Assembly (NCBI GenBank): GCA_030539055.1
Contig: JAUNSV010000001.1
Span: 1-64,000 of the forward strand
Reading direction: 5' to 3'
Source of the DNA: Eubacteriales bacterium
GTDB lineage: Bacteria; Bacillota; Clostridia; Lachnospirales; Lachnospiraceae
Length of the DNA stretch: 64,000 nt
The notes under the pieces are model-generated. The model did not search any database and was not told the origin of the DNA. It saw only the letters and a list, made by a program, of their open reading frames with translations. The translations under genes were made by a program, and so were the position numbers. Position 1 is the stretch's first letter; every line of letters starts with the position of its first letter. Positions 1 to 64,000 of this stretch are shown one piece after another.

Positions 1-1244
1 TCTGTTTGATCCTCTCTTCTTTGGTCATTTATCAATCTATGTATAATATCAAGAGCATCTCGTTCTTCATTATTTAGTAATAAGTCATCTCTTCTTGTTC
101 CAGATTTATTAATATCTATTGCTGGAAATACTCTTCTCTCTTGCAATTTTCTATTAAGCACTAATTCCATATTTCCAGTTCCTTTAAATTCTTCATAAAT
201 AACATCATCCATGCGTGATCCTGTATCAATAAGTGCTGTTGCTAAAATAGTTAAAGATCCACCCTCTTTCATATTCCTAGCTGCACCAAAAAATCTTTTT
301 GGCATATATAATGAAGCTGGATCAAGACCTCCACTTAGCGTTCTTCCAGATGGAGGTACAATCAAATTATAAGCTCTATTTAATCTTGTAATAGAATCGA
401 GCAAAATTATTACATCCATTTTTTGTTCTACTAATCTTTTTGCTCTTTCTATAACCATTTCAGAAACTCTTTTATGTCTTTCTGGCTGCTCATCAAAAGT
501 TGAAAATATAATATCCACTTGATCGCTTTTTACTTCCATTTTCATATCTGTTACTTCTTCTGGTCTTTCATCTATTAAAAGAATAATCAAATGCATATCA
601 CTATTGTATTTTATTATAGCCTTTGCAATCATCTTTAAGAGTGTAGTTTTTCCTGCCTTTGGAGGAGACACTATAAGTCCTCTTTGTCCTTTTCCTATAG
701 GTGAAATCAAATCTAGCATACGAAGTGCTGTGATTTGCTTTTCAGATACCTTTTGCAATATAATTCTTTCATTTGGAAAAATAGGTGTTAGCTTTTCAAA
801 AGATGGTCGATTTATAATTTGTTCTAGTGGAAATCCATTGACAGTATCAATTGATAAAATTGCAGGGAATTTTTCAGATTCACTTTTTATTTTTGATTTA
901 CCTTTTATGATATCTCCTGTTTTTAAATTATATTTTTTCAAAAAAGATATTGATACATATACATCATTTGGGCTTGGAAGAAAATTTTCTCCTCTAATAA
1001 AACCAAAATTATTCTCATTATTAATTTCTAATATACCAGATACTTCTTGAGAATTTTTTTCTTCATTATTCGGCTTAATATTATTATTTGCATTATTATT
1101 GATATTTTTCTTTAATTCATCATCATAAAGCTTAAGAAGTGTATCACAAATTTCTTCTTTATTTTTATTGCTCACTTTAATACCTTTCACTTTCGCTAAT
1201 TCTTTTAATTCAATAAGTGGCAAAGACATTAATTTTTCTTTCAT
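1..1244 (-). CDS. rho: Transcription termination factor Rho (C-terminus outside window)
   Basis: RNA-dependent hexameric helicase that ends transcription. I translated the minus strand from the ATG at 1244, which has an AAGGAG ribosome site just upstream. The first ~45 residues look like the Rho N-terminal helical domain (MSLPLIELKELAKVKGI). An Asn-rich linker follows, then the cold-shock-type RNA-binding fold (GILEINNENNFGFIRG) and the ATPase core with the P-loop PPKAGKTTL and the conserved LLIDERPEEVTDM and LLDSITRLNRAYN segments. The frame is open to base 1, so about 414 residues are visible and only the extreme C-terminus is missing. It is divergent from the small gene at 1299. Confidence 0.97.
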   Translation of the reverse strand, partial: MKEKLMSLPLIELKELAKVKGIKVSNKNKEEICDTLLKLYDDELKKNINNNANNNIKPNNEEKNSQEVSGILEINNENNFGFIRGENFLPSPNDVYVSISFLKKYNLKTGDIIKGKSKIKSESEKFPAILSIDTVNGFPLEQIINRPSFEKLTPIFPNERIILQKVSEKQITALRMLDLISPIGKGQRGLIVSPPKAGKTTLLKMIAKAIIKYNSDMHLIILLIDERPEEVTDMKMEVKSDQVDIIFSTFDEQPERHKRVSEMVIERAKRLVEQKMDVIILLDSITRLNRAYNLIVPPSGRTLSGGLDPASLYMPKRFFGAARNMKEGGSLTILATALIDTGSRMDDVIYEEFKGTGNMELVLNRKLQERRVFPAIDINKSGTRRDDLLLNNEERDALDIIHRLINDQRREDQT

Positions 1245-1276
1245 ACAAGCTCCTTGTTTTTTCTTATATTTTTTAG

Positions 1277-1282
1277 TATAAT
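1277..1282 (+). promoter_or_regulatory. Sigma-A type promoter -10 for the small membrane protein gene
   Basis: TATAAT at 1277-1282 is preceded by TTGTTT at 1254-1259 with a 17-base spacer. The predicted start point, near 1289, leaves a leader of only about ten bases that still holds a GGAGG site at 1290-1294. The promoter lies between rho and this gene and fires away from rho. Confidence 0.6.
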
Positions 1283-1298
1283 GACCATCGGAGGACAT

Positions 1299-1886
1299 AT
1301 GCCAAAAATTTTGAAATTTTTCTTATATATATTCTTACCTTACATTGCTATCAATGGTGGTATTTTATTTTTTATTATACAAAAACCTACTATTACTATT
1401 TTAACAAGCGAGAGTAGTACATACAGTCAATCACAAATCAAATTTAATGTAAAATGTAATATTCCTCTTACTAAAGTAAGTGCTTCAATTGAGGGAAAAG
1501 ATATGCCAATTACTAAAACAAATGGCAATTACAATGTAACTCCTGAAATCAATGGTTCTTTAGTTATTAGTTGCACAGCATTGAATGGTATAAAAACAAA
1601 TGAATATTATCAAATAAATGCTTTTGATGATCAACCACCAACTATAGATGATTCTCAAACTTCTCTTACAGCAAGTGTTTTGACTTTAGTTGTTAGTGAT
1701 GGTCAATCTGGTATTAATTTTGAAAATATTTTTGCAATAGACTCAACAAATAAAAAAGTATATCCAGATTATACAAATCAATCTACAGGCATAGTACAAT
1801 TTAAAATGGAAACAAAAAGTTTAACAGTTCATATTGAAGATATATCGGGAAATTCTTTTGAAAAAACATATACTAATACAAAATAA
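1299..1886 (+). CDS. Hypothetical membrane-anchored extracellular protein
   Basis: A 195-residue protein of unknown function. I chose the ATG at 1299 because GGAGG lies just upstream; a TTG 45 bases earlier falls inside the promoter. Residues ~4-27 form one hydrophobic segment (signal anchor). The rest is polar and beta-rich, with two probable Ig-like strand sets; the second begins near FDDQPPTIDD and contains the DGQSGI and IEDISGN turns seen in bacterial Ig-like or cadherin-like domains. No catalytic motif is visible. It has its own promoter and is the only plus-strand gene in the first 21 kb, converging on lysS. Confidence 0.75.
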   Translation: MPKILKFFLYIFLPYIAINGGILFFIIQKPTITILTSESSTYSQSQIKFNVKCNIPLTKVSASIEGKDMPITKTNGNYNVTPEINGSLVISCTALNGIKTNEYYQINAFDDQPPTIDDSQTSLTASVLTLVVSDGQSGINFENIFAIDSTNKKVYPDYTNQSTGIVQFKMETKSLTVHIEDISGNSFEKTYTNTK

Positions 1887-1903
1887 GTAAAGAAAAAACA
1901 TTA

Positions 1904-3409
1904 TTATGATAATTTTTCTAGCTTCATTGTTGGAAATAAAAGCACATCTCTAATTGCTTGTGAATTAGTAAAAAGCATAACCATTCTATCTATTCCATAA
2001 CCTATTCCACCAGTTGGTGGCATTCCTATCATTAAAGCATTTAAAAAATCCTCATCTATTTCATTTGCTTCTTCATCGCCAAGAGCTTTCAATTTTTCTT
2101 GTGCTTCAAATCTTTCTCTTTGATCAAGTGGGTCATTGAGTTCTGAATAAGCATTCGCCATTTCCCTGCCTAATATATATAATTCAAATCTTTCTACATA
2201 ATTTTCATCATCACTTTTTTTCTTTGTAAGTGGAGATACTTCAATAGGGTGATCTATTATAAATGTAGGTTGAACAAGCTTATCCTCTACATATTTATCA
2301 AAAAGGAGTGATAGTATATCCCCTTTTTTGTGTCTTTTTTCATCAAATTCTATTTCATATTTTTTTGCTAATTGAAAAGCTTCTTCATCACTATGTATAT
2401 CATTAAAATCTATTTGGGCATATTTATTTAGAGCTTCTTTCATACTCATCTTTTCAAAGGGTTTAGAAAAATCTAATTCTATATCACCATATTTTATATT
2501 AAGTGAACCACATACTTTTTCGCATACTCTTTTATATAAACTTTCTGTAAGCTCCATCATACCATTATAGTCTGTATACGCTTGATATAATTCTAATAAT
2601 GTAAATTCTGGATTATGCCTTGTGTCTGTTCCCTCATTTCTAAACACTCTACCTATTTCATAAACTTTTTCAAAACCACCTACAATTAATCTCTTTAAAT
2701 ATAATTCCAATGAAATGCGTAATTTTATATCTTCATCAAGTGCGTTAAAATGAGTTTCAAAAGGTCTTGCATTTGCTCCACCAGCATTATGCACTAACAT
2801 TGGAGTTTCTACTTCCATAAAATCTCTTTCTTCTAAAAAATCTCTAATTACTTTAATTATTTTTGATCGCTTTTTAAATGTATCTTTTACTTCTTCATTC
2901 ATTATGAGATCTATATATCTTTGACGATATCTAAGATCTGTATCAGTCATTCCATGAAATTTTTCTGGTAGTACTTGCAAAGATTTAGATAATAATATTA
3001 CTTCTTTTGCATGTATTGATATTTCTCCAGTTTTTGTTTTAAAAACAAAACCTTTTATACCTATAATATCACCTATATCAAATTTTTTAAAATCACTATA
3101 TTGATCTTCTCCTATTTCATCTCTTGCTACATAAGCTTGAATATTACCATCTCTATCCGAGATATTGCAAAAAGAAGCCTTACCCATAATTCTTTTCAAC
3201 ATTAGTCTGCCAGCTACACTTACATCTTTATTTTCAAACAAAGAAAAAGAATCCTTTATTTCTTTAGTATGATTAGTAACATCATATTTAGTAATTAAAA
3301 AAGGATTCTTGCCTTTTTGTACAAGCTCATTGTATTTATCCATTCTTGCTTGTAAAATATGATTTAAATCTTCTGTAGTACTTACATTTGTATTGTTTTG
3401 ATTATCCAT
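1904..3409 (-). CDS. lysS: Lysyl-tRNA synthetase, class II
   Basis: Charges tRNA-Lys with lysine using ATP. The 501-residue protein has the N-terminal OB-fold anticodon-binding domain (~50-150) and the class II catalytic core with motif 2 (GRVFRNEGTDTRHNPEFT) and motif 3 (GIGYGIDRMVM, about 468-478). I prefer the ATG at 3409, which follows an AAAGAGAAG site; a TTG five codons upstream gives a longer frame but overlaps that site. It is the last gene of a minus-strand run after greA, with only ~26 bases between them. Confidence 0.97.
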   Translation of the reverse strand: MDNQNNTNVSTTEDLNHILQARMDKYNELVQKGKNPFLITKYDVTNHTKEIKDSFSLFENKDVSVAGRLMLKRIMGKASFCNISDRDGNIQAYVARDEIGEDQYSDFKKFDIGDIIGIKGFVFKTKTGEISIHAKEVILLSKSLQVLPEKFHGMTDTDLRYRQRYIDLIMNEEVKDTFKKRSKIIKVIRDFLEERDFMEVETPMLVHNAGGANARPFETHFNALDEDIKLRISLELYLKRLIVGGFEKVYEIGRVFRNEGTDTRHNPEFTLLELYQAYTDYNGMMELTESLYKRVCEKVCGSLNIKYGDIELDFSKPFEKMSMKEALNKYAQIDFNDIHSDEEAFQLAKKYEIEFDEKRHKKGDILSLLFDKYVEDKLVQPTFIIDHPIEVSPLTKKKSDDENYVERFELYILGREMANAYSELNDPLDQRERFEAQEKLKALGDEEANEIDEDFLNALMIGMPPTGGIGYGIDRMVMLFTNSQAIRDVLLFPTMKLEKLS

Positions 3410-3435
3410 TATCTTCTCTTTCAATTAGAAAATAT

Positions 3436-3912
3436 TTATTTTGTTTTTATTTCTAATATTTTAAATTTAGCCTTTCCTTGAAGATTGTCTACTTCTACTT
3501 CTTCTCCAACTTTATGTCCAAGGAGAGCTTTTCCAAGTGGTGATTCATTGGAAATTTTACCATTTAAAGAATCTGCTTCTGTAGCACCAACAATTTTATA
3601 TTCTAACTCTTCTTTATACTCTTCATCATATATTTTTACTTTTGTTCCAATAGAAACTCTTCCTTTTTGAATATCGCCTTTATCTACGACTTCTATATTT
3701 TTCAAAATAGCTTCTATCTCTGCAATGCGTGCTTCTATGTCTCTTTGTTCATCTTTTGCTGCATCATATTCTGCATTCTCAGATAAATCGCCTTGCTCTC
3801 TTGCTTCTTTTATTTTTTCAGCTACTTCAGCTCTTCTTTTTACTTTTAAATTATTTAATTCATCTTCGTATTTTTGTAAACCCTCTATGGTTATTACTCT
3901 CTTTTCTACCAT
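3436..3912 (-). CDS. greA: Transcription elongation factor GreA
   Basis: Rescues backtracked RNA polymerase by stimulating transcript cleavage. The 158 residues match the family length. The N-terminal coiled coil includes the acidic tip region around [19 protein letters not shown] (residues ~39-57), and the C-terminal domain is FKBP-like ([18 protein letters not shown]). A GAGG ribosome site precedes the ATG at 3912. It sits between dusB and lysS, an arrangement common in Firmicutes. Confidence 0.97.
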
Positions 3913-3948
3913 TTTATTCCTCTTTCAATATTTTGTCCACATAATATA

Positions 3949-4908
3949 CTAAACTTCATCTATTTTGTCAATTAATATTTTAATACTATCATAGTTAGTT
4001 TCGGAATTAATTTGTGATAATATAACTTTTCTATTTGTAAATCCTTTTAAATACCAAGCTATATGCTTTCTGATTTCTAAAAGAGCTACTCTTTCTCCTT
4101 TATATTTTATCATTAAGCTTAAATGTTCTAGTATTGTATCCTTTATCTCTTTTTTGCTTGGTCGTTTGGATATTTGCTTTCCCTCTATTTTTTCCAAACA
4201 CTCTCTTATTAACCAAGGGTTCCCCATAATTCCTCTTGCAAGTGCTATTGCATCCACTTTAGAATAATTATACATTTCATTTGCTTTTTCTGCATCCCAT
4301 ATATCTCCATTGCCTATAACTGGTATATGTAATGCTTCTTTTACTTCTTTTATAATATCCCAATGTGCATTTCCAGAGTAATACTCATCTCTTGTGCGTG
4401 CGTGTATAGTTATAGCACTAGCTCCACACTCCTCACACATTTTAGCAAAAGGAAGTGCATTAATACTTTTTTTTGTAAATCCAAGTCGAATTTTTACTGT
4501 AATGGGTTTTTTTACCACTCTAACTAAAGTATCAATTATTCTTTTTGCATTTTCTGTATCTTTCATTAGGTAACTGCCCTCATGATTGTTTACTACCTTA
4601 GGTACTGGGCAACCCATATTTATATCTATAATATCAAAATTATCTTTATACTTATTTGCCATAGTAGACATAATAATAGGGTCATTACCAAAAAGTTGCA
4701 AAGCTATTGGTCTTTCTTCATCTACAGTTTGTAAAAGAATATTATTATGTTTATTATTATAAAAAAGTCCTTTTGCAGAAATTAATTCTGTGAATACTAA
4801 AGACGGATTAAATTTTTTACAAATCAATCTATATGGTAAATCTAATACTCCAGCCATTGGTGCAAGTACTATACTATTTTGTATTTCCACATTTCCTATT
4901 TTAAACAT
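3949..4908 (-). CDS. dusB: tRNA-dihydrouridine synthase (DusB type)
   Basis: FMN- and NADPH-dependent enzyme that reduces specific uridines of tRNA to dihydrouridine. The 319-residue TIM-barrel protein starts with the conserved VLAPMAGV segment. It carries the catalytic cysteine at position 100 in INMGCPVPKVV, followed by the HEGSYLM loop, and has ITIHARTR and IPVIGNGDIW in the later strands. Its start overlaps the end of the upstream ROK kinase gene by eight bases, implying coupled translation. Confidence 0.95.
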   Translation of the reverse strand: MFKIGNVEIQNSIVLAPMAGVLDLPYRLICKKFNPSLVFTELISAKGLFYNNKHNNILLQTVDEERPIALQLFGNDPIIMSTMANKYKDNFDIIDINMGCPVPKVVNNHEGSYLMKDTENAKRIIDTLVRVVKKPITVKIRLGFTKKSINALPFAKMCEECGASAITIHARTRDEYYSGNAHWDIIKEVKEALHIPVIGNGDIWDAEKANEMYNYSKVDAIALARGIMGNPWLIRECLEKIEGKQISKRPSKKEIKDTILEHLSLMIKYKGERVALLEIRKHIAWYLKGFTNRKVILSQINSETNYDSIKILIDKIDEV

Positions 4909-5881
4909 ACATTCTATCTAATATTAATTTGCAAGCTCCATACATTCCAGCATCGTTACCAAGAGTTGCTACTTTTATTGGTGTTTTTTCTATTCGAAGA
5001 GTTGCCCATTCGTCTCTATACTTTTTAACTTTATCAATTAAAAAATCACCAGCTTTGCTAATACCACCACCTATTAAAAAAACTTCTGGGTCAATTATAT
5101 TTGTCAAAATAGAAATAGCTAATCCTAATTTTTTTGACATATCATCTACTATTTCTGTTGCTATGGAATCTCCATTTTTTGCTTCATTAAATATATCTTT
5201 TACTTCTAATTTACTAATATCATAATTTCTTAATGTAGAATTTTCTTTTGTATTTTGTAATTTTTTTTTCGTTTTATATAATATCCCAGGGGATGCACAA
5301 AATTGTTCTAAGCAACCTAAAGATCCACAATTACAGTTATAATCTACATCATCAGATATATGTATATGCCCTATTTCTCCACCAACTCCCATTGTTCCAT
5401 CTAGTACTTTTCCATCAATTACTATACCACCGCCTACTCCAGTACCAAGTGTAATAATTATAGCATTTTTTGCACCCTCGCCTGCACCTTTCCATATTTC
5501 ACCAAGGGCTGCTAAATTGGCATCATTACCAACTCTCACAATAATTTTTTCTTTATTATACTCTTTGGGAAGAAGATCTAATACTTCTTTTCTTAAATCT
5601 TTTTTTTCTGTCCAAAATAAATTTACACATTTTAATACATATTTGCATTCTCTTGTAGGTCCTGGAACAGTAATGCCAATTCCCTCCAAAGCATTTTTAT
5701 CTAACTTTAGTTGTGTAATATTTTCATCTATTGCACTTATCATATTAGGAATAATTCTTGTACCATTGTCTTCTCTGTCGCTTTTAATCACAAATTTATG
5801 TTGAATCTCGCCATCTAATGTAAAAATACCTGCTTTCATAGATGTACCGCCAATATCTATTGCAACAATATATGGTATCAT
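4901..5881 (-). CDS. ROK-family sugar kinase, probable glucokinase
   Basis: ATP-dependent phosphorylation of a hexose, most likely glucose. The 326-residue protein has the N-terminal phosphate-binding motif AIDIGGTSMKAG (7-18), a catalytic Asp at 120 in GNDANLA, and the ROK zinc site: His172 (GHIHI) with Cys183, Cys185 and Cys190 in CNCGSLGCLEQF. There is no N-terminal winged-helix domain, so it is a kinase rather than a NagC/XylR-type repressor. An ATAGGAGAG site precedes the ATG. It follows a sugar-binding lipoprotein gene by 31 bases, which fits sugar use. Confidence 0.9.
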   Translation of the reverse strand: MIPYIVAIDIGGTSMKAGIFTLDGEIQHKFVIKSDREDNGTRIIPNMISAIDENITQLKLDKNALEGIGITVPGPTRECKYVLKCVNLFWTEKKDLRKEVLDLLPKEYNKEKIIVRVGNDANLAALGEIWKGAGEGAKNAIIITLGTGVGGGIVIDGKVLDGTMGVGGEIGHIHISDDVDYNCNCGSLGCLEQFCASPGILYKTKKKLQNTKENSTLRNYDISKLEVKDIFNEAKNGDSIATEIVDDMSKKLGLAISILTNIIDPEVFLIGGGISKAGDFLIDKVKKYRDEWATLRIEKTPIKVATLGNDAGMYGACKLILDRMYV

Positions 5882-5912
5882 AATACTCTCCTATAAATTA
5901 AAAATTTTTTTT

Positions 5913-6977
5913 TCAATTATAAATTGTTGGCTCAATAACAAGTGTAGGTATATTTATTAATCCATTATGTGTATTATTTTTTATTTTAATATTATTATAA
6001 TTTGCATCAACAATATCATTTATTAAATTTACAAGTTCTTTAGTGAAAGTATTTGTATCATTGTATATGGACATAGATTGTAAATTGTTGTTTATGTTCT
6101 CTTTAGCTTCAACAGAAAGAGTAGCACCTGTAATTATAGGCATATTTGTATTATTATAATTTGCTTCCAATAAAGCTTCTATAATACCACTCGATATATC
6201 ATCATTAGGCGATAAAATTGCATCTATTTTTGCATTGTTAGGCGAATCTTTTAAACCATTTGGAGAATACTTTTGATTTTTTATTAGTAAAGTCATTCTT
6301 TTTTTTGCTTCATCTTTTGAAGAATTAAAAATGCAACATTGAGATTTTTCTTTTTGAAATGACACTATTTTTATTCTTTTGCTCTCTATATAGGGTTCCA
6401 GAATTTTCATTGCTTGATTAAAATACTTGTTTGAATTAATATCCTCTGGTGATAATGCAAAAAGTTCTATGTTAAAAATTGCTTCATTATTATTAATATC
6501 TAATTTATCAATAATATATTTTGCTTGAAGTTCACCCCAATTATCATCATTTGAAGTTATATAATAATCTATTCCTTCAATATTATTAATTAAATTATCA
6601 TATAGTATAATTATAATTCCTTTTCTTTTAGCTCTATTAATTGAGATTTCAATATCTTTTGGAGCAATGGTTGCTATTATAATAATATTACAATTATCAT
6701 TTATTAAAAAATCAATTTGTTCTTTTTGCGATAAATTTGACTCTTTATCAAAAAATAAATTTATATCATAATCATTATTTTTTAATTGTTTTTCTAGTAG
6801 TAAAGCTTCCTCTTCCCACCTTGGTATACTCCTACTTGGAAAAGAAATTCCTACTTTTACTTTTGTACTTATTTGATTTGATAATTCATCATTCATTAAT
6901 ATTGTATCTTGCTTTTGGCAAGAACACATTAAAAAAATATATAAAAAACAAAAATATATTGTAATTATTTTTTTCAT
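5913..6977 (-). CDS. ChvE-like monosaccharide-binding lipoprotein
   Basis: Extracytoplasmic sugar-binding protein of the periplasmic-binding-protein type I fold. I start it at the ATG at 6977 (354 residues), eight bases after the stop of the MIP gene; a TTG at 7001 would lengthen it without a better ribosome site. Residues 1-20 form a lipoprotein signal ending at MCSC. The body follows the ChvE/multiple-monosaccharide-binding pattern: GISFPSRSIPRWEEE, then IIIIATIAPKDIE, IILYDNLINN, DYYITSNDDNWGELQ, DAILSPNDDISSGI and QSMSIYNDTNTF. No ABC permease or ATPase lies nearby, so it may serve a transporter encoded elsewhere or act as a sensor. Confidence 0.85.
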   Translation of the reverse strand: MKKIITIYFCFLYIFLMCSCQKQDTILMNDELSNQISTKVKVGISFPSRSIPRWEEEALLLEKQLKNNDYDINLFFDKESNLSQKEQIDFLINDNCNIIIIATIAPKDIEISINRAKRKGIIIILYDNLINNIEGIDYYITSNDDNWGELQAKYIIDKLDINNNEAIFNIELFALSPEDINSNKYFNQAMKILEPYIESKRIKIVSFQKEKSQCCIFNSSKDEAKKRMTLLIKNQKYSPNGLKDSPNNAKIDAILSPNDDISSGIIEALLEANYNNTNMPIITGATLSVEAKENINNNLQSMSIYNDTNTFTKELVNLINDIVDANYNNIKIKNNTHNGLINIPTLVIEPTIYN

Positions 6978-6985
6978 AAAAATTT

Positions 6986-7705
6986 TTATAAACTTGGCCA
7001 AGGAATATATTTAAAAAGTAATATTGCTAATATTGATGCTACTATCATACTAATGAGAGTGCATATAGAATATTTCCAATTAATTTGTATTTTATTTTCA
7101 TCTTTTATATTTGAAATATAAAATATTAATTTGCATGGTATATCTCTAAGTGGATTCATAGCAAAATACGATAAATCGCCAAGGCATATTCCTATGCATA
7201 ATATTATAATAAACAAAAAGAAATAATTAAGCCCTCCAGCCATTCCCCATACCATAGAAACGCCTTTAATAGAAAAAGTTAAAACAAAAGATATTACAAA
7301 TTCTTTTATCAAATAGCTTAATAAATTTTCATCTTTTACTACATTTGTATAACAAATTAATTTATCTTCATTATTTATTTTTTTTAAGTCGTTCATATAT
7401 ACAAATGAAAAAAGAATACATCCAATCAAAGCTCCTACTATTTGCATAATGATATAACCTGCTAAGAAGCTTACTTTTAATGATCCACCTATACTCAATG
7501 CAATACTCAAAGCAGGAGAAAAATGTGCACCTGATGATGTACCAAAAATATAAGCAGCAATAACCCACGCACTAGCCCATACTAGAGATGTATATATTTT
7601 TGAACTCAAATTATTATCTTTCTTTTTTGCGTATTGAAGCATTCCTGCATTGCCTAAAAATATAAGCATAGCACTTCCAATTAATTCTCCAAAATAAATA
7701 ATCAT
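6986..7705 (-). CDS. MIP-family channel (aquaporin/glycerol facilitator-like) with altered NPA motifs
   Basis: Six-helix channel of the major intrinsic protein family, 239 residues. The ATG at 7705 follows GGAGGAC; the longer open frame upstream is only the tRNA-Glu region read through. The first half-helix motif is SGAHFSPALSIA, with Ser in place of Asn of NPA. The second is YFAMNPLRDIP, with Leu in place of Ala but keeping the Arg-Asp pair typical of glycerol-type members. The substrate is therefore uncertain. It lies downstream of two tRNA genes and upstream of the sugar-binding lipoprotein gene. Confidence 0.85.
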   Translation of the reverse strand: MIIYFGELIGSAMLIFLGNAGMLQYAKKKDNNLSSKIYTSLVWASAWVIAAYIFGTSSGAHFSPALSIALSIGGSLKVSFLAGYIIMQIVGALIGCILFSFVYMNDLKKINNEDKLICYTNVVKDENLLSYLIKEFVISFVLTFSIKGVSMVWGMAGGLNYFFLFIIILCIGICLGDLSYFAMNPLRDIPCKLIFYISNIKDENKIQINWKYSICTLISMIVASILAILLFKYIPWPSL

Positions 7706-7731
7706 AAAAGTCCTCCATTTATTAAAAATAT

Positions 7732-7760
7732 AAGCCCGAGAAAAGTATTCCCTCGGGCTT
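7732..7760 (-). terminator. Hairpin after the tRNA pair (terminator or attenuator)
   Basis: AAGCCCGAG (7732-7740) and CTCGGGCTT (7752-7760) form a 9-bp GC-rich stem with an 11-base loop. Read on the minus strand it follows tRNA-Glu and is trailed by an interrupted T run, so termination may be partial and let transcription continue into the MIP gene. Confidence 0.7.
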
Positions 7761-7765
7761 TTTAA

Positions 7766-7837
7766 TGACGCCAACGGGAATCGAACCCGTGATACCACCG
7801 TGAAAGGGTGATGTCTTAACCGCTTGACCATGGCGCC
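7766..7837 (-). tRNA. tRNA-Glu (anticodon TTC)
   Basis: Seventy-two bases including the discriminator fold into a full cloverleaf. The acceptor stem is GGCGCCA with TGGCGTC. The anticodon loop CTTTCAC gives TTC, and the T arm contains GGTTCGATTCC. The 3' CCA is not encoded. It lies ~37 bases downstream of tRNA-Cys. Confidence 0.95.
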
Positions 7838-7874
7838 ATAAGAAATATTATATAAATGTAATCACAAAACCACA

Positions 7875-7945
7875 AGGCGACGGCCGGATTTGAACCGGCG
7901 ATCAGGGTGTTGCAGACCCACGCCTTACCACTTGGCTACATCGCC
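7875..7945 (-). tRNA. tRNA-Cys (anticodon GCA)
   Basis: Seventy-one bases fold into a cloverleaf. The acceptor is GGCGATG with CGTCGCC, the D arm is AGCCAAGTGGTAAGG, and the anticodon loop CTGCAAC gives GCA. The T arm holds GGTTCAAATCC and the discriminator base is T, as usual for tRNA-Cys. CCA is not encoded. Confidence 0.95.
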
Positions 7946-7968
7946 GAAATATTAATCACAGCGTTTGA

Positions 7969-7997
7969 ATTTTACTCTAAAAATATGTTATTGTCAA
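7969..7997 (-). promoter_or_regulatory. Promoter of the tRNA-Cys/tRNA-Glu unit
   Basis: On the minus strand a perfect TTGACA (7997-7992) is followed after 17 bases by TAAAAT (7974-7969). The start would be near 7962, about 17 bases before the mature tRNA-Cys. It is among the closest matches to the sigma-A consensus in the window, as expected for tRNA genes. Confidence 0.85.
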
Positions 7998-8057
7998 GTA
8001 TAATTTATAAAAAACAGCAATAAATTAGTCATATTATAGCCACCAAAAATTCTAATT

Positions 8058-8648
8058 TTATTCATCTATTATTTTATCAAAAATTTCATATATCTTAGTT
8101 AAGTTTTCTTTTTTTGTTGCTGAAAACGGAATAATAATACAACTTTCTGTCAAAAATAAAGTATCTCTTATACATTTTAATTTTTCATCTAATTCGCTCT
8201 TTTTTATTTTATCTAATTTTGTTGCTACTATAATTGGCTCGTATCCTGTATTATTTACTATGAATTGGTACATTTGCTCATCTAATTTTGTTGGACTATG
8301 CCTAATATCTACAAGCATAATTATTTCTTCTATGTCTTTTGAATTTTGAAAATAATTATTTATTAATTTATTCCAATTATCTTTTTCATTTTTTGATACT
8401 TTTGCATACCCATAGCCTGGAATATCAACTAAATAGAATTTTTCATTTACCAAATAGTAATTTATTGTTCTAGTTTTTCCTGGTGTATTGGATACTCTTG
8501 CAAGTTTTTTTCGATTTAAAAAAACATTAATAAAAGAAGATTTTCCAACATTAGATTTACCTACTATAACAAATTCTTTTTTATGTGTAATAGGTACTTT
8601 GCTACTTGGACCTATTACAATTTCTAATTCACTTTTTTTTATTAACAT
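8058..8648 (-). CDS. engB: Ribosome biogenesis GTP-binding protein EngB (YsxC/YihA)
   Basis: Essential GTPase needed for assembly of the large ribosomal subunit. With the ATG at 8648, four bases after the ddl stop, it has 196 residues, the family length; a TTG at 8699 inside ddl is less likely. The G1 motif is GKSNVGKSS (30-38), G3 is VDIPGYGYAKV and G4 is ATKLDKIK, all in the TrmE-Era-EngA-EngB order. It is the last gene of the long run that begins at lepB. Confidence 0.95.
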   Translation of the reverse strand: MLIKKSELEIVIGPSSKVPITHKKEFVIVGKSNVGKSSFINVFLNRKKLARVSNTPGKTRTINYYLVNEKFYLVDIPGYGYAKVSKNEKDNWNKLINNYFQNSKDIEEIIMLVDIRHSPTKLDEQMYQFIVNNTGYEPIIVATKLDKIKKSELDEKLKCIRDTLFLTESCIIIPFSATKKENLTKIYEIFDKIIDE

Positions 8649-8652
8649 ATTA

Positions 8653-9810
8653 TCACTTATTTTTAAATAATTTATGATTCGACAAAAGGTTGTTTCCAAA
8701 AGTAAAATTTATTTTTTCTCTTCTTCTAAAATTATCTAATGCGATTTTAATTAATCTATCTAGTAATTCTTGATATTTTATGCCAGAGCCCTCAAACAAA
8801 TAAAATGAAAGAGAACCTGGAATCGTATTTATTTCATTTACATATATTTTTCCAGAATCTACATCTATCATACAATCCACTCTTGCAACTCCAGCACATC
8901 CTATTGCTTTAAAAGTATCCATAGAAATTTTTTCAATATACTCTCTTGTTCCATCATCTATTTGAGCTTTTCTACTATTAGTATTTTGTTTAGTAGAATC
9001 ATCCTTTATATATTTGTTTTCAAAAGACAATATATCACCTTTTTTCTTTGCTTCTTCACACATAGAGGGAATACAATTGTATTTATCTCCAAGGACAGCA
9101 CAATTTATTTCTCTTAAATTTACTATCGCTTTTTCAACTACAATTTCTTCTGAAAAACTAAATGCAAGTGATAATGCACTTTTAAGAGTATTTTTATCTT
9201 TAGATATAGAAATACCTATGCTAGAACCAAGGTTAATTGGCTTTATGATAACAGGATATGAATATTTTTTTTCTATTCTTTCTATTAAATTTTCTTCATC
9301 TTTATAATCATTAATATTGAATTTATCGCCATCTAAAACAGGGATACCCTCCTGCATCAAAAATTTTTTCATAATGTATTTGTCCATACCTACAGCAGAA
9401 GATAATACAGAAGAACCTACACAAGGGATATTATACATTTGCAAAAAGCCTTGCAATACACCATCTTCTACATTTGTACCATGAACAATTGGAAAGAAAA
9501 TATCTATATCGTTTATATATCCTTTTTTAAATAAATGATTTGTTTCTTCTTTTATGTACACTTTATTATTTTCTTTTACAAAATAAATAAGAGTAGATTC
9601 GCTTAATAATTTTTTTGTATCCTTGAAATTATTTACATCTAAAAACTTTTCTTTATCATTATAATAAAAATCTCCATCCTTACTAATATAAATAGGTAAT
9701 AACTCATATTTTTCTTTATCAAAAGAGTTTAACGCTTGAATAGCTGAAATAATTGAAACTTCATGCTCTGTTGATTTTCCACCAAATAGAACTGCAATTT
9801 TAATTTTCAT
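8653..9810 (-). CDS. ddl: D-alanine--D-alanine ligase
   Basis: ATP-grasp enzyme that makes D-Ala-D-Ala for peptidoglycan. The 385-residue protein begins with AVLFGGKSTEHEVSIISA. It has HGTNVEDGVLQGFL, the GSSVLSSAVGMDKYIMKKFL segment, the ATP-grasp strands KPINLGSSIGI and EKAIVNLREINCAVLG, and the terminal metal-binding YVNEINTIPGSL. An AGAGAG site precedes the ATG. It follows murF directly, so the two enzymes for successive steps of muropeptide synthesis are co-transcribed. Confidence 0.96.
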   Translation of the reverse strand: MKIKIAVLFGGKSTEHEVSIISAIQALNSFDKEKYELLPIYISKDGDFYYNDKEKFLDVNNFKDTKKLLSESTLIYFVKENNKVYIKEETNHLFKKGYINDIDIFFPIVHGTNVEDGVLQGFLQMYNIPCVGSSVLSSAVGMDKYIMKKFLMQEGIPVLDGDKFNINDYKDEENLIERIEKKYSYPVIIKPINLGSSIGISISKDKNTLKSALSLAFSFSEEIVVEKAIVNLREINCAVLGDKYNCIPSMCEEAKKKGDILSFENKYIKDDSTKQNTNSRKAQIDDGTREYIEKISMDTFKAIGCAGVARVDCMIDVDSGKIYVNEINTIPGSLSFYLFEGSGIKYQELLDRLIKIALDNFRRREKINFTFGNNLLSNHKLFKNK

Positions 9811-9836
9811 ATTTAATCTCTCTTTCTTTATATAGT

Positions 9837-11438
9837 TTAATTATAATTATCTGGTAAATCATTCTCTAGTAGCACACATTTATGTTTAGTGCTTTGTAAT
9901 TTTCTTGCAAAATAAATTGCATCTTGAACTTTTGAAAAAGAATGTACTTTTTCTTTATCAAATTTTGTTTTATAAATTTCATCTTTAATTCTATGTGTAT
10001 TTTTTTCACCTACTAGTAATATATAATCACAAATATTAATCATTTGTTTAGCAAAATTTCTATTTAACTCATCTTCTTTTTCACCCAGCTCTACCATCCC
10101 TGGTGTGATACATATTTTTGTAGAAGTATCAAAAAGTGATAATACATGTAAAGCTTCCTCGGCACCAACTGGATTTGAATTATAAGCATCATCAATAAAT
10201 GATAACTCTTTATTTTCTTTCAATAATTCTAATCTGTGCTTTACTGGTTTTATTCGTTTTACACTTAAAATAATATCATCATAATTCATACCTAGCATTT
10301 TTGAGAAAGCAATAGAAGAAATTAAATTCAATATATTATTGTTCCCAAGTAAAATTGTATGAAAAGATATTGCTTTATTATCATTTTTATCTACGAATGT
10401 AAAACTAGTTCCCTCGCTTGTTGTATAAATATTTTTAGCATAATAATCGTTATTTGTATTTAGCCCAAAAGTTTTTATATTATTATTTATTCTTTCTTTT
10501 ATATATTCATTGTCGCCATTTACAAGTATTTTTGCTTCTTTATTATTAGAGTTAATATAGTCTACTAATTCAAATTTTGTAGATAAAATATTTTGTGTGT
10601 TTTTAAATGTATCTAAATGTTGCGGACCTATAGATGTAATTATGCAAGAAGTAGGACTTACTATATCACATATTTCTTTTATATCTCCAACTCTTCTTGC
10701 TCCCATTTCGCAAATGAAAATTTCATCAATCGATCTTAAATTTTCTCTAATAGCTTTTACTATTCCCATTGGAGTGTTGAAACTTGATGGAGTAATAAGA
10801 ACATTAAATTTTTCATTTAATATTTCACTTAAAAAATATTTTGTACTTGTTTTTCCATAAGAACCTGTTATACCAATTACTTCCAAATTGTTCATTGATA
10901 ATAGCTTATTTTTTGCTTCTTTTATATATTTATTTCTACTTATTTTTTCTATTGGCGAATTAATATAATTTGATATTTGAACTACTAAAGGCATTATAGA
11001 ACAAAATAAAATTGGTAAAAACAGTGATTTGTATTTTAATAATAATGCTATCTCTTCTCTATTATAAATAATATAAAAAACAGGTACAAAGCTTAATAAA
11101 GTAATAATAAAAATTGTAAAAAATAATCTAAATACTCTATTTGTATATACTAAAGGTTTTATCATCTTCCTTGGTAAATTTTCTATTAGTATAATTAATA
11201 AAAATATTAATTGAAAAATGCAAATAAGACTTAAATAAATATTAAAAGAATTAAAAAATAATACAATTAATGAAGATAATAATAAGAAAAAATTAATAAT
11301 AAAATCTTTAATATGTTTTTTTAAATAAAATGCATGTGAATCAAAATTATATGAATTTAATTGAAGCATATGCACTTGTCTAAAAATTTGCAAAATGTCA
11401 ATAATAAAAATTCCAATAGCAAAATTTATAATAGTCAT
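9837..11438 (-). CDS. murF: MurF-like Mur ligase with an N-terminal membrane domain
   Basis: Probably adds D-Ala-D-Ala to UDP-MurNAc-tripeptide. The first ~160 of 533 residues are hydrophobic, with about four membrane helices (roughly 1-18, 45-85, 105-125 and 140-155). The Mur ligase follows: P-loop GITGSYGKTS (189-198), EMGARRVGDI, ITSIGPQHLDTF, KHRLELL and the MurF-type signature FIDDAYNSNPVGAEEAL. An AAAGGAAAA site precedes the ATG. Its position next to ddl supports the MurF assignment. Ordinary MurF proteins are soluble and ~450 residues long, so the membrane domain is the unusual part. Confidence 0.9.
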   Translation of the reverse strand: MTIINFAIGIFIIDILQIFRQVHMLQLNSYNFDSHAFYLKKHIKDFIINFFLLLSSLIVLFFNSFNIYLSLICIFQLIFLLIILIENLPRKMIKPLVYTNRVFRLFFTIFIITLLSFVPVFYIIYNREEIALLLKYKSLFLPILFCSIMPLVVQISNYINSPIEKISRNKYIKEAKNKLLSMNNLEVIGITGSYGKTSTKYFLSEILNEKFNVLITPSSFNTPMGIVKAIRENLRSIDEIFICEMGARRVGDIKEICDIVSPTSCIITSIGPQHLDTFKNTQNILSTKFELVDYINSNNKEAKILVNGDNEYIKERINNNIKTFGLNTNNDYYAKNIYTTSEGTSFTFVDKNDNKAISFHTILLGNNNILNLISSIAFSKMLGMNYDDIILSVKRIKPVKHRLELLKENKELSFIDDAYNSNPVGAEEALHVLSLFDTSTKICITPGMVELGEKEDELNRNFAKQMINICDYILLVGEKNTHRIKDEIYKTKFDKEKVHSFSKVQDAIYFARKLQSTKHKCVLLENDLPDNYN

Positions 11439-11456
11439 GTTTTTTCCTTTTAATAT

Positions 11457-12227
11457 TTATATCTCTAAAAATGATTTTATGACTGCATTGAATGTGTTTT
11501 TATCTTCTATAAATGAAAAATGAGTACAATTTTTAAGTATTACTAAGCCAGCATCTCTCATCTCTTTTTTCATAATATAAGCATCCGAAAGAGATGTTTG
11601 TGTATCTTTTTCACCCCATATTAATAAAGTGGGCTTGATAATGTTTTTTAGGAGTGGTGTTAAATCCTCATTTATTGATTTAACAAGTGTATCTCTCATT
11701 ATAGGGCTAGCATTTCTATAATCTGATGAACCATGCTCTTTTTTATAATCTTCTAATGTTTTATTTGTTATTTTTTCTATTATTTTATTAGAGTAAAATA
11801 CTTTTCCTATTTTATATATAATTTTTTTTAAACTAATTCTTTTTGCTTCTTTTGTTTTTATTCCAGCTGAGTCAATCAAAATGTTTTTTTCTATTTCATA
11901 CTTAGTATTTAATGAATTTAATTTTATTATGATTCTTCCACCATATGAATGACCTAATAGTATTACTTTTTCATTTTTTGTATTAATTTGTTTAATAAAT
12001 TCATCTACTATTTTTACATAATCATCTACAAAAAAACTATTATTTGGTTCGGGTGATTCTCCAAATCCTGGTAAATCAAGTGCTAACACTCTGTATTTTG
12101 TTTTTAAAATATCAATTAAATCATTATATATTTCTTTTGAGCAAGCCCAACCGTGTAAGAGTAATATTATTTTACCACTACCAATATCTATATATGAAAT
12201 TTTTTGATTGTTTATTGTAATATACAT
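11457..12227 (-). CDS. Alpha/beta-fold hydrolase
   Basis: A 256-residue serine hydrolase of unknown substrate. It has the oxyanion strand LLLHGWACS, the nucleophile elbow GHSYGG with Ser94, a probable acid in LLIWGEKDTQ and a probable His in NCTHFSF near the C-terminus. There is no signal peptide, so it should be cytoplasmic. The ATG sits one base after the stop of the dCMP deaminase gene without a clear ribosome site, suggesting reinitiation. Its place between dCMP deaminase and murF does not reveal a substrate. Confidence 0.85.
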   Translation of the reverse strand: MYITINNQKISYIDIGSGKIILLLHGWACSKEIYNDLIDILKTKYRVLALDLPGFGESPEPNNSFFVDDYVKIVDEFIKQINTKNEKVILLGHSYGGRIIIKLNSLNTKYEIEKNILIDSAGIKTKEAKRISLKKIIYKIGKVFYSNKIIEKITNKTLEDYKKEHGSSDYRNASPIMRDTLVKSINEDLTPLLKNIIKPTLLIWGEKDTQTSLSDAYIMKKEMRDAGLVILKNCTHFSFIEDKNTFNAVIKSFLEI

Positions 12228-12228
12228 T

Positions 12229-12714
12229 TTATATATTTATTTGTATAATCTTATTTGATAAATTATATTTTTTACATAATACATTTGCTGCTTCAAACAT
12301 TCTTTTTGATGATTTTACTTCTGGAGTATTGGCATACTTATCTTCTATGTATATTACTTCTTTTATTCCTGATTGAATTATTGCTTTTGCACACTCATTG
12401 CATGGAAAAAGAGAAACATATAATTTAGCATTTTCTAAAGTGTTTCCTCGAAAATTTAATATAGCATTCAATTCGGCATGTGCTACATAATTATATTTTG
12501 TATCATAAGAAGAATCACCCTCTCTCTCCCATGGAAATTCATCATCATTGCATCCCTTAGGAAAACCATTGTATCCTAGTGATAAAATTTTATTTTCATT
12601 TGATACTATGCAGGCTCCTACTTGAGTGTTTGGATCTTTTGATCTTTTTGCACTAAGAAGTGCTATACCCATAAAATATTCATCCCAAGAAATATAATCA
12701 TCTCTTTTACTCAT
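12229..12714 (-). CDS. dCMP deaminase (ComEB-like)
   Basis: Zinc-dependent deamination of dCMP to dUMP, feeding thymidylate synthesis. I prefer the ATG at 12714, placed after GGAGGAATTA; the ATG four codons upstream overlaps that site. The 161-residue protein has the zinc and catalytic motif HAE at 79-81 and PCNEC with Cys105 and Cys108. The FPKGCNDDEFPWEREG insert is typical of dCMP deaminases rather than tRNA or cytidine deaminases. Confidence 0.93.
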   Translation of the reverse strand: MSKRDDYISWDEYFMGIALLSAKRSKDPNTQVGACIVSNENKILSLGYNGFPKGCNDDEFPWEREGDSSYDTKYNYVAHAELNAILNFRGNTLENAKLYVSLFPCNECAKAIIQSGIKEVIYIEDKYANTPEVKSSKRMFEAANVLCKKYNLSNKIIQINI

Positions 12715-12731
12715 TAATTCCTCCATGATTA

Positions 12732-13286
12732 TTATATTTTAATATCTCCAATTCTTAATACTTTTACTTCATTATTACTTACATCAATAATAGTAGAAGC
12801 TTTTGTATGTATACAATCTCCTAAGTCCCATAGTGCTTCTATTTTTCCATATAAATTTTTTTTAACATCATTAGCATTCATACAAGGGCTCATACCAGAT
12901 ATATTGCAAGATGTAGAAAACAGAGGATATTGCAATTTATTTAACAATTCATTTAATTTTTCTTCTTTTGGAATACGCACTCCCAATGTTTTATCATTTG
13001 ATTTAAAAATTATTGTAAGTGCTCCTGGCCAATATTTTTTTATATACTCTTTTGATATTTCTGGAATACTAGATACATACTTTTTTAATTCATTTTCATT
13101 TTTAATAAATAAAATTAGTGGCTTGTTTTTATCTCTTCCTTTAATTTTGTAAATATTTTCTATGGCTTTTTTTGAAAAAGCATTACAAACTAGAGCGTAT
13201 ACAGTATCTGTCTTCAGTGCAAGTACTTTTTCTTCATTTAAAAAATCAATTACTTTATTTATTTCATCTTTTGAGAAAGTTTTCAT
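12732..13286 (-). CDS. tsaC: L-threonylcarbamoyladenylate synthase (YrdC/Sua5 domain)
   Basis: Makes threonylcarbamoyl-AMP from threonine, bicarbonate and ATP, the first step of the t6A37 modification of ANN-decoding tRNAs. The 184 residues cover only the YrdC domain, with ALKTDTVYAL, IKGRDKNKPL, KKYWPGALTIIF, GVRIP and FSTSCNISG. The C-terminal Sua5 domain of Bacillus YwlC is absent, so it is the short TsaC form. The partners tsaB and tsaD lie 10 kb away in a different operon. Confidence 0.93.
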   Translation of the reverse strand: MKTFSKDEINKVIDFLNEEKVLALKTDTVYALVCNAFSKKAIENIYKIKGRDKNKPLILFIKNENELKKYVSSIPEISKEYIKKYWPGALTIIFKSNDKTLGVRIPKEEKLNELLNKLQYPLFSTSCNISGMSPCMNANDVKKNLYGKIEALWDLGDCIHTKASTIIDVSNNEVKVLRIGDIKI

Positions 13287-13290
13287 TTTA

Positions 13291-14997
13291 TTAATTTAAA
13301 TCTATTAAAGAAAAAAATCCATCCATTTCCATTCCTAGTTTCCAAGCAGCTGTACCTGCTACATTTGCATTCTCAACTTCTTTCATTTTTGCATTTAATG
13401 ATTTAATATCTTCAACCCATACTTCAGTTTTTGTTCCGTTTTTTGTTTTAGAAGCATAATTATATGCTTCTATACTATCCCAAGTATACTCATCTAATTC
13501 TAGTAATTCTTTTTGTTCATCAAAAGCTTTAGCTCCCATTGATTTTGCACTTATTTTTCCATTACTATCTGTAGTCCATACTCTTGTATAAAATGGAAGA
13601 GCTATGACTAATCTATCATTGTCCATTTGAGATAAACTTAATTCAATTCCTCTTTTTACAAAATTTAATGAAGAAACAGGCCCAGAACTTCCACCATTTG
13701 ATGTATGCTCATCATATAGCATTAAAACCATATAATCTACTACTTTAGCTACATCACTAAAATGATATCTATCATTTTGTTCGCTTGGGATTGATTGACA
13801 AACAGAAATATATTTATTTATTTTTTTAAAAGCAATAGAACACTCTCTAATAAATTGTACATAATCATCTTGTGCTTCTCTTGAGATATCTTCTATATCT
13901 AAATTTATTCCATCTAGATTTAAATCATTAGCATATGATACTAGAGTATTTATTATTTTGCTCCTAGCATTATGACTTGAAAATAGTGTTTTTGTAATAA
14001 TATTCTCTATATCAAAATTATTGATTGTAGGCCAAATTTGTAATCCTCTTAAGTGAGCTTCTTCAACATAAGAATTATCTGCTAATGATATAATATTACC
14101 TTGATTATCTGCAATTTTGAACCAAGTAGGTGATAATACATTCACATTTTGCATATTTACTATTAATTTTTGTAAATCATCTTTGTTTGCTACTTTCCAT
14201 AATTGATGAAAAGCTATTAATACTTTTTTATCAAATGTTTTATAATTAATTTTTTCTTTAATAAATTCGCTCTTTGGTGTTTCTATATACTCTTCTTCCA
14301 TTTTTTTATTTCTAATATATCCTAGGAAGCCATCGGGAGTTTTTACTAGGCACCATTTGTTCATTTTATCCAATACTTTTACGATATCACCTTTATTAAG
14401 ATCAGATAAGATTGGGCTTTTATTGCCTCCTCTATATCTTGCTTTTTCATTTCCTTTTAATATAGCAAAACTTTCTTCTTCCCAATTGTCATATATAAAA
14501 ACTCTTTTATATGAATCTGTTTCATAAAAGTCATATCGAATATCACTTTTTTCTTTAATAAAACTTATAGAAATATATGGTTCATCTAACAATAATAAGC
14601 AGGGTTTATTTTTATAATAATCTCTTTCAGAAAAAGAATCTGTAGATTTTGCATTTGAATAAATTATGCTTTGTGTATCTGTTTCATAATAAAAAACATT
14701 ATTTAATACACTCTTTACAAAACTATATGGAAGATAAATTTCTTCATTTCTATAAATAGATACTACTTTTTTTATTTGATTTTCATTATCATTTTGTAGT
14801 GCTTGTTTTTTGTCATTATAATATACTATTACTTCATCATTTTTTGATCCAAAATATAAATCTAAACTCATTCTTTCATTAGTATATGAATATCTTTTAT
14901 ATAAAAAAATTGTCATAATAACAATAAATATCAAAAATATTGATAAAAATACTTTTAATAAATTGTTATTCTTTTTTTTCTTCCTAGATTTTTGCAT
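13291..14997 (-). CDS. Membrane-anchored SH3 and glycoside hydrolase 18 protein
   Basis: Probable cell-wall glycan hydrolase or wall-binding protein, 568 residues. A Lys-rich N-terminus precedes one membrane helix (12-32). Residues ~40-115 resemble a copper-amine-oxidase N-like repeat region, and ~190-235 form a bacterial SH3 domain (SDLNKGDIVKVLDKMNKWCLVKT). From ~255 to the end runs a GH18 barrel with the catalytic motif DGINLDIED, where Glu369 is the expected acid. The layout recalls spore-cortex YaaH-type proteins, but a transmembrane anchor replaces LysM. The start codon overlaps the upstream stop (TAATG). Confidence 0.87.
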   Translation of the reverse strand: MQKSRKKKKNNNLLKVFLSIFLIFIVIMTIFLYKRYSYTNERMSLDLYFGSKNDEVIVYYNDKKQALQNDNENQIKKVVSIYRNEEIYLPYSFVKSVLNNVFYYETDTQSIIYSNAKSTDSFSERDYYKNKPCLLLLDEPYISISFIKEKSDIRYDFYETDSYKRVFIYDNWEEESFAILKGNEKARYRGGNKSPILSDLNKGDIVKVLDKMNKWCLVKTPDGFLGYIRNKKMEEEYIETPKSEFIKEKINYKTFDKKVLIAFHQLWKVANKDDLQKLIVNMQNVNVLSPTWFKIADNQGNIISLADNSYVEEAHLRGLQIWPTINNFDIENIITKTLFSSHNARSKIINTLVSYANDLNLDGINLDIEDISREAQDDYVQFIRECSIAFKKINKYISVCQSIPSEQNDRYHFSDVAKVVDYMVLMLYDEHTSNGGSSGPVSSLNFVKRGIELSLSQMDNDRLVIALPFYTRVWTTDSNGKISAKSMGAKAFDEQKELLELDEYTWDSIEAYNYASKTKNGTKTEVWVEDIKSLNAKMKEVENANVAGTAAWKLGMEMDGFFSLIDLN

Positions 14998-16277
14998 TAT
15001 TCAGTTTTATCTCTGTATACACATAATCCTTTACATATTGTATATTTTATTTTTCCTTTTAAAGTAGTACCTATCAAAGGAGTATTTTTTGATTTTGATT
15101 CGAATTTGTCTTCTACAACCCATTGCTCTTCTGGATCAAAAATTGTAATATCTGCTCTGCCACCTATTTTTAATTCACCTGCATCAAGCGAATATAAATT
15201 AGCTGGGTTTAAACTAATTTTTGAAATAACTTCATTCCATGATAACAATCCTGGATCTACTAATTTTAGCCCACAAATTCCAAGCACAGTTTCTAGCCCT
15301 ATTGCACCACTTTGTGCCTCTCTTAATCTTAAACTTTTTTCTTCTTCGGTACAAGGAAAATGATTAGAAGAAATAATTTCTATAGTATTACTTTGCAAGC
15401 CCTCTATTAAAGCTTTTCTGTCTTGTTCTGTTCTTAGTGGTGGAAGTACTTTTGCAAGTGTTCCTTTTTTTTCTAGAGCTTTCTCTGTTAAAATAAGTGA
15501 TAGTGCTTGAACTTCTGCATGAATATCCAAATTCATAAGCCTAGCAATATTTATTATTTCTACAGATCTTTTTGTAGACAAATATGCTATATCTATTCTT
15601 GCATTTGTTTCTTTAGCAAGTTCAAAAATTTTTGCACAATCTAAATCTTCTGCTATAGAATTTGTAGCACCTACTTTTAATTTTTCAGATACTTTGCCCT
15701 CGTTTATGCCTCTCACTTTTACTTTATCTAAATCTTCCAAATATATTGCTACAGGCACTTGTAATTTTTTAGCAATTAATAAACCTTGCTTCAAGAGTTC
15801 TTTATCATCAATAGGTCTTAACCCATCTGAAAAACCAATTGCACCATGATTATATAAAAATCTTAAATCTGCTAAATATTCTCCAAGTCTTTCCTCGGAA
15901 AAAGCTCCAACTGGATAGATCCTTATTGGCATAATTTGCGAATACTTTTTTATATACTCAATTACATTTACTTGATCTGGAGATGGTTTATTCTCTGTAC
16001 CAAGGACAATAGATGTGTATCCTCCTTTTGCACTGCTTAAGCAACCAGATTTTAAATCTTCTCTTCCAACTAGACCAGGATCCATAAAATTTGCGTGTAA
16101 ATCTACAAAACCTGGAGATACTATCAAATTTGTTGCATCTATAACTTTTTGAGCTTCTGTTTCATCAATATTTTTTGATATATTTAATATTTTATCTTTT
16201 TCAAATAAAATATCTATTATCCCATCAAAATCATTTGCAGGATTAATTACTCTTCCACCCTTAATTAGTACTTTCAT
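14997..16277 (-). CDS. Dihydroorotase-like amidohydrolase lacking metal ligands (probably non-catalytic)
   Basis: The 426-residue protein aligns end to end with type I dihydroorotases: DLHANFMDPGLVGRED, IGFSDGLRPI, the LPPLRTEQD segment, and a C-terminus with GRADITIFDP and KSKNTPLIGTTLKG. The catalytic residues are largely gone. The HxH pair is His61/Asn63; the His of HCEE-type motifs is Tyr179; the His of CHVST is Tyr232; the TPHH motif reads VQALS; and the Asp of ATDHAPHT is Asn305. Only His61 and Asp151 seem kept. Inactive homologues are known elsewhere as structural partners of aspartate carbamoyltransferase, but no pyrB is nearby. An AAGGAGG site precedes the ATG. Confidence 0.88.
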   Translation of the reverse strand: MKVLIKGGRVINPANDFDGIIDILFEKDKILNISKNIDETEAQKVIDATNLIVSPGFVDLHANFMDPGLVGREDLKSGCLSSAKGGYTSIVLGTENKPSPDQVNVIEYIKKYSQIMPIRIYPVGAFSEERLGEYLADLRFLYNHGAIGFSDGLRPIDDKELLKQGLLIAKKLQVPVAIYLEDLDKVKVRGINEGKVSEKLKVGATNSIAEDLDCAKIFELAKETNARIDIAYLSTKRSVEIINIARLMNLDIHAEVQALSLILTEKALEKKGTLAKVLPPLRTEQDRKALIEGLQSNTIEIISSNHFPCTEEEKSLRLREAQSGAIGLETVLGICGLKLVDPGLLSWNEVISKISLNPANLYSLDAGELKIGGRADITIFDPEEQWVVEDKFESKSKNTPLIGTTLKGKIKYTICKGLCVYRDKTE

Positions 16278-17438
16278 TTAAGCCTCCTTAGTGTAATTAA
16301 TGACTACTTCTTTCATGGCTTCAGCATACACTTTGGATTTTAGTACTTCGCTTTCCACATAATCCTCTCCTGCTTGCTTTTTTAATGTATCTAATGTTAT
16401 TGAATCTCCGTAATCATAAGCATTTGACATTTGTTCAAACCATATTCTTTCATCATCTTTAGAAATAGTAATTCCAAATTGTTTTTTTAATTCATCTAGC
16501 ATCATCGTATTCTTTATTTGACTAGCAGCATATTCTTTCATTGAATTAACATACTCTATAGCATTCATACCATAGTCTTTTATCATTTGTGAAAACTCTT
16601 TTTCATATTGATAAGCATTCACTCTATCTTTATATACCAATTGAACAAATTGCCAAGCTAGGGCTTCTTTTGTTGGTTCAAAAGTTGAACCCTCCAATAT
16701 CGCTTGTTCAATTTGATATTGTGCAGAATAATTGTTCATATATTCTCTTTGATTTTTAATATTGTTTTTGATTTCTTTTTCAAAAGCAATTGATGAAGAT
16801 GATTTTGATTTTGAATTTTTATAACGAAAAGCATCATCATACTCTGGTATAATACTTTCTGCTAGGTAATTTATTGTAACAGAAAACTTTGCTCTCTTTC
16901 CTTTTAAATCAGTGCTATAATAATCATTTGGAAAAGTGACATATATATCATATTTTTTTCCTATTTCTTTTCCTATAAGCTGGCTTTCAAATCCACTTAC
17001 AAATGTATTTGAACCAATAGTCAAATCATACCCTTGACCTCTTCCACCAGTAAATTCTTCTCCATTAACTGTGCCCACATAATCTATATTTACTATATCT
17101 CCATCTTTAATATCTTTTCTATTTGGAGTTCGTTTTTCTTTTTGATTATTTCTCATCATTTCTATTTCTTTATCTACTTCTTCTTTTGTAACTTCTTCGT
17201 ATGCTGTTATAGAAACTGTAACTCTCTTTAAATCAATAATACTTGTAGTGCCAAGATATTTAGGCTTCTTTGGAATTGTAGTTTTTTCTAATACTTCAAA
17301 TATTTCTGAATCTGTAGACAAATAGTCTAATACATCATACCCTGTATTTATCATCATCTCTCTATTTTGATTAGTACAAGCTTGAAGTGAACTAAGCACT
17401 AGTGAAACAATTAATAATGATGCTAATTTCTTTCTCAT
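16278..17438 (-). CDS. Trigger-factor-like FKBP peptidyl-prolyl isomerase lipoprotein
   Basis: Probable extracytoplasmic folding factor, 386 residues. The N-terminus is a lipoprotein signal with the box SSLQAC (Cys21). An FKBP-type domain spans roughly 95-190 (DGDIVNIDYVGTVNGEEF, GSNTFVSGFESQLIGKEIG), followed by a long helical C-terminal part like that of trigger factor. The ribosome-binding N-terminal domain of cytoplasmic trigger factor is missing, so it most likely acts at the outer membrane face. It overlaps the M18 aminopeptidase gene by four bases (ATGA). Co-transcription with signal peptidase I fits a role in secreted-protein maturation. Confidence 0.87.
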   Translation of the reverse strand: MRKKLASLLIVSLVLSSLQACTNQNREMMINTGYDVLDYLSTDSEIFEVLEKTTIPKKPKYLGTTSIIDLKRVTVSITAYEEVTKEEVDKEIEMMRNNQKEKRTPNRKDIKDGDIVNIDYVGTVNGEEFTGGRGQGYDLTIGSNTFVSGFESQLIGKEIGKKYDIYVTFPNDYYSTDLKGKRAKFSVTINYLAESIIPEYDDAFRYKNSKSKSSSSIAFEKEIKNNIKNQREYMNNYSAQYQIEQAILEGSTFEPTKEALAWQFVQLVYKDRVNAYQYEKEFSQMIKDYGMNAIEYVNSMKEYAASQIKNTMMLDELKKQFGITISKDDERIWFEQMSNAYDYGDSITLDTLKKQAGEDYVESEVLKSKVYAEAMKEVVINYTKEA

Positions 17439-18832
17439 CTTTTTTCTCTCCTAAGTAATGCTTTATATGCTAAATATGTACTATATATATCTAATTTGCT
17501 TGTTATTTCAAAAGGTGAGTGCATAGATAAAACTGGAACTCCAATATCTACAGTATCTATATTCCTTTGCGATACAAATTTTGCAATTGTGCCACCACCA
17601 CCTATATCCACTTTGCCAAGTTCTGCTACTTGAAAAGGAACTTTGCTTTCATCTAGTATTCTTATTGTTTCATTCATTGTTTCAGCTGAAGCATCTTGAG
17701 CACCTGATTTGCCTCTTGAACCAGTATATTTGCAAATAGTAACACCATGATTTAGGAGAGAGGCATTCCTTTCTTCAAAAACATCTGCAAATGTTGGGTC
17801 ATATGCTGCATTTACATCAGAAGAAAAACAAAGCGAATTTTTATATACATCTCTAGCTTTTATATTATAATAATCACAAATATCTTCGAATAAATCAAAA
17901 ACATAATTTGACACCATACCAGTATTACCCTCTGAACCTATTTCCTCTTTGTCTGTAAGAACTGTCATAGATGTTAATGAAGGATTATTACATTCTGTTT
18001 CTGCAATAAAAGCTGGATATGCACATACTCTGTCATCTTGAGCATAAGCTCCCACCATTGATCTATCAAATCCTATATCACTTGGGTTTAAAGCTGGTGT
18101 GATTTCTATTTCACATCTCAAAAAATCTTTTTCATTTATTCCATATTGTTCATTTAATAAATATAAAATTTTATGTTTTACAAAATTTTTTATATTTTTT
18201 TCTTTTAAAATATCTTTATCTACAAAAGGAATCGAACCAATAATTACATTTAATTCTTCCCCTTTAATAACATCTTTTAATGTTCGTTTATTTTGTTCAT
18301 CTGAAAGGTGAGGAAGTAAATCTGTTATTACAAATTGTGTATCACTTTCTTTTTCTCCAATATTTAGTTTTAATTCTTTTCCATTTGAGAGAAATATTAC
18401 TCCATGAAGAGAAAGTGGTATTGTTACCCATTGATATTTTTTTATTCCACCATAATAATGTGTTTTTAAAAATGCTATCTCTGAATTTTCATACATAGGG
18501 TTTGGCTTTAAATCTAATCTTGGTGAATCTATGTGTGCTATAGAGAAATTAATTCCTTTATCTATTTTTTCACTTCCTATTGTGAAAAGTGCAATTGCTT
18601 TACCTCTATTATTATAATAATATTTATTGCCACTTTCCAATTTAGTAGTATTTTTATTATACTCTTTATACCCTTTTTTTATAGCTTCATCAATAAAAAA
18701 ATCTACACATTCTCTTTCTGTTTTGCATTTTTTCATAAATTTTTTATAATCTTCACAAAAATCATATGCTTTGTTTAGCATACTTTTATCTAGTTCCATA
18801 ATATGTTTTGTTTCATATTCAAATTGTTCCAT
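17435..18832 (-). CDS. M18-family aminopeptidase
   Basis: Cytosolic metallo-aminopeptidase of the aspartyl-aminopeptidase family. I start it at the ATG at 18832, preceded by GGAGGACATA, giving 465 residues; an ATG four codons upstream overlaps that site. Expected metal and catalytic residues are visible in AHIDSPRLDL, YAQDDRVCAY, TDKEEIGSEG, SSDVNAAYDP and the terminal SMHSPFE. Length and motifs match clostridial M18 aminopeptidase 1. It lies between signal peptidase I and the trigger-factor-like lipoprotein. Confidence 0.93.
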   Translation of the reverse strand: MEQFEYETKHIMELDKSMLNKAYDFCEDYKKFMKKCKTERECVDFFIDEAIKKGYKEYNKNTTKLESGNKYYYNNRGKAIALFTIGSEKIDKGINFSIAHIDSPRLDLKPNPMYENSEIAFLKTHYYGGIKKYQWVTIPLSLHGVIFLSNGKELKLNIGEKESDTQFVITDLLPHLSDEQNKRTLKDVIKGEELNVIIGSIPFVDKDILKEKNIKNFVKHKILYLLNEQYGINEKDFLRCEIEITPALNPSDIGFDRSMVGAYAQDDRVCAYPAFIAETECNNPSLTSMTVLTDKEEIGSEGNTGMVSNYVFDLFEDICDYYNIKARDVYKNSLCFSSDVNAAYDPTFADVFEERNASLLNHGVTICKYTGSRGKSGAQDASAETMNETIRILDESKVPFQVAELGKVDIGGGGTIAKFVSQRNIDTVDIGVPVLSMHSPFEITSKLDIYSTYLAYKALLRREKR

Positions 18833-18848
18833 TATGTCCTCCAAATTA

Positions 18849-19706
18849 TTATTTTACTAATCCAAATTTATATATAGGCCAATATACGAAGCCTGCTTTT
18901 GCTATTATATCTTTTTTTGCTACAAACATTTGATTCCAAAACCTTGCATCCTCTGAATTATTTCTATTGTCGCCCATAAGAAAGTATCCATCTTCTGGTA
19001 CAGTAAATTTGAAAGATTTGTAAAAATTATCATCCACAATCATTGGCTCATATATGTATGTCTCTTCTTGTTTTACGCCATTTATATATACATGCCCTGC
19101 TTTTACTGTACCATCAAATCTAAATTTTATTTCTTTAAAATCATTTGTATTCGCAAGATAATCATTTTTTATTTCTACAACATCTCCAGGAATTGCAATA
19201 CATCTTTTAATAAAATATGCTTTTGAATTATTTGTATTTTTTCTTCCACAATTTGGGCATACTTCATCAAAGTAATTATTTAATTCAGACAAGCTTGCTC
19301 TTACACTCTCGCTTAAGTATTCTAGGTGGTTTTTGTCTTTCTTTTGATACATATACCCACACTCTTTACATATGTAACCATAGTTTAAAACTACTATATC
19401 TCCTCTTTTAATATCACTTGAAATATATGCTAATCTAGATCCAAATAGCCTTGCTCCTATAGGTAGTGTGCTTATCATAGAACCAGTAGGTACATATGAA
19501 TTTGTTATCAAGAAAGAATTGCACAAAATTGCTACAATTGCTGCAACAACTACCATATATACCCAATCAAATACTGTTCTAAATGTATTTTTTCTTATAT
19601 CACTATTAGAGAAAATAGGTGTTTTTTCCTCTTTAATAACATTTTCTTCATTTGCATCCCAAGAAGAAATATTATTTTGTATATCTTTATTTTCTTCATT
19701 ATTCAT
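18849..19706 (-). CDS. lepB: Signal peptidase I with a zinc-ribbon-like insertion
   Basis: Cleaves signal peptides of secreted proteins. The 285-residue protein has one membrane helix (~47-69), catalytic Ser76 in VPTGSMISTL, catalytic Lys167 in FIKRCIAIPGD and the late motif GYFLMGDNRNNSEDARFW. Between the Ser and Lys boxes lies an insertion with two CxxC knuckles (Cys113/Cys116 and Cys150/Cys153), as in a zinc ribbon; standard enzymes lack it. No ribosome site precedes the ATG, and the promoter places the transcript start within a base or two of it. It heads the 11-gene run ending at engB. Confidence 0.93.
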   Translation of the reverse strand: MNNEENKDIQNNISSWDANEENVIKEEKTPIFSNSDIRKNTFRTVFDWVYMVVVAAIVAILCNSFLITNSYVPTGSMISTLPIGARLFGSRLAYISSDIKRGDIVVLNYGYICKECGYMYQKKDKNHLEYLSESVRASLSELNNYFDEVCPNCGRKNTNNSKAYFIKRCIAIPGDVVEIKNDYLANTNDFKEIKFRFDGTVKAGHVYINGVKQEETYIYEPMIVDDNFYKSFKFTVPEDGYFLMGDNRNNSEDARFWNQMFVAKKDIIAKAGFVYWPIYKFGLVK

Positions 19707-19714
19707 AAGTTTAT

Positions 19715-19743
19715 ACTATAACATTATTTGTCTATTTTTACAA
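19715..19743 (-). promoter_or_regulatory. Promoter of the lepB operon, predicting a leaderless mRNA
   Basis: On the minus strand TTGTAA (19743-19738) is followed after 17 bases by TATAGT (19720-19715). The lepB ATG begins eight bases after the -10 box, so the transcript should start at or within two bases of the start codon. No Shine-Dalgarno sequence is present. Confidence 0.7.
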
Positions 19744-19755
19744 GAAAAAAAATAA

Positions 19756-19800
19756 AAAAGAACGATTCTTCAATGAAAATTAGGTGAAAATCGCTCTTTT
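19756..19800 (-). terminator. Terminator after the Nudix gene
   Basis: On the minus strand AAAAGAGCGATT pairs with AATCGTTCTTTT over 12 positions with one G-T pair, then comes a T-rich run. It ends the rhomboid-like/Nudix transcript just before the lepB promoter. Confidence 0.8.
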
Positions 19801-19843
19801 AATTATTAAAATTATTTTAATGTAAATAAATTTCTAATTATTC

Positions 19844-20398
19844 TTAAAAATTTTTATTCAAATATTTTTCGTTATAAGCAAGTATAGCACTTATTGATTT
19901 TGCATCATTTATTTTTCCATTAAATATGTCTCTTTTCAAATCTTCTATTGACCATTCTTCTATATGCGTCTCTTCATCTATGTCATTGTGGATACTTCCT
20001 TTTTCTAAATCAAATGCAATATATATTTTTATTCTTTCGGAGCAATATGCCATTGCTGTATTTTGATCTAGTAATAGTTCTATTCTATTTGATTTGAAAC
20101 CTGTTTCTTCTTCTAACTCTCTTTTTGCACACTCATAAAAATCTTTTTCGTTTTTTTCTAATTTTCCTGCTGGTATTTCTAATGTATACCTATTTGCAAC
20201 AAGTCTAAATTGCTTGACCATTAATATATTTCCATTTGGTAAAACAGGTATAATAGCTGCTGCACCACCATGCTCTATATAATCCCAGTGTGTAATATGT
20301 CCACATACATCCACTTTATCTTGATAAGCACTTAATATTGAACCTTTATATTTTAATTCTCTTTTCAACAATTTAGGGATTTTTTTAAAATCTTCCAT
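19844..20398 (-). CDS. Nudix hydrolase, probable ADP-ribose pyrophosphatase
   Basis: Hydrolyses nucleoside diphosphate derivatives, most likely ADP-ribose. The 184 residues match the NudF/ADPRP type: the conserved EIPAGKLEKNE segment leads into the Nudix helix with the metal-binding RELEEETGF. There is one extra residue between the Nudix glycine segment and the REL core compared with the GX5EX7REUXEEXGU pattern. The REUXEE metal-binding part itself is intact. An AGGAGAAG site precedes the ATG, and the start overlaps the upstream rhomboid-like gene by 14 bases. Confidence 0.92.
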   Translation of the reverse strand: MEDFKKIPKLLKRELKYKGSILSAYQDKVDVCGHITHWDYIEHGGAAAIIPVLPNGNILMVKQFRLVANRYTLEIPAGKLEKNEKDFYECAKRELEEETGFKSNRIELLLDQNTAMAYCSERIKIYIAFDLEKGSIHNDIDEETHIEEWSIEDLKRDIFNGKINDAKSISAILAYNEKYLNKNF

Positions 20399-21041
20399 TT
20401 CTTCTCCTAAAAAGATATTTTAATTTGTCTTTATACATAAAATATAAGAAAAAGAATACATTAATTAATGACATAACTAATGCTATTCTATCTGCTAAAC
20501 TACTATATATAAACATATATGCGTACAAAGCTAATTCTACTATAGCAATATATTTTGCTTTGATTGGTATTATAAAAAATAGTAAAAACCTTGTTTCTGG
20601 AAATGTAAGTGCAAATGCAATAAAAATAGAAAAAGTAAGATATGTAGGATAAATAAGCATATGATTTTGTGTTATTAAACTAACAATTATCCCACCAAGC
20701 ACATGACCTATTATTCCACCAAAAAAATATATGTTAAATTTAAAATCCGACCACACTTGAAGTAGTATTGTGGTTAAATTGTAATACACATATATTATTA
20801 ATGCAGCTAAGAGTATATCTATATTGGATCTTAAAAATCCAGATGGTGGAAAAAAAATAAATGTAAATATTCTCCAAATTTGACCATTGAATAAAGCTTT
20901 AGTGTCTAAACATAAATATTGAAAATAAAAAATTGGATTCATTATTTGTATGAGTAGACCTATAGCATAAATTGTTGCTAAATATAAATTGAAATTATGG
21001 ATTGCTAAGTGTCCATATTTGTACTCTAATTTTTGAAACAA
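20385..21041 (-). CDS. Rhomboid-like membrane protein, probably without protease activity
   Basis: A 218-residue protein with about six membrane helices. The GQIWRIFTFIFFPPSGF segment resembles the loop after the first helix of rhomboid/Derlin proteins. I find no GxSG serine motif and no conserved His in the last helices, so it would be a pseudoprotease, closer to Derlin-type members. The start is a TTG preceded by AAAGGAGATTATT. It pairs with the Nudix gene through a short overlap; the functional link is unknown. Confidence 0.75.
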   Translation of the reverse strand: MFQKLEYKYGHLAIHNFNLYLATIYAIGLLIQIMNPIFYFQYLCLDTKALFNGQIWRIFTFIFFPPSGFLRSNIDILLAALIIYVYYNLTTILLQVWSDFKFNIYFFGGIIGHVLGGIIVSLITQNHMLIYPTYLTFSIFIAFALTFPETRFLLFFIIPIKAKYIAIVELALYAYMFIYSSLADRIALVMSLINVFFFLYFMYKDKLKYLFRRRNGRF

Positions 21042-21111
21042 AATAATCTCCTTTAAAAAAATATATAATTTAAGTTTATATAATACTCTATTTTATTTTA
21101 ATTTGCAATAT

Positions 21112-21141
21112 TTTTCATTTTGTAAATTCACCTTGTATAAT
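21112..21141 (+). promoter_or_regulatory. Candidate promoter for the YtxH-like gene
   Basis: TTTTCA (21112-21117) and TATAAT (21136-21141) are separated by 18 bases in the 183-base divergent intergenic region. The first coding base is 84 bases downstream. A second -10-like sequence (TATACT) lies closer to the gene, so the true start is unsure. Confidence 0.4.
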
Positions 21142-21224
21142 CGTAAATGTCATTTATTTTTTATTCTTTCTTTTTTTATATATTTATGATATACTTTTGT
21201 TAATAAATTAAAGGAGGAATTATA

Positions 21225-21725
21225 ATGAGTAAAAAATTTGGTTTTGCTGAATTATTATTCGCTAGTGCAATAGGTTGTGTTGGTGGTATAGTATATTATT
21301 TAGCAAAAAATGATAAATTTTCTGAAGAAACAAATGATAATTATAAAGATGTGATAAATAATGCAAAAGAGTTTGGTCAAGGAGTAAAAAGAACTTACAC
21401 TTCTGTAGGTAACAAAGATTCTTTTAGCGAAGAGGGAAAAGAGCTTGGAGCTAAAACTATGGATTTACTAAAATCTACTAAAGAAATGATATCATCTGGT
21501 GCTGGTGATGCTTATGATTTTGTAAAAACAAATATTAGTGAAAAAGTATCTCCTGCTGTAAACAAATTTTCTGAGTATAGTGATACTTTTGATGATGGAA
21601 TTACGAAAGTTAAAAAAAATGTAAAAGATGGCGAAAAGAAAGTTAAAAATGTGATTAAGGGTGCCAAAAAGAATGTAAAAACAATACAAAAGAAAATTAA
21701 AAAAGTAGCTAAAGATCTGAAATAA
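21225..21725 (+). CDS. YtxH-like membrane-anchored protein
   Basis: A 166-residue protein with an N-terminal glycine-rich membrane helix (~8-25, ending in GGIVYYLAKN). A long amphipathic helical region follows, and the C-terminus is strongly Lys-rich (residues ~125-166). This matches the YtxH/general-stress-protein pattern, which is linked to the envelope but has no known biochemistry. AAAGGAGGAATT directly precedes the ATG. Its last 17 bases overlap the end of ispD on the other strand. Confidence 0.75.
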   Translation: MSKKFGFAELLFASAIGCVGGIVYYLAKNDKFSEETNDNYKDVINNAKEFGQGVKRTYTSVGNKDSFSEEGKELGAKTMDLLKSTKEMISSGAGDAYDFVKTNISEKVSPAVNKFSEYSDTFDDGITKVKKNVKDGEKKVKNVIKGAKKNVKTIQKKIKKVAKDLK

Positions 21726-22437
21726 AAGTAATTTTATCATTCTTATGTAATGACTCTATAATAAAAACTTTTTCATTTGAATATTTTTCTACTAATATAC
21801 AATCATCCGTGATTGTATATTTTATTTTTGGATTTTCTTTTAAATCTTTCATGAATTTATCATAAATATCCATTATCAAATTGTAATCAAAACATTGTGG
21901 AGTTTGTATAGCATACAAATTATTTCTATCTATAGTTTTTTTTATTTCTAATACTCCATTTGTTTCTTTAGCGTATTTTATTGTATCTATACATTTTTTT
22001 GCGAGTGTAAGTGCTTTTACTTCTTTTAATTTTACTCTAGCATTATTAATATCATCATTGTGTATAAACATACGAGCAGAATCATGAATAAGTATTTTAA
22101 TATCTTCTCTTTTAATATTTTGAAAAAATCCATCGTTTACTTTTTTCTCAATATTTTTAAGTGCATTATAAACAGAATAAAATCTTTCACTACCACCAAT
22201 TACAAAATGTAATTTGTTTTTATTTACTATATTATTGTCATTTAATAATTTTTCTTTTTCAAATTTTAAATTTTTTTCATCAAATACTATAAATATATTA
22301 TTAATATCTTCATTATTTAAAAATGTATCTAGCGAATACCTATAAAGTGCTTTTCCTTTTATATCTGTATATTGTTTTTTTGTTGAAGAATTAAATCTTT
22401 TGCTTTCTCCTGCACATAATAAAATTACAAAATTCAT
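21709..22437 (-). CDS. ispD: 2-C-methyl-D-erythritol 4-phosphate cytidylyltransferase
   Basis: Forms CDP-methylerythritol in the MEP route to isoprenoids. The 242-residue protein starts with LLCAGESKRFNSSTKKQY (the nucleotidyltransferase loop). It has ILIHDSARMFI, KCIDTIK, DRNNLYAIQTPQCFDY and TDDCILVE, the usual order in IspD. It is the last gene of the cysteine desulfurase/tsa operon and follows tsaD by one base. ispF is not adjacent or fused. It converges on and overlaps the YtxH-like gene. Confidence 0.92.
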   Translation of the reverse strand: MNFVILLCAGESKRFNSSTKKQYTDIKGKALYRYSLDTFLNNEDINNIFIVFDEKNLKFEKEKLLNDNNIVNKNKLHFVIGGSERFYSVYNALKNIEKKVNDGFFQNIKREDIKILIHDSARMFIHNDDINNARVKLKEVKALTLAKKCIDTIKYAKETNGVLEIKKTIDRNNLYAIQTPQCFDYNLIMDIYDKFMKDLKENPKIKYTITDDCILVEKYSNEKVFIIESLHKNDKITFISDL

Positions 22438-22438
22438 T

Positions 22439-23446
22439 TTATTCTCCTAATTTTAAATTTGGATAAGCATTTAATTCCAAATTGTCTCTCTTTCCATTAA
22501 AATATTCATAATATCCAGCTGATGCAATCATTGCTGCATTATCTGTACAATAAATATTCTCTGGTGAAAAAAATTGAATATTATTTTTTGTACATTCTTC
22601 CTCTAAAGCCTTTCTTATAGTTTTATTTGCTGCTACTCCACCAGCTATTGCTAATTTTTTAATATTTTTTTGTAAACACAAATCAATGCTTCTAGATACT
22701 AAAGAGTATATTATTGAATCTTGAAAAGCTTTGCTTATATCATTTATTATTTCATCATTCAACTTGTCTTGTTTATTTATATAATTTAATGTATGAGATT
22801 TAAGCCCTGAGAAAGTAAAATCATATTTATTATCTTCCACTATTCCGTGTGGAAAAAGAATTTCTTTACTACTCATATTTGCTCTTTGTTCCAATTTAGG
22901 TCCACCAGGGTATGAAAGCCCCAATGCTCTAGCTACTTTATCAAAACATTCTCCACAAGCATCATCTTTAGTTTTTCCAATTAATTCGTATTTTGTATAA
23001 TCTTTCACTATTACTAAATTTGTATGACCACCAGATACTATTAAACAAACAAATTCTGGTTGTAAATTTTTATTTGAAATATAATTTGCACAAATATGAC
23101 CCTCAATATGATGTATACCTATAAGCGGTTTATTTATTGCATATGATAAAGCTTTTGCAAAAGAAATTCCAACTAACAAAGCGCCCACAAGCCCTGGTCC
23201 TTTAGTAACACAAATTGCACTTATATCATCTAAACAAATATTTGCATCAAACAATGCTTTTTTAAATACATTGTCAATATTTTCTATATGCTTTCTTGAT
23301 GCTATTTCTGGCACAACTCCACCAAATTGTTCATGTATTTTTATTTGTGAGTTGATAACATTTGATAAAACTTCTCTTCCATTTTTTACTACAGAAACAG
23401 AAGTTTCATCACAGCTTGATTCAATTCCTAAAATATAATGATCCAT
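22439..23446 (-). CDS. tsaD: tRNA N6-threonylcarbamoyltransferase TsaD
   Basis: Transfers the threonylcarbamoyl group to A37 of ANN-decoding tRNAs, together with TsaB and TsaE. The 335-residue ASKHA-fold protein opens with GIESSCDETSVSVV and has the metal-binding HIEGH motif, LIVSGGHTNLV and AIAGGVAANKTIR. A GAGGAT ribosome site precedes the ATG. It lies downstream of RNase Z and upstream of ispD. Confidence 0.97.
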   Translation of the reverse strand: MDHYILGIESSCDETSVSVVKNGREVLSNVINSQIKIHEQFGGVVPEIASRKHIENIDNVFKKALFDANICLDDISAICVTKGPGLVGALLVGISFAKALSYAINKPLIGIHHIEGHICANYISNKNLQPEFVCLIVSGGHTNLVIVKDYTKYELIGKTKDDACGECFDKVARALGLSYPGGPKLEQRANMSSKEILFPHGIVEDNKYDFTFSGLKSHTLNYINKQDKLNDEIINDISKAFQDSIIYSLVSRSIDLCLQKNIKKLAIAGGVAANKTIRKALEEECTKNNIQFFSPENIYCTDNAAMIASAGYYEYFNGKRDNLELNAYPNLKLGE

Positions 23447-23448
23447 AA

Positions 23449-24363
23449 TTAATCCTCAAATTTTAATTCTTTATGCCATCCATCTTTTGGAATAAAAAGT
23501 TGAGGCAGTGTGCGTCTAAACTCTTCTAAATATTTTTGTGGTTTCATCTCTGATGGCGAATAATGAGTAAGCCACATTTCTTTTGGATTAATTTTAACTC
23601 CAATTTTTATTGCTTCTTTCATAGTCATATGCATATACTCTTTTGCATTGTCATCTTTATCACTCTCTCCATACATTCCCTCGCAAATAAAAAGATTTGC
23701 GTTCTTTGCCATTTCCTCAATTATTTTTACTGGTCTTGTATCAGTTAAATATGTAAGTTTAAGCCCCTCTCTTTCTTCACCCATTACATCGCTTGGTTTA
23801 TATGTTTTTTCATTTTCTTTATCATAAATAATTTCGCCATGCTGTAATTTGTTCCAATATTTTAATGGTATATTATTTTCTTTTGCTTTTTCTAATTGAA
23901 ATTCTGGCAAGCGTGGTACTAGTATAGAATAACCATAACAAGTAATTTTATGTTTTAATTTAAAATATTCTATATTATACTTCCCTATATTTAAAATACC
24001 TTTTTCATTTTTTAATTCTATATACTCTATTTTGAAAGGTAGTTGAGGTGCTATTATTCTTAAAGAAGAAACTACTTTTTCTATATCCTTTGGCCCTACT
24101 ATAGTTATTTTTTCTCTTCTATCAGAATTGCCCATTGAAAGTAAAAGCCCAATAAGACCAGAAATATGATCTGCATGAAAATGAGTTATCAATATTATAT
24201 CTATAGGATTTGGCGACAAATTTGCTTTTGCAAGAGCAATTTGAGTTCCCTCTCCACAATCAATTAAAAGACTAGAGCCATCTAATCTCACTAAAAGTGA
24301 AGTTAAATGTCTATTTGGTAGTGGCATCATTCCACCTGTTCCTAATAAAGTTACATCGAGCAT
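23449..24363 (-). CDS. rnz: Ribonuclease Z
   Basis: Endonuclease that trims tRNA 3' trailers; both tRNA genes here lack encoded CCA, which is the kind of substrate it handles. The 304-residue metallo-beta-lactamase-fold protein starts with LLGTGGMMPLPNRHLTSLLV. It has the HFHADHISG zinc motif, GSGG-type strands, and the late LTHYSPSEM motif. It sits between rimI and tsaD in a run of tRNA-maturation genes. Confidence 0.94.
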   Translation of the reverse strand: MLDVTLLGTGGMMPLPNRHLTSLLVRLDGSSLLIDCGEGTQIALAKANLSPNPIDIILITHFHADHISGLIGLLLSMGNSDRREKITIVGPKDIEKVVSSLRIIAPQLPFKIEYIELKNEKGILNIGKYNIEYFKLKHKITCYGYSILVPRLPEFQLEKAKENNIPLKYWNKLQHGEIIYDKENEKTYKPSDVMGEEREGLKLTYLTDTRPVKIIEEMAKNANLFICEGMYGESDKDDNAKEYMHMTMKEAIKIGVKINPKEMWLTHYSPSEMKPQKYLEEFRRTLPQLFIPKDGWHKELKFED

Positions 24364-24391
24364 TATTTATCCATCCTGTATTTTTTAAAAA

Positions 24392-24895
24392 TTAATTGTT
24401 ACTACATTTTTCTGTCATTTCATAATCATAATTTGTTTTTTCCATTATAATGGCATTTTCTGTTGGTTCTTTAAAATAATTTTTTCTTTCACTTATTTTT
24501 ACAAAATTATGTTTTTCATATAAAGAAATAGCAGCTTTATTTGATTCTCTTACTTCAAGATGTATTGCTTGTATTGTTTTTTGTATACAAGTAATCATCA
24601 TTAAATTTAATAATATCTCTGCACATTTTTTCTTTCGACACTCTTTTCTAATACATATTTTTAAAATTTCTGCTTCGTTTCCTATTATTCTTATAATCCC
24701 ATATCCTATAATATCATTGTTTAAATTATAAATTTCTTTATACTCTTCATCTCTATATGTCCAAAAAGTATCATATGCAGAATCAATACTCTCATAGAAA
24801 CTTTTTTTATTCCACATATCGGATGTGAAATTTTCTTTTTCTATTTCATAAATACAGTCAATATCCTCTTTTTTTGCTTTTAATATTGTGAACAT
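24392..24895 (-). CDS. rimI: Ribosomal-protein-alanine N-acetyltransferase RimI-like
   Basis: GNAT acetyltransferase of 167 residues, expected to acetylate the N-terminus of ribosomal protein S18. The acetyl-CoA segment is ICIRKECRKKKCAEILL, where the usual QRxxGxG/A loop is degraded to RKECRKKKC. Then follow the LEVRESNKAAISLYEKHNF strand-helix unit and the KNYFKEPTENAIIM ending typical of RimI. It overlaps tsaB by 16 bases. Placement between tsaB and tsaD is the classic bacterial order. Confidence 0.87.
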   Translation of the reverse strand: MFTILKAKKEDIDCIYEIEKENFTSDMWNKKSFYESIDSAYDTFWTYRDEEYKEIYNLNNDIIGYGIIRIIGNEAEILKICIRKECRKKKCAEILLNLMMITCIQKTIQAIHLEVRESNKAAISLYEKHNFVKISERKNYFKEPTENAIIMEKTNYDYEMTEKCSNN

Positions 24896-25557
24896 GTGGG
24901 CTTTCCTTTTTCTGCCTTCGATTTCTCTACATAATTGATTAATTTTATTTTTTCATCATTTTTCATTCCAACAATAAAAGTACTTTTTGCATCTTGGTAT
25001 CTATGATTTTTATTTGCAAATATGAAATCAACTTTTAAATTGTTTGAAAGATAATCATTATAAATATCTATTCCATCACCAACAAATATATATTTCAATT
25101 TATTAAATTTATTTATACATTTTGTAAGAACTTCAATATCTATGCTCATATCTTTAAAATATTTTTTATTTTTATAATATATATTAAAAAAAACTCTATT
25201 TGCTCTTGCATCCATAATTGGAATAACAACTCTTTCATTATTTGATACATTTTCAGATAAAGAATCTAGAGTTGATACTCCTATTACTTCGATTCCATAT
25301 GGAATTGATAAGCCTTTAGCAATAGCCATACCTATTCTTAATCCAGTAAAAGAACCTGGTCCTGCTGATATAATTATTTTTTTTAAGTCTTTTACACTAT
25401 ATTTTTTTGATAAAAAAAATAATTCACTAATTATAGGTAGCAAAGTTTGTGAATGTGTAAGTCCCATCGACATTTCTATATTTATAATATTTTTTTCATC
25501 TTCAAATAGTGAGCCTTGTGCTTTTTTGCCAGATGATTCTATTGATAAAATTAGCAT
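24880..25557 (-). CDS. tsaB: t6A synthesis protein TsaB
   Basis: Non-catalytic ASKHA-fold partner that forms the TsaBD heterodimer for t6A synthesis. The 225 residues include LSIESSGKKAQGSLF, SMGLTHSQTLLPII, ISAGPGSFTGLRIGMAIAKG and VVIPIMDARANRVFF. The last ~25 residues are basic. It lies between the cysteine desulfurase gene and rimI. I found no tsaE in this window. Confidence 0.94.
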   Translation of the reverse strand: MLILSIESSGKKAQGSLFEDEKNIINIEMSMGLTHSQTLLPIISELFFLSKKYSVKDLKKIIISAGPGSFTGLRIGMAIAKGLSIPYGIEVIGVSTLDSLSENVSNNERVVIPIMDARANRVFFNIYYKNKKYFKDMSIDIEVLTKCINKFNKLKYIFVGDGIDIYNDYLSNNLKVDFIFANKNHRYQDAKSTFIVGMKNDEKIKLINYVEKSKAEKGKPTCSQY

Positions 25558-25563
25558 TATATC

Positions 25564-26757
25564 CTACTTTTTTGTATATTTTCTTAAATTTATTATTATT
25601 TGTTTTAACTCTTTCAATGTATATTCTACTTCTTCTATCTCATTATAAATTGAAAAAGAAAATCTTATTGTAGAATCAATTTCTTCATTACTTAGTCCAA
25701 TTGCTTTAAGAGTTCCAGATAGATCAGGATGATTTGATGAACAAGCAGAACCAGATGATACAAAAATATTTTTTTCTTCCAAAGCGTGTAAAATTACTTC
25801 TGCTTTTATTCCATTTATTGTTACAGATAATATTTGTGGAGCACTATAGAAATCCTTTTTTGAATTGATTTTTATTCCGCCTATTTCTTCATTTAAATTA
25901 TTAAGCCCATCTAAAAATAAATTTTTTATTATTATTATTTTATTCATTTTTTCATCAAAATTTGTATATGCCATTTTTGATGCTTCAGCAAGGCAGGCTA
26001 TTCCTACAGTGTTATGAGTTCCAGATCTTCTATTCTTTTGTTGACCTCCACCATTTATTATAGGAAGTAAATTAATATTTTTATTTATATATAAAAAGCC
26101 TATGCCTTTTGGAGAATGAATCTTGTGTCCTGATACAGACACCATATCTATATTCATTAATTTGGGATAAATTTTAAATTTTCCAAAACTTTGTATAGCA
26201 TCTGTATGAAAAATCACTTGAGGATTTTCATTTTTACTTATTTTAGCTAGATTTTCAATATCATTTATAGAGCCTATCTCATTATTTATATGCATAATCG
26301 AAATAAGAATAGTATCTTTTCTTATATTATTTTTTAAATCTTGTGGATTTACCTTTCCGTCTTTATCTACTTTTAAATATGTTATTTCAAAACCAAATTT
26401 TGATAAATACTCAAGCGTTTTATAAATTGCTGGGTGCTCTATATTAGAAGAAATAATATGTTTTCCTCTTCTCTGGTATGAAAAAGCTGCACCTATCAAA
26501 GCGTAATTATCACTTTCTGTACCACCAGATGTCCATACTATTTCGTTTTCATTACATTTTAAAATATCAGCTATTTGTACATTTGCTTTTTTTACTATTT
26601 CTTCTGCTTCAAAACCTTTCCTATGCTTTGATGATGGATTCCCATAATCTTTTGTCATTATATTATATGCTAAATCAGCTACTTCTTTATGTACTTTTGT
26701 AGTAGCAGCGTTATCAAAATATATTTCATTAAATATTTTTTCTTGCACTTTTTGCAC
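25564..26757 (-). CDS. Cysteine desulfurase (NifS/IscS-like)
   Basis: PLP enzyme that takes sulfur from cysteine, about 397 residues. Motifs are YFDNAATTKVH, TSGGTESDNYAL, HTDAIQSFGK, the PLP lysine in VSGHKIHSPKGIGF and the catalytic loop SSGSACSSNHPDLSG. No ATG precedes the conserved core. The start is a GTG at 26757 or one at 26748, and the predicted transcript begins ~19 bases upstream, which suits the first. No iscU or mnmA is adjacent, so its sulfur acceptor is unknown; its company here is tRNA-modification genes. Confidence 0.92.
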   Translation of the reverse strand: MQKVQEKIFNEIYFDNAATTKVHKEVADLAYNIMTKDYGNPSSKHRKGFEAEEIVKKANVQIADILKCNENEIVWTSGGTESDNYALIGAAFSYQRRGKHIISSNIEHPAIYKTLEYLSKFGFEITYLKVDKDGKVNPQDLKNNIRKDTILISIMHINNEIGSINDIENLAKISKNENPQVIFHTDAIQSFGKFKIYPKLMNIDMVSVSGHKIHSPKGIGFLYINKNINLLPIINGGGQQKNRRSGTHNTVGIACLAEASKMAYTNFDEKMNKIIIIKNLFLDGLNNLNEEIGGIKINSKKDFYSAPQILSVTINGIKAEVILHALEEKNIFVSSGSACSSNHPDLSGTLKAIGLSNEEIDSTIRFSFSIYNEIEEVEYTLKELKQIIINLRKYTKK

Positions 26758-26782
26758 CCACTTATTTTCTTTATTAATATTT

Positions 26783-26811
26783 ATTATATCAAATTTGTTT
26801 TACTTTTTAAA
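26783..26811 (-). promoter_or_regulatory. Promoter of the cysteine desulfurase/tsa operon
   Basis: On the minus strand TTTAAA (26811-26806), 17 bases, then a perfect TATAAT (26788-26783). The start would be near 26776, a short leader before the GTG start. Confidence 0.6.
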
Positions 26812-26897
26812 GTGTAATAATACTTCATCTAATTTTCCTACTAAACTATTAATTTTTTGAAATATACATTTTTGTCATATTTGTATGATTTTTGTAC

Positions 26898-26926
26898 TTG
26901 CTTTTTTTTTGTAATTATAGTATAGT
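26898..26926 (+). promoter_or_regulatory. Promoter of the symporter gene
   Basis: TTGCTT (26898-26903), a 17-base spacer, then TATAGT (26921-26926). The gene starts 30 bases downstream of the -10 box with an AAAAAAGGAG site between. Confidence 0.65.
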
Positions 26927-26955
26927 TATGAAAATTTTTAAAAAAAGGAGAATAA

Positions 26956-28185
26956 ATGAAAAAGAATTTTTTGCAAAAATATGGTTTTGTATTTTTTATG
27001 CTTATTGGAATAATTGCAGGTTGCATAACAGGTGCTGTATGGCCAGGAGCTACTTGTCTTGAACCACTTGGCACAGTTTTCATAAATTTAATGTTTTGTG
27101 TAGTTGTGCCTATGGTATTCTTTTCTATTTCATCTGCAATAGCAAATACAGAATCAGTCAAGAAAGCAGGTAAAGTTATGGGTACTACTATAATGACATT
27201 TTTTGCTACTGCTGGTATTGCTGCAATAATAATGTATGTTATAGTAAGATTAATTCCTTTAGTTGATAATAATTATTCTTTTACTCAAGGCACAGTTGAT
27301 GAACCTCTTAGCCTTGGCAATATGATTATTAATTTTTTTACAAAACCTGATTTCATAGAGCTATGGAGCAGAAGAGCAATTTTACCTCTTATTGTAGCAG
27401 CAATCCTATTTGGCTTTGGCGTACAAATGAATGGTGGAAAAGAAAGTGAAGTTGCAAAACTTTTATCAAAAATAACTGATTGTATTTTGTCTACAGTTAA
27501 AATTATTACATACTATGCTCCTATTGGTTTCTTTGGTTTTTTTGCATATTTAGTAGCAACTTATGGACCAGAATTAATTGGTGATTATTCAAAAACTTTA
27601 ATCATATATTATGTTGTTAGCTTTTTATATATGTTTATTTTCTTTCCTATATATGCACAATTTGGAGGCGGAAAGGGTGGAGCAAAAGTAATGTTTAAAC
27701 ACTTATTTGCACCTAGTGCAGTTGCTTTTGGAACTTGTTCATCTGTAGCTACAATTCCAACAAATATGCAAGAAGCAAAAGACACTGGTGTTTCTAAAGA
27801 AGTGTATGATATAGTTCTTCCACTTGGTGCCACAATGCATATGGATGGTTCATCTATGAGTGCTATTATCAAAGTTGCATTCCTATTTGCTTTATTTGGT
27901 CAAGACTTCACAACAGGAAGAGCTATACTTGCTATACTTGTTGCTGTATTTTCATCTGTAGCAATGTCTGGAATTCCTGGAGGTGGTGGTACAGGAGAAT
28001 TGGTACTTTGTACTATCTTCTTTCCAAACCAACTTGCTATCGCATACCCTATAGCTATTGCTCTTGGTAATTTGATTGACCCACCTGCTACTATGGTAAA
28101 TGCTGCTGGAGATTATGTTGCTACATTTATTGTATCAAAATATGTAGATGGAAAAGACTGGCTACAAAAAAAATTAAAATCATAA
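26956..28185 (+). CDS. Dicarboxylate/amino acid:cation symporter (DAACS family)
   Basis: Sodium- or proton-coupled uptake of glutamate, aspartate or C4-dicarboxylates across the membrane; 409 residues and about eight helices plus hairpins. Family marks are VVPMVFFSI in TM2, the serine-containing hairpin FGTCSSVATIPTN, PLGATMHMDGSSMSA (the NMDGT cation motif reads HMDGS), the second hairpin SGIPGGGGTGE, and NLIDPPATMVNAAGD in TM8. The HMDGS form is a subfamily trait, so the exact substrate is open. It is a single-gene unit with its own promoter and terminator. Confidence 0.92.
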   Translation: MKKNFLQKYGFVFFMLIGIIAGCITGAVWPGATCLEPLGTVFINLMFCVVVPMVFFSISSAIANTESVKKAGKVMGTTIMTFFATAGIAAIIMYVIVRLIPLVDNNYSFTQGTVDEPLSLGNMIINFFTKPDFIELWSRRAILPLIVAAILFGFGVQMNGGKESEVAKLLSKITDCILSTVKIITYYAPIGFFGFFAYLVATYGPELIGDYSKTLIIYYVVSFLYMFIFFPIYAQFGGGKGGAKVMFKHLFAPSAVAFGTCSSVATIPTNMQEAKDTGVSKEVYDIVLPLGATMHMDGSSMSAIIKVAFLFALFGQDFTTGRAILAILVAVFSSVAMSGIPGGGGTGELVLCTIFFPNQLAIAYPIAIALGNLIDPPATMVNAAGDYVATFIVSKYVDGKDWLQKKLKS

Positions 28186-28202
28186 ATTAATAATTAATAA
28201 AA

Positions 28203-28239
28203 AACCTCTTCCTTTAACTAATATAGTTTGGAAGAGGTT
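28203..28239. terminator. Bidirectional terminator between the symporter and LTA-synthase-like genes
   Basis: AACCTCTTCC (28203-28212) and GGAAGAGGTT (28230-28239) form a perfect 10-bp stem with a T run on the plus side and an A run before it. It can therefore end transcripts coming from both converging genes. Confidence 0.9.
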
Positions 28240-28242
28240 TTT

Positions 28243-30246
28243 TTATTTATCAAATATTATTTTGTAATAATCATTATCCACTATGTATTTTGATATATAC
28301 ATTTTTTGTTCTACTATATTATTCATATATTCTATATAATTATTATTTAAACTCTCTTCTTTATCAAATGGTTCAAATCTATTTTCCAAAGCATAATAAA
28401 GACCTTTATCACTAATCCAACTTTTATTTCTAAATATTACTAAACTTTCACTATTTGAAAATATATCTCTTCCTACTAAAAGTCTTGAATCATATTCAAA
28501 ACCAAACATATTTAATAAACTAGGCAAAATATCTATAGAATAACAATATTTATTGCAAGTTTTGCCATTTACTTCTTTATTGTAAATTATCAAATTGCTT
28601 TTATACTTTTCAAAATTTTTTTCTTGGATATGACCAGCTAATTCTGTAAGAGAATTATCACTTAGTGCATATGGATAATGATCTGGGTATAAAACAATAA
28701 CTGTATTTTCTAATTCATTTGCTTCTTCCAAGTCATATAATAATTGCTCAATAGCTTTATCGAGTTCTATATTACAAGCAAGGTATGCCTTACTCTCTTC
28801 ACATAATTTTAGTCCTTTTACATAATCATAATTTTTATAAGCCATAGCATTGTTAGAAAAATTGTAACTCAAATGTGCACTAACAGTCATATAATAAATA
28901 TGAAAAGGATCTATAATACCATTTTCATTTTTAATTAAATACTCTTTAGTAGTTTTTTGTATCATTTCTAAATCAGATTCTGGCCAAGTATTTTTTAATT
29001 CTAGTCCTAAGCCAACTCCCTTATATTCGTATCCAAGATTTGGATATGTTTCATGTCTATTATAAAAAAATGCATCGTTATCATGATAAGCTTTGCATTT
29101 AACATTTTCTTTTTCAAATTGCTTTGACAAAGTAAGTGGTAAATAATTATTTTTAGTTTCAAGAAATGTAAGACCCGAATGCTGTGGGATCAAGCTTGAC
29201 AAAACAGAAAATTCGCCATCTGAAGTGCTACCAGCCCACATAGGACAATAATAATTTGTGAAATTTAAACCCTCATTTTTCATTTTATAAAGTGTAGGAG
29301 TTAGCTCTTTTGAAATTGCAAGTGGGCTTAAACTTTCAGCACATATCATAATCAAATTTTTGTTTTTAAAAATACCAGTCATTTCATTCTGTTTTGTAGC
29401 TGGTACATTCTCTATATATGAATTAATTAATTGAAGTTGCTTGTCATTTGTTTTTTGATTGATACTTTCAAAATTTATATTTGTAATATTATAACCGTAT
29501 TCTTTAATTTTATTAGTACTCTCATCTTCTGTTTCTGAAATTGTAGATATTATATTTTTTAATTCAAGCGTTTCTTCTTTTTTATCATTATTTGAAAAAA
29601 TATTTTTATTTTCTCTTTTTAGTGGAGTAAAACTTTCTATTATATCTAAAAAAAATGTTGCAGGTAAGCCAAGGCTTTCCATAGTTGCTTCTGTAGTATT
29701 AAATGTTTTTAGAGCATAAGAGGGTGTAGCATATTTTGTGCCACCAAATATAATCAAAATAATCATTATAAGTATTGATGAAAAAATACCTATAAAAATA
29801 TGAAAAAACTTTATTGCTTCTTTTGATTTTTTTATGATTAGTATACTTATTATAGTAATAATAACTATTGCTAATAAATAAAAAATATTTTTTGCCATAA
29901 AAAGAAGCATATCATGCCAAAAAGCAAATGCTTTAAGGCCATGAGTCATCATATATATAGTAAAAAATGAACGAAATATTGAATAATACACAATTTGTGC
30001 TATATAAAAAATTGATATTATACTAAAAGAAAAATATAAGATAATTTTTGAAATAATATTATTTTTAAATAATTTAGAAATCAAAAAAATAAAAGAAATT
30101 ATAAATATATTAAATGATAAAGCAAAAATAAAACCTGTAGTATTAAAATTTTCCCCTATATTTATTCTGAAAATAATTTCTAAAATAATAATGTATATAT
30201 ATGATGATATTAAAAAATAAGAACTTGTTTTATTTATTTTATTCAT
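28243..30246 (-). CDS. LTA-synthase-like sulfatase-fold phosphotransferase
   Basis: Membrane enzyme of the LtaS/alkaline-phosphatase superfamily, 667 residues. About five membrane helices occupy residues 1-175. After a linker the extracellular domain begins near residue 295 with NLIMICAESLSPLAI (first metal Glu). The nucleophile region is GSTSDGEFSVLSS, and later blocks include YHDNDAFFYNR, SAHLSYNF and VIVLYPDHYPYAL. This is the layout of enzymes that transfer phosphoglycerol to envelope polymers. The exact polymer is unknown. It follows a polysaccharide deacetylase gene by five bases. Confidence 0.88.
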   Translation of the reverse strand: MNKINKTSSYFLISSYIYIIILEIIFRINIGENFNTTGFIFALSFNIFIISFIFLISKLFKNNIISKIILYFSFSIISIFYIAQIVYYSIFRSFFTIYMMTHGLKAFAFWHDMLLFMAKNIFYLLAIVIITIISILIIKKSKEAIKFFHIFIGIFSSILIMIILIIFGGTKYATPSYALKTFNTTEATMESLGLPATFFLDIIESFTPLKRENKNIFSNNDKKEETLELKNIISTISETEDESTNKIKEYGYNITNINFESINQKTNDKQLQLINSYIENVPATKQNEMTGIFKNKNLIMICAESLSPLAISKELTPTLYKMKNEGLNFTNYYCPMWAGSTSDGEFSVLSSLIPQHSGLTFLETKNNYLPLTLSKQFEKENVKCKAYHDNDAFFYNRHETYPNLGYEYKGVGLGLELKNTWPESDLEMIQKTTKEYLIKNENGIIDPFHIYYMTVSAHLSYNFSNNAMAYKNYDYVKGLKLCEESKAYLACNIELDKAIEQLLYDLEEANELENTVIVLYPDHYPYALSDNSLTELAGHIQEKNFEKYKSNLIIYNKEVNGKTCNKYCYSIDILPSLLNMFGFEYDSRLLVGRDIFSNSESLVIFRNKSWISDKGLYYALENRFEPFDKEESLNNNYIEYMNNIVEQKMYISKYIVDNDYYKIIFDK

Positions 30247-30251
30247 AATAA

Positions 30252-30995
30252 TTAATTTACAACAATATGATGAAATGTAGGTGTTTCTTTAGACAAAACA
30301 TCAAATGTATACCCTTGTTGTATTAGCCCACTAATTACTTCTGGCAAAGCTTTTACTGTAGTAGTTTTTAATGGAGCATCATGCATCAAAACGCAAATTT
30401 GTTCTCTTCCTCCTGTTTGTGTTAAAACATTATTTACAATTGTATCCTTTGGTGTATTATTGCTACTTCCATCGCCAGAGGATACATTCCAATCAAAATA
30501 TGTATACCCTAGATTCTCTACATATTTTGTTAAAACACTCATTATTCCTAAACAATATTTTATACTGGTTGAGTTGGAACTCCCACCAGCAAATCGCATA
30601 ATATTGCTTTTAGTGCCTATATAATACTCAACTTTGTTACTAATATTGATTAAGTCTACAAAATAAGAGTATATATCTTTATATATTGAATATTCGTGAG
30701 TATCTGTATGAAGTCCTACAGCATGCCCCTCATCATAAATTTGTTTTACATACTCTATTTTTTCTGAACCTACTACAAAAAAAGTCGCTTTAATATTGTA
30801 TTGCTTTAATATATTTAATATTTTTAATGTGTTTTGAGATGGCCCATCATCAAAAGTAAGATAACATACTTTTTGTTTTATAGTATTATCTAAAGACATA
30901 GAAAAAGAATTAATTGGCAAAATAGAAATAATTATTAATATTGAAATTATCTGTTTTATTCTTTTTTTCATTGTTTTAATTTTTTTCATAATCAT
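30252..30995 (-). CDS. Polysaccharide deacetylase (NodB domain, CE4)
   Basis: Secreted or anchored metal-dependent deacetylase of 247 residues, acting probably on N-acetylated wall glycans. The N-terminus has a Lys-rich stretch and a signal helix (~12-32). NodB motifs: TFDDGPSQNT (catalytic and metal Asp), the metal pair in GLHTDTHEY, RFAGGSSN as motif 3, YFDWNVSSGDG as motif 4 and VLMHDAPLKTTT as motif 5. The first of three nearby ATGs is used; none has a convincing ribosome site. It is co-transcribed with the LTA-synthase-like gene. Confidence 0.9.
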   Translation of the reverse strand: MIMKKIKTMKKRIKQIISILIIISILPINSFSMSLDNTIKQKVCYLTFDDGPSQNTLKILNILKQYNIKATFFVVGSEKIEYVKQIYDEGHAVGLHTDTHEYSIYKDIYSYFVDLINISNKVEYYIGTKSNIMRFAGGSSNSTSIKYCLGIMSVLTKYVENLGYTYFDWNVSSGDGSSNNTPKDTIVNNVLTQTGGREQICVLMHDAPLKTTTVKALPEVISGLIQQGYTFDVLSKETPTFHHIVVN

Positions 30996-31022
30996 ACATA
31001 TTACTATTTTAATATAAAAAAA

Positions 31023-31778
31023 TCAATACACATTTTTATTTTCAAACATCATCATAATATATGACAAAATGCAAGTTGAAGCAAGCTCTGTTCTTAATAT
31101 TCTCTTTCCTAGAGAAAAAATACTGCATCCTACTTCTTTTGCATATTCTATTTCTTCATTTGAAAAACCACCCTCTGGCCCTATTATTATGGCACATTTT
31201 TTATTATTTTCCATTTTATTTAAAAAATATATTGTTTCATCTACTCCTATTTTTTCTTCATAAAATAAAAATTTATAATCATAATCTTTTACAGTGTCTA
31301 GAGCTTCCCTAAAATTCATTATGTCACTAACAATAGGAATAAATCCTCTTCTTGATTGCATTGCAGCTTGAGTTGATATTTTTTGTAACCTTTCTACTAC
31401 ATTTTTTTTCTTTTTTTCTTCATATTTTACTATTGAATTTTTCATTTCACAAGGTATAATTTGTGATACTCCAAGCTCTGTAGTATTATCTGTAATAATA
31501 TCTAGTTTATCTTTTTTTGCTAAACCTTGAATTAATGTAATATAAATAGGTAATTCGTTTTTTTCGCTTCTCTCAATTATTTTTAATACTAATTCATTAT
31601 CATCTATTTTTATTATTTTTGTTTTATAATCATATTTTTGTATGCTAACTAGTACTATTTCATTTATTTTTACTCTAAGCGATTTTACTAGATGTATGTA
31701 ATTCTCACTATTTTTAGGTATAATAAATGAAAGATTTTCATAAATATTTTCATTTTCTTTAATAAATATATGATGCAT
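31023..31778 (-). CDS. rsmE: 16S rRNA (uracil-1498-N3) methyltransferase
   Basis: SPOUT-fold methyltransferase that modifies U1498 of 16S rRNA. The 251-residue protein has a PUA-like N-terminal domain (HLVKSLRVKINEI), ITLIQGLAKKDKLD, the SAM-binding knot IIGPEGGFSNEEIE and the ending SLGKRILRTELAST. No ribosome site precedes the ATG, and a TATAAT box ends six bases upstream, so the mRNA may be leaderless. Confidence 0.94.
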   Translation of the reverse strand: MHHIFIKENENIYENLSFIIPKNSENYIHLVKSLRVKINEIVLVSIQKYDYKTKIIKIDDNELVLKIIERSEKNELPIYITLIQGLAKKDKLDIITDNTTELGVSQIIPCEMKNSIVKYEEKKKKNVVERLQKISTQAAMQSRRGFIPIVSDIMNFREALDTVKDYDYKFLFYEEKIGVDETIYFLNKMENNKKCAIIIGPEGGFSNEEIEYAKEVGCSIFSLGKRILRTELASTCILSYIMMMFENKNVY

Positions 31779-31784
31779 TTTTTA

Positions 31785-31790
31785 ATTATA
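31785..31790 (-). promoter_or_regulatory. Candidate -10 box for rsmE (leaderless arrangement)
   Basis: TATAAT read on the minus strand at 31790-31785, six bases before the rsmE ATG. The predicted +1 falls on the start codon itself. The -35 match 17 bases upstream (TTTATT) is poor, so the call is moderate. Confidence 0.45.
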
Positions 31791-31817
31791 ACATTTATTA
31801 TTATAAAAATAAAGTGC

Positions 31818-31845
31818 TTGCAATTTATTAATATAGTGTTATAAT
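31818..31845 (+). promoter_or_regulatory. Promoter of the liv operon
   Basis: TTGCAA (31818-31823) and TATAAT (31840-31845) with a 16-base spacer. The start near 31852 gives an ~82-base leader before livK that contains a perfect hairpin. Confidence 0.7.
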
Positions 31846-31869
31846 AAGAAAATGTTTTTTTTTATAGAA

Positions 31870-31896
31870 CAAATGTCTTTGTATCAAAGACATTTG
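31870..31896 (+). promoter_or_regulatory. Perfect inverted repeat in the livK leader
   Basis: CAAATGTCTTTG (31870-31881) and CAAAGACATTTG (31885-31896) are exact inverted copies separated by TAT. In the RNA this is a 12-bp hairpin at about +18 to +44. In DNA it could be a dimer operator. No T run follows, so it is not an ordinary terminator. Confidence 0.7.
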
Positions 31897-31933
31897 CCTA
31901 AAAAATAATGTATATTTTCAGGAGGAGAATTAT

Positions 31934-33121
31934 ATGAAATTTAAGAAATTATTATCACTTGGGCTTGTTTTGACTCTTTCAATTTGTGCTTTAAGTGCTT
32001 GTAGTCAAAGTGCATCAAGTGGTAGTGCTAGTGGTAAAAAAGTTATTAAAATTGGTATTTTTGAACCAGCTACAGGTGAAAATGGTGGTGGTGGAAAGCA
32101 AGAAGCAGATGGAGTTTTATATGCTAATGAACAAATGCCTACAATAGAAATTAATGGTGAGACATATGATATTGAAATAGTAAATCTTGACAATAAATCT
32201 GATAAAACAGAAGCTGTCAATGTAGCTAATAAATTTATATCTGAAAAAGTATCTTGCGTTATTGGCTCTTATGGTTCAGGTGTGTCTATAGCTGCAGGCC
32301 CTATTTTTGAGGAAGCTAAGATTCCTGCAATTGGTGGTTCTTGTACAAATCCACAAGTTACAGAGGGTAATGAATACTACTTTAGAGTATGTTTCCTTGA
32401 TCCATTCCAAGGAACTGTAATGGCTAATTTTGCAAAACAAAATGGTTACAAAAAAGCTGCTGTACTTACACAATTAGGTGATGACTACTCAGAGGGTCTT
32501 GGTTCATACTTTAAGACAGCTTTCAAGAGTGCATCTTTAGGCGGTGAAATAGTTGCAGAAGAAAAATTCCAAACAAATGCAACAGATTTTAAAGCTCAAT
32601 TAACAAATATTAAAAATTCAAATGCAGATTTTATTTTTGCTCCATCTTCTATTACAACAGCTCCACTTATAATTAAGCAAGCTAGAGAGCTTGGAATTAA
32701 TGCAAAAATTGGTGCTGGAGATACTTGGGAAAATGGTACTATTATTGATAATGCTGGTAAGTCTGCAGAGGGTGTTGTTTTTTCAACATTTTATGATGAG
32801 AATGATGTAAATGCTACAGCTGAAGCAAAATCATTTGTACCAGGATTCAAAGAATATTTAAAGAAAACAAATCAACCAGACATAATACCAGCAGTTTCTG
32901 CACTTGGATACGATGCTTATCTTGCTGCATACAAAGCTATAGAAAAAGCACAATCTACAAATGGTGAAAAAATTAAAGATGCATTAAAAACTATTTCATT
33001 TGATGGAGTTACAGGTCATATTTCTTTTGATGAAACTGGTGATGCTGTAAAAAATACAGCTTATATTAAAGAAATAAATAATGGTCAATTCAAATTTCTT
33101 ACAACAACAACTATAGGTTAA
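31934..33121 (+). CDS. livK: Branched-chain amino acid ABC transporter, substrate-binding lipoprotein
   Basis: Extracellular receptor of a Liv-type importer, 395 residues. A lipoprotein signal ends at LSACS. A Ser/Gly-rich linker follows, then a type I periplasmic-binding fold: IKIGIFEPATGENGGGG, CVIGSYGSGVSIAAGPIFEEAKIP, AVLTQLGDDYSEGL, and ALGYDAYLAAYKAI near the end. A strong AGGAGGAG site precedes the ATG. It is the first gene of livKHMGF, directly downstream of the promoter and hairpin. Leucine, isoleucine or valine is the likely ligand, but related receptors bind amides and other amino acids. Confidence 0.92.
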   Translation: MKFKKLLSLGLVLTLSICALSACSQSASSGSASGKKVIKIGIFEPATGENGGGGKQEADGVLYANEQMPTIEINGETYDIEIVNLDNKSDKTEAVNVANKFISEKVSCVIGSYGSGVSIAAGPIFEEAKIPAIGGSCTNPQVTEGNEYYFRVCFLDPFQGTVMANFAKQNGYKKAAVLTQLGDDYSEGLGSYFKTAFKSASLGGEIVAEEKFQTNATDFKAQLTNIKNSNADFIFAPSSITTAPLIIKQARELGINAKIGAGDTWENGTIIDNAGKSAEGVVFSTFYDENDVNATAEAKSFVPGFKEYLKKTNQPDIIPAVSALGYDAYLAAYKAIEKAQSTNGEKIKDALKTISFDGVTGHISFDETGDAVKNTAYIKEINNGQFKFLTTTTIG

Positions 33122-33140
33122 AAAAAATAAAGGATAAAAA

Positions 33141-34022
33141 ATGAATTTATCAATAATTTTACAACATTCATTAACTGGAATTTCACTTGGTGGATCCTAT
33201 GCGCTTATAGCCATAGGATACACTCTTGTGTATGGAATTCTTAGATTAATAAATTTTGCACATGGCGATATTTTTATGATGGCAGGTTACTTTATGATAT
33301 TCTCTTATTCAATTTTCCCTTGGTATATTGCTATCTTAGTTACTATAGTAGCAACTATTATTCTTGGTGTAGTAATTGAAAAAAGTGCTTATAAGCCATT
33401 AAGACAATCTCCAAAAATGTCTGTAATGATTTCTGCTATTGGAGTATCATACTTATTGCAAAATTTGGCAACTTATTTATTTAGTGCCTTGCCTAGAGAA
33501 TATCCAGAAATACCTGGGTTAAAGAAAATATTTCATATTGGAAATATCTATGCTTCTCTTGTTACTTTTTTAACACCAGTTGTTACAATTGTTCTTGTTA
33601 TATTCTTACTATTCTTAATAAATAAAACAAAAATAGGTATGTCTATGAGAGCTGTATCAAAAGATTATGAAGCAGCTTCACTTATGGGCATAAAATTAAA
33701 TAAAACAATTTCTTTTACTTTTGCTATTGGATCATTTCTTGCTGCTATAGGTTCTATATTATATTTTACAGATAGAATGACAGTGTTTCCTTTCTCTGGA
33801 TCTATGCCAGGATTAAAATGTTTTGTAGCTGCTGTTTTTGGAGGAATTGGATCTATTCCAGGTGCTGTTCTTGGTGGATTTTTTCTTGGTATTGGGGAAA
33901 CAATCCTTATAGCTTGTGGACAATCTACATTCTCTGATGCTTTTACATTTATAGTATTAATTATTATGCTTTTATTTAAACCTACAGGTTTATTTGGTGA
34001 AAAATCAATTGATAAAGTTTAA
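33141..34022 (+). CDS. livH: Branched-chain amino acid ABC transporter permease LivH
   Basis: Membrane permease of 293 residues with about eight helices. It has LIAIGYTLVYGILRLINFAHGDIFMMAGY near the start and GIKLNKTISFTFAIGSFLAAIGSILY in the ATPase-coupling loop region. GLKCFVAAVFGGIGSIPGAVLGGFFLGIGE is the conserved C-terminal block. AAAGGAT precedes the ATG. It forms the translocation pore with LivM. Confidence 0.95.
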   Translation: MNLSIILQHSLTGISLGGSYALIAIGYTLVYGILRLINFAHGDIFMMAGYFMIFSYSIFPWYIAILVTIVATIILGVVIEKSAYKPLRQSPKMSVMISAIGVSYLLQNLATYLFSALPREYPEIPGLKKIFHIGNIYASLVTFLTPVVTIVLVIFLLFLINKTKIGMSMRAVSKDYEAASLMGIKLNKTISFTFAIGSFLAAIGSILYFTDRMTVFPFSGSMPGLKCFVAAVFGGIGSIPGAVLGGFFLGIGETILIACGQSTFSDAFTFIVLIIMLLFKPTGLFGEKSIDKV

Positions 34023-34033
34023 AGGAAGAAAAA

Positions 34034-35128
34034 ATGCAATTAAAGAATAAAAATAAAATAAGAAATATAATACTGAGTATTATTTTAATATTAATAGTAA
34101 ATGGTATTTTATCATTCTTACAAGTAAATAAAAGCGATTATTATTATATTATTTCTATTATTCAAAGGTCTTTAGTTTTTGCTGTTATAGCTTGCTCAAT
34201 GAATTTAGTTATTGGATTTACAGGTTTATTCTCTCTTGGTCAAGCTGGTTTTATGGCTATAGGTGCATATGTAACTGCTATTTTTACTATACCAATAGAA
34301 AGAAGACCAAATGTTTATTATATAAATGGAATAAATGATTATTTAGCAAATATATATATCCCTTGGCCTATTGCACTAATTCTTGGTGGATTAGTAGCTG
34401 CTCTTTTTGCTTTTCTTATAGGTATGCCAGTTTTGAAATTAAAATCTGATTATTTAGCTATAGCTACCTTAGGTTTTGCAGAGATACTAAGAGCTGTTAT
34501 AGCTTCCCCTATGATGGATAGAATTACAAATGGTTCTTTTGGATTAAAAAATATTCCTGGTTTTTCTAATATTATAGAACTTACTATCATAAGTGCTATA
34601 TGTATTTTGATAATGATTTTACTTGTTAATTCATCGTATGGTAGAGATTTTAAAGCTATTCGAGAAGATGAAATTGCTGCAGAAGCAATGGGAATAAATA
34701 TTTTTAAGATGAAGCAATTGTCTTTTGTTATTTCTTCTTTTTTTGCAGGCGTAGGTGGTGGAATGTTTGCAATGTTTATTAGATCAATTGATTCAAAAAC
34801 ATTTCAAGTTTCTCTTACATATGATATTCTTTTAATGGTAGTGCTTGGTGGTATTGGCTCATTTACAGGTTCTATACTTGGTTCTTTTCTTGTAACTGCT
34901 AGTAAAGAGCTTTTAAGATTTTTTGATGAACCATTTTTGCTTTTTGGAAAAATAGAAGTATCTCTATTTAGACCAGGCTTTAGAATGGTTATTTTTTCAA
35001 TTTTATTAATGGTAGTAGTTTTATTTTTTAGAAAAGGAATTATTGGTGGCAAAGAGTTTTCATGGGATAAAATTATTAACTTTTTTATAAAACCTAATCA
35101 TAAGAAAAAAGATGAAGAGAGTATATAA
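34034..35128 (+). CDS. livM: Branched-chain amino acid ABC transporter permease LivM
   Basis: Second permease subunit, 364 residues. Typical blocks are SMNLVIGFTGLFSLGQAGFMAIGAYVTAI, LKSDYLAIATLGFAEILRAVI, YGRDFKAIREDEIAAEAMGINIFKMKQLSF (the EAA-like coupling loop) and VVLGGIGSFTGSILGSFLV. AAAGGAAG precedes the ATG, 12 bases after livH. Confidence 0.95.
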   Translation: MQLKNKNKIRNIILSIILILIVNGILSFLQVNKSDYYYIISIIQRSLVFAVIACSMNLVIGFTGLFSLGQAGFMAIGAYVTAIFTIPIERRPNVYYINGINDYLANIYIPWPIALILGGLVAALFAFLIGMPVLKLKSDYLAIATLGFAEILRAVIASPMMDRITNGSFGLKNIPGFSNIIELTIISAICILIMILLVNSSYGRDFKAIREDEIAAEAMGINIFKMKQLSFVISSFFAGVGGGMFAMFIRSIDSKTFQVSLTYDILLMVVLGGIGSFTGSILGSFLVTASKELLRFFDEPFLLFGKIEVSLFRPGFRMVIFSILLMVVVLFFRKGIIGGKEFSWDKIINFFIKPNHKKKDEESI

Positions 35129-35130
35129 TT

Positions 35131-35892
35131 ATGAATAACATTTTAACTCTTACAAATATGACAATGCAATTTGGTGGTGTAGTAGCAATAAGCAATCTTA
35201 GTTTAAAAGTAGATGATGGCGAAATCGTTGCTTTGATTGGACCTAATGGTGCTGGCAAGACTACTGCTTTTAATTGTATTACAGGAATTTATACTCCTAC
35301 AGATGGATCAATTTTTTTTAAGGATAAACCATTACTTCGTATTCCTACATATGAAATAACAAAATTGGGTATTTCTAGAACTTTTCAAAATATTAGATTA
35401 TTTTCTAGCTTAAGTGTATTTGATAATGTATTGATAGCTCTTCACTTAAGAGCAAAAGATAACCCTCTTAGTGCTACTCTTCGATTCAATTATAAAGAAG
35501 AAAAAAGAATGAGAGAGGAAGCATCAATCTTATTAGAAAAACAATCTTTATTAAAATATAAAAATGAAATAGCCTCTTCTCTACCATATGGTTTGCAAAG
35601 AAGACTAGAAATTGCAAGGGCACTTGCTACTAGCCCTACTCTTCTACTCTTAGATGAGCCAGCAGCTGGTATGAATCCACAAGAAACAAAAGAATTAACT
35701 GAATACATTTTTCAAATAAGAAAAGAATATAACTTAAGCATTCTTATGATAGAGCATCATATGGATTTAGTTATGGATATTTCTGATAGAATATATGTGC
35801 TTGATTTTGGAAAAATGATTGCACACGGTTCTCCAAAAGAAATACAAAATAATCCGCAAGTAATTAAAGCTTATTTGGGAGAAGCTGAATAA
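35131..35892 (+). CDS. livG: Branched-chain amino acid ABC transporter ATPase LivG
   Basis: Cytoplasmic ATPase subunit, 253 residues. Walker A GPNGAGKTTAFN, signature ASSLPYGLQRRLEIARAL (the usual LSGGQ reads LPYGLQ, as is normal in LivG proteins), Walker B LLLLDEPAAGMNP and the switch IEHHMDLVM are all present. It starts two bases after the livM stop. Confidence 0.95.
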   Translation: MNNILTLTNMTMQFGGVVAISNLSLKVDDGEIVALIGPNGAGKTTAFNCITGIYTPTDGSIFFKDKPLLRIPTYEITKLGISRTFQNIRLFSSLSVFDNVLIALHLRAKDNPLSATLRFNYKEEKRMREEASILLEKQSLLKYKNEIASSLPYGLQRRLEIARALATSPTLLLLDEPAAGMNPQETKELTEYIFQIRKEYNLSILMIEHHMDLVMDISDRIYVLDFGKMIAHGSPKEIQNNPQVIKAYLGEAE

Positions 35893-35925
35893 GATTATTT
35901 ATATAATATTCAAGGAGCATATTTA

Positions 35926-36619
35926 ATGTTACGAATAGAAAATTTAAAAGTAAACTATGGTGGTATTGAAGCTGTAAAAGGTATTTCTTTTGATGTTGAA
36001 GATGGCAAAATAGTAACTTTAATTGGAGCAAATGGTGCAGGAAAATCAACTACTCTTAGGACAATTTCTGGTTTAGTAAGAAAAAGCTCTGGCTCTATTA
36101 TATTCAATGGCGATGAAATTAGTCATCTTGATGCTTCTGATATAGTAAAAAAGGGTATTACACTTTGCCCAGAGGGAAGAAGAGTATTCCCCGATATGAC
36201 AGTTCTTGAAAATATTAAAATTGGTGCATATTTAAGAAATGATAATTTACAAAATGATATTAACAAAATATATTCAATGTTTCCTATTTTGCAAGAGAGA
36301 AATTGGCAACTTGCTGGTACTTTATCTGGTGGTGAACAACAAATGCTTGCTGTAGCAAGGTCTTTGATGTCTAACCCAAAAATAATGATGTTGGATGAAC
36401 CAAGCCTTGGTTTAGCTCCCTTGATAGTAAAAGAAAAATATAATAAAAGATATTAATGATCAAGGTGTTACTATTTTATTGATAGAACAAAATGCAAATA
36501 TGGCTTTAAGAATAGCTAATAAAGCTTATGTACTAGAAACTGGGAAAATTGTATTAAATGGAAGTGGTGAAGAATTATTAAAAAATGAAGAAATAAAAAA
36601 AGCTTACTTAGGAAAATAA
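35926..36619 (+). pseudogene. livF: Branched-chain amino acid ABC transporter ATPase LivF, frameshifted
   Basis: The first 176 codons encode Walker A GANGAGKSTTLR, the signature LSGGEQQMLAVARSL, Walker B IMMLDEPSLGLAP and LIVKE. They then run into KYNKRY and a stop at 36456. The missing C-terminus is present in another frame: NIIKDINDQGVTILLIEQNANMAL through to a stop at 36619 (KAYLGK). The total span is one base more than a multiple of three, and the junction is in the A-rich run at 36431-36440. Compared with normal LivF about five bases seem lost there. The D-loop and switch-His region are therefore cut off unless this is a sequencing error or recoding. A good AAGGAG site precedes the ATG. 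Confidence 0.85.
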
Positions 36620-36621
36620 TA

Positions 36622-37335
36622 ATGTATAAAAAAACTATTAAAAAAATAATAATGTTCTCACTTTTTTCTATTTTTATTATTTTGTTTTACAACACTTCTT
36701 TTTGTAAAAGTGATGTAATAATTCAAAAGAATAGTAATGAATTTAATCCTATATTTGAAGAAAATACTAACAATGATACTATCTCAAATAATAATAATTA
36801 TATTAATAAAAGCTCACAAGTTTATCAATCAAAAGATGATGCATACAAATCATTTTTTGGAGATTTTTACTCTTATGTAATTAATTATAAAAAAGCTGGT
36901 TTACAATTAACAAAAAAAAATATATATTCTTTAGAAGATTTTTATGCTTATTGTTCTAAATGGCTTGGTGGAACTGATGGAATGCCACAAGTAGGTGAAT
37001 TACTAGGAAAGTATTATTTCAAAAAAGATACTGGTGGAAATTTAGAAAACCAAACTATAGATGATGGTTTTATAGGATATTGCTTGTATAATAAAAAACA
37101 TGTAGAATTAATTCATTTTCTTTGCACATTTTTTTCTACTTGGAGATTTGATGAAGAATATGTAGGTATTCATGGTTACGATTTTTTAGCTGACCCCTAT
37201 GCTTCTATGGTTGATACAGCAAAGTTTTTTTATTATGAAAAAGAAACTATTCCAAAGTTTATATATGTGAAAAAAAATGTTCCTAATTTATATGATTTTT
37301 TTGAAGATTATTTTGTGAATAAAGAAAGTCAATAA
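36622..37335 (+). CDS. Hypothetical secreted or anchored protein
   Basis: A 237-residue protein I do not recognise. Residues 1-29 are a Lys-rich start plus hydrophobic signal or anchor. An Asn/Ser-rich linker (~35-70) leads to an acidic-aromatic domain with SFFGDFYSYVINYKKAG, YCSKWLGGTDGMPQVGELLGKYYF and HGYDFLADPYASMVD. Its ATG is three bases after the restored livF frame ends, so it seems to be the last gene of the liv transcript. Its final seven bases overlap the convergent DHHW gene. Confidence 0.7.
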   Translation: MYKKTIKKIIMFSLFSIFIILFYNTSFCKSDVIIQKNSNEFNPIFEENTNNDTISNNNNYINKSSQVYQSKDDAYKSFFGDFYSYVINYKKAGLQLTKKNIYSLEDFYAYCSKWLGGTDGMPQVGELLGKYYFKKDTGGNLENQTIDDGFIGYCLYNKKHVELIHFLCTFFSTWRFDEEYVGIHGYDFLADPYASMVDTAKFFYYEKETIPKFIYVKKNVPNLYDFFEDYFVNKESQ

Positions 37336-38435
37336 ATGGATAGGGCACCTAGGTCTGTGTCAATAGTATTTGCATTGTAGAGGATTAATACATCTTCTAT
37401 TTTTTTGTCTTCTATAAAATCTTTGATTGATTTGTGATAAGACCTTGGATCAAATATATATATGTTTTTGTAATGTGATAATAAAAAAGGTATAAAACAA
37501 TTTGCATAAGAATCCTTAATAATAACTAATTCTTTATCTTGTTTAAAATTTAAATTTTCTATTTCTACAAATGAATGCAAATTATCCAAAAATAAAGAAT
37601 ATTTATCTTTCTTATTTAAATAATCATAATTATATAATGAATTATTTTCTATATTATCATATTTTACTTTTATACTCTCTTTGTAATCATGAACATATAT
37701 AGTATCACTTTTTATGCCCAATAAATTTACTTTTGAATAAGTAGTACCATAAAAATTATTATCTACTTCTTTTTCATTATATTCTACAGCTTCTTCATCC
37801 ATAACTTCCATTAATTTTTTGTATGCAATATATGCACCATAAGTCGTCCAGTGGTGGTCAGTATTATAATATAAATCTTTTGTATTATTTTCTTTTTCAT
37901 TAAAAAAAGTATCTCTTAAATCTACAAAATTCTCTCTTTCTGCACTTTGTAAAAAATAATTTATAATCTTATTTTGGTCGTATGAAGTATTATATTTTGG
38001 CATTTGATCATTGTATATCAAATTTTTACTTGGTACTATCATAGTATAAAAATTTGTATTAGTATTTATGCTTTCAAAAAATAAATTAAACACATTTTTA
38101 ATTTTTTCAATATTTTTTGGTTTTTCACATATATCAAATAATTTTTTATCACTAGAAATATATACATTATTTATTTCTTTTTTACCAATAAAAATATCTA
38201 TTTCGCTCTTTAATGTAATAAAAAAATCTCTAAAAGGAAAATGATCAGAAAAATGGTCATATAAATCTTTTGAAAAATCTCCATTCATTATACTCTCTAT
38301 ACTTACTTTTGGAAATTTTTTTAAATACCTATTTTCACTTTCAGAAAAATCTTCTTTTTTAAAAACAAAAATCATAATAAAAAATATTATTATTAAAAAT
38401 GATATTATAATTGTAATTTTATTTTTGTTTTTCAT
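37329..38435 (-). CDS. DHHW-family protein (AlgJ/DltD-like acylation partner)
   Basis: A 368-residue membrane-anchored SGNH-like protein expected to act with the adjacent MBOAT enzyme in O-acylating an extracellular polymer. One membrane helix spans ~4-26. The domain contains ESENRYLKKFPK, FSDHFPFRDFF, the hallmark YYNTDHHWTTYGAYIAYKKL and a serine block VIIKDSYANCF. I start at the ATG at 38435, one base after the MBOAT stop. It is the last gene of the eight-gene envelope cluster. Confidence 0.87.
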   Translation of the reverse strand: MKNKNKITIIISFLIIIFFIMIFVFKKEDFSESENRYLKKFPKVSIESIMNGDFSKDLYDHFSDHFPFRDFFITLKSEIDIFIGKKEINNVYISSDKKLFDICEKPKNIEKIKNVFNLFFESINTNTNFYTMIVPSKNLIYNDQMPKYNTSYDQNKIINYFLQSAERENFVDLRDTFFNEKENNTKDLYYNTDHHWTTYGAYIAYKKLMEVMDEEAVEYNEKEVDNNFYGTTYSKVNLLGIKSDTIYVHDYKESIKVKYDNIENNSLYNYDYLNKKDKYSLFLDNLHSFVEIENLNFKQDKELVIIKDSYANCFIPFLLSHYKNIYIFDPRSYHKSIKDFIEDKKIEDVLILYNANTIDTDLGALSIY

Positions 38436-38436
38436 A

Positions 38437-39852
38437 TTAAAACCTAAAATATAAAAATGGTGTATAACTATCATTCACTATATTAGCAATTGATATAAAG
38501 AATAATATAATAATTATACTTATTTGTATGGAATTATATAAGTATGGGATTTTTACTTTCATTTTACTTATATAATTTTTGATACACATACATATAGGTA
38601 GAGATACAATTAATCCTATTATAATTATTACAAAATTATTACTTATTTGCCAAAAGAAAAAATTATCTATATAATTACTGTTTGTTATAAAAAATAATTT
38701 TGAAAAATATAATTTGATTTGTGAAAAGTCTCCTATAGCAAAAAATACAAAACCTATTAATATTAAAACTGAAGCATATATGTGTTTACATATCTTATTC
38801 ATTTTAATTAAAATATTATTTAATACATATTTTTCTATTACTAGAATAATACCAAAATATAGACCCCAGCAAACATAACTATAATTTGCACCGTGCCAAA
38901 GCCCAGTCAATATCCAAACAATTAATATATTTCTAATATGATTAATTTTTGATACTTTGCTACCACCAAGTGGAATATATACATAATCTCTAAACCAGGT
39001 AGAAAGTGATATATGCCACCTCCTCCAAAAATCTGTAATAGAAATGGAAGCAAAAGGGTAATTGAAATTTTCTTCATAATTAAAACCTAACATTTTCCCC
39101 ATACCTATAGCCATATCAGAGTATGAAGCAAAATCTAAATATAAAGCCATCAAAAAAATAAATATAGAAAAAAATGCACTTACAATCGACAAATTCTCAA
39201 AACCATATTTTTCTGTTTCTTTCCATATATTAAACAATTGGTTAGCAAGTAATGTTTTTTTGAAAAGTCCTATTAAAAATCTATTGAAACCTAAACAAAA
39301 ATTATTTTTATTTACTTCTCTACTTCTTAAATTGTGTTGAACTATTTGAAATCTTACTATAGGTCCAGCAATTAATTGTGGAAACATTGAAATATATGTT
39401 AAATAGTTTATGAAACTGTTTTCTACTTCACAATCTTTTCTATACATATCTATAGTGTAACTCAAGCTTTGAAATATAAAAAAACTAATGCCGATTGGTA
39501 ATGTGCTTTCATGAATGTATAAATTTACATTGAGTACTTTGGATATTATAGATAATAAAAATGAAAAATATTTTGCATAAATTAATATAGATAAATCTAT
39601 GAATATTGAAGAAAATAATATTACTTTTTTTATTTTTATGTTATTAGCATATTTATTAATTAATTTACCAAAATTAAAATCTAAAAAAGATATTAAAATC
39701 ATTACAAAAACATATTTTGGTTCTCCAAAAGAATAAAAAATTAAACTAAAAATTAATAAGCAAAAATTTTTATATTTTATTGGTAAAAAAAAATATAATA
39801 TAAAAAATATTGGAAAAAAAATAAAAATAAAAGGTATGCTATTGAATATCAT
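38437..39852 (-). CDS. MBOAT-family O-acyltransferase (AlgI/PatA/DltB-like)
   Basis: Multi-pass enzyme of 471 residues that passes acyl groups across the membrane to a polysaccharide or wall polymer. It has LPIGISFFIFQSLSYTIDMYR, the conserved FWRRWHISLSTWFRDYVYIPLGGSK, and the catalytic His region ILTGLWHGANYSYVCWGLYFG. At least ten hydrophobic segments are visible. An AAAGGTGCC site precedes the ATG, which overlaps the upstream SGNH gene by 14 bases. Confidence 0.93.
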   Translation of the reverse strand: MIFNSIPFIFIFFPIFFILYFFLPIKYKNFCLLIFSLIFYSFGEPKYVFVMILISFLDFNFGKLINKYANNIKIKKVILFSSIFIDLSILIYAKYFSFLLSIISKVLNVNLYIHESTLPIGISFFIFQSLSYTIDMYRKDCEVENSFINYLTYISMFPQLIAGPIVRFQIVQHNLRSREVNKNNFCLGFNRFLIGLFKKTLLANQLFNIWKETEKYGFENLSIVSAFFSIFIFLMALYLDFASYSDMAIGMGKMLGFNYEENFNYPFASISITDFWRRWHISLSTWFRDYVYIPLGGSKVSKINHIRNILIVWILTGLWHGANYSYVCWGLYFGIILVIEKYVLNNILIKMNKICKHIYASVLILIGFVFFAIGDFSQIKLYFSKLFFITNSNYIDNFFFWQISNNFVIIIIGLIVSLPICMCIKNYISKMKVKIPYLYNSIQISIIIILFFISIANIVNDSYTPFLYFRF

Positions 39853-40618
39853 TTGGCACCTTTCTTATATAATCTCTTAGTGTATTTAATATGATTTCGT
39901 AAGCACTGTCAGACAAATGCACATATTTATCTGTAGAATAAATACCTTTTAGATCTCCATTTTCATCAATTAATTTTGAATACACATCTATAAAACCAAC
40001 CTCGTTCTCTTTTGCAAATACTTTTAATGTATCATTGAATATTTTAATATTTTCTCTATTTAATTTATATACACTTACTCCCTTATAAGCACCAGTCATA
40101 GTAATCAAATGGATGTTGGTATCTGGAGCAAAAGATTTTATTTTATCAATTAATTCTTTATAATAAATAAAAGTTTCTTCTATAGTAAAACTTTCTAAAT
40201 CATTGACACCTAGGCAAATAAATGTATTCTTAGCTTGCATCAAATTTATTGATTCCCATATAGGATATCTTTTTCCTAAGTATAATGGATAAGGAATTTT
40301 TGTCCAGTCTGGATGTAAACAAATATTTGTAGATAAAGATATTACTGTTAGGAATTTAATTTGACTTAAATAGGAAGTATTTCTTTGCATACAATAATTC
40401 TCAAAGCCTTTTGTAACAGAATCTCCAATAAAAACAGAATTGATTAAAAAATTATCAATTTCACTCTCATTAAGAAAAACATTTGGACCTAATTTTTCAC
40501 CATTAAAAAGGTCTGTTGGTGATGATTTGATTATAGAAAAACTATATGAATTAGATAATAATATAAATATTCCTAATAATATATTTATAATAAATATTTG
40601 TTTATTTTTTTGAATCAT
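39839..40618 (-). CDS. SGNH/GDSL-type esterase, secreted or anchored (third of three)
   Basis: A 259-residue protein with an N-terminal signal or anchor (~9-27). The catalytic blocks are VFIGDSVTKGF (block I Ser), FICLGVNDLES (block III Asn) and STDKYVHLSDSAY (block V, His preceded by Asp with one extra residue). It probably transfers or removes acyl groups on the surface polymer made with the MBOAT/DHHW pair, whose genes follow directly. Confidence 0.85.
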   Translation of the reverse strand: MIQKNKQIFIINILLGIFILLSNSYSFSIIKSSPTDLFNGEKLGPNVFLNESEIDNFLINSVFIGDSVTKGFENYCMQRNTSYLSQIKFLTVISLSTNICLHPDWTKIPYPLYLGKRYPIWESINLMQAKNTFICLGVNDLESFTIEETFIYYKELIDKIKSFAPDTNIHLITMTGAYKGVSVYKLNRENIKIFNDTLKVFAKENEVGFIDVYSKLIDENGDLKGIYSTDKYVHLSDSAYEIILNTLRDYIRKVPNDIQ

Positions 40619-40625
40619 AAATTAT

Positions 40626-41774
40626 TTATTCTATACTCACCCATATTTCTGGTCTAACAAGTACATTAGTTGCTAGTATTGTAACTCCCATAGGACTTTT
40701 TCTGCCATAAGCATCTACAACCATTGAGGTATAGTTATCAATCCCTTGATTTCTTAACCAATAAAAACCATTTGAATAAACACTACTATCTACACTTGCC
40801 CAGGCACCTTGCCAAATTGCATAAGATGATGCCTTACATTTTGAATTATTTTCACTACCTAAGTAAGTATTTACTTCTCCCTCACTTGGTATAAAAACAT
40901 AATCATTAGAAGCTTTGCCACTTGAGATACCTGTTGTTTTATTTTTACTTGTGCCAATTCTGCTTCTTACGATAAGCTCTCTTTCATTTTTATTAAAAGC
41001 ATTTTTATAAAAAGTAGTATTTAACCAATTGCGTAAAGAAGAATTGCTCCAATTGACTGGTGTTAAAGTAGAATTGTATTGCTTACAATCTAGCCCCTTT
41101 TCTGCAATTAGTAATGCTTTACCATCTTTTATATCTAAGATTTTCCATCTGATTTTTTCTTTTGAATTATAATCATGTGTGCTTTGTGCATAAGAACCAA
41201 ATTGAACATAATTCCCTACTCTAAAATCACTTGTGCCAAAGTTAGTTCTTAGTGTTGCACTATCTATAACTTTTGTGTTGTCTGTATTTGAGTGTGTTGT
41301 ATTTGGTGTATGTATATTTGTATTATTATTTGTAATTGATTGAATACTACTTGTATTGCTTCTTGTGCTAAAATTATAAATATCACTTAGTATCCTGTCT
41401 TTTGCTATTTGGACTATAGTGTTGTTGTTATTAGTGGCATTATTTACTATATTAATATTATTCTTTATTTCACTTATAGTAGAAAATGAAGCAATCATTC
41501 TTCTTTCTTCATCTATTTTTATTTGCATTAAAGAAGCTTCTATTGATTCACTTTGTACTTTTACAATATTTCTTTTTTCATCTGATTGAAATTTTAATAC
41601 AAGTGCAATAGAAGCAAAAGCTGCTAGTATAATCATAATTAATGCGTACTTTAATATCTTCTTATTTTTGTTTGTATTATGATTATTTTTTTTAGAATAA
41701 TCTAATTTAGCACCACAAACACGACAAAATACAAAACCATCAGGTGTTTCATTTCCACATTTTTCGCATATCAT
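40626..41774 (-). CDS. Zinc-ribbon, transmembrane and DUF6273 protein
   Basis: A 382-residue protein with an N-terminal cytoplasmic zinc ribbon (CEKCGNETPDGFVFCRVCGAKL), one membrane helix (~41-61), and a long Asn/Thr/Ser-rich linker (~100-170). The extracellular C-terminal domain contains VGNYVQFGSYAQ, IRWKILDIKDGKALLIAEKGLDCKQYN and SLRNWLNTTFYKNAF, the pattern of DUF6273 domains. That domain has no established function. A strong AGGAGAAT site precedes the ATG. Confidence 0.83.
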   Translation of the reverse strand: MICEKCGNETPDGFVFCRVCGAKLDYSKKNNHNTNKNKKILKYALIMIILAAFASIALVLKFQSDEKRNIVKVQSESIEASLMQIKIDEERRMIASFSTISEIKNNINIVNNATNNNNTIVQIAKDRILSDIYNFSTRSNTSSIQSITNNNTNIHTPNTTHSNTDNTKVIDSATLRTNFGTSDFRVGNYVQFGSYAQSTHDYNSKEKIRWKILDIKDGKALLIAEKGLDCKQYNSTLTPVNWSNSSLRNWLNTTFYKNAFNKNERELIVRSRIGTSKNKTTGISSGKASNDYVFIPSEGEVNTYLGSENNSKCKASSYAIWQGAWASVDSSVYSNGFYWLRNQGIDNYTSMVVDAYGRKSPMGVTILATNVLVRPEIWVSIE

Positions 41775-41777
41775 ATT

Positions 41778-42773
41778 CTATTCTCCTACAAAATAATCAT
41801 TAATAGCTAGTGCTATTTTTTTACTTAATTCATTTAAGCGTAAATCACTGTGATCTGAAGCTTTATCTCCTAGTTCTAAATCTATTGTGGGTATATTAGA
41901 ATAAGAAATTTGAGTTAAGTCCATACCCATTCTTCCGTTACCATAAATTTTTTCATTATTATTTTTTAAATAATTAATTATACAATCTCCTAATTCATCA
42001 CTCATTTTGTATGTATTAATAACTGGTTCCATTTCAAGAAATGATTTTACTTTTGGAGCTCCTATATAAAATATGCCCTCATCGTTAGTAGTAGAGTTGT
42101 AATGAATAGAAATATGTATATTTGCAACATTATTCGATATAACAGTTCTTGCAATATTATCTAATTGAGTATTATCATTTTCTCTTAGCATAAGAACAGA
42201 GTATCCAAGGTTTAATAATTCATCTCTTAAAAATAATGAAAATTTTAAATTCACTTCTGCTTCGGTAGTGCCATCTAAAAATGTCATTCCACTTGAAATT
42301 GCCATACTATTAACTTCTCCTACAGCATTAGTGCCTCCAGTTACTTTTGGACTTCCATCTGGATGTGATAAAGTTTTTTGTTTTTCGCCGTCTTTAGTAC
42401 CATGCCCTGCATTAATAGCAATAATTTTGTCATAATATTTATTATCTGAATTAATATATAATTTTGCTTTGTGTGAATGAATTTTTGACTTGTTTGCATT
42501 CTCCCAAGCTAGGTCAAGTGGTATATCTTTAATATAAATATTTTGTTTATATTTTATTACAGTGCTTTTTATTCCTAAGTAGTCTTCATAATACTTTATA
42601 TCTTTTTTATTATCGTTATAACTTATATCAATATTTTCAAGTGGAAAATCACTTGATTCTTGTATATTTATATTTGATATTACATTGTTTTGTTTATTAT
42701 TGCAAGAAGAAATTAAACAACAAGTACATACTATTAGAATAAAAAATGTTTTTTTATTATAAAATTTTTTCAT
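41778..42773 (-). CDS. N-acetylmuramoyl-L-alanine amidase lipoprotein (Amidase_3)
   Basis: Zinc amidase of 331 residues that cleaves the bond between MurNAc and the stem peptide. A lipoprotein signal ends at LISSC. The catalytic domain has the first zinc His in IAINAGHGTKDG, a Glu in GTTEAEVNLKFS, the second His in NIHISIHYNST and the late catalytic Glu in TIDLELGDKASDHSDL. It is embedded in the acylation cluster, implying that the polymer being modified is attached to or part of peptidoglycan. Confidence 0.9.
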   Translation of the reverse strand: MKKFYNKKTFFILIVCTCCLISSCNNKQNNVISNINIQESSDFPLENIDISYNDNKKDIKYYEDYLGIKSTVIKYKQNIYIKDIPLDLAWENANKSKIHSHKAKLYINSDNKYYDKIIAINAGHGTKDGEKQKTLSHPDGSPKVTGGTNAVGEVNSMAISSGMTFLDGTTEAEVNLKFSLFLRDELLNLGYSVLMLRENDNTQLDNIARTVISNNVANIHISIHYNSTTNDEGIFYIGAPKVKSFLEMEPVINTYKMSDELGDCIINYLKNNNEKIYGNGRMGMDLTQISYSNIPTIDLELGDKASDHSDLRLNELSKKIALAINDYFVGE

Positions 42774-42774
42774 T

Positions 42775-43557
42775 TCACATATTCATCATATACTCTAAAA
42801 ATTCATTTACTTTTGGAGTTAAATATGTCAAATGTACCATAGTAGAAACATGAGCTCCATCAAAATCTAAATAATTTGATCTATCCATTATATTATAATT
42901 CCAATTTTGATAATCTTCATATAAATCAAGTATAGGAATATTATGTATTAAAGCCCAATTTTTTAATATAGCTACATACTCCATACATCTTGTTTTGTAT
43001 GGTTCTCTCTCTTCCAAAGAAGCCCAAGGGAGTGGTAATACTAGACCAACTTTTACACTAGAATTTATTTTTAATGCATTATACAAAAATAAGTTTAAGC
43101 AACCATATAGAGTTAAATTTGTATTATCAAATATTGTGCCATAAGGGTAGGGTGCATAATCTTGCATAAGCACATCATTGAATGAACCAAAAACAGTCAA
43201 AAGAGTTGTTTTCTCTGACATAGATGCTACTCTCATATAGTAAGGAAAAGATGTATAATGTGTAAATACTTGATCAGTAGCAAAAGATTTGAATCCTGTT
43301 CCCATCATTGCAAGGTTTGTTGTTTCTACATCTTTTGTAGCTGCAATATAATCCATATACAAGGGAGTAGTCTCGCCATACTTTCTATGGTCTGAGATTG
43401 AGTCTCCTAGTATACACCATCTCACTACTACTTGATCATTTCTTTCTACTATGACTTTTGAAGATCCAGTAACATTATCACTTGCATTTGAGTCCATAGA
43501 TAAAGAAAAGATTATAATAATAAATAATATTTTAATTAAAGATTTGAAATTTTTCAT
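42775..43557 (-). CDS. SGNH/GDSL-type hydrolase, secreted (second of three)
   Basis: A 260-residue protein with a signal peptide (~1-25). Block I is WCILGDSISDHRKYG, block III is TVFGSFNDVL and block V is DFDGAHVSTMVHL, so Ser, Asn, Asp and His are all in place. It resembles bacterial SGNH carbohydrate esterases. Its start overlaps the preceding SGNH gene by four bases (ATGA). Confidence 0.87.
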   Translation of the reverse strand: MKNFKSLIKILFIIIIFSLSMDSNASDNVTGSSKVIVERNDQVVVRWCILGDSISDHRKYGETTPLYMDYIAATKDVETTNLAMMGTGFKSFATDQVFTHYTSFPYYMRVASMSEKTTLLTVFGSFNDVLMQDYAPYPYGTIFDNTNLTLYGCLNLFLYNALKINSSVKVGLVLPLPWASLEEREPYKTRCMEYVAILKNWALIHNIPILDLYEDYQNWNYNIMDRSNYLDFDGAHVSTMVHLTYLTPKVNEFLEYMMNM

Positions 43558-44327
43558 TTTAAAGTGCTAAGGTATTGCCTTGCGTACCCCCTTAAGGTAT
43601 TTTCCCATAAAGAATAATATTGAGATTTTATATGAAAGTATGAATCAGATGAATACTCTGGATCCATATCTCCATTTTGATTTGAATAAGGTGATGCCAT
43701 ATCTATAAAACCTATATTATTATTTTCACACATCACTTTTAAGTTATAATTGAATAATCGGATACCATCATTAGTTTGAAAAGCACTTCTTCCAGAATTT
43801 CTTACAATATAAGTAAGTGAAATAATGTGTATTTTTACATCTGGTATTTTAGCTTTTATTCTATCTATTAATGATTGATACATTAATATATTAGTATTAA
43901 TATCTGTATATATTAAATCACACATACCCAAATATATAAATACATTTTTTTTGCCACAAAGAAGAATTGCATCTTCAGCTAGTCTCTTTTGACCCATATA
44001 TGTTGGATGAATGCTATCTCTTGATACTTCTTGCAAAACATCATTCAAACGCATTGATTTTGCAAAAAGAAATGTTGCATCACAAAAATTATTTACTTCT
44101 TTTCTTTGAGTGAATGAATAAAAAAACATTACTATAGAATCACCCAAATAAACAGAATTATTTAAAAAAGTAGTGATTTCATCTTCTGAAACATACTTTG
44201 GTAAATTGTTTATATCAAATTGTGTACTAGTTTCTGTATTTATTTCTGTAGCCATATTGTTTTTTGAAAAAGAAATACAAAAAAGTAATAACATAATAAT
44301 ACAAAAACTAAATTTAATATATTTCAT
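43554..44327 (-). CDS. SGNH/GDSL-type protein with altered block III (first of three)
   Basis: A 257-residue secreted or anchored protein (hydrophobic ~6-24). Block I is VYLGDSIVMFF. Block III reads IYLGMCDLI, with Cys where the oxyanion Asn is expected, and block V is SDSYFHIKSQYY. It is related to the third SGNH protein of the cluster, which keeps the Asn (LGVNDL in the same place). An AAGGAT site precedes the ATG. Activity may be reduced or changed. Confidence 0.82.
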   Translation of the reverse strand: MKYIKFSFCIIMLLLFCISFSKNNMATEINTETSTQFDINNLPKYVSEDEITTFLNNSVYLGDSIVMFFYSFTQRKEVNNFCDATFLFAKSMRLNDVLQEVSRDSIHPTYMGQKRLAEDAILLCGKKNVFIYLGMCDLIYTDINTNILMYQSLIDRIKAKIPDVKIHIISLTYIVRNSGRSAFQTNDGIRLFNYNLKVMCENNNIGFIDMASPYSNQNGDMDPEYSSDSYFHIKSQYYSLWENTLRGYARQYLSTLK

Positions 44328-44344
44328 TATAAAAAAATATCCTT

Positions 44345-44806
44345 TTAATTAATATTATCTTCGATTATCTTCAAAATTTCTTCTTCATTTCGTGATAAAA
44401 CTGCATAAAGATAATCATTTTTTTGTTTTAATTTTGAAGCGTATACATAATCATACTCTTCTTTATTATAATTCTCTATTTCGAATTTAATATTTTCAAT
44501 AACCATATTAAGTGTGTCTTTTAATTCTTCTACTTTATCGTAACCACTTGTGTTAATAATTATAATAGTTTCAGCTGAATATGGATTATCTGATATTGAA
44601 TAAATATATTCCTTAAGCTCATTTGTAGGAATACCAAGATTATTTTGCAAATATGAATCTGGCATTGTTATAGCTTCATCAAGTGCTACTTCTTTTGTTA
44701 TTTTATTATAAATTTCATTTAAAGTAATATTTGTTTCTTCTTTTTTATTGCAAGAAATTAATAATAAACATAACAAAAAAATAGATAATAATTTCAAATG
44801 TTTCAT
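44345..44806 (-). CDS. DUF4358 lipoprotein
   Basis: A 153-residue lipoprotein (signal ending LLLISC) with the pattern of DUF4358: TLNEIYNKITKEV near the start, then IYSISDNPYSAETIIIINTSG, a helix around VEELKDTLN and YAVLSRNEEEILKII. Function unknown; in Clostridia such genes commonly accompany MBOAT/DHHW/SGNH clusters. It is the first gene of the cluster, with AGGAGAG before the ATG and a promoter set inside the preceding terminator. Confidence 0.8.
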   Translation of the reverse strand: MKHLKLLSIFLLCLLLISCNKKEETNITLNEIYNKITKEVALDEAITMPDSYLQNNLGIPTNELKEYIYSISDNPYSAETIIIINTSGYDKVEELKDTLNMVIENIKFEIENYNKEEYDYVYASKLKQKNDYLYAVLSRNEEEILKIIEDNIN

Positions 44807-44825
44807 ACATTACTCTCCTAAAAAT

Positions 44826-44854
44826 ATTATAACATATAAAAAGAGTAGGTGCAA
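44826..44854 (-). promoter_or_regulatory. Promoter of the acylation cluster
   Basis: On the minus strand TTGCAC (44854-44849), 17 bases, TATAAT (44831-44826). The -35 box lies inside the hairpin that terminates the hydrogenase operon. Confidence 0.7.
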
Positions 44855-44883
44855 GTTAAAATAAAATGTACCCTACTCTTTTT
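44838..44883 (-). terminator. Terminator of the hydrogenase operon
   Basis: A 12-bp stem, AAAAAGAGTAGG (44838-44849) with CCTACTCTTTTT (44872-44883), ends in a T run when read on the minus strand. It lies 20 bases after the hydrogenase stop. Confidence 0.88.
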
Positions 44884-44903
44884 ATAATTTTAATTATTTT
44901 ATA

Positions 44904-46871
44904 TTAAGTTTTTTCTCTTTTTTGATAAGAGGTATGCAATATTTTGTGTGCAATATGTGAATTTGGTTTTTCCAAAAATTCTTTGTATACTTGCTTTATT
45001 ATAGGATTTTTGTGTGATTTCCTATATTGCATTGATTTATCATAATCATATAATACTTTTGCTCTTTTTTGTCTGTAGTCTGTTGTGTTCCTAATAAAGG
45101 CAGGTACTTGAGGCTGTCCACCTCCATTTATACATCCACCTGGGCAACCCATTATTTCTATGAAATGATAATCTGCTTTTCCCTCTCTTATTTTATTGAG
45201 TAATATTTTTGCATTTGACATAGAAGAAGTGATTGCAACTTTTACATCCAACTTACCAATTTTAAGAGTAGCCTCCCTTATGCCATCTATACCACGAACT
45301 TGCTTGTAATCAAGGTTTTTCATATCCTTTCCAGTTAAAACATCGACTGCAGTTCTTATTGCTGCTTCCATAACTCCACCAGAAGCGCCAAATATAACAC
45401 CAGCACCTGTAGAAATACCAAGTGGTTCATCAAATTTTTCTTCTGGAAGTAAATCCCAATTTATGCCAGCTTTCTTCATCATGCGTGCAAGCTCTCTTGT
45501 AGTCATTGTGTAATCTAAATCTGGATTCCCTTTTCCTGCTGCACTCTCATCATCCCTTTGTATCTCAAATTTTTTTGCAGTGCAAGGCATTACAGAAACA
45601 GATACAACATCTTCTACTTTCCAGCCCATTTTTTTAACAAAATATGTTTTTATCATAGCTCCAAACATTTGTTGAGGTGATTTGCATGTAGATAAATGAG
45701 GTAAAAGATCTGGATAGTATGCTTCGCAATATTTTATCCAACCTGGAGAGCAAGATGTAATCATTGGTAGAACGCCATTATTTTTTATTCTGTCTATTAA
45801 TTCATATGCTTCTTCCATAATAGTTAAATCTGCTGCAAAGTCTGTATCAAATACATAAGTAAAACCTAACCGCCTTAGACCTGCAACCATTTTGCCCTCG
45901 CCTTTTGTTCCAATAGGATAACCAAACTCTTCTGCAATTGCAGCTCTAACTGCTGGTGCTGTTTGAACTATGACTTTTTTTGTAGGGTCTTTTATCAATT
46001 CAAATATTTTATCTATATCTGATTTTTCATACAATGCACCTGTAGGGCATACATTTATACATTGCCCACAAGATATGCAAGAAGTCTCTCCAAGACCTTT
46101 GTCAAAGTGTGATCCTATAAAAGTATTAAAGCCTCTTTTATTAGGTCCTATAACACCTACTCCTTGAACTTTCTCACAAATTGCAACACATCTTCTGCAT
46201 AATATACATTTTGAATTATCTCTAATCATATGTGCAGATGATTCATCCAAATTAGATGCAGTCATACTTCCAGCATATTTATATTGATCTTCTACACCAA
46301 GCTCTTTACACAAAGTTTGCAATTCACATTCACCAGATCTAATACAAGACAAGCATTCCATTTTGTGATTAGATAATAATAATTCTAATGTTTTCTTTCT
46401 TGACTCTATTACTGTTTTAGAATCTGTAGTTATTTCTATGCCCTCATTGCAAGGGTACACACAAGATGTAACAAGTGCCTTTGCTCCTTTTACTTCTACA
46501 ACGCACATACGGCAAGCACCTATTTCATTAATGTCTTTTAAAAAGCAAAGTGTTGGTATTTCTATTCCAGCTACTCTACAAGCTTCTAATATAGTAGAAC
46601 CTTTTTTTACTTTATAATCTTTACCATTAATTTTAATATTCAAAAAATTATTTTTTATAATTTTTGAAGAATTACTTTTAATTGTGCTACTTGATTTTAA
46701 ACTCTTATTTACTAAACTTTTTGTTTGTGCTTTTGTAGCTTGTTTTTTATTTTTTAATGCTTTAGAAACTGTTTTACTTTTTTTATTATCTTTTGATTTT
46801 AATATTTTTTTAACTTGAGGCTTTGAAGCTTTTTTTAGCTTAGCCTTAGTTTTATTATTTGCTATCGCCAT
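44904..46871 (-). CDS. hydA: [FeFe] hydrogenase catalytic subunit (HydA/HndD-like) with a lysine-rich N-terminal tail
   Basis: Makes or uses H2 in a multi-subunit, probably electron-bifurcating complex; 655 residues. Residues 1-73 are a Lys-rich tail with 23 Lys in the first 70. Then come a plant-type [2Fe-2S] domain (~76-155), the His-ligated 4Fe-4S site (His169, Cys173, Cys176, Cys182) and two 4Fe-4S motifs (221-275). The H-cluster motifs are TSCSPGW (372-378), MPCTAKKFE (Cys430) and EIMGCPGGCINGGGQP (Cys576, Cys580), followed by a fused small-subunit domain. In L1 the second Cys of TSCCP is Ser375. GGAGGATAAAAAA before the ATG supports the long start. Confidence 0.95.
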   Translation of the reverse strand: MAIANNKTKAKLKKASKPQVKKILKSKDNKKSKTVSKALKNKKQATKAQTKSLVNKSLKSSSTIKSNSSKIIKNNFLNIKINGKDYKVKKGSTILEACRVAGIEIPTLCFLKDINEIGACRMCVVEVKGAKALVTSCVYPCNEGIEITTDSKTVIESRKKTLELLLSNHKMECLSCIRSGECELQTLCKELGVEDQYKYAGSMTASNLDESSAHMIRDNSKCILCRRCVAICEKVQGVGVIGPNKRGFNTFIGSHFDKGLGETSCISCGQCINVCPTGALYEKSDIDKIFELIKDPTKKVIVQTAPAVRAAIAEEFGYPIGTKGEGKMVAGLRRLGFTYVFDTDFAADLTIMEEAYELIDRIKNNGVLPMITSCSPGWIKYCEAYYPDLLPHLSTCKSPQQMFGAMIKTYFVKKMGWKVEDVVSVSVMPCTAKKFEIQRDDESAAGKGNPDLDYTMTTRELARMMKKAGINWDLLPEEKFDEPLGISTGAGVIFGASGGVMEAAIRTAVDVLTGKDMKNLDYKQVRGIDGIREATLKIGKLDVKVAITSSMSNAKILLNKIREGKADYHFIEIMGCPGGCINGGGQPQVPAFIRNTTDYRQKRAKVLYDYDKSMQYRKSHKNPIIKQVYKEFLEKPNSHIAHKILHTSYQKREKT

Positions 46872-46884
46872 TTTTTTATCCTCC

Positions 46885-48672
46885 TTAACCTCTACTTATT
46901 GCATTAAATTTGCAATTATCAAAACAAGTTCCGCACTTTATACATTTTGATTGGTCAATTTTGTGTGGCATTTTTAATGACCCCTCTATGCAGTTCACAG
47001 GACAATTTTTTGCACAAAGAGTGCAACCCTTACATTTTTCTTCATCTATTTTGAAATTTAGTAATGCTTTACATACACCTGCTCTACACTTATGATCTCT
47101 TACATGCTCTATATACTCATCTTTAAAATATCTTAGTGTAGAAAGAACAGGATTAGGAGAAGTTTGACCCAAACCACAAAGAGAGTTATCTCTTATATAA
47201 TAACAAAGCTCTTCTAGTTTATCTAGGTCTTCCATTGTAGCTTTGCCCTCTGTTATTTTGGTTAAAATCTCGTGCATTCTTTTTGTGCCTATACGACAAG
47301 GTGTACATTTGCCACATGATTCTTCAACTGTAAATTCAAGGAAGAATTTGGCTATATCTACCATACAATTATCTTCGTCCATTACTATAAGCCCACCAGA
47401 ACCCATCATTGAACCTATAGCTATTAAATTATCATAATCAATAGGTACATCATAATTCTCTATACTTATGCATCCACCAGATGGTCCACCAGTTTGTGCT
47501 GCTTTGAACTTTTTGCCATTTGGAATACCACCACCTATATCTTCTACTATCTCTCTAAGTGTAGTGCCCATAGGAATTTCAACAAGACCTGTATTTTTTA
47601 CTTTTCCACCAAGAGCAAAAACTTTTGTGCCTTTAGATTTTTCTGTGCCCATTGATTGAAACCATTTAGCACCTTTTACTATAATCCTAGGAATATTTGC
47701 AAAAGTTTCTACATTATTTAAAATTGTTGGTTTATCAAAAAGACCTTTTAGTGCTGGAAATGGAGGCCTTGGATGTGGCTCACCTCTCTTCCCCTCAATT
47801 GAAGTCATAAGAGCTGTTTCTTCTCCACAAACGAAAGCACCAGCTCCAAGCCTAAGTTCAATATCAAAATCAAATTTTGTATTGAATATATTTTTTCCAA
47901 GCAAGCCATACTCTCTTGCTTGATTAATAGCAATATTTAATCTTTGAACAGCAATTGGATACTCTGCTCTTACATAAATATAACCTTGATTAGCACCAAT
48001 AGCATAACCTGCTATAGCCATAGCTTCGAGTACAACATGAGGATCTCCCTCAAGCACAGACCTATCCATAAAAGCACCTGGATCTCCCTCGTCTGCATTA
48101 CAGCACACATATTTTTGATCTGATTTATTTGCTGCTGCAAGAGACCATTTCCTACCTGTAGGAAAACCTGCTCCGCCTCTTCCTCTTAAACCAGAATCCA
48201 ATATCTCTTTAATTACACTTTCTGGTGTCATCTTGGTTAATACTTGACCTAAGGCCTCGTATCCACCTGTACCAATATATTCATCTATACTCTCTGGATT
48301 AATTACTCCACAATTTCTTAAAGCTATTCTTGTTTGTCTTCCATAAAAAGTTGTGTCTGCAAGTGGTGTAATATTATCTCCTTGTATAGTTTCATCATAT
48401 ACAAGTCTTGTAACAGGACGCCCTTTTAAGAAATGCTCACTTACTATTTCACTAATATCCTCTGGTTTAACTTGGGCATAAAATATTCCCTCTGGATATA
48501 CAATCATAATTGGCCCAAGTGCACAAAGACCATGACAACCTGTATCAACTATACACACTTCTTCTTGAAGATTTTGTTTTTCTAACTCTTCAATAAGCGC
48601 TTCTTTTACTAATGGGCTTTTTGATGAAGTACAACCTGTGCCAGCGCATAATAAAACATGTAGACGGTACAT
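46885..48672 (-). CDS. hydB: NADH-binding hydrogenase subunit (NuoF/HydB/HndC-like)
   Basis: Carries FMN and NAD(H) and passes electrons to the hydrogenase; 595 residues. Domains in order: a thioredoxin-like [2Fe-2S] part (LLCAGTGCTSS, TGCHGLCALGP), the 51-kDa core with GLRGRGGAGFPTGRKW and CNADEGDPGAF, an SLBB segment, the NuoF 4Fe-4S motif ESCGKCTPCRIGTKR, and a C-terminal double 4Fe-4S ferredoxin (CKGCTLCAKNCP, CIKCGTCFDNC). AAGGAGGAATAAAT precedes the ATG. It lies 13 bases upstream of hydA. Confidence 0.96.
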   Translation of the reverse strand: MYRLHVLLCAGTGCTSSKSPLVKEALIEELEKQNLQEEVCIVDTGCHGLCALGPIMIVYPEGIFYAQVKPEDISEIVSEHFLKGRPVTRLVYDETIQGDNITPLADTTFYGRQTRIALRNCGVINPESIDEYIGTGGYEALGQVLTKMTPESVIKEILDSGLRGRGGAGFPTGRKWSLAAANKSDQKYVCCNADEGDPGAFMDRSVLEGDPHVVLEAMAIAGYAIGANQGYIYVRAEYPIAVQRLNIAINQAREYGLLGKNIFNTKFDFDIELRLGAGAFVCGEETALMTSIEGKRGEPHPRPPFPALKGLFDKPTILNNVETFANIPRIIVKGAKWFQSMGTEKSKGTKVFALGGKVKNTGLVEIPMGTTLREIVEDIGGGIPNGKKFKAAQTGGPSGGCISIENYDVPIDYDNLIAIGSMMGSGGLIVMDEDNCMVDIAKFFLEFTVEESCGKCTPCRIGTKRMHEILTKITEGKATMEDLDKLEELCYYIRDNSLCGLGQTSPNPVLSTLRYFKDEYIEHVRDHKCRAGVCKALLNFKIDEEKCKGCTLCAKNCPVNCIEGSLKMPHKIDQSKCIKCGTCFDNCKFNAISRG

Positions 48673-48684
48673 ATTTATTCCTCC

Positions 48685-49056
48685 TTATTTATTCTCTTTA
48701 AGTGTGTACTCTGCGATTGCCTTTCCACCTTTAACATGTTTTTCTAATACTTCTAAAGCTTTCTCTTTATTCATTCTAACATAAGTTACTTTTTCTTTTC
48801 CTGGTATAATAACTTCTACTATAGGCTCGTATTGACAAAGACCTATGCAACCTGTTTGAAGAACTTGCACCTTATCTGTCAATTTTTGCTCTTGAACAGC
48901 ATCCGATAGTGCTTTTAAAACTGGTCTTGCACCAGCTGCAATACCACAAGTAGCCATACCTACTACTACTCTTGTATGATTATGATCCTCTGTTCTCATA
49001 CTTACTTGTGATTGCATTTTTTCTTTTATTTGTCGTAATTCTTCTAGTGATTTCAT
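48685..49056 (-). CDS. [2Fe-2S] thioredoxin-like ferredoxin subunit (HndB-like)
   Basis: A 123-residue small electron carrier of NADP/NAD-reducing hydrogenase clusters. The four expected cluster ligands lie in VGMATCGIAAGA and LQTGCIGLCQYEP. It overlaps the upstream ATPase gene by four bases (ATGA) and precedes hydB, as in hndABCD-type operons. Confidence 0.92.
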   Translation of the reverse strand: MKSLEELRQIKEKMQSQVSMRTEDHNHTRVVVGMATCGIAAGARPVLKALSDAVQEQKLTDKVQVLQTGCIGLCQYEPIVEVIIPGKEKVTYVRMNKEKALEVLEKHVKGGKAIAEYTLKENK

Positions 49057-49610
49057 TTATCTACCTCCATTTTATTCTCTTTTAAATATTCTTTTATAAA
49101 ATTTGATACTTCTATACTCTCTAATGAAATATCGCCAAGTATGTTTTTTATTTCTTTTGTACTTAAGTTGAATGATTTTTCTTGTTTATTTTTTTTTGTA
49201 ACTTTGTATTCATAATAAAAATCTATTTTCGTATTAAATATTATTAAAGTGTAAATTGTATCATTAATATCTCCAAGTGGTAGCATATTAATATGAGACA
49301 TATTATATCTTGCTTCTAGAGTAGTACCTATATCTTTTGTGGATTTTATATCAAATTTTCCATTTGTTATTTCACAACTCTCTTTAAAAAAAGGGATTCC
49401 TAGACCAACATCTCTTGTTTTCCTTTTTGTAAAAAAAGGATCAAGTGCTTTTTTTACTTCCTCTTTTGTCATACCAATTCCATTGTCTTCAATTTTTATA
49501 GTAAGAGTATCTTTACTATAATCAATATGAACAAAAATTTGAATAAAAGTTGATAATGCTTTTATGGAATTTTGAGCTATATCTAAAACATTTAAAGATA
49601 TTTCTGGCAT
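49053..49610 (-). CDS. Histidine-kinase-like ATPase in the hydrogenase operon
   Basis: A 185-residue GHKL-fold ATPase. The N box is LDIAQNSIKA, the G1 box IEDNGIGM, and the FFTKRKTRDVGLGIPFFK and GTTLEARY segments complete the fold. There is no dimerisation/phosphoacceptor His region and no membrane helix, so it is not a full sensor kinase. Similar stand-alone ATPases occur in clostridial HydABC operons with an unknown, perhaps regulatory, role. The N-terminal start follows TTAAGGTTTATT. Confidence 0.88.
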   Translation of the reverse strand: MPEISLNVLDIAQNSIKALSTFIQIFVHIDYSKDTLTIKIEDNGIGMTKEEVKKALDPFFTKRKTRDVGLGIPFFKESCEITNGKFDIKSTKDIGTTLEARYNMSHINMLPLGDINDTIYTLIIFNTKIDFYYEYKVTKKNKQEKSFNLSTKEIKNILGDISLESIEVSNFIKEYLKENKMEVDK

Positions 49611-49618
49611 AATAAACC

Positions 49619-50107
49619 TTAATTGTATTTATTTAAAATATCTTTTACTTGATTAGGATTTAATCTTCCATAAACTTCATCATTTATCATAAAAACAGGT
49701 GCTAGCCCACAAGCACCTACACAACGGCACGAATCCAATGAAAACTTTTTATCACTTGTGCATCCGCCTGCATCAATTTGTAACTCTTTTTTTAATTCAT
49801 CAAATATTTTCCCAGCACCCTTTACATAGCAAGCAGTCCCAAGACATACAGATATTTTGTATTGTCCTTTTGGAACTAAAGTGAATTGCGAATAAAAAGT
49901 AGATATTCCATAAACTTTTTCAATAGGAATATTCATTTCTGTTGAAATTATTTTTTGAACTTCAATTGGAAGAAATCCATATATCTCTTGTGCTTTTTGC
50001 ATAATCATTATAAGTGGTCCCTTATCATTTTTATGCGTATTGATAAAAGATATCAATTCTTTCTCTTGTTCTTTTGTGCCATCAAATGTTACAGCATTTG
50101 TATTCAT
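49619..50107 (-). CDS. hydC: NADH dehydrogenase/hydrogenase 24-kDa-type subunit (NuoE/HydC/HndA-like)
   Basis: Thioredoxin-like [2Fe-2S] subunit of the hydrogenase complex, 162 residues. The helical N-terminus (IMIMQKAQEIYGFLP) is followed by YGISTFYSQF and the four Cys ligands in SVCLGTACYV and DSCRCVGACGLAP. I report the ATG at 50107; a TTG two codons upstream is closer to the AGGAGGG site, so either may be used. It is the first gene of the operon. Confidence 0.94.
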   Translation of the reverse strand: MNTNAVTFDGTKEQEKELISFINTHKNDKGPLIMIMQKAQEIYGFLPIEVQKIISTEMNIPIEKVYGISTFYSQFTLVPKGQYKISVCLGTACYVKGAGKIFDELKKELQIDAGGCTSDKKFSLDSCRCVGACGLAPVFMINDEVYGRLNPNQVKDILNKYN

Positions 50108-50149
50108 AAGCAAATTTTCCCTCCTTCATTTCTTATAAAAATTATTTAT

Positions 50150-50155
50150 ATTATA
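50150..50155 (-). promoter_or_regulatory. -10 box for the hydrogenase operon
   Basis: TATAAT on the minus strand (50155-50150), about 43 bases before the hydC start. The -35 match 17 bases upstream (TAGAAC) is weak, which would fit an activated promoter. A near-palindrome with AGCAA/TTGCT arms lies further upstream in the same 150-base divergent region. Confidence 0.5.
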
Positions 50156-50260
50156 TCATAATAATTTAAATAGTTCTATAGCAAATTACTTGCTTTTTAT
50201 ATAAAACTGTGATATTTTTATTTATATAAACTCATATTTTGTAACTATTGGAGGTTTATT

Positions 50261-50605
50261 ATGACAATAAAACAATTACAAAATGTATTGAAATGTAAAT
50301 GTTTAACTAATGATGCAGAAGAAACACTTGAAAATAATAAAATAGAGTCGGCTTTCGCTTGTGATATGCTATCAGAAGTGCTTGCTTTTGGCAAGGGTCA
50401 AGAATTATTGATAACAGGGCTTACAAACCCTCAAGTTATAATAACATGCAAAATGCTCGATATTTCTTGTATTTTGTATGTAAGAAGCAAACAGCCAAAT
50501 GAAGATTTTATTAAATTAGCAAAAGAAAATGGTATAGTTGTACTTGCTACAGGGCACAGAATGTTTACTGCTTGTGGTATATTATATGAAGCAGGAATAA
50601 AATAA
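50261..50605 (+). CDS. DRTGG-domain-like protein
   Basis: A 114-residue single-domain protein resembling the DRTGG domain: ACDMLSEVLAFGKGQELLITGL, NPQVIITCKMLDISCILYVR, then IVVLATGHRMFTACGILYEAG. These domains occur next to hydrogenase genes and in CBS/PTA proteins, but their ligand is not settled. TTGGAGG precedes the ATG. It is divergent from hydC and overlaps the next gene by one base. Confidence 0.8.
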   Translation: MTIKQLQNVLKCKCLTNDAEETLENNKIESAFACDMLSEVLAFGKGQELLITGLTNPQVIITCKMLDISCILYVRSKQPNEDFIKLAKENGIVVLATGHRMFTACGILYEAGIK

Positions 50606-51066
50606 TGAGTATAAAAATCCCCGATAATATGCCCACAATATACACTTTTAATGTTATTGGCAAGGATTTGATTAATGCTGGTATAGCTTCTCAACAAATA
50701 AAAAAAATACTAGAATCTCTAGGTATAGAAAAAGATATTATAAGAAAGATCTCAATTGCATTATACGAGGGTGAAATAAATATGGTTATTCATGCAAATG
50801 GAGGTCAAATTACATGCGTATTTTATGAAGATAAATTGCTCCTAGAGCTTAGAGACAAGGGACCTGGTATAAAAGATGTGCAAAAATGTATGCAACCTGG
50901 GTATTCTACAGCAACAGAAGAAATAAGAGAAATGGGCTTTGGTGCTGGTATGGGTTTATATAATATGCAAAAAAATTCAGACTTTTTGTGTATTGATACT
51001 GTTGTAGGTATGGGTACTACAATTACTATGGAAATATTTTTGGAAAAAATAAATGAAAGTAAATGA
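50605..51066 (+). CDS. Anti-sigma-factor-like GHKL ATPase
   Basis: A 153-residue ATPase related to RsbW/SpoIIAB. It contains KISIALYEGEINMVIHANGG (N box), LRDKGPGIKDV (G1) and GFGAGMGLYNMQKNSD (G2), ending with GMGTTITMEIF. No membrane segment. It sits between two DRTGG-like genes with overlapping starts, so the three are probably made together. Confidence 0.85.
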   Translation: MSIKIPDNMPTIYTFNVIGKDLINAGIASQQIKKILESLGIEKDIIRKISIALYEGEINMVIHANGGQITCVFYEDKLLLELRDKGPGIKDVQKCMQPGYSTATEEIREMGFGAGMGLYNMQKNSDFLCIDTVVGMGTTITMEIFLEKINESK

Positions 51067-51382
51067 ATTAATTAAAAATATTGATTTTGAAATATTATCT
51101 ATGCCAAATGAGAATGCAAGTGTAGAATCTGTTTATTGTTGTGATTTTTTGAGTTGGGCAATGACAAGAGCTAAAGAAAATTGTGCTTGGGTAACTGTAA
51201 TAGCAAATTTTAACACACTTGCTGTATGTTCACTTTGCAATGTGTCTCTTCTTGTAATTGCTGATGATGCACCAGTTGTTGATGGTTTTATTGAAAAAGC
51301 AAATGAAAAAAATATTAATGTGGTAAAAAGTAAAATAAATGTTTTTGATAGTGCGTTAATGATTTATAATACAATAAGGTAA
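51053..51382 (+). CDS. Second DRTGG-like protein
   Basis: A 109-residue protein with the same overall pattern as the first: VESVYCCDFLSWAMTRAKENCAWVTV, a central AVCSLCNVSLLVIADD and a terminal INVVKSKINVFDSALMIYNTI. The match to DRTGG is weaker. It overlaps the ATPase gene by 14 bases. Confidence 0.7.
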   Translation: MKVNELIKNIDFEILSMPNENASVESVYCCDFLSWAMTRAKENCAWVTVIANFNTLAVCSLCNVSLLVIADDAPVVDGFIEKANEKNINVVKSKINVFDSALMIYNTIR

Positions 51383-51573
51383 TATCATTAAAAAAATAAA
51401 ATAATATATGTATTTGTTTTAATGTCAATATAATATTATTTTTTTATTAATACTTTTATACATATGCTTATATACTAATGCTATTATACTAATACTTTTT
51501 TAATAATTCCTTTATATTATTGTGTTAATACTGATTTATATTTTTTAATAATAAGCAAGAATTTGGTAAAAAA
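51383..51573. other. AT-rich gap with repeated TAATA(C/G)-type words
   Basis: This 191-base gap has no credible ORF and is almost entirely A and T. The words ATTAATACTTTTAT, ATACTAATGC, ATACTAATAC and GTTAATACTG recur with similar spacing between about 51445 and 51540. It may hold the promoter of the PHP gene; I could not define boxes with confidence. Confidence 0.35.
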
Positions 51574-52284
51574 ATGTATGAATTATTTTATGATCTTCAT
51601 ATTCACTCTTGTTTATCTCCATGTGGGGATGATTCTGCCACTCCAGCTTCTATTGCAGGATTTGCAAAATTAAACGGGCTTGATGTAATCGCTCTTACAG
51701 ACCACAACACTTGCAGAAATTGCAAAGCATTTATAAAAGCTTGTGAATTTTATGATATAATTGGAATATGTGGAATGGAGCTAACTGTAGAAGAAGACTT
51801 TCATATAATATGCTTATTTTATGATTTAAATAGTGCTTTATCATTTGATTCTTATGTGTATGAACATTTAATAAAAGTAAAAAATATTGAAAAGTATTAT
51901 GGCAATCAATTGATAGTGGATTGTGATGATAATATTATATCAAAAGAAGAAAATTTGCTTATTTTATCTACTAATATATCTTATGAAGAAGTATATGATT
52001 TAGTAAAAAATTATAATGGTATTTGTTTTCCAGCACATATAGAAAAAGAATCAACTTCTTTATTATCTGTTCTTGGTTTAATACCATTAAATTCAAAATT
52101 TAATACTTATGAAATTATGTCAATGAATAACTTGCATAAAATTAAAGAAAAAAATAAAATATTAAATGGAAAAATAATTTTACAAAATAGTGATGCACAT
52201 AATTTGGAGAATATTCATAAAAAAGAATTTTCTTTAATTTCCAAAGAAAAAAATGTGAAGTCAATTCTTGATTATTTAAAGTAA
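51574..52284 (+). CDS. PHP-domain phosphoesterase-like protein
   Basis: A 236-residue metal-dependent phosphoesterase of the PHP type. Metal-binding motifs are DLHIHSCLSPCGDD, VIALTDHNTCRN, ICGMELTVEEDFHIICLF, CFPAHIEK and ILQNSDAHNLENI. PHP genes of this length accompany clostridial hydrogenase operons. The substrate is unknown. No good ribosome site is present, and a 190-base gap separates it from the DRTGG genes, so it may have its own promoter. Confidence 0.87.
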   Translation: MYELFYDLHIHSCLSPCGDDSATPASIAGFAKLNGLDVIALTDHNTCRNCKAFIKACEFYDIIGICGMELTVEEDFHIICLFYDLNSALSFDSYVYEHLIKVKNIEKYYGNQLIVDCDDNIISKEENLLILSTNISYEEVYDLVKNYNGICFPAHIEKESTSLLSVLGLIPLNSKFNTYEIMSMNNLHKIKEKNKILNGKIILQNSDAHNLENIHKKEFSLISKEKNVKSILDYLK

Positions 52285-52303
52285 TAGATAAAAAAGGAGT
52301 AGT

Positions 52304-52918
52304 ATGGAAAAGTACGAAATTAAAAAATTAAAAGATATCGAATATTCTACTTGGCAAGGTGGAAAAACTTATGAAATAGCAATTGGTGGTGGAAATAAAG
52401 ATTATAAAAACAGAGATTTTTTGTGGAGAGTATCAAGTGCCACTTGTGATTTAGAAGAGAGTGAGTTTAGTGATTTAACAAATTATAGTAGGTTTTTGAC
52501 TACTTTAGATAAACCTATTAAATTAGAGCATTTCTCTGCAATTTCTAAAGAAAAAATTTCTGATATTACATTAGAACCATTTATGGTGCATAATTTTGAT
52601 GGCGAAATTAGAACTGTATCACATGGCAAATGCAAGGATTTTAATTTAATGACAAAAAAATTGGATGCTTTTGGTTCTATGATTGTGGAAAATAAAAATA
52701 ATGGTGGATTAATTATTTTAGATGAAAGCGAACATAGAAAATTTGGTCTTAAAGTAAAACAAGTAGTGTTCATTGCAAGTGGTGGGATTTTAATTAGAGA
52801 AACAAATCAAGAATTAAATGAAGAAGATTTTTTTGTATCTAATGGAGAGATAATAAATATTAATGCTACAAAAGATAATTCTAATATAATTATTTGCACT
52901 ATTATTATTGCAAAATGA
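52304..52918 (+). CDS. HutD/Ves-family cupin-like protein
   Basis: A 204-residue HutD-type protein: STWQGGKTYEIAI, RDFLWRVSSATCDLEESEFSDLTNYSRFLTTLD and the PFMVHNFDGEIRT strand follow the family pattern. HutD is linked to histidine utilisation in other bacteria, though its activity is not established. Here it follows the PHP gene after 19 bases with AAAAAAGGAG before the ATG. Genes for formimino-group transfer lie 6 kb away. Confidence 0.8.
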   Translation: MEKYEIKKLKDIEYSTWQGGKTYEIAIGGGNKDYKNRDFLWRVSSATCDLEESEFSDLTNYSRFLTTLDKPIKLEHFSAISKEKISDITLEPFMVHNFDGEIRTVSHGKCKDFNLMTKKLDAFGSMIVENKNNGGLIILDESEHRKFGLKVKQVVFIASGGILIRETNQELNEEDFFVSNGEIININATKDNSNIIICTIIIAK

Positions 52919-52926
52919 AAATTATT

Positions 52927-54129
52927 TTATTTTTTACTTACTTCTATGGTTGAATACATATCGTAAATCCCTACAGTATTTTTATTTGATATAACTGTAA
53001 TTTGTAAAATATCATACATTCTATGATATATTACATATTCGTTGTTTTCATATCCTGTGCAAGAAACAGAAAGCAAATATTCTCCACCTTGAAGTGTCAT
53101 CTCTTGGCAAAATTCACATATATATTCATCATCAATATTTCCAATTCCTGTATTCACATTTTCATATAAGGTATTTGTACCAGTAAGATCTGTACCTCTT
53201 TTGTCTTTTATTGTAAAAGTAAAAATCGGATTTATTATTTTTTCATTTATTTTTATTTTTTCTTTAATATAAAATTTTTCGCCTTTTAATATCACATTGG
53301 TTTTTTCTTTGTTATGATCTAATATTTCTATAGAAGAAATTGTTGCTTTTCCATTGCCATATACTTTTGAATTCTCATCTATTTTTAATTTATCATTTGA
53401 AGTAGTTAAAAGTTTTTTATATGTATCTATCATATCGCCAGGTAAACCTTCCGCAATCATCTCTCCCTTGTTTAATAAAATAGTTCTATCACAATAACGC
53501 ATTACAGAACCCATATCGTGCGTAACCATTATGATTGTAGTGCCACTTTTTTTTAATTCTTCCATTCTTTGATAGCATTTTGCTTGAAAGAAAATATCGC
53601 CTACAGAAAGTGCCTCATCTACAACCAAAATATCTGGCTCTACAGATATAGAAAGTGCAAATGCCAAACGAACAAACATACCAGATGAATATGATTTTAC
53701 TGGTTGGTAAATAAAATCTCCTATGTCTGCAAATTGGAGTATGGAATCCAATTTTTGATACATTTCTTTTTTTTGGTAGCCCATCATTGTGCCATTCATA
53801 TATATATTCTCTAAGCCGGTATACTCCATATTGAAGCCAGCTCCAAGTTCAAGAAGAGCACTCACTTTACCATTAATTTTTACTTCTCCACTACTCTCAG
53901 TAAGAACTCCAGTTATGATTTTTAATATAGTAGATTTGCCAGAACCATTGACACCAATAATGCCTAGTGATTCACCTTTTTTTACTTCAAACGAAATATT
54001 GTTTAAAGCATAAAAATCTTTATGATAAATTTTCTTTTTGAAAGACAAACTTTCTTTTAATCTATCAATTGGTTTATCGTAAAGCTCATATATTTTAGAT
54101 ACATTTTTTATATATACAACATTTTCCAT
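52927..54129 (-). CDS. Polysaccharide/teichoic acid export ABC ATPase (Wzt/TagH-like)
   Basis: A 400-residue ATPase for export of a lipid-linked surface polymer. The N-terminal half has Walker A GVNGSGKSTILK, SALLELGAGFNMEYTGLENIYMNG (typical of polymer exporters), the signature VKSYSSGMFVRLAFAL and Walker B ILVVDEALSVGD. Residues ~250-400 form a beta-rich Wzt-type C-terminal domain thought to recognise the polymer. The partner permease (Wzm/TagG) is not adjacent. It lies three bases after the NlpC/P60 lipoprotein gene. Confidence 0.9.
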   Translation of the reverse strand: MENVVYIKNVSKIYELYDKPIDRLKESLSFKKKIYHKDFYALNNISFEVKKGESLGIIGVNGSGKSTILKIITGVLTESSGEVKINGKVSALLELGAGFNMEYTGLENIYMNGTMMGYQKKEMYQKLDSILQFADIGDFIYQPVKSYSSGMFVRLAFALSISVEPDILVVDEALSVGDIFFQAKCYQRMEELKKSGTTIIMVTHDMGSVMRYCDRTILLNKGEMIAEGLPGDMIDTYKKLLTTSNDKLKIDENSKVYGNGKATISSIEILDHNKEKTNVILKGEKFYIKEKIKINEKIINPIFTFTIKDKRGTDLTGTNTLYENVNTGIGNIDDEYICEFCQEMTLQGGEYLLSVSCTGYENNEYVIYHRMYDILQITVISNKNTVGIYDMYSTIEVSKK

Positions 54130-54132
54130 TTT

Positions 54133-55716
54133 TTAATAAGGTATTTTTTGATAATATGTGAAATAGCCATCTAGCGTTCCTACAGAAACATTATTTTTTG
54201 AACCATTTTCATGAATTACGACCATTTGCCCATCTTCTGCCCATTCCAAAAACATCATTACATGAGAATCTACATAAGGGCGAACAATTAAATCTCCTGG
54301 TTCAAGATTAGTTCTTCTTGTTCTATTGCCAAAAGTTTGGTAGTGTACAGTGCCCTCATAATTTACTTTTTCTCCTAAGGAAGTCCATATAACCCATTGA
54401 ATCCAACCAGAGCAATCTAGCCCTTTATAAATTCTTCCCATATAATCTGGATTCATTACTTTATAAAATTGATTGTATGAATAACCTGCACTTTGTGGCT
54501 TTCCACCCCAATAGTATGGAATCCTCCCCACAGATTCAAGAGCAGTTTTAATAATTTTATATCGTGATTCATTTATACCTTTGGGAAGTCTTCTCAAATA
54601 ATAATTAATTTCATCTTGAGTTAATATTTCTCTTTTTACAATAGTAGAAATACTAAGCCCATACAAGTTATACCAATCTTTATTTAATAATTCTTTTACT
54701 TCCTCTTTTTTGAATATGTCCCAACCTAACCAATATTCATTATAATATTTTGGGTCATTGCCATATTTATCTAAAGAGTATAATCCATTTTTGTCATTTA
54801 AATCAATCATTGTTACTTTAATACTTATATCTTTATGTCCTGGGCAATAATCATAAATGTAGCTATCACTCACTTTTTTTATCTCATCGTTTGTATAAAA
54901 ATCTCTTTTTAAGCTACCTACTTTTTGTATGTTAGTATCTGTATTTACTTTTACTTCTTCATTATTATTTTCATTTGAAAAATCAAAATCTATAATACTA
55001 TCTGTAGCAATTATTCTATTCGATAAATCTGTATTATACAAACAATTAGATTCATAATTTACTTCTCTACGCATACTGCCATCTGCATTCATACAGCCAT
55101 CGCAATAATATATTTCTGAAGTTTTCTCTTCGTAAATATGCGAACTTTGCAATAGTGAAAATGCATAATCAAAAAATGCTTTTTCATCATTAATATTATG
55201 ATAATATGAAAATACATTCGCCATAGACATTATTTCTTTTATGGAATTAAAATTGTCTATTTTGTTGCCATCGCCATCTAAGTATTCTACATATATATTT
55301 TTATATAATCTTTGATTTGCAATTTCATATGCGTTGTATATAAATGCAATATTGTAATTCATTAAGTTCTCAAAAATTTTTCCAGCTTTGGAATTTACTC
55401 TGTCTGCATTTGATATACTTGCTTTTTTATTCATTAAGTTTACATAATCATCATAAGAAAAATCATAAGCTAAGTTCAAATTAGTTGGAGATTTTTCATT
55501 TGATACATCTTGTAACTGAGTTAATATTTCATTAAAGGATTTTTGTTTTAAATTTTCTTCATCTTTTATAAGTACTTCTTCTATACTCATATTATCGACA
55601 TTTACATTCGCTTCTTTATTAAAAATATTCTCACTTTTAACATCTTCATTTTTGGTGCAAGATGTAAGAGAGAGAGTAATTAATAATATAATTTGTATAT
55701 ATAAATGCTTCTTCAT
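54133..55716 (-). CDS. NlpC/P60 lipoprotein, probable peptidoglycan endopeptidase
   Basis: A 527-residue lipoprotein (signal ending SLTSC). Residues ~25-370 are of unknown fold, with a short CDGCMNADG segment. The C-terminal ~140 residues are an NlpC/P60 domain: RIPYYWGGKPQ, catalytic Cys in YKGLDCSGWIQWV, LEPGDLIV, catalytic His in DSHVMMFLEW and the third polar residue in VIHENGS. The leader upstream is A/C-rich and lacks a ribosome site. It should cut stem peptides in the wall. Confidence 0.88.
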   Translation of the reverse strand: MKKHLYIQIILLITLSLTSCTKNEDVKSENIFNKEANVNVDNMSIEEVLIKDEENLKQKSFNEILTQLQDVSNEKSPTNLNLAYDFSYDDYVNLMNKKASISNADRVNSKAGKIFENLMNYNIAFIYNAYEIANQRLYKNIYVEYLDGDGNKIDNFNSIKEIMSMANVFSYYHNINDEKAFFDYAFSLLQSSHIYEEKTSEIYYCDGCMNADGSMRREVNYESNCLYNTDLSNRIIATDSIIDFDFSNENNNEEVKVNTDTNIQKVGSLKRDFYTNDEIKKVSDSYIYDYCPGHKDISIKVTMIDLNDKNGLYSLDKYGNDPKYYNEYWLGWDIFKKEEVKELLNKDWYNLYGLSISTIVKREILTQDEINYYLRRLPKGINESRYKIIKTALESVGRIPYYWGGKPQSAGYSYNQFYKVMNPDYMGRIYKGLDCSGWIQWVIWTSLGEKVNYEGTVHYQTFGNRTRRTNLEPGDLIVRPYVDSHVMMFLEWAEDGQMVVIHENGSKNNVSVGTLDGYFTYYQKIPY

Positions 55717-55785
55717 AATTGTGGTTTTATTTGTTTGTTTTTTTTATTTACTTATTTGTTAGTATATTTGTTTTTTGTTTTTTGT

Positions 55786-56697
55786 TTATTTTAAAGATAA
55801 TTTCCGTAATTCTTCTTCAAAATAATCTGGTGTTTTTATATTAAATTCAACATACTTTTTTGTAAATGGGTGAATGAATCCGAGAGTTGTAGCACATAAG
55901 TATTGACCTTTACCTTTCTTTTTATCTTCGTTACTTCCATATAATGGATCTCCCAAAAGTGGATGATTAATAGAAGCCATATGCACTCTTATTTGATGTG
56001 TGCGACCAGTTTCTAGTTTGCATTCTATAAATGTAAAATTATTGAACCTTTGTAATACTTTATAGTGAGTAATTGCTTTTTTCCCATCAATAGATATTGC
56101 TATTTTTTTTCTGTCCTTTTTTGACCTCGCTAAAAGCTTATCTATTGTGCCAGAGTCTTCTTTAATTGCTCCTCTTACAATAGCAATATATTTTCTTAAA
56201 TTTGTGTGATTTTTGAATTGTAGAGATAAATTGTTGTGTGTATAATCATCTTTTGCTACAACTAGTAAGCCAGATGTATCTTTATCTATCCTATGCACAA
56301 TCCCAGGTCTAATAACTCCATTGATAGAAGAAAGACTATCTTTACAATGATACAATAAAGCATTTACTAATGTTCCACTCGTGTTTCCATTTGCTGGATG
56401 CACTACCATACCTTTTGGTTTGTTTATTATTAATAAATATTTATCTTCAAATATAATTTCTAAATTTATTTTCTCTTCTTTTATATCTAGAGTCTTATCT
56501 GGTGGTAATATTATTTCAATTTCATCATTTAATTTTGTTTTATAACTAGCTTTAATTATTTTACCATTCACTTTAATATTTGATAATTGAAATAATTTGT
56601 TGAAGTAATTTCTACTCTTGTTTTCAAAATATTTTGTAAGAAGAGTATCTATTCTTATATTTGTATCTTCTATATTTTTTATAATAAAATTTTGCAT
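55786..56697 (-). CDS. rluD: Ribosomal large subunit pseudouridine synthase D
   Basis: Pseudouridylates 23S rRNA. The 303-residue protein has an N-terminal S4 domain (RIDTLLTKYFENKSRNYFNKL), LLIINKPKGMVVHPANGNTSGTLVNAL, the catalytic Asp in GVIRPGIVHRIDKDTSGLLVVAK and the ETGRTHQIRVHMA segment. It follows lspA by seven bases, a common Gram-positive pairing. Confidence 0.95.
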   Translation of the reverse strand: MQNFIIKNIEDTNIRIDTLLTKYFENKSRNYFNKLFQLSNIKVNGKIIKASYKTKLNDEIEIILPPDKTLDIKEEKINLEIIFEDKYLLIINKPKGMVVHPANGNTSGTLVNALLYHCKDSLSSINGVIRPGIVHRIDKDTSGLLVVAKDDYTHNNLSLQFKNHTNLRKYIAIVRGAIKEDSGTIDKLLARSKKDRKKIAISIDGKKAITHYKVLQRFNNFTFIECKLETGRTHQIRVHMASINHPLLGDPLYGSNEDKKKGKGQYLCATTLGFIHPFTKKYVEFNIKTPDYFEEELRKLSLK

Positions 56698-56704
56698 GGT
56701 ATTC

Positions 56705-57211
56705 TCATATTGTATTACCTTTTGTATTATCTTTTTCTAAAAAAATAATAACTATAAATAATAACCCCACTCCCACAGTAATACAAATATCAGCAAAGTT
56801 GAAAACTGGAAAGTCAAAAAACAAATATTTAAGCCAAATAAAATCTACTACAAATTTATTGAAAAACCTATCTATAAAATTTCCTATTGCTCCAGAAAAA
56901 ATAAATATTAAAGAAATAAATTTTAAGATATTACCTTTTTTTAATTCAAGCTTAAACATATATATCAAAATAAAAAGTATTATAACTATAGTAATAATAT
57001 AAAAGAATAAGTATTTTTCTTGCAATATGCCAAAAGCTGCTCCCCTATTCTCATGATATACAAAATAAATTATATATTTAATAAATTCATATACTTCATT
57101 AGTATTTTTTAAATTAGTCGTAGCAAGATGCTTACTTAATTGGTCAAAAAAAATTAAAATTGTTGATGATATAAAAAAAATCAACAATTTTTTTATAATT
57201 TTTTTATTCAT
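56705..57211 (-). CDS. lspA: Lipoprotein signal peptidase (signal peptidase II)
   Basis: Cleaves prolipoproteins before the lipidated Cys; the window encodes several (SBPs, amidase, NlpC/P60, DUF4358). With the ATG at 57211, preceded by GAAAGAG, it has 168 residues; another ATG four codons upstream is possible. Four membrane helices are visible. Conserved blocks are FFDQLSKHLA, YHENRGAAFGI, and the catalytic aspartates in GAIGNFIDRFF and FPVFNFADICI. Confidence 0.95.
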   Translation of the reverse strand: MNKKIIKKLLIFFISSTILIFFDQLSKHLATTNLKNTNEVYEFIKYIIYFVYHENRGAAFGILQEKYLFFYIITIVIILFILIYMFKLELKKGNILKFISLIFIFSGAIGNFIDRFFNKFVVDFIWLKYLFFDFPVFNFADICITVGVGLLFIVIIFLEKDNTKGNTI

Positions 57212-57258
57212 ATACTCTTTCATAGTATATTTTACTATGCCTTACAAAAAAAAACATT

Positions 57259-58137
57259 TTATCCTCTATTTCCAAATATATTGTTTTGATTGTTTAAATT
57301 GTTTGGATTATTTTGACTATTTAAATTGTTATCATTTTGATTCAAATTGAAAAAAGGATTTTGATTTGCATAAAAATTTTGAAAAGGATTATTATTTTGA
57401 TTAATATTTTGATTATTATCAAAAGGTGCATTCATTTGCATATTGTTATTTGTATTTAAGAAAGGATTATTTGAAAAAGGATCCATCCCATTATTTTGAG
57501 TGTTTGGAAATTGATTTTGCATAGGAAATTGATTGTTTGGATTAGGATATTGAGTATTATTTTGCATACTCATTTGATTATTAATATTTGTATTAACAAA
57601 AGGATTTGTATTGTTTTGTAAAATATTAAGTGGTGTATCAAATTGTGTGAATCCTTGATTTAAATTTTGAGTAAAAGATGCAACAAATACATTATCTGAA
57701 ATCTCTTTCATATCGCCATCAAGTGCATATACAAGACCTGTAAGAAAATCAATAATCCTTGTAGCTAAAGATACTTGTATTCCTACTAAATTTACAACTG
57801 CTGTGCCACCCTGTTTTATTAAAATACCAATATTAGCTACTTCTTCAAATGATTTTGGTGAAAACATACCCATTTCACCTTGTTTAATATTTTTTTGCTG
57901 TGGAATTATTTGATTAACATTTTGATTTTGTTCATTAGAATTTATTTGGTTTTGCTTCAAATTTGGTACAAAATTAGGAAGCTTCATTTTACTTTTAGCT
58001 TTCTCATTTTCTTTTGGTTTATTGTACTCATCCTCCATTATTTCATCAGGATAATTATTAACTTCATCATAAATTTCACTGTCATCAAGATTAATAAGGC
58101 TTGATAAAGTGTCTTTAATTCTACTGAAAACTCCCAT
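57259..58137 (-). CDS. sepF: Cell division protein SepF with a long Asn-rich C-terminal tail
   Basis: SepF anchors and bundles FtsZ at the septum. I start at the ATG at 58137, after GGAGTGCAG, giving 292 residues against ~150 for usual SepF. Residues 1-12 form the amphipathic membrane helix, 20-90 a charged then Gln/Asn-rich linker, and 92-165 the SepF core (SPKSFEEVANIGILIKQGG, GDMKEISDNVFVASF). From 167 to the end the protein is low complexity: 49 Asn in the last 122 residues and four NPF triplets (178, 224, 250, 260). It precedes lspA. Confidence 0.92.
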   Translation of the reverse strand: MGVFSRIKDTLSSLINLDDSEIYDEVNNYPDEIMEDEYNKPKENEKAKSKMKLPNFVPNLKQNQINSNEQNQNVNQIIPQQKNIKQGEMGMFSPKSFEEVANIGILIKQGGTAVVNLVGIQVSLATRIIDFLTGLVYALDGDMKEISDNVFVASFTQNLNQGFTQFDTPLNILQNNTNPFVNTNINNQMSMQNNTQYPNPNNQFPMQNQFPNTQNNGMDPFSNNPFLNTNNNMQMNAPFDNNQNINQNNNPFQNFYANQNPFFNLNQNDNNLNSQNNPNNLNNQNNIFGNRG

Positions 58138-58161
58138 CTGCACTCCGTTCATTAAAAAAAA

Positions 58162-58180
58162 TTCCAGAAATATTTCCAGA
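58162..58180 (-). promoter_or_regulatory. Tandem repeat/palindrome at the sepF transcription start
   Basis: TTCCAGA occurs at 58162-58168 and again at 58174-58180, and GAAATATTTC between them is a perfect 10-bp palindrome. The element covers the predicted +1 to +20 of the sepF transcript and looks like an operator. Confidence 0.4.
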
Positions 58181-58187
58181 CAAATTT

Positions 58188-58216
58188 ATTTTACTTTATT
58201 TGATACTATTTGTCAA
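58188..58216 (-). promoter_or_regulatory. Promoter of the sepF-lspA-rluD operon
   Basis: On the minus strand a perfect TTGACA (58216-58211), 17 bases, then TAAAAT (58193-58188). The start would be near 58181, with a ~44-base leader. Confidence 0.8.
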
Positions 58217-58258
58217 GCATTAACAAAAATGATTGACTACATTTACAAGAAATAATTT

Positions 58259-58290
58259 AAAAAAGTCAAAGTTAAACCTTGACTTTTTTA
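58259..58290 (-). terminator. Terminator of the one-carbon/folate run
   Basis: AAAAAAGTCAA pairs with TTGACTTTTTT (11 bp, nine-base loop), ending in a T run on the minus strand. It lies 110 bases after the cyclodeaminase stop; nothing else was seen in that interval. Confidence 0.82.
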
Positions 58291-58399
58291 TAAAATGCAA
58301 TATTATTAAATTATTAAGAGATATGCCTTACACCATTGTGAAGCTCGTTCCTATACCTCTTATTTTTTATTTCTTATTATTTTTTAAATTTTAATTCTT

Positions 58400-59026
58400 T
58401 TATAAAGAGTTTTTTACTTCTTCATATATTTGCTTTGATACATTTAATGCATTATTTAAATAATCATTTGCTTTGTTTTTATTCTCTTTCACAAACTCTT
58501 CATCTTTAATACCACTCAAATTTATTAATACATTTAAATACGCACCTTGAATAGCACTTTGTAAATTAAGAGCAGATACACCCAAATCTGAGCAAGCTGA
58601 TTGATTAGACTTACCTACAATTTTTTGTACATAATCTAGTGCACAATTTGCATATTGCATCATTTCAAGTGGAGTTTTTGTACATATTTTTAATGCTTCT
58701 TGCATTTTTTCTTTTCTTAATTTTTTATCTTCTTCTGTTTCTTTTGGCATTTTGAATACATTTTCCATTACTTCAAATGTTTTTGTATCTCTCTCCATTG
58801 CATCTAAAAAGTCTTTTTTTATTTTTGTTAATTGATTTTTTGTATCAATGCACAAGCTTTCATACTCTTTATATTTTTCTTTACCAATAGTAAGAGATAA
58901 AACCATAATTGCTAAAGATACACCTTGTGCTCCACATAAGGCAGCTGCAGAGCCACCACCTGGAGCTGGTGCATTTGAAGATAAGAGTTCCAAATATTCG
59001 TTTATACTCATATTATATAATTCCAT
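58400..59026 (-). CDS. Formimidoyltetrahydrofolate cyclodeaminase/cyclohydrolase family
   Basis: A 208-residue helical protein of the FTCD C-terminal family: SINEYLELLSSNAPAPGGGSAAALCGAQGVSLAIMV at the start, then SNQSACSDLGVSALNLQSAIQGAYLNV. I start at the ATG at 59026, which shares its A with the upstream stop (TAATG) and follows GGGAGAAGAA. Coupling to glutamate formimidoyltransferase favours cyclodeaminase. The related FchA cyclohydrolase is the alternative, because fhs is in the same run. Confidence 0.9.
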   Translation of the reverse strand: MELYNMSINEYLELLSSNAPAPGGGSAAALCGAQGVSLAIMVLSLTIGKEKYKEYESLCIDTKNQLTKIKKDFLDAMERDTKTFEVMENVFKMPKETEEDKKLRKEKMQEALKICTKTPLEMMQYANCALDYVQKIVGKSNQSACSDLGVSALNLQSAIQGAYLNVLINLSGIKDEEFVKENKNKANDYLNNALNVSKQIYEEVKNSL

Positions 59027-59940
59027 TATTCTTCTTCTCCCTCTCCAATTAAATGATATTCCATAATTTGCTTTCTGCAATCAAAATTTTCTATTTTTAA
59101 ATAGTACTCAGCACAATCTATCAAAGCTTTTGCTGGAGTAAGACCTACTACTTCTGATCCTATAATATTTACGCCATATCTTTTTGCTAAAACTTTAACC
59201 ATTTCATATGTGTAATATAGTGGAGTTCCCTCGTAATTTACCATGTTCATAGAAACTTGTGCTATGCCTCTGTCCTCAAGCATTACACCAATTGCTTTGC
59301 AATATTTAAAACCACCACTTGACCCTCTTATAGCTTTTGCAATTTTATTTGCTATTTCTACATTAGGTGTGTCTAAATTTACATTAAATGCAACAAGAGG
59401 CATTCTTGCACCTATTGCTGTAATACCTGCTGTTGGATGAATTTTTCTCTCACCAAAATCTGGTAGCCAGTCTTTTTCTTGCAATTTTTCTGTCATACCC
59501 TCGAATTGACCTTTACGACAAGTTGCTAGATTTTTTCTCTCTGGTCTTGTTGCAGATTCTTCGTATAAAAATGATGGTACTTTTAATTCTTCCCAAATTC
59601 TTTTTGCTACTCTCTTGCTTATTTCTACACACTCTTCCAATGTGATATCCATTGTAGGCACAAAAGGAATTACATCTGTTGCTCCCATTCTTGGGTGAGC
59701 GCCCTCGTGCTTGTTCAAATCTATAATTTCTGTTGCTTTTTTTGTTAATTGAAAAGCAACTTCCTCTATAGCTTCTGGTGAACCTACAAGTGTGAGTACG
59801 CATCTATTATGATTTTCATCTGATTGAAAATCAAACAAGGTACAACCCTTTACAGATTTTGCTACGCTCTCTAATTGTTTCAATTTTTCTTTATCTCTTC
59901 CCTCAGAAAAATTTGGTATACACTCTACTAACTTTGACAT
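59026..59940 (-). CDS. Glutamate formimidoyltransferase
   Basis: Moves the formimino group from formiminoglutamate to tetrahydrofolate. The 304-residue protein begins LVECIPNFSEGRDKEKL and contains NHNRCVLTLVGSP, HEGAHPRMGATDVIPFVP, NVNLDTPNVEIANKIAKAIRGSSGGF and the late GSEVVGLTPAKAL. AAGGAGGACGAT precedes the ATG. With the next gene it makes the two halves of the animal FTCD enzyme as separate proteins. Confidence 0.95.
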   Translation of the reverse strand: MSKLVECIPNFSEGRDKEKLKQLESVAKSVKGCTLFDFQSDENHNRCVLTLVGSPEAIEEVAFQLTKKATEIIDLNKHEGAHPRMGATDVIPFVPTMDITLEECVEISKRVAKRIWEELKVPSFLYEESATRPERKNLATCRKGQFEGMTEKLQEKDWLPDFGERKIHPTAGITAIGARMPLVAFNVNLDTPNVEIANKIAKAIRGSSGGFKYCKAIGVMLEDRGIAQVSMNMVNYEGTPLYYTYEMVKVLAKRYGVNIIGSEVVGLTPAKALIDCAEYYLKIENFDCRKQIMEYHLIGEGEEE

Positions 59941-59976
59941 ATCGTCCTCCTTATTTTTGTTTTATTTTTTTATATT

Positions 59977-60606
59977 TTAAATCTTTTTTCTCGGATAATG
60001 TATATTATACTTCTCACTCACAAGTCTTATCATTACTACTATAAATGCACAAGCATAAGATGATATTTCAATAGATACATATTTTATTAAAATAATATAT
60101 AATATTGCTCCAACAATTGCTGCACTTGGATATATATATTTTACAAATATAAATGGTTTTTCGCTTGCAAATACATCTCTTAAAACTCCACCACCCACTC
60201 CTGTAATTGTAGCTACAGCTACAACAAGCATATAATTGTTTGAAAAGCCTTTATTGATTGCAGCATTTGCACCTATAATAGTAAATGCACCAAGTCCCAT
60301 AGAGTCAGATAGTAATACTAAAAAATTAAATTTATCTCTATATTTATTAATATTTAATTTATTGCAAAAGATAAAAGTAATAATAGAAACCAAAATTGCA
60401 ACTACTACTAACTCTTTTGAGTTAAATACTGCTGGTGGTACTTCATCTATTATTAAATCTCTTACTATCCCACCACCAAAAGCTGTTGTTAAGCTCATAA
60501 TGCATACTCCAAAAGCATCCATTTCTTTTTTTAATGCTACTATTGCTCCAGAAAGTGCAAAACTAATTACTCCTATTAATTCCATAAATGACATAAATAT
60601 ATTCAT
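59977..60606 (-). CDS. TRIC-type cation channel family protein (YicG/UPF0126)
   Basis: A 209-residue membrane protein with about seven helices in two repeats. Each repeat has the glycine-rich motif: LTTAFGGGIVRDLII and ATITGVGGGVLRDVF. This is the trimeric intracellular cation channel fold of bacterial YicG/YadS proteins. AAAGGTC precedes the ATG. A possible role in glycine or ion transport is unproven. Confidence 0.9.
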   Translation of the reverse strand: MNIFMSFMELIGVISFALSGAIVALKKEMDAFGVCIMSLTTAFGGGIVRDLIIDEVPPAVFNSKELVVVAILVSIITFIFCNKLNINKYRDKFNFLVLLSDSMGLGAFTIIGANAAINKGFSNNYMLVVAVATITGVGGGVLRDVFASEKPFIFVKYIYPSAAIVGAILYIILIKYVSIEISSYACAFIVVMIRLVSEKYNIHYPRKKI

Positions 60607-60618
60607 ATAAGACCTTTG

Positions 60619-61440
60619 TTATTTTTGTAAATGTATATCGATTTGTGTGTATGGTATTTGAATATTTCTTTCATCAAATACTTTTTTTATTTCCTCAGTT
60701 AATTCGTATTTTGCTAAAAAGTAATTTTCATTTTTTGCAAAACATTTTATACAATAAGTTATTTCATTTGCATCATAAGATAGCACATTTACTATTCTAT
60801 TCATATTTTTTTCTATATTATGGTTTCTATTTATAGCTTCGTTTATAGCTTCTTTTACTTTAAAAATATCGCATTCATATGAAGCACCTATTGTCATATC
60901 TATTCTCCTATACTCATCTTCAGATACATTTGATATTACACTTTGTGCTATTTTATTGTTTGGATAATAAATAACATCCTTATTTGCATTTTTAACTTTT
61001 GTATACATAAAATTTATTTCTATAACTACAACTTCTATATTATCTATAATAATTGAATCTCCCACTTTAAATGGTTTGTTAATTAAAATGCTTACACCAG
61101 ATGCCAGATTTTGCATTGTATTTTGAATAGAAAGTGATATAGCTAAACCAAAAATTGAAAATGCAGCTATAAATGAGCTTGTGTCTATCCCTATGTATGA
61201 AGCAACTATAGAAATACCAAAAAAATAAAGTATAATTTTTAAAATATTATTTATAAATGTTTTTAAAGATTTTTCTATTTTTGATGTTTCAACTATTTTT
61301 CCTAATATTTTTGTAACAAATTTTATTAAAACAAAAAGAACAATTAGTAAAATAATTGATGTTACTATTTTATTGATTGTAGCACCTTGCCAAGCACTGG
61401 ATATTTCTTTTGTAAAATCATTTACATTTATATTTTGCAA
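60619..61440 (-). CDS. Small-conductance mechanosensitive channel (MscS family)
   Basis: A 273-residue channel with three membrane helices. TM3 and the following beta domain carry the conserved blocks AFSIFGLAISLSIQNTMQNLASGVSILINKPFKVGD and VVVIEINFMYTKVKNANKDVIYYPNNKI. The start is TTG at 61440 with AAGGAG seven bases upstream. It protects against osmotic downshock and has no obvious link to the folate genes around it. Confidence 0.93.
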   Translation of the reverse strand: MQNINVNDFTKEISSAWQGATINKIVTSIILLIVLFVLIKFVTKILGKIVETSKIEKSLKTFINNILKIILYFFGISIVASYIGIDTSSFIAAFSIFGLAISLSIQNTMQNLASGVSILINKPFKVGDSIIIDNIEVVVIEINFMYTKVKNANKDVIYYPNNKIAQSVISNVSEDEYRRIDMTIGASYECDIFKVKEAINEAINRNHNIEKNMNRIVNVLSYDANEITYCIKCFAKNENYFLAKYELTEEIKKVFDERNIQIPYTQIDIHLQK

Positions 61441-61451
61441 GAATTATCTCC

Positions 61452-61952
61452 TTATGATTTTTTTATATGATTTATTATTTTTGGAATTAGTATAATATAA
61501 CAAATTGACATAAAAATACTTATTAATATCCTTTGAAGTAATGATCCAAACACATATGCTACAGAGTAGTACCCCATTATTTTAGAATCAAGATACATAG
61601 CTAATGTATTTAATAATGTTAAAATAATCGAAGAAATTAATATATTAAAAATATATTTTTCTTTATTTATTTTTGATAAAAAACCTAATAAAATACCAAC
61701 TAAAGTATGTGGCATTATCCAAATAATTGTAGTAGCACTAAGACCAAAAGTAAGAAGTTGTGATATAAACATTCCTATAGCACCAACCAAGGCACCAATA
61801 ACTGGTCCAAAAAGAATAGCAGAAATAAAAAAAGGTAAATTTTGCAATGTGATTTTTATATTAAAAAAAAGGATAGAAAAAGTACCAAAAATAATAAATA
61901 ATGATAAAAGAATAGCAACTAAGCTTATTGTTTTATTGTTTATTTTTTTCAT
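61452..61952 (-). CDS. ECF transporter S component, probably for folate
   Basis: A 166-residue membrane protein with six helices and the S-component layout (LQNLPFFISAILFGPVIGALVGAIGMFISQLL, then WIMPHTLVGILLGFLSK). The gene overlaps the end of folC by 20 bases, which favours folate as the vitamin (FolT), but thiamine or pyridoxine types look similar. The EcfA/EcfT module is not in the window. The start is unsure between this ATG and a GTG at 61973. Confidence 0.8.
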   Translation of the reverse strand: MKKINNKTISLVAILLSLFIIFGTFSILFFNIKITLQNLPFFISAILFGPVIGALVGAIGMFISQLLTFGLSATTIIWIMPHTLVGILLGFLSKINKEKYIFNILISSIILTLLNTLAMYLDSKIMGYYSVAYVFGSLLQRILISIFMSICYIILIPKIINHIKKS

Positions 61953-63168
61953 ATAATGAAAGCGCCTCTCCACACAAGTAAAGTGAACCTGTGATTAAAA
62001 TAATTCCTTTATTATTTAATATTTTTTTTGCTTCATTTATTGCTTCTTGTAAGTCTTCTATATATTTTACTTTATTTGAATACTTACTAAAAGTTTGTAG
62101 TAACTTTTGTGTGTTTGTTTTTCTATTTGTATGCACATTAGTAAGTATTATGTCTTTTGTGATTTTGCTTATTTCTAAAGCCATATTCTCTATATCTTTA
62201 TCATCTAAGATTGCAGTTATACACACTAATTTTTTATTATTAAAAAAATTTGCTAGTGATTGTATGCATTGCACATTATGTGCACCATCAAGGTAAACTT
62301 CTACATCTCCCTTTTCTAATAATTGAAGTCTAGCATTCCAAGGAGTAGTTTTGAAACCATTTATTATGTCTTCTTCTTTAATATTATAACCTAAATTTTG
62401 CAAAATTGAAATACTCTCTTTAACGCATAAAGCATTCATTTTTTGATGATTACCAAGTAGTGATAATTCGTAATTAAATTTATTATTTCTATTTGTAATA
62501 AAAATAGTTGCATTCTCTTTTTTAGCTTTTTCTACAAATACTTTTGTAATATTTTTATCATCATAATCATATAATACTATAGGGCATTCTTTTTTAATAA
62601 TACCCATTTTTGATTTAGCAATTTGAATTATAGAAGTACCTAATATTTTTGTGTGATCGTATCCTATATTTACTATAATAGAAACTAAAGGTTTTTTTAT
62701 AATATTTGTAGCATCCATTTGACCACCAAGACCCACTTCTAATATAAGAATATCAACTTTTTTATCATAAAAATATAAAAATGCAATTGCTGTTAATATT
62801 TCAAAAGTGTTAATGTGATCATCGAACAATTTTTCTTTTTCTATTTTTTCTGTAGCTTCTAAAACTTTTGTAGCATAAAATATAAAATCTTCATCGCTTA
62901 TATCTACTCCATTTATTTTGTATCTTTCATTTATTTTTATTAAGTGTGGAGAAGTATATAAACCTGTTTTGTATCCAGCTTCTTTTAAAATATTAGATAA
63001 CATAGCACAAGTTGATCCTTTTCCATTTGTGCCTGCAACATGTATACATTTTATTTTTTCTTGAATATTGTCAAAATAGTCCATAAGAAAACTAATCCTT
63101 TTTAATGTAGGATTAGCTTCTTTTGGATTATACTCATATATTTTTTTTATAATTTGTTCAATATTCAT
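61933..63168 (-). CDS. folC: Folylpolyglutamate synthase/dihydrofolate synthase
   Basis: Adds glutamates to folates; 411 residues. Mur-ligase-like features: HVAGTNGKGSTCAMLSNIL (P-loop), TSPHLIKINERYKINGVDIS, LEVGLGGQMDATNII, NIGYDHTKILG and YLDGAHNVQC. No ribosome site is visible at the ATG. It lies 26 bases after fhs. Confidence 0.94.
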   Translation of the reverse strand: MNIEQIIKKIYEYNPKEANPTLKRISFLMDYFDNIQEKIKCIHVAGTNGKGSTCAMLSNILKEAGYKTGLYTSPHLIKINERYKINGVDISDEDFIFYATKVLEATEKIEKEKLFDDHINTFEILTAIAFLYFYDKKVDILILEVGLGGQMDATNIIKKPLVSIIVNIGYDHTKILGTSIIQIAKSKMGIIKKECPIVLYDYDDKNITKVFVEKAKKENATIFITNRNNKFNYELSLLGNHQKMNALCVKESISILQNLGYNIKEEDIINGFKTTPWNARLQLLEKGDVEVYLDGAHNVQCIQSLANFFNNKKLVCITAILDDKDIENMALEISKITKDIILTNVHTNRKTNTQKLLQTFSKYSNKVKYIEDLQEAINEAKKILNNKGIILITGSLYLCGEALSLYEKNKQ

Positions 63169-63194
63169 TGAAAAAAATTATTAATTGATTTTTT

Positions 63195-64000
63195 TTAAAA
63201 CAAACCTGATATTACACCATTCTCATCAACATCTACTTTTTCTGCTGATGGTACTTTTGGTAAACCTGGCATTGTCATTATCTCACCTGTAAGAGCAACT
63301 ATGAATCCAGCTCCAGCACAAACTTTTAAATTGCGTACTTGTAAAATGAAGTCCTTAGGTGCACCAAGTTTTGTAGGGTCATCTGAGAAAGAATATTGAG
63401 TTTTTGCCATACATATTGGTAGGTTAGAATATCCAAGTGCTTCAAGTTCTTTAATTTGCTTTATAGCATTACCAACTAATTGCACTTCTTTTGCTCTATA
63501 CACTTTTTTTGCAATTTTAGTAATTTTTTCTAAAATAGAATCTTCATCTTCGTATACGAATTTGAAATTATTTTTTTCATTGCATAATTTTACTACTTCT
63601 TCTGCAAGAGCTTTACCACCCTCGCCACCTTTTGCCCATACTTCTGAAAGAGCTACATTTACTCCTAGTTTTTTACACTCTTTTTCTACTAAGTCAAGCT
63701 CTTCTTTAGTATCTGTAGGAAAAGCATTTATTGCTACTACACAAGGAAGCCCATATACATTTTTTACATTATCAACATGTTGCAATAAATTTGGTAAACC
63801 TTTTTGTAGCGCTTCTAAATTCTCTTTACTCAAGTCTTCTTTTTTTACTCCACCGTGGTGTTTTAATGCTCTTACAGAAGCTACGATTACTACAGCATTT
63901 GGTCTTAAATTAGACTTACGGCATTTGATATCTATAAATTTTTCTGCTCCAAGATCTGCACCAAAACCTGCTTCTGTAATTACATACTCTGCATTTGATA
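63195..64000 (-). CDS. fhs: Formate--tetrahydrofolate ligase (N-terminus outside window)
   Basis: ATP-driven formation of 10-formyl-THF. Only the last ~267 residues are present; the frame is open to the right edge, beginning [21 protein letters not shown]. The internal ATG near 63833 is not the start. Family blocks include [72 protein letters not shown] and [20 protein letters not shown]. It heads the visible part of the folate run. Confidence 0.97.

Follow-up and report, generated by a model that had tools for sequence, protein, structure and literature searches.

Among the genes of the window, by which we mean the whole 64,000-nucleotide stretch of DNA that was analysed, is a reverse-strand open reading frame for a dihydroorotase (DHO) homologue, referred to here as psDHO, that starts with ATG and has the sequence AGGAGG 5 bases upstream (Table 1). 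In all 12 genomes that carry an orthologue, the genes for LepB, M18 aminopeptidase, FKBP/trigger-factor-like lipoprotein, psDHO and GH18 hydrolase follow one another in this order on a single strand. TsaC directly follows GH18 in 11 of these 12, and in the remaining genome (G129) the deaminase comes first. The open frames of psDHO and GH18 abut or overlap in every case (GH18 starts were assigned for the window only), and the gap between foldase and psDHO is no larger than about 20 bases among the junctions listed. A scan for promoters and terminators returned sites no more frequently than in shuffled sequence. From the observed gene order we infer a tightly packed operon of LepB, M18, foldase, psDHO and GH18 in which translation is likely to be coupled. 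The initial annotation had placed the gene in an envelope/secretion operon, a description that suits LepB, the FKBP/trigger-factor-like lipoprotein and the membrane-anchored GH18 protein but not the M18 aminopeptidase, TsaC or the dCMP/ComEB-type deaminase, which also belong to the set.

Table 1. Genes and codons at the psDHO locus, in window coordinates. Counts refer to the 12 orthologues; residues in parentheses are those of DHO.
Feature	Position	Strand	Observation
dCMP/ComEB-type deaminase	12229..12726	-	TIGR02571 86.5 bits, below cut-off 219; conserved neighbour further downstream
TsaC/Sua5-type L-threonylcarbamoyladenylate synthase	12732..13286	-	Directly after GH18 in the window
GH18 hydrolase with SH3_3 domain; N-terminal membrane segment by eye	13291..14997	-	Start overlaps psDHO stop (TAATG)
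Metal-less dihydroorotase pseudoenzyme (psDHO), 426 aa	14997..16277	-	Open reading frame, DHO homology, orthologues, predicted fold
Asn305 codon (Asp305)	15363..15365	-	Asn in 12/12
Tyr232 codon (His232)	15582..15584	-	Tyr in 11/12, Asn in 1/12 (G131)
Tyr179 codon (His180)	15741..15743	-	Tyr in 5/12, Phe in 7/12
Gly152 codon (zinc ligand Asp153)	15822..15824	-	Gly in 12/12
Glu95 codon (Asn95)	15993..15995	-	Asp in 10/12, Glu in 2/12
Met65 codon (Arg65)	16083..16085	-	Cys in the other 11 orthologues
Asn63 codon (zinc ligand His63)	16089..16091	-	Asn in 12/12
His61 codon, sole metal-site residue retained	16095..16097	-	Alignment; His in 12/12
FKBP plus trigger-factor C-terminal domain (extracytoplasmic foldase); lipoprotein-like N terminus by eye	16278..17438	-	Stop directly before psDHO start
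M18 aminopeptidase	17435..18844	-	Conserved neighbour
Signal peptidase I (LepB)	18849..19706	-	Conserved neighbour

By sequence and predicted fold, psDHO is a full-length type I DHO. The best NCBIfam DHO model scores 403.9 bits against it, TIGR00857 scores 284.8 bits, just over the cut-off of 279.05, and the DHO of Aquifex aeolicus (3d6n) aligns end to end in a phmmer search (289.1 bits, E = 4.9e-85, residues 1–423), in agreement with the earlier statement that DHO length and order are kept. The best fold matches of the predicted psDHO model were ATC-bound DHO structures, with CRMP structures also among the matches. No signal peptide was seen by eye, and we propose that the protein is cytosolic.

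Departures from DHO fall on residues of known role in the Aquifex enzyme. As described in the available text of PMC3880350, the zinc ligands of that enzyme are His61, His63 and Asp153, with Asp305 near, and His180 and His232 make up a second site; a single zinc suffices. In psDHO, five of the six metal-site positions are replaced (H63N, D153G, H180Y, H232Y and D305N in Aquifex numbering), so that His61 alone is retained, as it is throughout the 12 orthologues. Asp153 is the second Asp of the Aquifex sequence FTDDG, which aligns without gaps to FSDGL and hence to Gly152 of psDHO. The clade has also lost Arg65, Asn95 and the TPHH motif, which we take to be substrate-binding positions of type I DHOs; the TPHH site reads Q257-A-L-S260 in the window and is PALN-like in the others. 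His61, Asn63, Tyr179, Tyr232, Asn305 and the altered TPHH site had all been read correctly in the initial annotation, and its claim that most metal ligands are gone is borne out in each of the 12 orthologues. That observation is correct and stronger than was claimed; the loss of Asp153, the genus-wide extent of the change and the lack of other UMP-pathway genes go beyond it.

Not all of these losses carry equal weight. We rejected the absence of His180 and His232 as evidence of inactivity, since an H180A/H232A double mutant of the Aquifex enzyme is reported to be still active in the text seen of PMC3880350; because loss of that pair is tolerated, the case for inactivity depends on His63, Asp153 and Asp305. 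Given the changes at these three positions, at Arg65 and at TPHH, psDHO appears unable to act as a dihydroorotase through the established mechanism. Might a different metal site have been assembled, giving a working dihydroorotase or another cyclic amidohydrolase? The invariance of His61 and His306 (12/12) and the near-invariance of Asp151 (11/12; Glu in G131) would suit such a site, as would the Aquifex precedent of an enzyme working with one zinc and without His180 and His232 (PMC3880350, in the part available). With His63, Asp153, Asp305, Arg65 and TPHH lost in 12 of 12 orthologues, and with the genes for ATCase, DHO dehydrogenase and OPRT all below cut-off, we consider this highly improbable.

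Orthologues of psDHO were found in 12 of the 13 genomes of the genus, the window's own included, and the others are 46–58% identical to it in protein sequence. The remaining genome, G130, is 81% complete and gave no psDHO match, which could reflect an assembly gap or true loss; eight of the 13 genomes are <90% complete, the better five being G000, G040, G126, G129 and G131. For comparison we used 54 other DHO sequences (61 loci, the top-ranked among many family matches, minus 7 duplicates), and 53 of these retain all six metal-site residues. The sole exception is a PyrX-like sequence from Marinobacterium (L059).

In a tree of the 66 sequences, the 12 psDHOs form a single clade with support of 100/100 on a stem of 1.53. 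The clade is nested in a 62-member group in which sequences from family genomes are interleaved with those of Oribacterium and Mediterraneibacter (Lachnospiraceae), the pattern that points to this family for the genus, and the 66 sequences include no clear nearest sister; five of the 12 psDHO sequences are of deviant composition, and L074 (from G131) and L059 are long branches. A psDHO profile scored 680–800 bits in the three genus members sampled among 398 family genomes and ≤393 elsewhere in that set; among 391 class genomes it scored ≤395 bits outside the genus, where eight loci (L142–L149) were judged by score only. On these scores we rejected the idea that the pseudoenzyme extends beyond the genus. 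The protein probably had a single origin, changed rapidly and was then stable.

psDHO is under purifying selection. The dN/dS ratio is 0.04–0.16 in the 14 closest of the 66 orthologue pairs, an approximate figure since dS exceeds 1 in all 14, and none of the 12 frames contains an internal stop. Chance, sequencing error and plain decay are not credible sources of the site losses, because these recur in 12 assemblies, without internal stops and with low dN/dS. By the same evidence a decaying pyrC relic, persisting because deletion would disturb GH18 translation, was already disfavoured: the tight junctions to both neighbours and the failure to find pathway genes in the genus are what such a relic would predict, but unbroken frames, constrained substitution and the re-fixing of replaced positions are not, and we give this explanation very little credence. 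A conserved homologue that lacks the catalytic residues and is kept by selection has the properties of a pseudoenzyme, and the combination of low dN/dS with loss of the metal site in every orthologue supports the earlier suggestion that psDHO is retained for a purpose distinct from dihydroorotase catalysis.

Of 104 positions that reach 95% conservation or more across 50 DHO sequences of the family type (L033, L058, L059 and L060 being set aside), 39 have a different majority residue in the psDHO clade, many of them within active-site motifs, and a good part of the 39 have been re-fixed in 11 or 12 of the 12 psDHOs. Ten pocket positions (the site list minus position 151) have a mean conservation within the clade of 0.89, compared with 0.745 overall, a level reached by 1.3% of 20,000 random position sets. 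This argues for a rebuilt pocket that is still in use, although structural sensitivity of the same positions could also explain it. A pocket of this kind, composed of His61, Asn63, Cys/Met65, Asp151, Tyr232, Asn305 and His306, might catalyse another, metal-independent reaction, and the re-fixing of its positions, as opposed to drift, together with a DHO fold predicted to preserve a cavity, would be expected of a new enzyme. The pocket offers no obvious invariant set of nucleophile, acid and base, however, and several candidates vary (position 65 is Cys in 11 orthologues and Met in the window, 179 is Tyr or Phe, and in G131 position 232 is Asn and 151 is Glu). With no metabolic neighbour to suggest a substrate, we regard a new activity as unlikely.

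Other genes of de novo UMP synthesis were also sought in the genus. None of the 13 genomes passed the curated cut-off for pyrB, pyrE or pyrD, compared with 14, 10 and 5 of 14 named control genomes, respectively; type II pyrC gave no match at E 0.001 in any of the 13, and one of 14 controls exceeded its cut-off. By these control counts the cut-offs for pyrE, pyrD and type II pyrC are strict, unlike that for pyrB. The absence of pyrB, pyrD and pyrE is consistent across the five genus genomes of at least 90% completeness, and pyrB is present in six of six tested family members from other genera. Weak matches, even the best of them far short of the cut-off, were obtained for pyrE in 12 of 13 genomes (best 49.1 bits vs 106.8, an open reading frame of G000) and for pyrD in 13 of 13 (best 34.3 bits vs 270, locus L101 of G130); one of each was identified by name, these best matches being apt and DusB, respectively. 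The gene upp, for uracil phosphoribosyltransferase, exceeded its cut-off in 11 of 13.

Besides the 12 orthologues, a search of the genus genomes for type I DHOs gave 11 additional matches. We rejected these as a hidden second DHO, since all 11 best fit the dihydropyrimidinase/hydantoinase model TIGR02033 and 10 pass its cut-off, the one below it (L085) being a contig-end fragment. Weaker DHO-like matches in G000 proved to be HutI, a 472-residue hydantoinase and adenine deaminase. The remark in the initial annotation that pyrB is missing near the gene can be extended to the genome and, at the curated cut-off, to the genus, and the type I, type II and pyrB searches found neither a second intact pyrC nor a pyrB. 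To judge from these gene searches, members of the genus are probably pyrimidine auxotrophs that retain only psDHO, a descendant of pyrC.

Several inactive relatives of DHO provide points of comparison. The available text of PMC7053772 describes PyrX, from the class A2 ATCases of Pseudomonas, as a full-length inactive DHO homologue retained as a non-catalytic protein, and the pDHO domain of fungal Ura2-type CPSase-ATCase as a DHO fold that has lost zinc ligands and substrate residues. Like PyrX, psDHO is a full-length DHO homologue without zinc ligands, but PyrX works with ATCase, whereas in the psDHO genus pyrB is over cut-off in 0 of 13 genomes. The residues differ as well: the PyrX-like Marinobacterium sequence has C61, H63, T153, Q180, Q232 and D305, as against H61, N63, G153, Y/F180, Y/N232 and N305 in psDHO. 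If an ATCase partner is taken to define the PyrX class, psDHO falls outside it, because no ATCase was found. With the Ura2 domain it shares the fold and the loss of zinc ligands and substrate residues; that domain, however, is part of a multifunctional ATCase polypeptide, whereas psDHO is free-standing, bacterial and without a detected ATCase. Aquifex type I DHO (3d6n, 4bjh) has both the metal and substrate site that psDHO lacks and the ATCase partner that was not found for it. In the text seen of PMC7053772 the known inactive DHOs, PyrX and Ura2, serve ATCase, which psDHO apparently cannot do; with ATCase missing, its function must lie elsewhere.

The CRMPs resemble psDHO in a different respect. 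According to the available portion of PMC4051505, CRMP-4 has two of the six metal residues, and CRMPs keep the cavity and act outside nucleotide metabolism. Both groups have a cyclic-amidohydrolase fold with most metal residues lost, but CRMPs are animal proteins close to dihydropyrimidinase and carry a C-terminal tail, whereas psDHO arose from pyrC in one bacterial genus. Descent from dihydropyrimidinase is not indicated for psDHO, which scores 141.6 bits against TIGR02033 (cut-off 393.25) and falls inside the DHO sequences in the tree, a tree that held no dihydropyrimidinase. Among the matches listed in the open-licence literature, there was no paper on such a Lachnospiraceae protein.

The most concrete rival explanation is that another transcarbamylase has taken the place of the lost ATCase, with psDHO as partner subunit of the knotted transcarbamylase YgeW and its dimers bridging transcarbamylase trimers in the way that PyrX and Aquifex DHO engage ATCase. 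Open reading frames of about 400 residues that match positions 8–222 of the ATCase model were found in 11 of the 13 genomes of the genus, with a fragment in G130 and none in G127; the one in G000, the sole one identified by name, is YgeW and scores 747 bits against TIGR03316 (cut-off 500). The resemblance of the psDHO model to ATC-bound DHO structures would fit such a role, and the available text of PMC7053772 describes an inactive DHO that serves a transcarbamylase as an assembly subunit. Yet ygeW lies outside the psDHO operon (in G000 it is on contig C40 beside ygeY), a YgeW-type match is also present in G047, whose DHO is intact, and YgeW is described as a canonical trimer in the text seen of PMC4581275. 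We consider this partnership doubtful, slightly more so than a new enzymatic activity.

The association of psDHO with GH18 appears to be specific to the genus. Of 121 family genomes, 113 contain GH18 homologues, and two of these belong to the psDHO genus. Within 1.5-kb flanks of the 28 best-scoring GH18 loci of other genera, a few cut by contig ends, we found no DHO, which led us to reject a pyrC beside GH18 as the ancestral arrangement. TsaC lay in 11 of the flanks and shared the GH18 strand in 10. Since TsaC occurs in 11 of these 28 flanks and DHO in none, the GH18-TsaC pairing seems older, and psDHO seems to have joined it within the genus.

We favour a reading, to which we assign a probability of roughly 0.62, in which loss of the UMP pathway went along with conversion of pyrC into a metal-free pseudoenzyme, retained because it binds or assembles something without catalysis. 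psDHO would be the genus's own pyrC by descent. An ancestor of this low-GC Lachnospiraceae-type genus would have lost de novo UMP synthesis (as the pyrB, pyrD, pyrE and both pyrC-type searches suggest), while one pyrC shed its metal and substrate sites along a single long stem and came to adjoin the GH18 gene. Purifying selection would then have maintained what sequence and prediction indicate is a cytosolic, metal-free protein with a DHO fold, produced, if the operon is coupled as its order suggests, in step with LepB, M18, foldase and GH18. By analogy with CRMPs and PyrX, a binding or assembly role seems most likely, with the old active-site pocket, the DHO dimer surface or both binding a small ligand or a protein. 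More tentatively, and with clearly less confidence, the pocket may sense a small molecule, such as a salvaged pyrimidine, or dock a new partner, tying envelope and secretion output to nutrient state; psDHO would then be a bacterial counterpart of CRMPs that involves no transcarbamylase. Direct scaffolding of the outer domains of the foldase and GH18 proteins is unlikely, because psDHO has no signal peptide and both neighbours have membrane-targeting N termini, as judged by eye.

On the favoured reading, psDHO would offer a clear example from nature of an enzyme that has outlived its pathway as a pseudoenzyme, combining one origin, 12 diverged orthologues and a documented lack of the pathway genes. 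Because psDHO passes the TIGR00857 cut-off, pipelines relying on that model would label it dihydroorotase, and automatic annotation is likely to credit probable pyrimidine auxotrophs with part of the pathway that they are missing.

The gene directly upstream of the dihydroorotase (DHO) pseudoenzyme encodes a trigger-factor relative whose TIGR00115 match begins only at profile position 107, so that the N-terminal ribosome-binding part is absent. By eye, the protein starts with a signal sequence and possibly has a lipobox Cys, and the product may be an extracytoplasmic lipoprotein form of trigger factor.

Among the neighbours, the deaminase is the most highly conserved, with 65–73% identity at the nine further loci of the genus in which it was observed. 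In NCBIfam this protein best fits an anti-phage dCTP deaminase model, far under the cut-off, and its host genome seems to depend on pyrimidine salvage. The deaminase and TsaC genes abut in the window, without the gap of ~1.1 kb that separates them in eight genus members. In G121, one of the 13 genomes of the genus, an ORF lies between the two genes; it gave no NCBIfam match at E 1e-20.

Elsewhere in the window's own genome (G000), genes on three contigs appear from sequence to form a purine/amino-acid catabolic set. The Marinobacterium DHO homologue carries C61, T153, Q180 and Q232 (Aquifex numbering) and is probably a PyrX, the inactive DHO homologue that works with ATCase.

Features near the pseudoenzyme gene and at compared loci
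Feature	Location	Strand	Basis
dCMP/ComEB-type deaminase	12229-12726	-	NCBIfam
Trigger-factor relative	16278-17438	-	TIGR00115 match; N terminus by eye
ORF, ~396 aa, between TsaC and deaminase	L107 13436-14623 (G121)	+	
YgeW knotted transcarbamylase, adjoining YgeY	L042 (G000:C40)		
HutI and 472-aa hydantoinase	L048 (G000:C69:64001-83000)		
Adenine deaminase	L049 (G000:C81)		
DHO homologue, Marinobacterium ramblicola	L059 10001-11269
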